A stretch of DNA of 25,604 nt from IMG/VR virus record IMGVR_UViG_3300036978_000053, positions 1-25,604 of that record; one strand, written 5' to 3'. Below the pieces are notes generated by a model, which was not told where the DNA came from, ran no database searches, and saw nothing but the letters and a program-made list of their open reading frames with translations. Below are positions 1 through 25,604 of the stretch, piece by piece (positions within the stretch are counted from its first letter, which is position 1; each line of letters opens with the position of its first letter). This DNA is from a virus. The position numbers and the translations under genes were made by a program.

Positions 1-2
1 AG

Positions 3-1058
3 TTTGGCAAGCGATGTGAACCAGAACGTGGATGGGGATCGGTTGATTGCGAGGATGACTTTGAATGGGATTCACGCGATGGATGGCACGTCTTGCGACT
101 TGATGCCGCGAGATGCGAAAACGTCATCGAACGCAAGATTGTTTTCCCCGGTCTTCAGACGAACGAAGGTTACACGGCATACGAAGCCAAAGGCAGGACT
201 GCCGAATACTTCACGATGGCGCGTGGTTGGTTCCCGCAAGAAGGCGTATCAATGGCGATTATCACTCCGTCCATGCTTGATAACGCGATGGGTAACGTGC
301 GCTTTATTGGGCCTGTAGTGCCTCTGGCAGCGTTCGACTTGGCATTGGAAGGCAATGACACTGTTGTTTGTTCCTTTGGCAGATTCGGGCTTTCTGATGG
401 ATGGACACCAATGAGTGGTCAGTTTATTGACTTTAAATCTCCAAGGACTGTTCTTCAGTTGGATTCACAGATGACATTCCCGAAAGCTGCAACACTGGAG
501 CAAACGGCAAACATTATCAAGTTCTGCAAGAACATGAAGATTTCCCCAAACTGGTTGTGCGTTGATAGAACGGGAAATGGCGCAGGTATCCACGACTCAT
601 TGAAAACATTGTTTGGTAGTGAGGTCATGGGCGTGAATTATTCTTGGGCGGCAACGGACACGCATATCCTTGGCGATGACACGCAGAAGGCGAGTGAGCT
701 TTACAACGGGGTTGTTACGGAACTTTTGTTTGGTTTGTCCAAGTATCTTGAGTTTGAATACCTAAAAATATCGCCGGGGTTCCGCAACGATCAGCTTGTG
801 CGTCAAGCTACTGGAAGGCGTTATATGCAAAAAGGTAAAGGCATGGTTCGTGTGGAAAGTAAAAAAGATTATGTTAAGCGCACACGGCAACCATCACCTG
901 ACGCACTGGATTCACTTTCCATGCTTGTGTTTCTCATGAGACAACGCGCAGGCTCAACTGCGACTATGATTGAAGGCAAAAAAGAAGTGCCGAGGTTAAT
1001 GGATCGTGGAATGGCTTCTATCGTGGATAAAATAGAATTTATCGATTTTAGCGAATAA
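3..1058 (+). CDS. terL: Terminase large subunit, C-terminal part (5' end missing)
   Basis: The frame is open from the window edge, so the N-terminal ATPase domain lies outside and 351 residues are visible. The visible part reads as the RNase H-like nuclease domain that cuts concatemeric phage DNA during packaging. Candidate metal-binding acids are in order: the Asp in AAFDLALEGND (codon at 336), the Asp in CVDRTGNGAG (codon at 564), and the acids in SPDALDSL near the end (codons at 900 and 909). The GNGAG stretch and the terminal Asp pair are typical of large terminases. A Cys-rich gene and a portal gene follow directly, as expected for a packaging module. The ATG at 93 is internal, since coding-like sequence continues upstream of it. 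The family call rests on motifs and gene order, not on a search. Confidence 0.9.
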   Translation, partial: FGKRCEPERGWGSVDCEDDFEWDSRDGWHVLRLDAARCENVIERKIVFPGLQTNEGYTAYEAKGRTAEYFTMARGWFPQEGVSMAIITPSMLDNAMGNVRFIGPVVPLAAFDLALEGNDTVVCSFGRFGLSDGWTPMSGQFIDFKSPRTVLQLDSQMTFPKAATLEQTANIIKFCKNMKISPNWLCVDRTGNGAGIHDSLKTLFGSEVMGVNYSWAATDTHILGDDTQKASELYNGVVTELLFGLSKYLEFEYLKISPGFRNDQLVRQATGRRYMQKGKGMVRVESKKDYVKRTRQPSPDALDSLSMLVFLMRQRAGSTATMIEGKKEVPRLMDRGMASIVDKIEFIDFSE

Positions 1059-1208
1059 ATGAAACATATAAAAGATAGCGTATAATCAAATGTGGTTTGA
1101 TTTATTTATCAAATATGATGCACTAAGTGCCGATTACTTGCTTTATTTATCAAATATGATAAATTATGCTTGCAAAATTTAACGCTTTAGAATATTAGGA
1201 TCGAACTC
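1059..1208 (+). promoter_or_regulatory. Repeat- and hairpin-rich intergenic region, possible promoter/operator
   Basis: This is one of the few real gaps in the left half. A perfect TATAAT lies at 1081-1086, without a good -35 box 17 bases upstream. AATCAAA (1084-1090) pairs with TTTGATT (1096-1102). GCACT (1120-1124) and AGTGC (1126-1130) form a near-palindrome. A 19-base sequence occurs twice (1101-1119 and 1142-1160). Its second copy sits in the inverted repeat ATTTATCA/TGATAAAT (1145-1152 and 1157-1164). Together this suggests a regulated promoter or protein-binding site in front of the next gene. The function is inferred. Confidence 0.4.
1101..1160 (+). repeat. 19-base direct repeat, two copies
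   Basis: TTTATTTATCAAATATGAT is present identically at 1101-1119 and 1142-1160, with starts 41 bases apart. The repeat contains ATCA-AATA-TGAT, a short inverted repeat, and the second copy extends it to 8-base arms. Two matching sites about four helical turns apart would suit cooperative binding of a repressor or activator, but no binding protein can be assigned. Confidence 0.75.
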
Positions 1209-1790
1209 ATGGCAAAAGTAATTATCGGAATGATCCCTCCGGGTGGATGGCATTACTACGATTCTGATGCGAAACTAACGTCTCACTCGTATGAAGGACT
1301 GCTTAAAGCGGTTACGGATTATCGCGCCGAAAACCATTTGCCTGTTGGCGATGTTGAAAGCGATGTCAATAGTTACATTTGCTCCAATTGGCCTAACTTT
1401 TGTCACGGGGTTGACATGGTTGTTGTGACGAGCATCCATCCAGAAACCAAACAGCAAACATTGCTGAATGACATTACAATTTGGGCAAGAAACATTCTTA
1501 ATTCCAAAACTGCAAACAATCTTGTTTCAGATGATCTTGCCGAGGAGCGAGCCAAAATTTGCAAGAGTTGTCAATACAATAAAAATTGGCGCGGAGGTTG
1601 TGGATCGTGCGTAACTTCAACAGAGCGCATTTCAGCTTCAATCCGAAATGGAAGAGATACGAAATCGTCAAGCAAATTAGGTGGATGCGACTTGATGCGG
1701 CATGACAATCGAAGTGCAATTTTCTTTGACAAGGCAAAACTTTCGCAAGCAACTTCTCTTCCAGAAAATTGTTGGATGAATATTAAATAA
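1209..1790 (+). CDS. Cys-rich putative zinc-binding phage protein
   Basis: This 193-residue protein of unknown function sits between the terminase and portal genes. The C-terminal half has a regular cysteine pattern: Cys118-x2-Cys121, Cys131-x2-Cys134, Cys160 and Cys188. The surrounding text (ERAKICKSCQYN, GGCGSC, GGCDLM, PENCW) looks like a zinc ribbon or a pair of knuckles. The N-terminal half has no motif I recognise. From memory, similar small Cys-rich proteins occur in phage structural clusters, but no role is established here. The start is one of the few with a Shine-Dalgarno-like sequence (AGGA at 1197-1200). The stop lies one base before the portal start, so the two are probably co-transcribed. 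Confidence 0.75.
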   Translation: MAKVIIGMIPPGGWHYYDSDAKLTSHSYEGLLKAVTDYRAENHLPVGDVESDVNSYICSNWPNFCHGVDMVVVTSIHPETKQQTLLNDITIWARNILNSKTANNLVSDDLAEERAKICKSCQYNKNWRGGCGSCVTSTERISASIRNGRDTKSSSKLGGCDLMRHDNRSAIFFDKAKLSQATSLPENCWMNIK

Positions 1791-1791
1791 T

Positions 1792-4209
1792 ATGGCAGAT
1801 GTCCTTAAACCACTTCCCGCTATCGTAACGGATACATATGCGACAAAATCACCTCGCATTACCAACTCTTACGACAAGCCTCGCATTCTTGATCTGGATG
1901 TTGTTGATCCCACTACTGGCAATAACGATGTTGTCAATAAAGATACTTTGCAGGTTAAGCGGACATTCAAAGATGCCGCACAAGCGCACTCTGCTTATCG
2001 CAGGCTTAAACAGCAGAATGTCGAGAGGAACAAGAAGAATCAACTGATTCAGAAAAAACTCAACAATGAGCCTCCATATGCTGCAAAAAAACTGGAAAGC
2101 ATGGGCCAGAATTGGAGGTCTAATCGTCCTACTGGTTTTCTTTCCACGATGGTTAGCCGAATTCAACCTCCTTTTAGGCAGGTCATCGAGCAGGCTACAA
2201 CTCTCACCTTCTCAAAGTATCCAGTTGAAGGAGTAGATGCCGAAAACAAAACAAAAGTTTTCCGCGAAGAGGTAACGAAGTGCATCCGTGGATGGAGTGG
2301 TCACGATGACATCGTGGCACAAGTTGTCCATGAAAATACCACATTTGGATTTTGTGGTCTATGTTGGGACGATTTGCGCGATTGGAAACCAGAATTCCTG
2401 CGCCAAGATTATACTTTCTTTTCGATTGAAACACCGCAAGAGGTGGATTCAACTCCGATTTGGGCAAGGAAACGCAGATACCAGATTGCCGAGTTGATGC
2501 CAGTGCTTGAAGACCCTGTTACTGCTGCGATGGCAGGATGGCATATCAAGAATCTTGTCAAGGCAATTAACAACGCAATTCCTGCTGGACGCACGCTTGA
2601 TGCTGATGATGACGCACGCCGATATGAGGACTGGATTCGTGAAGGATCGTATGGCGCAAGCTACGAGAATGACGCAAAGTATGTCGAGCTTGGCGAGTTG
2701 TTGGTGAAAGAACCGCACGGCAAGATTAGCCGATTCTTGTTTGACGATAAGAGCGGAGACGAGATTTGCACACAGATTGATCGTTACAACAAGATGAGCG
2801 AGTGCCTTGCGTTGTTCGCTATCGAGATCGGAAATGGAAACCTGATGGGTTCCCGTGGTGCGGGACGTGATCTTTACAACACGCATATTGCAGTTGACAA
2901 AGCCCGAAACCTTGTTGTGGACAATGTGTATCTGAAAGGAATGTTGTTGCTCAAGAAGGGGCCAAATGCGAAGGCAGGAGCAGCACCACTGACTGTCCAT
3001 CACCCTGTTTGCTATATCGCGGAAGGATATGAAGTGATTCCGCAAAACTTGCCAGCGGACGTTGATGACTTCCTTCGTTTGGATCAGTTTATTAGTGGTC
3101 TTGCTGAAATCCAAGTTGGAACATTCCTGCCGGGAATGCCAATGGAAGCGCAGGGCGGGAAGCGCACGGCATCTGAAGTAAATCGCGTTGCCGCTATTGA
3201 AAACCAACTCCGCGAAGGCATCCTAATGCGCTGGACGAAGCAATACAGCAAGGCAGTTGAGCGTATGCAACGAGGCATCTGTCATCCAGAACACGTTAAA
3301 GCTGCTGCTGAGTTGAAAACTCGTCTTGACATCGCTCGCCAAATGGTTCCATCAGCAACATGGGCAAGGCGTGAAGTTGTTGATGCCTTTGATCGTTCCG
3401 TGATGGACTTGCCATCGTTCCTTGTTCCTTTCGAGGTTCCAGAACACTTGGATGAAGACGCTATTGCCTGCTGCTTAAATATGCTTGAACGCAATCTTCC
3501 TCCAGCGGACATTTTGCTCATGGCATATAGTCCAGCGGAAGAATTGTTGCCTGACACGCAAGCCCAAGACAACGCGATGCTTGATCTTATGATCCAGCGT
3601 TACATGGGCAATCCGCAAGTCAACCAAGACGAGTTGCTAAAACTTGATTGGTCACGCAAGATGGGTGAAAGCATTGCCAACCAAGTCATCCTTCCGAAAG
3701 ATCAGGTTGAGGCGTTGGCAATTGAAGCGACCCGTCAACAGATTATCGAGTTGCAGTCTATCATCGCGGGACAAGAAGTTCCAGTTTCTCCGCGAGACAA
3801 TGACATTGTTCATCTTGATACGATGGCGCAAAAACTCATGCCGCTTATTGAGCAAGCTCCAGCAGGCACATTGCCTCCAGAAATGGTTGCGCCATTCATG
3901 AAGGCGTTGCAACATTTCATGATGCACATTGGACAAGCGGAAGCGAAAGGTGCAAACTCGCAGCAAGTGACGCAATACAAGCAAGCCGCAAAACAAGCAT
4001 TCGATCATCTCACAGCGGGTCACGGAACTCCACCACCTCCAGAGTTGCAACCAGCGGCAGGCGCAGGATTGCCATCAGGTGGAGGTGGACGCAGGCCAGT
4101 TGTTGCACAAGCAAAGGCTGTTGGCGAAATGACAGAGCAAGCAGCACCAACTCAACTTGGAACGATTAACGAAATCGCTAATCCTCCTAAACCAGTTACA
4201 GCAGGATAA
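1792..4209 (+). CDS. Portal protein (large, head-to-tail connector)
   Basis: At 805 residues this is larger than typical portals of about 400-550 residues and nearer the size seen in some podoviruses. The portal forms the dodecameric ring at the capsid vertex through which DNA is packaged and ejected. The call rests on position immediately after the terminase module and before a scaffold-like gene and the capsid gene. It also fits the long helical central and C-terminal regions and the Pro/Gly/Ala/Gln-rich tail (about residues 700-805). The segment around residues 100-140 (RPTGFLSTMVSRIQPPFRQ) resembles the N-terminal wing of large portals, from memory only. No Shine-Dalgarno is visible before the ATG. 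Its identity as a structural protein is fairly secure; portal is the best specific call. Confidence 0.75.
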   Translation: MADVLKPLPAIVTDTYATKSPRITNSYDKPRILDLDVVDPTTGNNDVVNKDTLQVKRTFKDAAQAHSAYRRLKQQNVERNKKNQLIQKKLNNEPPYAAKKLESMGQNWRSNRPTGFLSTMVSRIQPPFRQVIEQATTLTFSKYPVEGVDAENKTKVFREEVTKCIRGWSGHDDIVAQVVHENTTFGFCGLCWDDLRDWKPEFLRQDYTFFSIETPQEVDSTPIWARKRRYQIAELMPVLEDPVTAAMAGWHIKNLVKAINNAIPAGRTLDADDDARRYEDWIREGSYGASYENDAKYVELGELLVKEPHGKISRFLFDDKSGDEICTQIDRYNKMSECLALFAIEIGNGNLMGSRGAGRDLYNTHIAVDKARNLVVDNVYLKGMLLLKKGPNAKAGAAPLTVHHPVCYIAEGYEVIPQNLPADVDDFLRLDQFISGLAEIQVGTFLPGMPMEAQGGKRTASEVNRVAAIENQLREGILMRWTKQYSKAVERMQRGICHPEHVKAAAELKTRLDIARQMVPSATWARREVVDAFDRSVMDLPSFLVPFEVPEHLDEDAIACCLNMLERNLPPADILLMAYSPAEELLPDTQAQDNAMLDLMIQRYMGNPQVNQDELLKLDWSRKMGESIANQVILPKDQVEALAIEATRQQIIELQSIIAGQEVPVSPRDNDIVHLDTMAQKLMPLIEQAPAGTLPPEMVAPFMKALQHFMMHIGQAEAKGANSQQVTQYKQAAKQAFDHLTAGHGTPPPPELQPAAGAGLPSGGGGRRPVVAQAKAVGEMTEQAAPTQLGTINEIANPPKPVTAG

Positions 4210-4231
4210 ACAACAAAAACAAAATAACATT

Positions 4232-4489
4232 ATGGGCGGCGCAAATTCACAAGCACTTAAAAATTACAAGAAATACGCGATGCAGGAAGCACAACCTGAT
4301 CGTGGAGAAGGTATGTCACAACAAACGGCAGACGCATACGCTAAATTTGACAACAAAGCGTCTACTCCAAACGCATTTGGACGCGATGCAAAAAAAGTTG
4401 ATCCAGCATCTGTTATTAAAAAAGAAGACGTTAATTTGATTAAAAAACCAATGTCGTCGTATGATGCCATTGACGCAGGGTTGCGATAA
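4232..4489 (+). CDS. Small hypothetical phage protein (85 aa)
   Basis: This is a small polar protein of unknown function, rich in Lys, Ala, Asp and Gln. The frame is open further upstream, to an ATG at 4157 inside the portal gene. I prefer the ATG at 4232 because it lies just after the portal stop. It also follows an A-rich leader (CAACAAAAACAAAATAACATT) like those before neighbouring genes. The text PNAFGRDAKKVDP and the ending SYDAIDAGLR are noteworthy: the scaffold-like protein downstream ends with a similar phrase (DAIDLGLDEAGL). That may reflect a short capsid- or portal-interacting tail shared by the two. No domain is recognised. Confidence 0.7.
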   Translation: MGGANSQALKNYKKYAMQEAQPDRGEGMSQQTADAYAKFDNKASTPNAFGRDAKKVDPASVIKKEDVNLIKKPMSSYDAIDAGLR

Positions 4490-4525
4490 GCTATCCTGTA
4501 ATTATAAACAAATACATAACAAATT

Positions 4526-4765
4526 ATGAAGTGGACAAACGCAGACAGCGTTACCTTACGGGAATATTTAAATAAATCTGGCAACAAATTGATAGATTAT
4601 TACCGCTCGCGCATTCCGTTGTGCGATGGTAAATCGATTGAAGAAGTTGCGTTGCAAGCAAAGTTCAAAGAAGGATTTGAATTTGCTATTCGTGAACTAC
4701 AAGACCTTTCTTCGCAGAACGAAGATAACTCAGATGCATCAGCGGGTAATTTTACCGCAATGTAA
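4526..4765 (+). CDS. Small hypothetical phage protein (79 aa)
   Basis: This is a soluble 79-residue protein of unknown function. Residues 8-65 look helical. It contains one Cys (residue 33) and ends in a polar, Asn/Ser-rich tail. No signal peptide, membrane segment or known motif is visible. The start has no Shine-Dalgarno and follows an A-rich leader (ATACATAACAAATT). It lies within the run of small genes between portal and scaffold, so a virion or assembly role is possible, but this is only positional inference. Confidence 0.7.
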   Translation: MKWTNADSVTLREYLNKSGNKLIDYYRSRIPLCDGKSIEEVALQAKFKEGFEFAIRELQDLSSQNEDNSDASAGNFTAM

Positions 4766-4788
4766 AAATACATAATTTCAGTAAACAT

Positions 4789-4944
4789 ATGAGAAAAAAA
4801 CAACAAGGATTGTGGGCTAACATCCACGCTAAACGTGAACGCATTGCTGCTGGTAGTGGCGAGAAAATGAGAAAGGTTGGAAGCAAAGGCGCACCAACTG
4901 CAAAGGCACTTAAACAATCAGCGAAAACAGAAAAAAAGAAATGA
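4789..4944 (+). CDS. Very small basic protein (51 aa)
   Basis: This short gene encodes 51 residues, strongly basic, with the core GLWANIHAKRERIAAGSGEK followed by MRKVGSKGAPTAKA. I have seen the pattern of G-L-W-x-N-I-H-A-K-R then S-G-E-K-M-R-K-x-G-S-K-G-A-P-T in other phage and giant-virus proteins, often as a short domain of unknown function. That is memory, not a search. Its stop overlaps the start of the next basic protein (ATGA at 4941-4944), so the two are probably translationally coupled. The leader AGTAAACAT has no Shine-Dalgarno. The charge suggests nucleic-acid contact, for example inside the head, but no function is shown. Confidence 0.75.
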   Translation: MRKKQQGLWANIHAKRERIAAGSGEKMRKVGSKGAPTAKALKQSAKTEKKK

Positions 4945-5195
4945 AATCAGCACCAGCAAAAGGAAAGAAGTCAGTCAAAATTGTTAAGAACAAAACAACT
5001 GGCAGGACTAAAAAAGTATCTTACGGACAGAAGGGTGCAAAAATATCTCCCGGCACAACCCGTGGTGACAGCTATTGTGCCAGAAGTTTAGGCATTAAAA
5101 AAGCATTGCCAAAATCAAAACAAAACGATCCCAATACACCAAATAATTTAAGCCGCCGCAAATGGAAATGCGCGGGAGCTAAATCAATGAAGTAA
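4941..5195 (+). CDS. Small basic Cys-containing protein (84 aa)
   Basis: This is an 84-residue, very Lys/Arg-rich protein that overlaps the preceding gene by four bases. Recognisable phrases are TGRTKKVSYGQKGAKISPGT, then GDSYCARS, then PNTPNNLSRRKWKCAG. The spacing of the two Cys residues with Tyr, Trp and basic residues looks like a small conserved module. I recall similar text in other phages and large viruses without a known function. It does not look like a classical histone or protamine, but the charge would suit DNA binding in the capsid. The pairing with the 51-residue basic protein suggests the two act together. Confidence 0.75.
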   Translation: MKSAPAKGKKSVKIVKNKTTGRTKKVSYGQKGAKISPGTTRGDSYCARSLGIKKALPKSKQNDPNTPNNLSRRKWKCAGAKSMK

Positions 5196-5206
5196 TAAAC
5201 AAATAT

Positions 5207-6490
5207 ATGGAAAACGACACAGAAAACACAGTAGAACCAGACGTGACAGGATTTGGCAACCCAAGTCTTGACTCAGACCCAATCGATGACACAACAAGCG
5301 CAACAATTGATAGCTTGCTTGACGAAGCACTTGGAGAAACAACAGAAAACAATGAACAACCTAATACTTCTGATACTGGAGAAAATACAGACAATTCACT
5401 TGAAGATTCAGTTGCACCTACGGAAACGCAGGCTGAAAAAACAACTGGCGAGAGTCAGGGCAATGTTCAACCAGAACCTCAACAACCAGTCGAGCCAAAA
5501 ATCGACATCGATCCAGAAATCGCAGCCATTGAGCAACCTCGCAATCTCAGCGAAAAAAACCAAAGCAACTGGCGTAAACTTCAAGAAACTGCAAGTCAAT
5601 ACAAGCAGCAAGCCGCCGAAGCAGAAGTTCTGCGTCAACGACTCTCCGAAGCAGAGCAAAGAAAAGAAATCCCGCAAGACTACGAAGAACTCAAAAAGTT
5701 CCGCGCAATCTTCGACATCAAAAACGATCCAGAGTTCAAAAGCAAATACGAAGCACCGATCCAAAGTGCCAAGGAAAGTATATATGGAATTCTAAGGAAG
5801 CATGGCGCGGGAGATGAGGTAATCAACTCTATTGAGGAGGCTGGAGGGCCAGATAAGGTTGCCGACTCATTCTGGAAACAAGCTGCATTTCAAAAACTGC
5901 CATTGACTGATGCTGAAAGGTTGAAACGTGGTCTTGTTGATGTTTCTGAGCTTAAGGAAAAGCAAGATGCCGAAATTTCTCATGCCGCTGAACACGCTGA
6001 AGAAATTCTTGCTCAACGTGAGACTCAAAATAAAGAGTGGTATGGCAAGGAAGTTGAGCAAATTGACAATTACATGGAGGAGATTACTAAAGACCTTCCG
6101 TGGGCAAGGTTTGTTGAACCTCTTCCGAATGCAACTCCAGAGCAACTTAAACAAGTTGAAGATCACAATAAACGAGTTGGAGACTTGGCAACAAAGTTCA
6201 ATTCTGCGCTTTGGCCTACAACGGCACAGGAACGCGCCAATGTTGCTGCATCTGCCGTGTTTAGTCATGTTCTCACAGAACAACTACGCACAGAGCAGGC
6301 TCAAAAGAATGCGCTCATGGATCAAGTCAAGCAACTTACTTCAGAAAATAACAAGCTCAAAGGAAGTTCCAAACTTCCAAAGCAAACTGTTACAACTCAA
6401 GTATCCAATAAACCATCCAATTTGTCTGATCGGATTAAAATGAATGCCTCAGACGCAATTGACCTTGGTTTGGATGAGGCTGGATTGTAA
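5207..6490 (+). CDS. Scaffold-like acidic coiled-coil protein
   Basis: This 427-residue protein is a probable capsid scaffold, which guides procapsid assembly and is then removed. Residues 1-100 are acidic and low in complexity (Asp, Glu, Thr, Asn). Residues 110-170 and 260-385 are rich in Glu, Lys, Gln and Ala with heptad-like spacing, consistent with coiled coils. The last 40 residues (DRIKMNASDAIDLGLDEAGL) may be the capsid-binding tail. Length, charge and position between portal and capsid genes fit scaffolds, which are rarely recognisable by sequence. A minor virion protein is the alternative. The leader AATAAACAAATAT has no Shine-Dalgarno. Confidence 0.65.
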   Translation: MENDTENTVEPDVTGFGNPSLDSDPIDDTTSATIDSLLDEALGETTENNEQPNTSDTGENTDNSLEDSVAPTETQAEKTTGESQGNVQPEPQQPVEPKIDIDPEIAAIEQPRNLSEKNQSNWRKLQETASQYKQQAAEAEVLRQRLSEAEQRKEIPQDYEELKKFRAIFDIKNDPEFKSKYEAPIQSAKESIYGILRKHGAGDEVINSIEEAGGPDKVADSFWKQAAFQKLPLTDAERLKRGLVDVSELKEKQDAEISHAAEHAEEILAQRETQNKEWYGKEVEQIDNYMEEITKDLPWARFVEPLPNATPEQLKQVEDHNKRVGDLATKFNSALWPTTAQERANVAASAVFSHVLTEQLRTEQAQKNALMDQVKQLTSENNKLKGSSKLPKQTVTTQVSNKPSNLSDRIKMNASDAIDLGLDEAGL

Positions 6491-6563
6491 AAAATATACC
6501 AACTTATATCAATGTATAGCAAGTTTAGTGTATAACTCGATAAACTTAGTATAAATTAAAAAT
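6491..6563 (+). promoter_or_regulatory. AT-rich intergenic gap with inverted repeat
   Basis: AAGTTTA (6521-6527) and TAAACTT (6541-6547) form a perfect 7-base inverted repeat around a 13-base spacer. Two similar phrases, TTTAGTGTATAA and CTTAGTATAAAT, lie on either side. This separates the scaffold-like gene from the glycosyltransferase pair. It could be a promoter or operator for a separately controlled unit, but no clear -35/-10 pair is present. Confidence 0.3.
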
Positions 6564-7520
6564 ATGGAAGTAAAAGTATCGCCAGATGAACGCATTACAA
6601 TGAACGCATTGGACAATTTTGATCCATTTGCGCGTAATGGCGTTCCTACGCAACCTCTAAATCAACCCAAAGTTGCAAAAAAGCCCGGACGCAAGCCAAA
6701 AGAGGAGGTAACTACCGAAAAAGAGCATCGTAATGTTGATATTGGCACACAGAACGAGACAAAACCTCTGGAAACCATCGAAAATGCAGTTCCAGAACCT
6801 AAAATTGAGGAGGAACTACACAAATCATTGCCACTACAGCAACCAATTGTAGAGTCCAGAACTTCTGAAGGGTTGCCAAGCTACAGAACAGAGTTTTCTG
6901 GTCGAGATATTTTTGTTGGATTCTCCGCTGGATCACCGACGAATGCAATTTCGGCATTTTCGCTTGTAAATATGGCACTTGATTTTGGTCGAGACAAAAT
7001 CCGCTTTGATTTTTCTATCAGCGATGGAAATTTCTACCATTCCCGCAACGAGCTTGCTAAAAAGTTCCTTGAGACGGACGCTAAATGGCTTTTGCTGCTC
7101 GCAAATGACATTATCCCTTCAGTTGGTCGTCCAGCATGGGCAAAAGCTACTGTAGGGGCAGCGAGAGGCTTGCAAGACCTGCCTCTGCAACGTCATGTCA
7201 TCCATCGTTTGATTGGAAGCGGGAAAACACTTGTTGGAGGCGCGTATTTTGAAAATGCTGATGCCTCTTCAATTGCTTGTTCAGACAAAAACCTTGGAAC
7301 TAAGGCAAAATCATATCCCGATGAAATCGTCCCTGTAGATTGGGTTGGTTCTGGATGTATGCTGATCCATCGTCGCGTATTTACTGACATTGGCGAGCGT
7401 CAAGGAGGATTTTTCTATCCAGATGACATTTCGTTCTGCAAACGCGCAAAAGATGCAGGTCATCAACCGCACATTGACCTTGGAATTCCAGTATTCCATG
7501 TCGGGTATAAATCTTACTGA
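6564..7520 (+). CDS. GT-A-type (family 2-like) glycosyltransferase with disordered N-terminus
   Basis: This 318-residue protein has two parts. Residues 1-105 are low-complexity and rich in Pro, Lys and Glu, and include KPGRKPKEE. Residues 112-318 look like a GT-A fold sugar transferase: FVGFSAGSPTNAISAFSLVN, then WLLLLANDIIP (174-184), then VDWVGSGCMLIHRRVF (258-273), then DISFCKRAKDAGH (288-300) and a terminal FHVGY. Acid-x-D sugar-nucleotide sites normally follow the hydrophobic strand. Here the triplet is Ala-Asn-Asp (180-182), so only one canonical Asp remains. Phage enzymes of this kind modify DNA bases, virion proteins or host surface sugars; the substrate cannot be read from sequence. 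It lies next to a second transferase-like gene. Confidence 0.7.
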   Translation: MEVKVSPDERITMNALDNFDPFARNGVPTQPLNQPKVAKKPGRKPKEEVTTEKEHRNVDIGTQNETKPLETIENAVPEPKIEEELHKSLPLQQPIVESRTSEGLPSYRTEFSGRDIFVGFSAGSPTNAISAFSLVNMALDFGRDKIRFDFSISDGNFYHSRNELAKKFLETDAKWLLLLANDIIPSVGRPAWAKATVGAARGLQDLPLQRHVIHRLIGSGKTLVGGAYFENADASSIACSDKNLGTKAKSYPDEIVPVDWVGSGCMLIHRRVFTDIGERQGGFFYPDDISFCKRAKDAGHQPHIDLGIPVFHVGYKSY

Positions 7521-7550
7521 TAAAACCAAAATTTACCATTTCGGGTATAA
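7501..7550 (+). repeat. Short direct repeat TCGGGTATAA around the gene junction
   Basis: TCGGGTATAA occurs at 7501-7510, inside the end of the upstream gene, and at 7541-7550, directly in front of the next start codon. Both are preceded by CCATG or CCATT. The second copy creates TATAAT overlapping the ATG. It may be a small duplication that created the junction. No regulatory role is demonstrated. Confidence 0.5.
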
Positions 7551-8125
7551 TGAAACCTAAAATCTACTCATATTACGAAAGCATCCAGACGTTACCACAA
7601 GAGGAGCAATTTGCTCGCGCCAACTGGTGGAAGACATCGTGGGAGAAAAATGGATGGGAATGCGTGATGCTTAATCGCTCGCACGCTACAGCAAGTCACA
7701 TGAATCAAAAATTCATGGCGAAGCTGATGAAGATGACATTTGATTTGCCAATGGACTATCAGCATATCTTCCCAAATATTACCGCTCGCTATTCTCGTTG
7801 GTCTGCCTTGCACGCAGCGGGAGGTGGGTGGATGAGCGATTACGATGTCTTCAACATTGACTTCACTCCACGCGATGCGGTCAAATTTGAATCTACTCTC
7901 AACATCGTTTCTGGGAAACCATGTTACTTGTTTTTTGCAACACGGGAACATTGCGCTGCTGTCATCAACAAATTTATTCAAGAGGATTTTTTTGTTGACA
8001 ACAAGCTCCGCTTTGAATCCGAAATCCTCGGAGTCGAAAGCAAATTGTCGGATATGTTGAATCAAGTTCGACACATTGAAAAAAGTGATAAGCCAAAGTC
8101 TGAAGTGATGGCATCACTCATGTAA
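7550..8125 (+). CDS. DXD-motif glycosyltransferase-like protein (GT32/sugar-binding type)
   Basis: This 191-residue protein has an N-terminal strand-like opening (KPKIYSYYES) and a clear DXD region. It reads ARYSRWSALHAAGGGWMSDY followed by Asp-Val-Phe, so the motif is Asp97-Tyr98-Asp99 behind the Arg80...Gly91-Gly92-Gly93 context. That arrangement (R-x-x-x-L-x-x-x-G-G-x-Y/W-x-D-x-D) is characteristic of small sugar transferases that use nucleotide sugars with a metal ion. The catalytic sequence looks intact here, unlike the neighbour upstream. The length is short for a full enzyme but matches the core domain. The gene ends just before a hairpin (8161-8197) and may be the last gene of its transcript. 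The acceptor is unknown; virion proteins are one possibility. Confidence 0.7.
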   Translation: MKPKIYSYYESIQTLPQEEQFARANWWKTSWEKNGWECVMLNRSHATASHMNQKFMAKLMKMTFDLPMDYQHIFPNITARYSRWSALHAAGGGWMSDYDVFNIDFTPRDAVKFESTLNIVSGKPCYLFFATREHCAAVINKFIQEDFFVDNKLRFESEILGVESKLSDMLNQVRHIEKSDKPKSEVMASLM

Positions 8126-8160
8126 CCATACTCATTCTGGAAGGCTTGAGGTTGGCGGCA

Positions 8161-8197
8161 AGAGACACTTCGCCTGTTATGGAGATGAAGTGTCTTT
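8161..8197 (+). terminator. Hairpin downstream of the glycosyltransferase genes
   Basis: AGACACTTC (8163-8171) pairs perfectly with GAAGTGTCT (8187-8195), and A-G/T-T extend it to 11 pairs including one G-T. The loop is 15 bases and the following T run is very short. It lies 35 bases after the transferase stop, so a weak terminator or an mRNA-stabilising hairpin is plausible. Confidence 0.5.
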
Positions 8198-8229
8198 AAC
8201 AATACTCATTCCGTATAGGAATCGGCAGT

Positions 8230-8496
8230 ATGGCATTTCGACATTTACGCTGCTATCTTTATCGGGCTGCGCCAACACTCAACAAACACCCATTAGCAGC
8301 GCCTTCGCCTATTCCGTGCAAGCATTGCAATTTTAATCGCAATATTTACCGAACTCGGAATAGCGTGTTTACCCGAAAAAAATCGAGCGGGAAGATTGGC
8401 ATGGTTACAGCATATGTTCCTCCCTGCGCATTTCCAGCAAGTGATCCCAAAGGATTTGTTGCTGCTGTCTCTGTCATATTTCGCTCACAGATATAG
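8230..8496 (+). CDS. Doubtful small open frame (88 aa)
   Basis: This frame has an ATG with AGGA nine bases upstream. The product (opening MAFRHLRCYLYRAAP, with PCKHCNF inside and VAAVSVIF near the end) has no domain I recognise. Its codon and residue composition differ from those of the neighbouring proteins: high in Arg, Cys and Pro, low in Asp and Glu. It sits between two terminator-like hairpins in an otherwise non-coding stretch. I list it so it is not lost, but it may be chance or a gene remnant. Confidence 0.2.
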   Translation: MAFRHLRCYLYRAAPTLNKHPLAAPSPIPCKHCNFNRNIYRTRNSVFTRKKSSGKIGMVTAYVPPCAFPASDPKGFVAAVSVIFRSQI

Positions 8497-8542
8497 CATC
8501 ATTTGCGAGCTACTTTGGGGAACTGCGTGAGCTTCATGCCAA

Positions 8543-8589
8543 GTAAAAACCCGCCTTGATGGAGCAGCACCAAGACGGGTTTGTTTTAC
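8543..8589 (+). terminator. Strong hairpin, probable terminator
   Basis: AAACCCG (8547-8553) and CTTG (8555-8558) pair with CAAG (8571-8574) and CGGGTTT (8576-8582), with one C/A mismatch. Outer bases GTAAAA (8543-8548) and TTTTAC (8584-8589) can extend the stem with a bulge. The A-rich left flank and T-rich right flank would let it work in both directions. It would insulate the capsid transcript from the genes upstream. Confidence 0.65.
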
Positions 8590-8671
8590 CAGAAGGAAAA
8601 TGTTTTTCGTCTTGAACCCTGCTCGATTCAAGTAAGATGAAAGCAAGCTACGAGACGATTGGAATCATGTC

Positions 8672-8692
8672 AAATATTTTTTGAAAATATTT
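8672..8692. repeat. AT-rich perfect inverted repeat
   Basis: AAATATTTT (8672-8680) and AAAATATTT (8684-8692) form a perfect 9-base inverted repeat with a 3-base loop. More AT-rich sequence and a TTGACA (8706-8711) follow. It may be a binding site for a bending or regulatory protein near the capsid promoter; the pairing is too weak for a terminator. Confidence 0.5.
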
Positions 8693-8860
8693 TATAAAAT
8701 TATTGTTGACAACTTTTGAAAAATATTGCAGTCCGTAAATATCTCGGCGAACCATTCCGAATATGGCGACTCCGTGGAAGTCAAAGAATCCACACTACAG
8801 GCCGCACAACAAGCCCAGCGTGCCGGGGCGAACAAACAAGAAACAAAGCAGAATGACCAA

Positions 8861-8878
8861 TTTCCTGACATCAGGAAA
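8861..8878. promoter_or_regulatory. 18-base palindrome, operator-like
   Basis: TTTCCTGA and TCAGGAAA are exact reverse complements separated only by CA. A perfect 8+2+8 palindrome looks like a dimeric protein-binding site. It lies 112 bases before the capsid start codon, in the leader of that gene. No other copy was noticed in the window. Confidence 0.5.
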
Positions 8879-8989
8879 ATGGTATTTCAGCAACTTGAAT
8901 GTCGTTCCCGAAGTTTTCTAAACAACGGGTCGGTTCAAGCAGAACAAAAACCCAAAACACAAACAAAACTAAATTAGAAAACAAATATT

Positions 8990-10183
8990 ATGCCTAACGA
9001 TTGTATTCCATTGGCGACAGTTCAAAACTTCGCCTCTAAAGACGTAAACCGCATCATCGGCCAGATTGCCCGTGTGCTTGCTCGTAAATCCCCTTACATT
9101 AACTCCATTGATGGTGGCACTCTGCCTTCCGTTTCGGATGTTGTTCGTAGCGTGGTTGAGGAAATGGCAGTTCCTGCCGCTTCGCTTGCCGCTCCTACCT
9201 TCGTGAATGACCTTACGCTTTGCGGCGTTGGTGCTACTCCCGATCAGGTTGGCTCGACTGAATATCAGTTCCAGCTTCAGACCCTTCGCGGTGCAGGCCC
9301 ACGTGTTTGCGTTAAGCAAGCTCGCACTGCTTTCAAAGGTTCTTACCTCCAAGCTCAAGTTTCGCTTGAGAAAACGATCCTTCAGATCATCAACGCCGAT
9401 ATTCGTTATCAATACCTGATCCAGTCTGGTATCAAGTATGTTGTTGATTCTACCGATTCGTTTGGCAACAACCTCACTGGCGATATGCAGCAGATCAACA
9501 CCTTGTTTGCCGCAAAAGACCCTGATGCTCAGATGAACTTCAAGACCCTCTATCGCATTGGAACTTTCCTCCGCGAAGAGATGCTTGCCGAACCTTTCGC
9601 AACGAAAGATGGCGAGTTCTTCCAAGTTCTGGCTTCTGCCGATCAAATCGAAGTGTTCCGCAATGATCAAGATGTCAAAGAAGACCTCCTGTATCTCTCC
9701 GCTGGTAGCTTCAAGCTCGGTGAAGAGTCCATCAGCGGCTATCAGTTCATGGGTTATCGTGGTTTTGCTTTCGGTATCGACCAACAGCCTCTCCGCGCTA
9801 CCGCAAACGTTGCTGGTGTCCTGACACTGGTCAATCCTATCGTCAGCACTGCCGTTACCAATGGCTTCGCTCAACGCCGTAACCCTGCTTGGGTTAATGC
9901 TCCTTACGAAGTCATGTTTGTCATCGCAGGCGAAGCCTTCAAACGCCTCGTTCCTGAGAACTATGTTGGCGAAGGCACATTTAAGTTCGCTCCTCAACTC
10001 GCTATGGGTGAGCTTGAGTGGACTTACTTCCGCGATAACGATTGTAACCTGTATGGTGACTATGGTCAGCATATCTATCAAATCCAACGCGCCATTCAGC
10101 CGATTCGCCCACAGAACGTGTGCGCTATCGTCTACAAGCGTTGCCCATTTGATGGCAATCCGACACCTTGCGTGATTCCTTAA
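8990..10183 (+). CDS. Major capsid protein
   Basis: This 397-residue protein is the probable shell-forming protein of the head. It fits by size, position after portal and scaffold, a mixed alpha/beta composition without low-complexity tails, and isolated transcription signals on both sides. Base use differs visibly from the neighbours: many GCC, CTC, CGC and ACC codons, as often seen in the most highly expressed phage gene. The N-terminus (PLATVQNFASKDVNRIIGQI) reads as a helical arm. GYQFMGYRGFAFGIDQQPLR lies at about residues 250-269, and the C-terminus has three Cys residues (GNPTPCVIP at the end). I cannot assign a specific HK97-type subfamily by eye. The leader AAAACAAATATT lacks a Shine-Dalgarno despite the presumed high expression. 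Confidence 0.8.
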   Translation: MPNDCIPLATVQNFASKDVNRIIGQIARVLARKSPYINSIDGGTLPSVSDVVRSVVEEMAVPAASLAAPTFVNDLTLCGVGATPDQVGSTEYQFQLQTLRGAGPRVCVKQARTAFKGSYLQAQVSLEKTILQIINADIRYQYLIQSGIKYVVDSTDSFGNNLTGDMQQINTLFAAKDPDAQMNFKTLYRIGTFLREEMLAEPFATKDGEFFQVLASADQIEVFRNDQDVKEDLLYLSAGSFKLGEESISGYQFMGYRGFAFGIDQQPLRATANVAGVLTLVNPIVSTAVTNGFAQRRNPAWVNAPYEVMFVIAGEAFKRLVPENYVGEGTFKFAPQLAMGELEWTYFRDNDCNLYGDYGQHIYQIQRAIQPIRPQNVCAIVYKRCPFDGNPTPCVIP

Positions 10184-10198
10184 TGTAAGTTGGTATCG

Positions 10199-10228
10199 GT
10201 GGCATGGTCATTAAGTTGACCATGCCAC
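10199..10228 (+). terminator. Perfect 12-bp hairpin after the capsid gene
   Basis: GTGGCATGGTCA (10199-10210) and TGACCATGCCAC (10217-10228) are exact complements around a six-base loop. A T-rich stretch (10240-10249) comes 12 bases later rather than directly after the stem. It may therefore be a partial terminator or a processing and stability hairpin, letting the capsid message exceed that of the fibre gene downstream. Confidence 0.75.
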
Positions 10229-10250
10229 TTCATCAGCTTATATTTTTCTC

Positions 10251-13184
10251 ATGCCACAAAAAGTAATTTGGACATCTGCGCCTCAATCGTGCGCTCCTAA
10301 TCCTTGTCTGTTGCCGGGGCAACAATACGACTGCAATTATCCTAACATTGGAGCTACTGGCGCAAGTGGCCCAACAGGTGCTACAGGCGCAACTGGTGTA
10401 GTTGGCTCACAGGGTTCTACGGGAGCAACAGGATTCGGTGCAACAGGAGCAACTGGAACACAGGGCGCAACTGGAAATCGTGGAGCCACAGGAAGCACGG
10501 GAGCAACTGGATTTGGAGCAACTGGAGCAACGGGAAGTCAAGGCGCAACTGGAAGTCTTGGAGCAACGGGATCAACTGGTGCAACTGGCTTGCAAGGGGC
10601 AAGCGGCATAACTCCAGTAATTACACGGCAAAGCCTTACATCGTTTCCAATTTCACTTGGAACTAAAACATTTTTTTATGCGCCTGCAACAGTAGGTTGG
10701 ACATACGGATCAAGGGTTCGTGCGGTTGCTAATTCTGCATATCCTTTTGATTGGATGGAAGGAAATGTTATTGCCGTTGCAAGCAATTTTGTAACAATTT
10801 ACATTGATAAAACTCAAGGTGCAGGAACATATTCTGATTGGCAAATTGCATTGTCTGGAGATGGTGGCATTGGTGCTACAGGTCTAACTGGAAGCACAGG
10901 CGCAACTGGTATTGGCGCAACTGGATTGACAGGAACTACTGGAGCTACAGGTGCTACTGGCCCCCAAGGCGCAAGTGGCATCAATACAATTTACGACGAG
11001 AACAATCCTATTCCACCACTTGTTCCAGTTGAAGGACAACGATGGGTTGATACTGATACTCTGATTGAATACCAATGGTATGACAATACATGGGTTGAGG
11101 TTAATGCTCCAAGAGAAGGGGCGACAGGAGCAACTGGCGCACCCGGATATGTTGGTAGCGATGGCGCGACAGGTGCAACTGGATTAACAGGAGCGACTGG
11201 GCCGAGTGGTGGGCCAACGGGTGCTACTGGAGCAACTGGAAGTGGAGCCACTGGCGCAACTGGAGTTGAAGGTTCTACAGGAGCAACGGGTGTAGCTGGT
11301 AACGATGGAGCCACTGGAGCAACTGGTATTGCTGGTGTTGATGGAGCGACAGGGGCAACAGGCATTCAAGGTGATGCTGGTGCTACTGGAGCTACGGGTG
11401 CTACTGGAATATCTGGTTCAGATGGGGCTACAGGAAGCACAGGTGCAACAGGATTGAATGGAAATGATGGAGCGACTGGAGCCACAGGTCTTACTGGCTC
11501 ACAAGGTAGCACAGGGGCTACAGGTATAGCAGGAATTGATGGTTCTACTGGCGCAACTGGTGTTGCTGGTGGACAAGGTTCTACAGGAGCTACTGGTGCA
11601 ACTGGTGTAAGCGGAACTGATGGTGCAACAGGCGCGACTGGATTGAGCGGAACTGATGGTGCAACTGGAAGCACTGGAGCTACTGGAGTTGCTGGCACTG
11701 ACGGAGCGACTGGTGCTACAGGCCCGCAAGGCGCAACTGGTTTGACTGGTGCTGGTGGAGCTTCTGGATATTGGGGTTCATTCTGGTCAACTCAACAACA
11801 GAATGCTATTGCACCTAATACAGAATACGCAATCACATACAATAACACTGATCCAGATAGTGTTGGCGTTTCAATTTCAAATAGTAGCCGAGTCAACTTT
11901 GCATTCACAGGAGTTTATTCCGTTACATTTAGCGTTCAATGGTCGAATGCTGCCGTCCAAATACATGATGCAAATATTTGGCTCAAGAAAAACGGAGTAA
12001 ATGTTGCTGATACGGATTCTCGTTGGTCAGTTGTTGAAAAACATGGCGGCACAAATGGTCGATCTGTCGGAACAGTAAACTATGTTCTGAAGGTTCTTGC
12101 TGGAGAATATTTAGAATTGTTCTGGCAAACTACTGATATTAACATTTCATTGGAATATCTCGGCGCAATTCCTCCTGCTCCTGCAATCCCATCTATCATC
12201 TTGACTGCAACTCAAGTCATGTATGGTCAACTTGGCGCGACTGGTGCTACAGGAGTTACAGGATCGACGGGAGCCACAGGAATTCAAGGAAGCACAGGTG
12301 CGACGGGTATTGGGGCTACAGGTGCTACAGGAATTACATTATCTCCGCAAATTGATATTTATACTCTTTCTGATGTTTGGACAAAACCAGCAGGAGCAAA
12401 GCAAGTTGTAGTCGAATGCGTTGCTGGTGGTGGAGGTGGCGGATATGGCGGCAAAGGCGCGGCAGGAACTGCTTTGTATGGTGGTGCTGGTGGAGGCGCA
12501 GGAGGATATAGTCGAGTTTCTATTGACGCATCTCAACTTACTGAAGCAAGTTATACTGTAACTGTTGGAATCGGTGGGACTGGTGGAATTGGAGCAACTT
12601 TGACTAATGCTACGCTCGGAACATTTACTCGTTTTATAGGGGCAGTTCAAGGGCAATTAGCAGGAGCAAATGCTGGAGGAATTTTAGCAGGAAATGGCGG
12701 GACTAACGCACCAACAGCAGGAAGTGGTGGTGCGCCTACACCAAACTCTGGAGGCATACCGAACATAACAGGAACTGGTGGAACAGGAACGGGTTCTGGA
12801 TTTGCACCCACATCTGGCGGTGCTGGAGGCGGACTATCAGCAGCAGCAACTGTTGGATCAGCAACTGGTTTGTTTAGCGGAGGTTCTGGAGGGAATAATG
12901 CTCTTGTTCAGCTTTCAAGCGGTGGTGGCGCAGCGCGAACAAATGCTGATGGAAATTCTGCAACATCAACTGCTGCCAGAACATTATCATCGCTCGTAAT
13001 CAATGGCTGCGGTGGTGGAGGTGGAGGAGCTTGCTCGTTCGCAACGGGTTCTGGAGGCAATGGAGCAAATGGAACTGGCTATGGTTCTGGTGGTGGTGGA
13101 GGAGGTTCAACTATTGGTTCTGGTGAAAGAAGCAATGGCGGCAATGGTGCGCCCGGAGTCTGCGTGATAACAACTTATTTTTAA
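10251..13184 (+). CDS. Collagen-like fibre protein with Gly-rich C-terminal domain
   Basis: This 977-residue modular fibre protein starts with a short Cys-containing segment (Cys14, 19, 28). Collagen-like Gly-x-y repeats, mostly Gly-Ala-Thr, occupy about 33-119, 205-243, 289-503 and 661-695. Between them lie globular inserts at 120-204, 244-288 ([20 protein letters not shown]) and 504-660. The 504-660 insert has a jelly-roll, C1q/TNF-head-like pattern. The final part (696-977) opens with [20 protein letters not shown] followed by long Gly runs, as in Gly-rich domains of phage tail fibres. Such proteins form trimeric fibres that bind the host. The Thr in the y position could carry sugars. The gene lies between the capsid hairpin and the lysis genes, with no Shine-Dalgarno. 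Confidence 0.85.
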
Positions 13185-13186
13185 TT

Positions 13187-13354
13187 ATGGAAATTGACGA
13201 CTGGCTTATTGTTAATTCAGAAACAAACGAGATCGAAATGGGCATCCGTTGGGATGGTAAAACTAAATGGCCTTTGCCAGAAGGAACATATGCCGTAAAA
13301 CGAAACGAAGCAGACTTTTCAAAGATTAAATACAAAGAACAAGAAGAAGAATAA
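13187..13354 (+). CDS. Small acidic protein (55 aa)
   Basis: This 55-residue protein fills the space between the fibre gene and the holin-like gene. It starts MEIDDWLIVNSETNEIEMG and continues with RWDGKTKWPLPEGTYAVKR, ending in an acidic EQEEE tail. The stop overlaps the next start (TAATG at 13352-13356), a sign of coupling with the lysis genes. No membrane segment or motif is visible. The Trp/Pro-rich middle looks like a small beta domain. It may be a lysis regulator or a short tail-associated protein. Confidence 0.7.
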   Translation: MEIDDWLIVNSETNEIEMGIRWDGKTKWPLPEGTYAVKRNEADFSKIKYKEQEEE

Positions 13355-13536
13355 TGGACACACACTCACTTAACGCAGGAATGGCAGGAGTATTGGCTAC
13401 AGCAACATCAGTTGGTATTTCGCTACTGCCAGAAATTGAAGCATGGTTGCGAATCGCCTCGCTTCTTGTTGGTATCGCAGTAGGTATCGGATCACTTATC
13501 GTTCTTGCTAAAAATTGGAGCAAAAATAAGTCTTGA
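13354..13536 (+). CDS. Holin-like small membrane protein (60 aa)
   Basis: This 60-residue protein has two hydrophobic stretches, about residues 9-27 and 33-53 (ASLLVGIAVGIGSLIVLAKN), and a basic end (NWSKNKS). Size, two membrane helices, a short charged C-terminus and position just before a lipoprotein and an endolysin fit a class II-type holin. Holins form lesions in the inner membrane and time lysis. Its start overlaps the previous stop, and its stop overlaps the next start (TGATG at 13534-13538). A second holin-like gene follows, so one of the two could be an antiholin. The family assignment is by features only. Confidence 0.65.
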   Translation: MDTHSLNAGMAGVLATATSVGISLLPEIEAWLRIASLLVGIAVGIGSLIVLAKNWSKNKS

Positions 13537-13739
13537 TGACATATAAATTTACATTAATGTTGCTTGTATGCCTTGCGCTCACAAGTTGCGTTTCTGTTCC
13601 AATTCCTCCAGTTGGCGACAAGATGGGGCAATACGGGAAAGTTCAAATTTCAGTCAATGTAAAGTATCTCCCACCAGAACAACAAATAGATTGGTTCAAC
13701 CCAATCATACCACAACCTAAACTATATAAAGATAAATGA
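13536..13739 (+). CDS. Small lipoprotein, candidate outer-membrane spanin
   Basis: This 67-residue protein has a clear lipoprotein signal: a basic start (MTYK), a hydrophobic core (FTLMLLVCLA) and the lipobox Leu15-Thr16-Ser17-Cys18. The mature part is about 50 residues and Pro-rich (VSVPIPPVGDK, then YLPPEQQ and NPIIPQP). Size, lipid anchor, proline content and position between holin-like genes match outer-membrane spanins, which work in the last step of lysis in Gram-negative hosts. No inner-membrane spanin partner was identified unless one of the small membrane proteins serves. I chose ATG 13536 over the upstream TTG 13533 because it gives a TGATG overlap. Confidence 0.65.
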   Translation: MTYKFTLMLLVCLALTSCVSVPIPPVGDKMGQYGKVQISVNVKYLPPEQQIDWFNPIIPQPKLYKDK

Positions 13740-13912
13740 AAATTGTAGACTACATTCTTGACAGGCTTACAGAGAACTCCACATGGCGCGGAATCGTGTT
13801 TATCGCATCCGCCGCTGGCATTGCTATTGATCCCTCGAAAGCTAATGCTATTGCTGCCGCTGGCATGGCACTTGTTGGCGCAATCAATGTGTTCCGCAAA
13901 GAAAAAAAATAA
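13736..13912 (+). CDS. Second holin-like membrane protein (58 aa)
   Basis: This 58-residue protein overlaps the lipoprotein stop (ATGA at 13736-13739). Residues 1-17 are amphipathic (KIVDYILDRLTENSTW). Then come a hydrophobic stretch (18-31, RGIVFIASAAGIAI), a short turn (DPSKANA) and a second hydrophobic stretch (38-53), ending basic (FRKEKK). The pattern of Ser-Thr-Trp-Arg-Gly, hydrophobic hairpin, then Arg/Lys tail resembles a common holin-like phage family I recall. The endolysin starts two bases after its stop. Together with the 60-residue protein it gives two candidate holins or a holin/antiholin pair. Confidence 0.65.
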   Translation: MKIVDYILDRLTENSTWRGIVFIASAAGIAIDPSKANAIAAAGMALVGAINVFRKEKK

Positions 13913-13914
13913 TC

Positions 13915-15474
13915 ATGCTTCACAAACTTATCGCCATCGCTTCAGCAGAAGTTGGCGTGAGGGAAGAAGGCGGGAATAATCGTGGAGAACGAATCCGCGA
14001 GTATCAATCCGCGACAGATTTAAACCCCGGAGCTTGGCCTTGGTGTGCCGCTTATGTGGATTGGTGTATTCGTGAATGGCTATCAATCCCACAAGTTGTA
14101 ATTTGGCTTAATCTTCAACGCAGGACTCCAGAAGAATGGCGACCCAAGACGGCACTTGCGTATGGACTAAAATCTTGGGCATTACAGCGTCCAAGCACCA
14201 CTAAAGTATATAATGATACCAATAAAGCTCAACTTGGTGACATCGTAACATTTGACTTCTCTCATGTTGGATTTGTCATTGAAGATACAGGCAAGGAAAT
14301 TGTGACTTTGGAAGGAAACGCGCTTCCATTGACATCAAAAGTTTTGACTCCACATGGATTCAAATTGATGAAAGACATTAAAGTTGGAGACAATGTGATT
14401 GATCCAGATGGAGAAGAATCATTTGTAACTGGGGTTTTCCCACAAGGATCAAGAGATTTGTATAAAATAAAACTTCAAGATAAATCAGAAGCAATTTCAT
14501 GCGATCAACATTTATGGAAAATACAAATTGATGGAAGAAAAGATAAAGTATTAAACACTATTGATCTTAAAAAAAGAGTTAATTCAAAAGCACTACGATC
14601 AAGAATACCTCAAATACAACCAGTAAATTTTTCATTCAATGATAATCTTCCAATCGAGCCATATTTGATGGGGTTACTTATTGGTAAGGGTGGAATGTCA
14701 TCGGATTATCTTGGATTCACAAATATAGATGATGAAATAATTGATCATGTAAAAAACAATCTTGTATCTGGTCATATTTTAAAACCTCATATTGAAAACA
14801 AAAATACAGTTAGAGGTAATTACAGGATTATTTCTGAATCAAAATGCAAAAATGAAATGATTCGTATTTTGAAAGAATTAAACCTCCAAGGTAAAAAATC
14901 TTTTGAAAAGTTTATACCGGAAATATACAAAAATTCATCAATCGAAAACAGGTTGAGCTTGCTTCAGGGATTAATGGATTCAGATGGTAGTGTTGATAAA
15001 ATTGGGAGATGTGATTTCTCATCTTCATCAAAACAATTGAGCGAAGATGTTATGGATTTAATTCGATCTCTCGGCGGTAGGTGCGCGTTGAATGTAAAAA
15101 CAAATATATTTTACACATCACCAAATCAAAAAACACCAAAACAAGCCAGAGATTGTTATAGGCTTCAAAACATAAATATGCCATTCTTCAATCCATTTAG
15201 ACTGAAAAGGAAGAAAGAGAGATTTAAGTTTAGAAACGCAGCTTGGGCAAGAAGGATTGTTTCTGTTGAGCCATGTGGAACTGGAGAAGTTCAGTGTATT
15301 TCTGTATCCGCAAAATCGAATCTTTTTATTACTGACAACTACATTCCAACGCACAATACCAATGGTAAGGGCGAAAGAGACTCAACAAGCGGAGATGGAG
15401 TCTGGAAAAAAATTAGAAAGAAATCTCTTGTAAAAGATTTGATTCGCATTCATCCAAGTATCGCATCGATATAA
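13915..15474 (+). CDS. Endolysin (CHAP/NlpC-like peptidase) interrupted by an intein
   Basis: The 519-residue precursor consists of an N-extein (1-135), an intein (136-481) and a C-extein (482-519), which would splice to 173 residues. The exteins form a Cys/His peptidase of the kind used as phage lysins: Cys44 in WPWCAAYVDWC, His117 in SHVGFV, and the EGN motif at 133-135. Spliced, the junction reads EGN-TNGKGERDSTSGDGVW, the normal continuation in this family. It presumably cleaves peptidoglycan peptides during lysis. It directly follows two holin-like genes and a lipoprotein. The precursor should be inactive until spliced, because the break falls at a conserved active-site motif. The start is ATG 13915; no Shine-Dalgarno is visible. 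Confidence 0.85.
   Translation: MLHKLIAIASAEVGVREEGGNNRGERIREYQSATDLNPGAWPWCAAYVDWCIREWLSIPQVVIWLNLQRRTPEEWRPKTALAYGLKSWALQRPSTTKVYNDTNKAQLGDIVTFDFSHVGFVIEDTGKEIVTLEGNALPLTSKVLTPHGFKLMKDIKVGDNVIDPDGEESFVTGVFPQGSRDLYKIKLQDKSEAISCDQHLWKIQIDGRKDKVLNTIDLKKRVNSKALRSRIPQIQPVNFSFNDNLPIEPYLMGLLIGKGGMSSDYLGFTNIDDEIIDHVKNNLVSGHILKPHIENKNTVRGNYRIISESKCKNEMIRILKELNLQGKKSFEKFIPEIYKNSSIENRLSLLQGLMDSDGSVDKIGRCDFSSSSKQLSEDVMDLIRSLGGRCALNVKTNIFYTSPNQKTPKQARDCYRLQNINMPFFNPFRLKRKKERFKFRNAAWARRIVSVEPCGTGEVQCISVSAKSNLFITDNYIPTHNTNGKGERDSTSGDGVWKKIRKKSLVKDLIRIHPSIASI
14320..15357 (+). mobile_element. Intein with LAGLIDADG endonuclease domain (346 aa)
   Basis: Block A starts ALPLTSKVLTPHGFKLMKDI followed by KVGDNV, with Ala as residue 1. 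Block B reads SCDQHLW, with His199 and Trp201. The endonuclease part has LMGLLIGKGG (251-260) and LQGLMDSDG (350-358). Block F reads VQCISV, with Cys461, and the end is FITDNYIPTHN, closing with His480-Asn481. The first C-extein residue is Thr482. Ala1 with Trp at B:12 and Cys at F:4 resembles class 3 inteins; the usual Thr at F:5 is Ile here. In the first LAGLIDADG motif the catalytic Asp is Lys258, so the endonuclease may be inactive. The stretch is markedly more A+T-rich than its flanks, consistent with separate origin. Confidence 0.88.
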
Positions 15475-15480
15475 ATAAAT

Positions 15481-16245
15481 ATGGCTAATATTGCACACAG
15501 ATGGAAAAAAGTGTTAGCAGTTTCATGCACTCATGCAAAATACTGCGACAAGGAAGCGTGGAAAGCAGTAATGGCATTTAAAGAAAAATACAAGCCAGAC
15601 ACAATCCTTCATCTCGGCGACTTTATTGATATGTCTGCGCTAATGGGGAATGGTGCTGGTTCTGGAAGTGATGGAGATGAGATAACTCCAGATATTGATA
15701 CTGGATTAATGCACTTGCGAGAACTGATGGCTGGATGCAAAGACCCATACATCCTTTGTGGCAACCATGAAGATCGTGCTTGGAAGCTAACAAATAGCAA
15801 AAATGCTGTTACATCATATTGCGCTCACAAGATTATTTCCGCGATTGAAGATACATCAAAAAAACTTAAAGCAAGATTGATTCCGTATTCTGGAATTGAA
15901 CAAATTGTTGATATAGCAGACATGGGATTTACTCATGGAACTTGTTATGGAGAATCTGCGGCAAGAGACATGGCAGAGCAATATTGTGATAGAAGCAGGC
16001 GCAAAATAATTATGGGGCATACTCATCGTGTAGCCATTCAAAATGCCAGAACATATCATGGTGGAACTTGCTATAATATTGGAACTCTTACTGCTCGCGG
16101 AGCATTAGAATATGCAAAAAATCGCAGAAGCACATTCAGTTGGTGTCAAGGATGGTTGTGGGGAGAGTATTGCGAGTCATTGCATCAATCATCACTTCAA
16201 ATCACGCAACGCTCAAAAGGAGATGTGTGGAGACTTCCAATATGA
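15481..16245 (+). CDS. Metallophosphoesterase-like protein
   Basis: This 254-residue protein has the calcineurin-type phosphoesterase series: first motif VSCTHA (Cys16-Thr17-His18), LHLGDFID (Asp47), CGNHEDR (Asn95, His96), FTHG (His152) and MGHTHR (His180, His182). The family hydrolyses phosphate esters with a two-metal centre. The first motif is normally Asp-x-His, and here Cys replaces Asp, which would alter one metal site. The remaining ligands are intact. The protein is Cys-rich for its size. It starts six bases after the endolysin stop on the leader ATAAATAAAT and overlaps the next gene by ATGA. Possible roles are nucleotide or nucleic-acid processing; nothing in the sequence selects one. 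Confidence 0.85.
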   Translation: MANIAHRWKKVLAVSCTHAKYCDKEAWKAVMAFKEKYKPDTILHLGDFIDMSALMGNGAGSGSDGDEITPDIDTGLMHLRELMAGCKDPYILCGNHEDRAWKLTNSKNAVTSYCAHKIISAIEDTSKKLKARLIPYSGIEQIVDIADMGFTHGTCYGESAARDMAEQYCDRSRRKIIMGHTHRVAIQNARTYHGGTCYNIGTLTARGALEYAKNRRSTFSWCQGWLWGEYCESLHQSSLQITQRSKGDVWRLPI

Positions 16246-16544
16246 CACCAAACGATTTTTTAAAAATCATACAGGATAGTATTCATAAACAATACGAGCC
16301 TGTTCCTAAAGGTTGGTATTCATGCAAAGACTTGTGCAAGTTGTGGAATCTTACTCCAACTGCAACAAAAAAACGAATCAATGCTGGAGTAAAACTTGGC
16401 ATTGTTGAGAAAAAATATTATTTCTTGCCTCGCAAAAACAAAGCAATGCACAAAACCCCACATTATTTTTTCCATGAAAAAAAAGATCGTAAAAAAGAAA
16501 ATCAACGGACATCTGTGGAAAATACAATTCGGTCACGCAGGTAA
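16242..16544 (+). CDS. Small winged-helix-like DNA-binding protein (100 aa)
   Basis: This 100-residue protein starts at ATG 16242, overlapping the previous stop (ATGA). An open frame extends upstream to 16140, but that part is the metallophosphoesterase gene read in another frame. The segment GWYSCKDLCKLWNLTPTATK followed by KRINAGVKLGIVEKK (about 24-58) reads as a helix-turn-helix with a wing, as in small regulators. The C-terminal part is basic and rich in His and Lys. The 3' end overlaps the next gene by 71 bases in a different frame, so the last 24 residues may be constrained by that gene. Role unknown; a DNA-binding regulator is plausible. Confidence 0.6.
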   Translation: MTPNDFLKIIQDSIHKQYEPVPKGWYSCKDLCKLWNLTPTATKKRINAGVKLGIVEKKYYFLPRKNKAMHKTPHYFFHEKKDRKKENQRTSVENTIRSRR

Positions 16545-16770
16545 AACCGATAAAGTTGATAACGATGGAATCTGTGATTACGACAAAAGAACAATTTTTA
16601 TCAATCCAAAGTCTGGAAGAAATCTTCTTAATGTATTATCACATGAATTGCTCCATGCAAGGTTTAAAGACCTTGAAGAAGATGCCGTCGAGGAAATGGG
16701 AACTCTAATTGAAGATGTATACTGGGAAATGCTACAAATATCTTTTGACAAAAACAAAGTAGAAAAGTAA
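16474..16770 (+). CDS. Small HExxH metallopeptidase-like protein (98 aa)
   Basis: This 98-residue protein contains the zinc-protease motif SHELLHARF (His57-Glu58-x-x-His61), with acids downstream (Glu73, Glu74, Glu78) that could supply a third ligand. The N-terminus is very basic (KKKIVKKK), and GHLWKIQFGHAG and DGICDYDKRTIFIN look like strand regions before the helix. This resembles small SprT-like or phage-specific zincins. The frame is open back to 16396, but ATG 16474 is preferred because coding-like text begins there and the overlap with the upstream gene is shortest. Substrate unknown. Position among lysis and fibre genes would suit virion maturation, cell-wall or host-protein processing. 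Confidence 0.7.
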   Translation: MKKKIVKKKINGHLWKIQFGHAGKTDKVDNDGICDYDKRTIFINPKSGRNLLNVLSHELLHARFKDLEEDAVEEMGTLIEDVYWEMLQISFDKNKVEK

Positions 16771-16791
16771 ATAAACCTTTTGATTTAAGAT

Positions 16792-18669
16792 ATGCCAATC
16801 ACTTTTCCTATACCTACATTTATTGGAGAAACTTTTTTTGCTGGAGGAAAAGGTTGGCAATGGAATGGGTTTGCATGGGATTCAATTGCTAATACCGCTG
16901 CGGTTGGCGCAACAGGCCCAGTTGGAGCTACAGGCCCAACTGGAGCAACTGGAGTTCAAGGTTTGACTGGTTCCACTGGAGCAACAGGTTTGCAAGGGTC
17001 AACTGGAATAGGTTCTACAGGCGCAACAGGATTACAAGGATTAATTGGAGCTACTGGCCCACAAGGAGTCCAAGGAATTCAAGGTATCCAAGGCGATGCT
17101 GGCGCGACTGGCTCTACTGGACTTACAGGTGGACAAGGATCAACTGGTGCTACAGGACTCCAAGGCATTCAAGGCGGCACGGGAGCTACAGGAGTTGCTG
17201 GATTAGATGGTTCAACGGGCGCGACGGGCGTTACAGGTGTTCAAGGCGCAACTGGAGCTACAGGAGCGACGGGATTAACAGGCGGGCAAGGTTCTACTGG
17301 ATTACAAGGAAGCACTGGTGCTACTGGAGTTCAAGGAATTCAAGGCAATCAAGGCTCCACTGGCGCAACTGGCGTGATTGGAGGACAAGGAAGCACTGGA
17401 GCTACTGGTATTACTGGTTCTCAAGGCGCAACTGGAACTACAGGTGCAACTGGCGTTACAGGAGATGTTGGAGCAACTGGACTTACTGGAGCAACTGGAT
17501 TAGGAGCTACAGGTGCAACTGGTTTAACTGGAGCAACTGGAGCGGCTGGACAATCTTCATCTTTCTACAATTACAAAGCTGATGCAGTTACATTATCTGG
17601 AGTTCCAACAGTTCAAACATTGTATTGGAATAACGCAACGCAGACATCCTCTACGATTGTAACGCTTTCTCACATTGATGCGCTCGGAAACGACATTGAT
17701 GTTTTCTTCCCTTTATTCAAAACAAACGATACATTTATTATCCAAGATCAAGGAAACTCAAACAACTTTCAAACTTGGAGGATTACAGCTACTCCTACTG
17801 TTGTTCTTAATAGTTATATCTCAATTCCAGTAACACTTGTTACTTCTGGAGGAACATCTCAATTTGCAAACAACCAGCAACTTATTTTTGCAATTGTTAC
17901 TTCTGGTCTTACTGGAGCTACTGGAATTCAAGGCAGCACGGGGGCAACTGGTGTTGCGGGAGGACAAGGAGCGACTGGAGCAACTGGAGTAACTGGAGGA
18001 CAGGGATCAACAGGTTCTACAGGCGCAACTGGCATACAAGGTATTCAAGGTATACAAGGGTCAACTGGAGCTACAGGAGTTCAAGGAATTCAAGGAGCAA
18101 CTGGATCGACTGGCGTTCAAGGTGTTCAAGGCATACAGGGCATCCAAGGAGCTACAGGTTCTACAGGTTTGACTGGTCTTCAAGGGTCTACAGGTGCTAC
18201 AGGAACTCAAGGCATTCAAGGTATACAAGGCAGCACGGGGGCGATTGGTGTTCAAGGTGTCCAAGGTATTCAAGGATCAACTGGTTCTACGGGTGCAACA
18301 GGATTAACAGGTGGGCAAGGTTCTACTGGGGCTACTGGAATTGGGTCAACAGGTGCCACTGGAGTTCAAGGTGTGCAGGGTATTCAAGGCATACAAGGTT
18401 CTACTGGAGCCACTGGTGCAGGAACTCAAGGTTCAACAGGAGCTACTGGAGTTGGAAATCAAGGAGCGACTGGAGCGACTGGCCCTGCTGGGAGTGGTGG
18501 AGGAGCAACTGGAGCGGGAACAGATGCAATTTTCTTTTTGAATGGACAAACAGTAAATACTTCTTACACAATTCCAGTATCACGAAATGCTGGTAGTTTC
18601 GGCCCGATAACAATTGCATCTGGAGCTGCTGTTACAGTTCCAACTGGTGGAGTTTGGACAGTTGTGTAA
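16792..18669 (+). CDS. Collagen-like fibre protein 2 (625 aa)
   Basis: This 625-residue fibre protein opens with a short Trp-rich unit ([20 protein letters not shown], residues 12-31), a type seen at the start of phage fibre proteins. Collagen-like repeats run from about 39 to 252 and 372 to 575. They mix Gly-Ala-Thr with Gly-Ile-Gln and Gly-Ser-Thr triplets. A beta-rich insert occupies about 253-371 ([15 protein letters not shown] onward). The last 47 residues (579-625, from [10 protein letters not shown] to GGVWTVV) form a module shared with the next gene. The Gly-x-y register is kept except at short Gly-x-Gly breaks. It likely forms a trimeric host-binding or decorating fibre. Confidence 0.85.
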
Positions 18670-18717
18670 AAATGTTTGACTTATTTTTGAAACAATGTAA
18701 AAAGGATTGAATCTTAT

Positions 18718-19374
18718 ATGTCTTGCGGATGCTCTAACTCTACTTCAACAGCCTGCCCAGAGGTTCCATACCCAACGATTTCATCTGAATCAGTTCCAAG
18801 TTTGATTGGAAATCTTGTTTATGCTCTTTATGGAACTATTGAGAAATCGGTTTCTTCTGGACGAGTAATCTGGAATATTCCTTGCGACCCTAATAACACT
18901 ACAGAGATTTTTGATCAACCTCGTCTTACTGACGAAGGTTTGATGTGTTATTTTATTCGCCTTGCTAATGACGGCACATTCATGGGTGCAACTGGGCCTA
19001 TTGGATCAACTGGATCAACTGGCCCGCAAGGTTCTACAGGATCAACTGGGCCTATTGGAGCAACTGGTTCTGCCGGGCCTGCTGGTGGAGCAACTGGAGC
19101 AACTGGGCCTGCTGGTGCTACTGGCCCGTCTGGTGGGCCTACTGGAGCTACTGGAGCTACTGGCGCAAATGGAACAAATGGAGCAACTGGAGCCACGGGC
19201 ATTGGAGCAATAGGAGGATCGGGAACGAATGAAGTATTCTTCTTGAATGACCAAGCAGTGACTGCAAGTTATTCAATTCCATCAACTAAAAACGCAATGA
19301 CCGCAGGGCCAATCACAGTCAATGCAGGAGTCACAGTCACCATCCCAAGTGGATCAGTTTGGACAGTAGTATAA
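18718..19374 (+). CDS. Collagen-like fibre protein 3 (218 aa)
   Basis: This 218-residue protein has a non-collagen N-terminal part (1-88) starting [20 protein letters not shown], with Cys3, 5, 13, 56 and 77. That is followed by a short collagen-like stretch (about 90-168, Gly-Ala-Thr, Gly-Ser-Thr and Gly-Pro triplets). The ending module (172-218, [20 protein letters not shown] onward) aligns without gaps with the end of the preceding collagen-like protein. The N-terminal segment with [20 protein letters not shown] probably attaches it to the virion. AAAAAGGA lies about 12 bases upstream of the start, a weakly placed Shine-Dalgarno. Confidence 0.8.
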
Positions 19375-19386
19375 AGGATAAAAATT

Positions 19387-19980
19387 ATGGCAATCACATT
19401 AAACGGAACAACTGGTGTAGTAACGCCGGGAGCAACAGTAGGATCAATCACAGGTATCCTCAAAGCGACATCTGGAGTTGTATCACAAGCTGTAGCTGGA
19501 AGCGACTATGGACAATTGACTCTCGCTACTGCACAAACTGCATCTGGAACTGCTGTTGACTTTACTGGGATTCCAAGTTGGGCAAAGCGGATTACTGTGA
19601 TGTTTGGAGGGGTAAGTTTGAGCGGCACAAGCTCGTTCCTTATTCAAGTTGGAACAAGTAGCGGCGTTGTCAATACTGGTTATTCTGGTGGTGGAACAAG
19701 ATACGGTGGCGCGTTTGTTGCTGCTGCATCTGGCACAGCAGGAATCAGTCCTTGGAACATAACACCAAGTGCAGCATACAGTGGTCATGCAATCTGGACT
19801 CTTATAGAAGGAAATTTTTGGGCTTGCTCCCTTAACCTTGGCGCATCTGGTGGAACAGAATCGGGTGGCGTGGGTGGCGGTTCCGTAACTCTTTCTGGAA
19901 CTCTTGACCGAGTTCGTATCACCACAGTCAACGGCACAGACACATTCGACGCTGGAACAATTAACATCTCTTACGAATAA
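19387..19980 (+). CDS. Tail fibre-type protein (197 aa)
   Basis: This 197-residue protein begins MAITLNGTTGVVTPGATVGS, the sort of N-terminal phrase common in phage tail fibre and receptor-binding proteins. The rest is rich in Gly, Ser, Thr and Ala with beta-strand patterns (RITVMFGGVSLSGTSSFLIQ; SVTLSGTLDRVRITTVNGTD), as in fibre tips. It has an AAAGGA eight bases upstream of the ATG, one of the better Shine-Dalgarno sites here. The stop overlaps the next start (TAATG). It probably contributes to host recognition with its neighbours; no enzyme motif is visible. Confidence 0.75.
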   Translation: MAITLNGTTGVVTPGATVGSITGILKATSGVVSQAVAGSDYGQLTLATAQTASGTAVDFTGIPSWAKRITVMFGGVSLSGTSSFLIQVGTSSGVVNTGYSGGGTRYGGAFVAAASGTAGISPWNITPSAAYSGHAIWTLIEGNFWACSLNLGASGGTESGGVGGGSVTLSGTLDRVRITTVNGTDTFDAGTINISYE

Positions 19981-20474
19981 TGGCAACATCACTCACACTC
20001 GAAAACGATAGCTCCCTCGCGCAAGGGTATATCAAAGTCAATGGCTCAACTGCCGCTACGCTGACTACCTCTGGAATTACTGGAAATCTGACTGGTAACG
20101 CAGATACTGCTACCAAGTTCTCCACTACGACTGGTTCTGCTCCTGCCTACGCTTGCCGTGCATGGGTAAACTTCGATGGAACCCGCGATACTACTGGCGC
20201 AGTTAGCACAGCAAATACAAATCGTCTTATCCGCGCAAGTGGAAATGTGGCGAGTGTGTTAAGGAATGCTGCTGGTGGTTATACTGTGAATTTTACTACA
20301 GCGATGAGTGATGCGAATTATAGTGTTGTTTTAACAAGTTCAATTGTAACAACTGGAGTTACAAGAGGAAATTATATTGAAGCGATTACTTCTACGGCTG
20401 CGGTAGTAAGGTATTATGAAAACAATGTTCCAGCAGATACCGCAGTAAATTGCGTTCAAATTTTCGGAAACTAA
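19980..20474 (+). CDS. Tail fibre-type protein with AWVNF domain (164 aa)
   Basis: This 164-residue fibre protein has an N-terminal linker (1-50, SGITGNLTGNADTATKFSTT, a frequent tail-fibre phrase). A globular domain follows, from AWVNFDG (61-67) through GGYTVNFTTAMSDANYSV (99-116) to the end VNCVQIFGN. The AWVNF...AMxDANYSV pattern is common at fibre ends in phages of several hosts. The same domain occurs in the next gene in an enlarged form, suggesting duplication. The start overlaps the previous stop codon by one base. Confidence 0.8.
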   Translation: MATSLTLENDSSLAQGYIKVNGSTAATLTTSGITGNLTGNADTATKFSTTTGSAPAYACRAWVNFDGTRDTTGAVSTANTNRLIRASGNVASVLRNAAGGYTVNFTTAMSDANYSVVLTSSIVTTGVTRGNYIEAITSTAAVVRYYENNVPADTAVNCVQIFGN

Positions 20475-20479
20475 TCATT

Positions 20480-21214
20480 ATGCCAACAACAATCGACTCC
20501 GCAGGTATTACTTTTAACGATGCGACTTCGCTGACGAGTGCGAATATCGGCACAGCACAGCTTGTCAATGGTTCTGTCACCGCAGCAAAACTTGGCACTA
20601 ACGAGCAAAAGCAGATTGCCAAAGCATGGGTGAATTTTAATGGAGTTGCAATAGAATCAACTAACCTTCCATCTACTGTAACAATTTCTTGCAATTCTGG
20701 ATCAACAACTGGAACATATACAATATCTACTGGAGGATGGTCTTCCAGTTTTATTGGTGTAATCTATAAAATTACACAAATCAATGGTGTAGTTGGTGGA
20801 ACACTTGGAGGAGTAAATGTTTCTACTTTAGGAATCCAGATTATTTCAGTTGAAAGCTCAACATCTGCTACATTTAGATTTTTGTCTGGAACAACAACTT
20901 CAGCGCAATCAGTAACTGGAACTGGATCAGCCTCAAGTGGAATTTCAGTCACTACATCCGGCATCCGCTCCAGCTACAATGTAACAAGCGTAACTAAAAC
21001 AGGAACTGGTCAATATACAATTAACTTTACTGTAGCAATGGCAGATGCAAATTATTCTGTGTCTTTTACAACAAACAGAGTTGTTTCAGCGAATATAGCA
21101 ATGCCTTCTGTTACATCCACATCTACTACATCTTTTAATGTAATCTGCCAAGATATAGCCACTTCAGCATTTGGAGATTGCACGATTGGCCTTATTCAAG
21201 TTTTCGGAAACTAA
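20480..21214 (+). CDS. Tail fibre-type protein with enlarged AWVNF domain (244 aa)
   Basis: This 244-residue protein is related to the preceding gene product. The N-terminus (TIDSAGITFNDATSLTSANI) is a fibre linker. The domain begins at AWVNFNG (49-55) and resumes at GIRSSYNVTSV (161 onward) with QYTINFTVAMADANYSV (178-194), ending LIQVFGN. The matching region in the neighbour has only about 18 residues between these blocks. Here about 105 residues, rich in Ser, Thr, Val and Gly, are inserted, so one loop appears replaced by a separate beta-rich unit. I use ATG 20480, six bases after the previous stop; an in-frame TTG upstream lies inside that gene. Confidence 0.8.
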   Translation: MPTTIDSAGITFNDATSLTSANIGTAQLVNGSVTAAKLGTNEQKQIAKAWVNFNGVAIESTNLPSTVTISCNSGSTTGTYTISTGGWSSSFIGVIYKITQINGVVGGTLGGVNVSTLGIQIISVESSTSATFRFLSGTTTSAQSVTGTGSASSGISVTTSGIRSSYNVTSVTKTGTGQYTINFTVAMADANYSVSFTTNRVVSANIAMPSVTSTSTTSFNVICQDIATSAFGDCTIGLIQVFGN

Positions 21215-21218
21215 TTTT

Positions 21219-21623
21219 ATGTTTATCACCTATCCACAACCAAACGGACAAGTAGCAGTAGTCATCCCATGCGGAGATGTTAATGACGCAATCAAAGATG
21301 TTCCAGAAGGAGTAGAATACAAGATTGTTGATTTAGTTGACATTGATAACGACTACTTCAACGCATATGAGTTTGACGCTGAAACTGGCGCAAAGGTAAA
21401 CATTGATAAAACCAAGGTTATTCACCTTGATAAGTTCCGTTCTGCTCGCGCTCCGAAACTTGCTAAACTCGACATCGACTTTATGAAGGCAGTCGAGGCT
21501 AACGACGAAGTGAAGAAGACTGAAATCATTTCCGCAAAGCAAGCACTCCGCGATGTCACTTTGATTCCGCTTCCAGATGACCTTGCTGGCATCAAAGCAA
21601 CTTGGCCCGATATTCTGAATTAA
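21219..21623 (+). CDS. Tail-assembly chaperone-like protein (134 aa)
   Basis: This 134-residue protein has an N-terminal beta-rich part (FITYPQPNGQVAVVIPCGDV, then VEYKIVDLVDIDNDYFNAYE) and a helical C-terminal half. The C-terminal half reads DKFRSARAPKLAKLDIDFMK, then ISAKQALRDVT, and ends IKATWPDILN. The pattern of helical R/K-rich segment, L-D-x-D-F-M-K-A and K-Q-A-L-R-D-V-T before a terminal W-P-D resembles proteins encoded after tail-fibre genes that help fibre assembly. That fits its place directly behind five fibre genes. It is probably not itself in the virion. ATG 21219 is preferred over an upstream in-frame TTG inside the preceding gene. Confidence 0.7.
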   Translation: MFITYPQPNGQVAVVIPCGDVNDAIKDVPEGVEYKIVDLVDIDNDYFNAYEFDAETGAKVNIDKTKVIHLDKFRSARAPKLAKLDIDFMKAVEANDEVKKTEIISAKQALRDVTLIPLPDDLAGIKATWPDILN

Positions 21624-21624
21624 T

Positions 21625-22044
21625 ATGCCATACACTAAAGAAAAATCTAAACTCAAATCCGATTTCATTGATCTCGGCGAAGAACTAAAATCTGGTGGAA
21701 TGACGATTTCTATGGGTTCCGATGAATCCAGCGAATCGCCAAAATATCACTATCCTTCGCTTTACTTTGACAATGTAAAAGGACTTGAAAAACTTAAAAA
21801 AGAAGGCATGGCAATTATCCATTACAAAAAAGTGATGGAGCGCACGGAAGACATCACTCGCAATGGCAAAAATGAAAAGCGTCATTCGGTTGAGCTATGT
21901 ATTTGTGGCATCAAGCCAGAATGTTGCGAGGAAATGCCAGAAAGCGAGATGGAAGAAGAAGATGATGAAGACGCTATCGAGATGGGTTTGAAAGCTGCTT
22001 CTGGCGAATCCGAAGAAAACGAAACTGAAGAAGACGAAGATTAA
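21625..22044 (+). CDS. Small virion-type protein with acidic tail (139 aa)
   Basis: This 139-residue protein has a beta-rich core (about 45-95: KYHYPSLYFDNVKGLEKLKK, then GMAIIHYKKVMERTED, then RHSVELCICGI). Its tail (about 105-139) is almost entirely Glu, Asp and Ser. I recall a similar PSLYF...KGL...GxAxxxYKVxxRTE pattern in small phage structural-cluster proteins, without a firm function. A decoration or head-completion role is possible. The ATG follows the previous stop by one base. The next gene is also a short low-complexity protein, so the two probably belong to one operon. Confidence 0.65.
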   Translation: MPYTKEKSKLKSDFIDLGEELKSGGMTISMGSDESSESPKYHYPSLYFDNVKGLEKLKKEGMAIIHYKKVMERTEDITRNGKNEKRHSVELCICGIKPECCEEMPESEMEEEDDEDAIEMGLKAASGESEENETEEDED

Positions 22045-22049
22045 AATTT

Positions 22050-22370
22050 ATGCCTCCAAAAAATGAGCTTCCAACTGAAGCACCAACACCAACACCAGAC
22101 GCGATGCCGGGGGAAATGGCCGCACCAACTCCTGACATGACTCCCACTGGTGGTCAAGTGATGGTAGAAATGCCTTCTGACGCATTTGATGCCATCTACA
22201 CGCTTGTTACGCAACTCGCAAGTGGACTTGAAACTCTCAAGTTAGATGTTGACGCTCAGAAAGGTGGTGCAACCGCTCCAGAAGGCGAAATGATGCCTCC
22301 AGAAGCTGCTGCTGTTGGCGCAGACGAAGAATTCTTGAATTCTCTTGCACAAGAAGGCTCCATGCGCTAA
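22050..22370 (+). CDS. Small Pro/Ala/Met-rich acidic protein (106 aa)
   Basis: This 106-residue protein has a low-complexity N-terminus (residues 1-35, Pro/Thr/Ala/Met: PTEAPTPTPDAMPGEMAAPT). A helical centre (about 43-70, SDAFDAIYTLVTQLASGLET) follows, then an acidic, Pro/Glu/Ala-rich end. There is no recognised domain, signal peptide or membrane segment. The central helix could form a coiled-coil bundle. Position between a small structural-type gene and a large tail or adaptor gene suggests an assembly or linker role. The leader AAGATTAAAATTT lacks a Shine-Dalgarno. Confidence 0.65.
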   Translation: MPPKNELPTEAPTPTPDAMPGEMAAPTPDMTPTGGQVMVEMPSDAFDAIYTLVTQLASGLETLKLDVDAQKGGATAPEGEMMPPEAAAVGADEEFLNSLAQEGSMR

Positions 22371-22379
22371 TTTCGCGCC

Positions 22380-25300
22380 ATGTTTGTCTCGGAAATCTTC
22401 GATGAATGCGCTGAAATTTTAGGATCAACCGATACCAAAAAGGTATTTCGCAAAATTCAGCAGGCAGTCCAGACCTTGATGGAATCTGGACATTGGACGC
22501 ATACCACCGCAGAAGTTGATGTCTGCACTGGATGGGATCGTTGCAGTCTCGCATTGCCTCGCGGCATTGACGTGCCTCTTGCCGTCAACATCGATGGTTC
22601 TCCGACATACTTCCGCAATCGTTTATTCCAATATCACGTCAACAAGGGTGGAATGTATAATTCCGTCGAATGGGCATGGGATGACCGAGGATATGTAGCA
22701 ACGCTGATGGACATCATTCAGCCTTCACAACTTGTTGCGGTGGCTGAAAGCAACAATGATGTTGGCAAGAAACTTCGCGTTCTTGGAACCGATCAAAACA
22801 ACCGCATTCTCCGTTCGCAAATGCCGAATGGTGCTGGCGTTGATGGTCTTCTTATTCCTATTCATTCGCAACAAGATTTCCAATATGGAACGATTGCTCC
22901 TGATGACGCGACGATTGCAACACGCGATGTTGCTATTGATCCAATCACAGATTTTAAAACTACAACGCCACATGGCTTGACCTCTGGACAAGGAATGTCT
23001 GCAAGAGTCATTACAGGCACAATTCCAGTTCCGCTCAACGATGGTCAAACATATTACGTTGGCGTAATTGACGCTTTCACAGTCCAGCTTTTCAGCGACT
23101 CGTTAAACGCTGAAGCATTGCAGTATCCTATCGCGCTTTCGAGCATAGCTGGATTTGGAACAATGCAATTACGCGATCAGCGTAATGCTCAAGTGGTAAC
23201 TTCTTTGGAGTTTGCATCTGCGCCAACATTTGCAATTGACTCTCCTAACGAAGTTGTTTTTCCGACATTGCCGCTTCCTGCGCCATTGGAACAAAAGAAA
23301 ACATACTTTGCACAACCGATTGATTCGACGCATTTGAACATCTTTAGTTCACTTTCTGACGCGAAAAGCAATAGCAATCCAATCTATACAACGGGTGCAA
23401 TGTCTCCGATTGACATTGATATTCGGAAGGCAATCGTTCCAGAAACAAAACTTGTTTTCAGCGTTCGCCACTACTTCAGCGATGGCGACCAAGTGCAAGC
23501 GTTTACTGCTGGTGGCGTATTGCCTCAACCGCTCATTGCAAATCAAAACTACTTTGTAAATGTAATTGATAATTTTTCAGTTTCATTGCACGAAAATCAA
23601 TCCGATGCAATTGCTTCAAGTCCTACAAATTTTGTAAATCCAATTAAAATTACAACTGCTGGTTCTGGAACTAATTCTCTTGTAAAACTTATTCAAGCAA
23701 CAGCAAGAATTGGAACTGAAAGTCAAATTACTGCTCCCGGATTTCCAATCGCAACACCATCTGGTTCTGGAGCAGTATTCCAAGCAATTTTGGTTGGATC
23801 AGTAACTTCAGTAAGAATTACAAGTGGTGGTTCTGGTTATGCAGTTGCTCCGGGTGTTACATTTTCTCTTCCTCCACCACCCCCATCTGGAAGCACAATT
23901 ACTACAAGGCAAGCTACTGGATATGCAATTATAGTGTCTGGATCGGTAACAAATGTTGTAATTACTGATCCCGGTGCAGGTTATCAGGCAGCACCATCGG
24001 TTGCATTTGATTCTGGATCAGCGGTTGCTGTTGCAACAGTAACAACATCTTTTATTGCTGGATATATTAAAATTAATGGTGGTTCTGGATATGTTGATGC
24101 TCCAGAAGTAAAAATAACTGGAGGTGGAGGAACTGGAGCCACGGCAACCGCTGTGGTTGATTCAGGGACAGGACAAGTTACTCAACTTAATGTTGTTACA
24201 TCTGGAACTGGGTATATTTCAAGCCCAAGTGTTGGAATTACATCATCATCTGGTGTATTTGTTAATTTTTCTTCAACTGGAGCATTGCCAACCCCTCTTA
24301 TTTCTGGAACAACATATCGAGCAGAAAGTCCACTTGATACTGCTACAGGAACATTTACTGTTCAAAACACAGATTTTAGCGATGTAAATATTACATCTTC
24401 TGGAACAGGAACATTTTATGTTGTTCTTTCTCGCGCATTTGGAGTGGATTTTACAAATAATTGGCTTGGTGATTTTACAACCTTGTCAAGTGGACAACAA
24501 ATTTACTTTGGAACAGATTACGTTTTGCCTACAACCTCTCCATCAATTGATAATGGAGTAACTCAATTTTTCTTAAATATTGTCTCTAATTCTGTATCAA
24601 GGGCATATACATCAAGTTCATCTGCAATTGGAGGGTTAAATCAAGATACAATTACATTAGCAACGCTTTCAAGTGGTGGAACTACTACAGCAACAGCAAC
24701 TACTTTAACTCCACACTATTTAAGTTCTGGTCAATCGGTAAGAATATCTGGAGCTTCGATAACCGCATATAATGGAACATTCACAGTTTTATCTGCATCA
24801 ACAAATAGCTTTACATATGCAGTTACATCTGGACTTGGAACTCCAACAGGAACAATTACAGCTACAACTGGATTGATCAACATTGATTCATTTGGAACTG
24901 GACAAACATATTACGCAATTCGCACTCAAGTTTCTCCATCAGTTGATTCAAACTTGATTAAACCTGTAAATATTGCGTTTTTGACTGAAAATCAAGTTGT
25001 TAGATTCTCAACTTCTGGCCTATTTCCGACACCTCTTGTTGCTGCAACAGATTACACTATCAAGATTATTGGTGATTCCGTGCGAGTTTATAGTGGTTTA
25101 TCTCCAGTAATTCTTTCTTCGACTGGAAATGGTCAGTTGAGCCTTGATATTATCCGTGACGTTCAAGTTCAACCATCAAATAACATTGTTGCAGATTCAT
25201 CACTCTACGAGACAGGAACAATGCTTGTAACTCGCGCTAAAGAAGGAGACACGTTGCCAACTGGATTGTTGCCAAACACGAATTACTATGTTCGTCGTAT

Positions 25301-25604
25301 TGATAACAATTCTTTCGAGCTTTATGACACGCTTGCTCATGCGCGTAATTTGACTTCGACAACTGGACGCAGAGTTTACACGACAACAGGAAATTCTGTG
25401 TCATCCACGTTCTTTGTTGATGCAATTTCTGATCCGATCTTTGTCAAGAGCGTTGCACATATTGAAAAACCTCTTACTGATGGATATGTTAGCCTCTACG
25501 CATGGGATTACGGACGCAGCAATGACATGACGCTGATTGGTCAATATCATCCTACTGAAATCAATCCAAGCTACCGCAGGATTCGCATTGGCAAGCCTTG
25601 TGCG
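22380..25604 (+). CDS. Very large modular tail/adaptor protein (3' end missing)
   Basis: Reading codon by codon from ATG 22380, I found no stop to the window end, so at least 1075 residues are encoded. The N-terminal part (1-165: MFVSEIFDECAEILGSTDTK onward) is compact and helical, like an adaptor. The rest is beta-rich and repetitive. One unit, of the form LP-x-PL-x5-Y-V-x-V-I-D with F/V-L-F, occurs near residues 195-250, 361-420, 634-660, 866-900 and 958-990. Another, GSGY-x-x-x-P-x-V, occurs near 483, 531, 567 and 609. The end visible here (SVAHIEKPLTDGYVSLYAWD) returns to a non-repetitive style. I infer a long tail or neck protein in the virion. Confidence 0.8.
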   Translation, partial: MFVSEIFDECAEILGSTDTKKVFRKIQQAVQTLMESGHWTHTTAEVDVCTGWDRCSLALPRGIDVPLAVNIDGSPTYFRNRLFQYHVNKGGMYNSVEWAWDDRGYVATLMDIIQPSQLVAVAESNNDVGKKLRVLGTDQNNRILRSQMPNGAGVDGLLIPIHSQQDFQYGTIAPDDATIATRDVAIDPITDFKTTTPHGLTSGQGMSARVITGTIPVPLNDGQTYYVGVIDAFTVQLFSDSLNAEALQYPIALSSIAGFGTMQLRDQRNAQVVTSLEFASAPTFAIDSPNEVVFPTLPLPAPLEQKKTYFAQPIDSTHLNIFSSLSDAKSNSNPIYTTGAMSPIDIDIRKAIVPETKLVFSVRHYFSDGDQVQAFTAGGVLPQPLIANQNYFVNVIDNFSVSLHENQSDAIASSPTNFVNPIKITTAGSGTNSLVKLIQATARIGTESQITAPGFPIATPSGSGAVFQAILVGSVTSVRITSGGSGYAVAPGVTFSLPPPPPSGSTITTRQATGYAIIVSGSVTNVVITDPGAGYQAAPSVAFDSGSAVAVATVTTSFIAGYIKINGGSGYVDAPEVKITGGGGTGATATAVVDSGTGQVTQLNVVTSGTGYISSPSVGITSSSGVFVNFSSTGALPTPLISGTTYRAESPLDTATGTFTVQNTDFSDVNITSSGTGTFYVVLSRAFGVDFTNNWLGDFTTLSSGQQIYFGTDYVLPTTSPSIDNGVTQFFLNIVSNSVSRAYTSSSSAIGGLNQDTITLATLSSGGTTTATATTLTPHYLSSGQSVRISGASITAYNGTFTVLSASTNSFTYAVTSGLGTPTGTITATTGLINIDSFGTGQTYYAIRTQVSPSVDSNLIKPVNIAFLTENQVVRFSTSGLFPTPLVAATDYTIKIIGDSVRVYSGLSPVILSSTGNGQLSLDIIRDVQVQPSNNIVADSSLYETGTMLVTRAKEGDTLPTGLLPNTNYYVRRIDNNSFELYDTLAHARNLTSTTGRRVYTTTGNSVSSTFFVDAISDPIFVKSVAHIEKPLTDGYVSLYAWDYGRSNDMTLIGQYHPTEINPSYRRIRIGKPCA

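Follow-up and report, generated by a model that had tools for sequence, protein, structure and literature searches.

What do two glycosyltransferase-like genes modify when they lie inside the head-gene cluster of a virus that also encodes collagen-like proteins? The window analysed here (the whole stretch of 25,604 nucleotides) is a 25.6-kb IMG/VR virus record from an uncultivated bacterial virus, presumably of lake origin. The initial annotation proposed that the phage glycosylates its own fibres or capsid, and it favoured the threonines of Gly-Ala-Thr (GAT) collagen-like fibres as acceptors, by analogy with the sugars on BclA of Bacillus spores.

The first gene, GT1 (6564–7520, plus strand), encodes 318 amino acids (aa) and the second, GT2 (7550–8125, plus strand), 191. 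Both are conserved and have predicted GT-A folds, so the recognition of two transferase-like genes was correct. They lie, as had been noted, between a scaffold-like ORF of 427 aa (5207–6490, plus strand) upstream and a putative major capsid protein of 397 aa (8990–10183, plus strand), a candidate acceptor, downstream. The names 'scaffold' and 'capsid' are inferred from position and conservation: neither ORF had a PHROG or Pfam match naming a role, and the scaffold-like ORF showed a weak coiled-coil-type match. The putative capsid protein was 77–94% identical in the aligned diverse relatives and up to 97% identical in the nearest ones.

The lineage is large, with many relatives of the window virus in IMG/VR. 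There were no matches to it across 50,697 cultivated-phage records: tblastn with the window GT1, GT2, the 397-aa ORF and an 805-aa ORF at the portal position found nothing in cultivated phages, and neither transferase had a sequence match there at E 0.01. A host search with GT1 against 84,980 bacterial and archaeal genomes returned no true relative.

The gene order around the pair was compared in 92 distinct capsid sequences, 78 of which had upstream DNA exceeding 4 kb. Both transferase genes were present in all 78 of these contigs, always linked to structural genes, in the order scaffold-like gene, GT1, GT2, variable enzymes where present, and putative major capsid gene. The scaffold-like ORF adjoins GT1 upstream in the relatives that cover that region; GT1 often starts about 3 bp past its stop codon, and between GT1 and GT2 there is usually an overlap or next to no gap. 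Two records, L015 (G006) and L069 (G022), have another GT1-GT2 pair, more diverged, at a different place in the contig; these are perhaps joined or mixed assemblies.

GT1 was characterized by AF2 modelling with VIA-align, by PHROG families and by a motif survey. In the AF2 model, built on a 43-sequence alignment, the protein is disordered up to about residue 105 and forms a mostly confident GT-A domain beyond it. Its layout is a conserved N-terminal tag (about aa 4–23), a disordered linker reaching about aa 90–105, and the GT-A domain at about aa 107–318. The best fold match in VIA-align was A197 of the archaeal virus STIV (Z 19.3 over 163 residues, 2.4 Å), tied with residues 293–521 of the collagen-modifying enzyme LH3 (Z 19.1). 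Mimivirus R699 (Z 16.7) and COLGALT1 (Z 16.5), likewise linked to collagen modification, were also among the neighbours, as were Mnn9 and many bacterial GT-A enzymes below A197 and LH3. Z-scores of 14–19 were obtained against many GT-A structures. Scores of this kind, for GT1 as for GT2, support a fold and not a substrate.

In sequence-profile searches, the window GT1 had no meaningful Pfam or NCBIfam match, and the family profile matched nothing among PDB chains. One of the 43 relatives matched Glyco_tranf_2_3, a CAZy family GT2 profile, at E 0.003; the window protein had no Pfam glycosyltransferase match. PHROG 1574, of unknown function, matched 42 of the 43 relatives (best E 9e-14), and PHROG 2456 and PHROG 34859, both named glycosyltransferase, matched 26 and 14 of them, respectively. 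These matches are independent sequence support for GT1, with the window protein's own match weak (E 8e-4) and limited to its C-terminal 65 residues.

The metal-binding DXD site of the window GT1 is degraded. The residues are A180-N181-D182 (AND), with the first Asp gone, a state shared with L001 and L033; in this subgroup the loop before a conserved D-[IV]-S-F-C motif is shortened. Elsewhere in the lineage the site is DDD in most members, DHD or DND in some, and DNN in one sister group. Loss of the first Asp makes the catalytic competence of the window GT1 doubtful. Its dN/dS against relatives was nevertheless 0.05–0.17, indicating purifying selection, and the protein may be an accessory pseudo-transferase.

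GT2 is a compact GT-A domain, supported by AF2, VIA-align and motif conservation. Its model had a pLDDT of 95, and VIA-align gave Z-scores of 9–11, among them 11.3 for glycogenin and 9.2 for the PBCV-1 capsid glycosyltransferase; Foldseek E-values were weak, the best being 3.7e-3. No Pfam match was found in 41 members of the family, the window protein had no NCBIfam match either, and the family profile matched nothing among PDB chains. Glycogenin, the nearest fold, belongs to CAZy family GT8, and the GG-W-x2-DYD motif resembles that of family GT32. GT2 retains an intact DYD motif at aa 97–99 in the usual DXD context (R-x2-R-W-x2-L-x4-GGGW-M-S-D-Y-D). D97 and Y98 were invariant in all 41 aligned sequences and D99 was kept in 40; dN/dS against relatives was 0.07–0.10, again purifying selection. 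With its DYD intact where GT1 has lost its DXD, GT2 is the likelier catalyst in the window and probably a working enzyme.

These motif states bear on a reading in which both proteins are non-enzymatic in the window phage and serve as GT-fold assembly or structural factors. The AND of the window GT1 and the DNN of the sister group, under purifying selection nonetheless, agree with it, and so does the fact that the LH3 domain matched by GT1 is itself a likely non-catalytic glycosyltransferase domain. It is hard to reconcile with the near-complete conservation of the GT2 motif, with a D-x-D kept by GT1 in most of the lineage, and with the accessory transferases and methyltransferases that cluster next to the pair in relatives (see below). 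We regard it as having little likelihood.

The three collagen-like ORFs downstream of the pair are as rich in Gly-Ala-Thr as had been described. They lie on the plus strand at 10251–13184 (fibre-like, with a Gly-rich C-terminus; Pfam Collagen E 2.5e-18), 16792–18669 (fibre-like; E 2.4e-48) and 18718–19374 (short; E 2.1e-6). In runs of at least 4 they contain 127, 134 and 24 G-x-y triplets, respectively; in all three GAT is the most frequent triplet (50, 37 and 8 copies), and Thr occupies the y position 71, 73 and 12 times. The ORFs within 16792–19374 share a C-terminal domain with FFLN-x-Q-x-V ... VWTVV, which suggests a trimerisation or tip domain.

The proximity of these ORFs, the collagen-modifying enzymes among the fold neighbours of GT1, and the precedent of mimivirus, where collagen-like proteins and a collagen glucosyltransferase occur in one virus (PMC9614988; PMC11838735), would all fit glycosylation of the fibres. 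The distribution of the genes does not. Among 39 long relatives (45–94 kb, metagenomic records not proven complete), Pfam Collagen was present in 19 and absent from 20, and the GAT-codon pattern split the same records identically (at least 9 hits versus at most 3). Both transferases were found in 20/20 collagen-free records and in 17/19 collagen records. The two records missing transferases were both collagen-positive, on contigs that end inside or beside the block. The initial annotation had named equal presence of the transferases in fibre-less relatives as the pattern that would speak against its proposal, and this is the pattern seen.

Two close relatives depend less on record completeness, because non-collagen fibre-like genes are seen after the capsid gene: L005 and L008, whose capsid proteins are 96% and 94% identical to that of the window, respectively. 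Both keep both transferases. On the capsid tree, scored by GAT tripeptides (L033 has GAT tracts), the GAT trait changed about 8 times while the pair stayed constant. In the other direction, GT2 was absent from every one of the 33 further viral records in which Gly-Ala-Thr collagen occurs, and a partial GT1-like match was found in only 1 of these 33; as a positive control, GT1 and GT2 were recovered in 38/39 and 37/39 of the long relatives. Presence of the pair is independent of fibre type, and the proposed co-occurrence with Gly-Ala-Thr fibres did not hold.

A collagen-specific role was therefore rejected, on co-occurrence in both directions. The matches to LH3, R699 and COLGALT1 were also rejected as evidence for collagen: the LH3 region that GT1 matches is the likely non-catalytic AC domain, the glycosyltransferase domain being residues 33–277 (PMC6082870), and a viral glycosyltransferase unlinked to collagen scores equally. 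The collagen-like protein of an E. coli O157 phage was unglycosylated when produced as a recombinant (PMC3368898). The fibres of the window phage are thus very unlikely acceptors.

The interval between GT2 and the putative capsid gene offers further evidence. In many relatives it holds 1 to 4 further enzymes: GT34-like proteins (Pfam E 1.5e-8), DUF5672 proteins (E 3.6e-20), class I methyltransferases and an FkbM methyltransferase. Some relatives have a 240-aa protein there whose resemblance to GT9 was sub-threshold only. These additional transferases and methyltransferases are the pattern expected of a glycan-building cassette. Four records carry, directly before the capsid gene, a gene with an FGE-sulfatase domain and an apparent signal peptide (L069:11860-12843, L010:6312-7274, L022:14691-15446 and L100:10798-11820); in L069 the Pfam E-value was 3.4e-21, and the placement beside a capsid gene is unusual.

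In the window, none of the extra enzymes is present. The interval (8126–8989, 864 bp) is conserved in close relatives, being about 91–93% identical in the closest, yet it lacks a conserved long ORF. A decayed third transferase was considered and rejected: the frames in close relatives were short, and the search for an intact homologue found none. The interval had no Rfam match. A hairpin at about 8543–8589 (MFE −16.5 kcal/mol, z −2.9) could end the GT2 transcript.

Some phage glycosyltransferases modify host surface glycans, and seroconversion genes are usually located elsewhere than in the head operon. A pair that alters host surface glycans would serve in receptor masking or superinfection exclusion, a role known for some phage glycosyltransferases (PMC12619734). 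GT1 and GT2 both look soluble, with a membrane-like segment in neither, the cassette ORFs examined included no recognisable flippase or membrane-anchored partner, and the pair is fixed within the head operon, where genes of this kind are not usually placed. We consider this role unlikely.

DNA is another potential substrate. Phage glycosyltransferases can hypermodify DNA, according to the citation of Pyle et al. 2024 in PMC12619734, and the pair might act on modified phage DNA. Weak homologues of GT1 lie in a replication-gene setting in 2 of 3 cultured phages inspected (HTVC027P and LS06-2018-MD06), so membership of the GT1 family does not by itself imply a virion role. In addition, genes for a TET/JBP-like dioxygenase (E 9e-13 to 1.1e-11) occur in three relatives, L068, L075 and L156 (G021, G024 and G033), a hint that some members of the lineage hypermodify their DNA. 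That enzyme, however, occurs in only 3 of the 39 long relatives whereas the transferase pair is in essentially all, thymidylate-synthase-like genes were found in 0/39, and the pair is grouped with head genes. Glycosylation of phage DNA by the pair is thus given only a slim chance.

The GT-A transferase-like genes are fixed inside the head operon, and modifying a virion protein is therefore the role that assumes least. The part of the initial proposal in which the phage glycosylates its own capsid or another virion protein is retained, and the part concerning the collagen fibres, which 20/20 collagen-free relatives lack while keeping the pair, is abandoned. Specifically, we infer that GT1 and GT2 form the fixed core of a module for glycan synthesis, that this module glycosylates a protein of the head or elsewhere in the virion, and that GT2 is the likely enzyme. 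We give this reading about even odds (a probability of roughly 0.5).

Under the virion-protein reading, GT2, with its intact metal-binding DYD, would transfer sugar from host nucleotide-sugars to a virion protein of the same operon during infection, the capsid protein or some other protein of the head being the likeliest acceptor. GT1, by means of its N-terminal tag and long flexible linker, would deliver this activity to the head as it assembles. In relatives that have a full GT1 DXD together with added transferases and methyltransferases, the glycan might be longer, methylated and variable among strains. In the window phage, the cassette comprises only the two genes, and GT1 may serve mainly as an accessory pseudo-transferase.

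The ends of several proteins touch on this supposed docking. The GT1 tag, SPDERITMNALDNFDPFA in the window, has the consensus KxSPxExxTxxALxSxNPFA and is followed by the variable linker; together they suggest a docking device. The tag motif did not occur beyond chance in other proteins of the lineage. The C-terminal peptide of the scaffold-like protein, DRIKMNASDAIDLGLDEAGL (6430–6487), is near-invariant across relatives. A small ORF (4157–4489) ends in a related peptide, SSYDAIDAGLR (4450–4486), and the GT1 tag bears a faint resemblance to the scaffold-like terminal peptide. The three are possibly a shared docking motif, as judged from sequence.

A broader, lineage-wide version is tentative and rather unlikely, taken as a whole. 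It would make capsid glycosylation, throughout this lineage of tailed phages, an obligate part of head assembly, in which the tethered GT1 recruits a second transferase and swappable enzymes diversify the glycan; as part of the same reading, the tethered GT-A protein would degenerate to a pseudo-transferase in some branches.

The window also holds a CHAP-type endolysin gene (13915–15474) with an in-frame intein-like insertion at about aa 136–483 that carries LAGLIDADG/Hint motifs. The L080 homologue is uninterrupted (173 aa, 12928–13449).

Virion glycosylation has precedents in a few phages as well as in algal, amoebal and archaeal viruses. In the present case a transferase pair is universal and fixed in the head operon of a diverse uncultivated lineage, with strain-variable enzymes beside it. 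The idea that capsid sugar coats may be a standard and diversifying trait thereby becomes directly testable. The GT1 subgroup that has lost its DXD and yet remains selected is a natural setting in which to study non-catalytic glycosyltransferase partners. The comparison also corrects a tempting story, because collagen-like fibres and transferases adjoin here without being linked.

Several known systems resemble parts of this module. Mycobacteriophages are tailed phages with glycosylated virions, the glycans being on capsid and tail-tube proteins according to Freeman et al. 2023 as cited in PMC12619734; neither window transferase matched these or any other cultivated phage at E 0.01. The cultured phages checked for PHROG 1574, 2456 and 34859 carry these families in genomic contexts that differ from that of the window. 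Mimivirus L230/R699 and the PLOD/COLGALT enzymes have GT-A domains that are fold neighbours of GT1, and mimivirus also has collagen-like proteins, but these enzymes act on hydroxylysine or galactosylhydroxylysine, and no lysyl hydroxylase gene turned up around the window block. Among the domains of LH3, the likely non-catalytic AC domain shows the greatest likeness to other glycosyltransferases (PMC6082870).

The closest parallels come from viruses with glycosylated coats. STIV A197 (PDB 2C0N) is, like GT1, a small viral GT-A protein; it is an essential glycosyltransferase whose presumed substrate is the STIV coat protein, which is known to carry glycans (PMC10551542). It differs in coming from an unrelated virus, in sharing 16% identity, and in having no further domain, hence no counterpart of the N-terminal tag and linker of GT1. 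For GT2, the parallel is domain 1 of PBCV-1 A064R (PDB 2P72, 2P73 and 2P6W), a viral GT-A domain of about 200 aa with a similar fold. This capsid glycosyltransferase is a rhamnosyltransferase of the capsid glycan, and A064R joins two glycosyltransferases and a methyltransferase that build the glycan of the capsid protein (PMC9614988). Identity to GT2 is about 10%, and the algal virus combines in one multidomain protein what the present lineage encodes as separate genes of a head operon.

Follow-up and report, generated by a model that had tools for sequence, protein, structure and literature searches.

The window analysed here comes from an uncultured virus and is a fragment of 25.6 kb. Its positions 13915-15474 on the forward strand form one open frame of 519 amino acids with no internal stop, in which a CHAP endolysin is split by a 346-residue insert. 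The features of the locus, all on the forward strand, are as follows (a slash marks a splice junction or the corresponding empty site).

13354-13536, forward: holin-like protein, 60 aa, two hydrophobic stretches (sequence only; position kept in relatives)
13536-13739, forward: small lipoprotein, 67 aa, LTSC lipobox (likewise read from the letters; position kept in relatives)
13915-15474, forward: precursor ORF, CHAP endolysin split by an intein, 519 aa plus stop (translation, Pfam)
13915-14319, forward: N-extein, CHAP domain with Cys44, His117, Glu133 and Asn135 (Pfam, 43 homologues, fold)
14320-15357, forward: predicted class 3 intein, Ala1 to Asn346 (Pfam, PDB, relatives, fold)
14515-14517, forward: Trp66 (B:12) of the class 3 triplet, in CDQHLW (invariant)
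14665-14691, forward: LAGLIDADG motif 1, LMGLLIGKG, with Lys123 (AAG, 14686-14688) at the catalytic acidic position (relatives)
14962-14988, forward: LAGLIDADG motif 2, LQGLMDSDG, catalytic Asp222 intact (Pfam, relatives)
15295-15297, forward: Cys326 (F:4), predicted initiating nucleophile (invariant where covered; class 3 definition in PMC5222942)
15349-15360, forward: Thr344-His345-Asn346/Thr+1, G-block and C-terminal splice junction (relatives)
15358-15471, forward: C-extein, 38 aa, TNGKGERDSTSGDGVW..., last two strands of the CHAP sheet (homologues, model of an intein-free homologue)
15481-16245, forward: metallophosphoesterase directly 3' of the lysin (phrog_221, 2.3e-18; kept beside the lysin in relatives)

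Residues 1-135 make up the N-extein, which ends in IVTLEGN, and residues 136-481 the insert (ALPLTSK...YIPTHN), which starts with ALPLTSKVLTPHG and ends with ITDNYIPTHN. The C-extein comprises residues 482-519 (TNGKGERDSTSGDGVWKKIRKKSLVKDLIRIHPSIASI). When the flanks are joined, a protein of 173 aa is obtained that reads EGN/TNGKGERDSTSGDGVW. The Pfam CHAP model (PF05257) covers residues 40-135, and its last model position is the Asn of EGN, while the insert matches LAGLIDADG_3 and Hom_end, both above the model cut-offs. In PHROGs, the N-extein matched endolysin families, and the insert matched terminase, primase and helicase-loader families that contain inteins. The two parts also differ in base composition (32% GC in the insert vs 45% in the N-extein). 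The original prediction had placed a 346-residue intein exactly after EGN, and translation together with the homologues confirms this position to the residue.

The holin-like and 67-aa lipoprotein genes have no family match in PHROGs. From its sequence the lipoprotein is possibly an outer-membrane spanin, and the presence of the holin-like gene and a lipoprotein gene with an LTSC lipobox upstream of the lysin suggests a Gram-negative host. The same order of genes, with the metallophosphoesterase downstream, is seen in relatives with (L087, L083) and without (L003, L029) the intein. Two long proteins with collagen-like GATGATG repeats (10251-13184 and 16792-18669) flank the lysis cassette; they are probably fibre or decoration proteins, and their copies and positions vary among relatives. 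Elsewhere in the window (6564-8125), two glycosyltransferase-like genes, recognised by eye, lie between scaffold-like and capsid-like genes, and the first of them has a weak match to a PHROG of function unknown.

The host protein and its active site

The natural intein-free homologue L001 was modelled with a pLDDT of 89. Its five best PDB folds in Foldseek are all CHAP endolysins (LysGH15, LysIME-EF1, Ly7917 and PlyGRCS twice), with modest E-values of 5e-4 to 5e-3 and query-normalised TM-scores of 0.36-0.55. The CHAP identity in the PDB came through this fold search, after a sequence search with the lysin profile had given chance matches, with ribosomal eL22 at the top and PlyCA at an E-value of 0.96. 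No close relatives of the N-extein were found in cultured phages at the threshold used.

Five residues, Cys44, His117, Glu133, Gly134 and Asn135, do not vary among 43 homologues. In LysK, a triad of Cys54, His117 and Glu134 has been proposed, with Asn136 lining the groove, and the spacing of EGN equals that of LysK Glu134-x-Asn136 (PMC4126393). Mapped by motif, spacing and fold, EGN is read here as supplying the Glu and Asn of the active site. LysK and LysGH15 share the Cys-His-Glu-x-Asn order and the CHAP fold with the window lysin, whereas they are larger, multi-domain staphylococcal enzymes free of inteins and the window lysin is a single domain of 173 aa, probably directed at a Gram-negative host. 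In the L001 model, EGN/T closes a beta-strand ahead of a loop, and two further strands lie in the C-extein. On this model, the unspliced precursor is probably inactive.

The host protein could also be a different CHAP hydrolase, such as a virion-associated one, since tail-associated hydrolases also bear CHAP domains, virion genes flank the cassette on both sides and bacterial genomes contain homologues of about 50% identity, some with neighbours that do not resemble phage genes. This is unlikely, however, given that the protein is small, single-domain and without a tail domain, that its gene lies directly behind the holin-like and small lipoprotein genes in an order kept in related phages, and that its best matches are PHROG endolysin families and CHAP endolysin folds. 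The intein reading would be unchanged in either case. The bacterial relatives are found in Variovorax, Acidovorax and Janthinobacterium genomes (L138:8001-8507, L136:8001-8504, L144:8001-8504). The neighbours of the L138 copy are not phage-like in appearance, and some of the copies in bacterial genomes may be domesticated hydrolases.

Intein class, splicing residues and endonuclease

By sequence, the insert has its best PDB matches among inteins, namely 6riz (1.4e-10), 6qaz and the DnaB inteins 6bs8, 6rix and 6riy. The list is headed by gp41-1 inteins, of which 6riz is, by its entry title, a C1A/F65W/D107C variant, and the alignment with 6bs8 pairs the Trp, Cys and THN positions with those of the window intein. 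Structure prediction of the precursor had been proposed as a check along with the original prediction. The resulting AlphaFold model (pLDDT 81, pTM 0.66, 38-row alignment) finds the PI-SceI, TliVMA and PhoVMA inteins and class 3 mini-inteins as its fold matches.

Position 1 carries no nucleophile, being Ala1 in all lysin-type copies. The Trp-Cys-Thr triplet is formed by W66 (B:12), C326 (F:4) and T344 (G:5) and is invariant in relatives where covered, while the B-block H64, the penultimate H345, the terminal N346 and Thr+1 are shared by every lysin intein and relative in the comparison. These class 3 marks match the descriptions in PMC5222942 and PMC6195587. On these residues, the assignment of the insert as a class 3 intein is well supported, with splicing itself predicted. 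Cys326 would attack the Asn135-Ala1 bond, the N-extein would be handed to Thr+1, Asn346 would cyclise and the 173-aa lysin would be released from the 519-aa precursor. Residue -1 is Asn in the lysin and Lys in the P-loop relatives, which counts against this explanation. Cys61 of the B-block was considered as a special redox partner of the lysin inteins, and this idea was dropped because the residue does not vary among the relatives compared.

Between blocks B and F lies the endonuclease domain (LAGLIDADG_3, Hom_end), the fold of which matches PI-SceI and I-DmoI. The acidic position of motif 1 is Asp (GAT) in L081, Glu in L083, L084 and L085, and Asp, with one Asn, in the remaining relatives compared. 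The acids of both motifs are intact in L081, L083, L084 and L085, whereas the window copy has Lys123 in place of that of motif 1, a change seen in one contig. In LAGLIDADG chemistry, the motif acids are needed for normal double-strand cuts. Because a lysine sits at the catalytic position of motif 1, no such cuts would be expected from the window copy, and its homing has probably been lost. Decay of the endonuclease once an element has become fixed is an accepted stage in the life of homing elements, and Lys123 fits this course. The change lowers the case for an active homing copy and leaves the case for an intein standing.

Empty sites, horizontal movement and origin

Of 80 IMG/VR loci retrieved with the N-extein, 79 run uninterrupted through EGN/T as proteins of 168-181 aa, and L026 is the one with the insert. 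L001, the N-flank of which is 96% identical, is intein-free and has EGN/TNGKGERDSTSGDGVW joined exactly at the predicted junction, so that removal of the insert does yield the normal 173-aa lysin that had been predicted. An ordinary domain of the lysin, named beforehand as the finding that would speak against an intein, is ruled out by these close homologues, which cleanly lack the insert. The empty-junction pattern EGN/TNGxGxRD occurs in at least 120 stretches. By comparison, the allele-blind pattern HN/TNGxGxRD was found in four records, all of the known intein family, and the N-terminal junction pattern in five. The site is thus conserved and rarely occupied. Every occupied site that was found holds the same intein family, and the allele-blind pattern revealed no other intein type at the EGN/T junction. 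One intein-free lysin (L029:5001-5519) has N-extein DNA 96.5% identical to that of the window and C-extein DNA 78.9% identical, with changed sequence just 3' of the intein site, EGNTGQKGLRDSETGDGV. This altered site could be a homing-resistant site or a conversion scar.

Five further IMG/VR records, representing about four phages, share the intein at the same codon junction; the carriers are L081 and L082 (identical intein DNA), L083, L084 and L085 (cut off). Between the window and L081, DNA identity is 95.4% in the intein, 65.4% in the N-extein and 70.3% in the C-extein, and dS is 0.163 in the intein and saturated beyond correction in the N-extein. Comparison of the intein with its flanks therefore indicates that it moved between lysins far later than the lysins diverged, and by these figures the intein is moving horizontally between diverged phages. 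Its dN of 0.020 against a dS of 0.163 points to purifying selection, as expected if the intein must splice. No second intein that could act as donor was found in the same phages (12 records, several of them fragments).

These data also bear on the alternative of a dead intein or of an ordinary domain retained in the lysin. One endonuclease catalytic residue is changed in the window copy, but the splicing residues are all intact and under purifying selection, and a retained domain is opposed by relatives that lack the insert exactly at the junction, which makes this reading extremely unlikely. We favour, with a probability of roughly 0.93, a precursor in which a mobile class 3 LAGLIDADG intein occupies the EGN/T active-site motif, splices out and persists as a selfish element.

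Another 45 inteins, more remotely related and with 23-38% identity in the best segment, came from a profile scan. Those examined lie mostly in P-loop ATPases at a Walker A GK/T or GK/S junction, and in a separate group the host looks like a ribonucleotide reductase gene; these host names were read by us from the flanks. Insertion at the P-loop Lys-Thr has been called a classic intein site (PMC5050341). Maximum-likelihood analysis places the lysin inteins as a single clade (100/100) inside the GK/T clade (100/99), without a defined sister group. The class 3 inteins of P-loop ATPases (phage SNF2/DEAD-type helicases, TerL, mycobacterial DnaB-1) resemble the lysin intein in Ala1, the WCT triplet, the THN/T or THN/S end, a LAGLIDADG domain in the large forms and insertion after Gly-x at GGNAAN/AC. 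They differ in their site, which is the Walker A GK/T as opposed to EGN/T of a peptidoglycan hydrolase, and have at most about 41% identity to the lysin intein among those compared. A related class 3 intein was also seen in a ClpX-type-looking phage ATPase gene, an uncommon host, at GPTGCGK/T (L091:6001-7089).

All 23 junctions listed read GGNAAN/AC, where GGNAAR/AC encodes Gly-Lys/Thr and GGNAAY/AC encodes Gly-Asn/Thr. Because the GN/T and GK/T sites share this core, a jump from an ATPase to the lysin is suggested, and on the junction DNA we take it that a P-loop gene was the source of one such jump. Each of the 79 intein-free lysins has exactly one GGNAAN/ACN among a mean of 23 Ser/Thr/Cys junctions, so that the argument from the target core has a modest statistical weight of about 1 junction in 23. 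What splicing requires at this position may also play a part in the shared core.

Lysis timing and the range of intein hosts

The original prediction held that splicing would gate an otherwise toxic lysin and could time host lysis. The intein in a lysis-type enzyme at EGN is upheld by the present analysis, and the timing role is not. Where an endolysin has no secretion signal, the inner membrane normally keeps it from the wall until it is opened by the holin. As a selected timing or sensing device, the intein would delay lysis by slow or conditional splicing, for instance through redox control of Cys326. The insertion follows the Glu/Asn motif and leaves a precursor that is probably inactive, and oxidation reversibly inhibits another class 3 intein, Msm DnaBi1 (PMC6195587). 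Nevertheless, most relatives have the lysin in the same neighbourhood and lack the intein, the intein moves alone between diverged lysins, the holin already delays canonical endolysins and no regulation-specific feature was found in any relative. Such a device is very unlikely, and a post-translational lysis clock set by rate-limiting or conditional splicing is likewise quite improbable. Since the intein spreads between distantly related phages, it is better described as a mobile parasite than as a proven lysis timer. A selfish element that is tolerated because it splices out is the best-supported explanation, for which a regulatory role is unnecessary.

Group I introns are known from phage lysin genes, for example in staphylococcal and streptococcal phages. 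They are also mobile splicing elements, removed at the RNA level, whereas removal here would be at the protein level. Known phage inteins were expected to lie mostly in terminases and helicases, which fits the related inteins found in our searches. In the portions of the literature covered, no intein was found in an endolysin, lysin, lysozyme or peptidoglycan hydrolase, and none of 224 mycobacteriophage endolysins contains one (PMC3314691). Among 591 cultured-phage records of related inteins, the best 20 and a spread of 60 include no lysin annotation, and no relative of the window intein above 37% identity was found in cultured phages. Mycobacteriophage TerL inteins are likewise phage-borne, at active sites, partly class 3, sporadic and horizontally moving (PMC5050341). 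Their hosts, in contrast, are terminases, and that survey makes no mention of a lysin intein. The present intein is regarded as a new class 3 member in an unusual host gene and site, and priority is not claimed. The original prediction did not include the class 3 mechanism, horizontal transfer, the link to P-loop sites or the damage in one endonuclease motif.

An intein in a lysin would add the lysis module to a host range made up of DNA-handling ATPases, polymerases and nucleotide reductases. The pair of sites would also provide a model for how an intein colonises new genes, as the GK/T and GN/T cores differ by the third base of one codon (AAR vs AAY). Because the unspliced lysin should not lyse, the window lysin with its intein could be used to report class 3 splicing directly.
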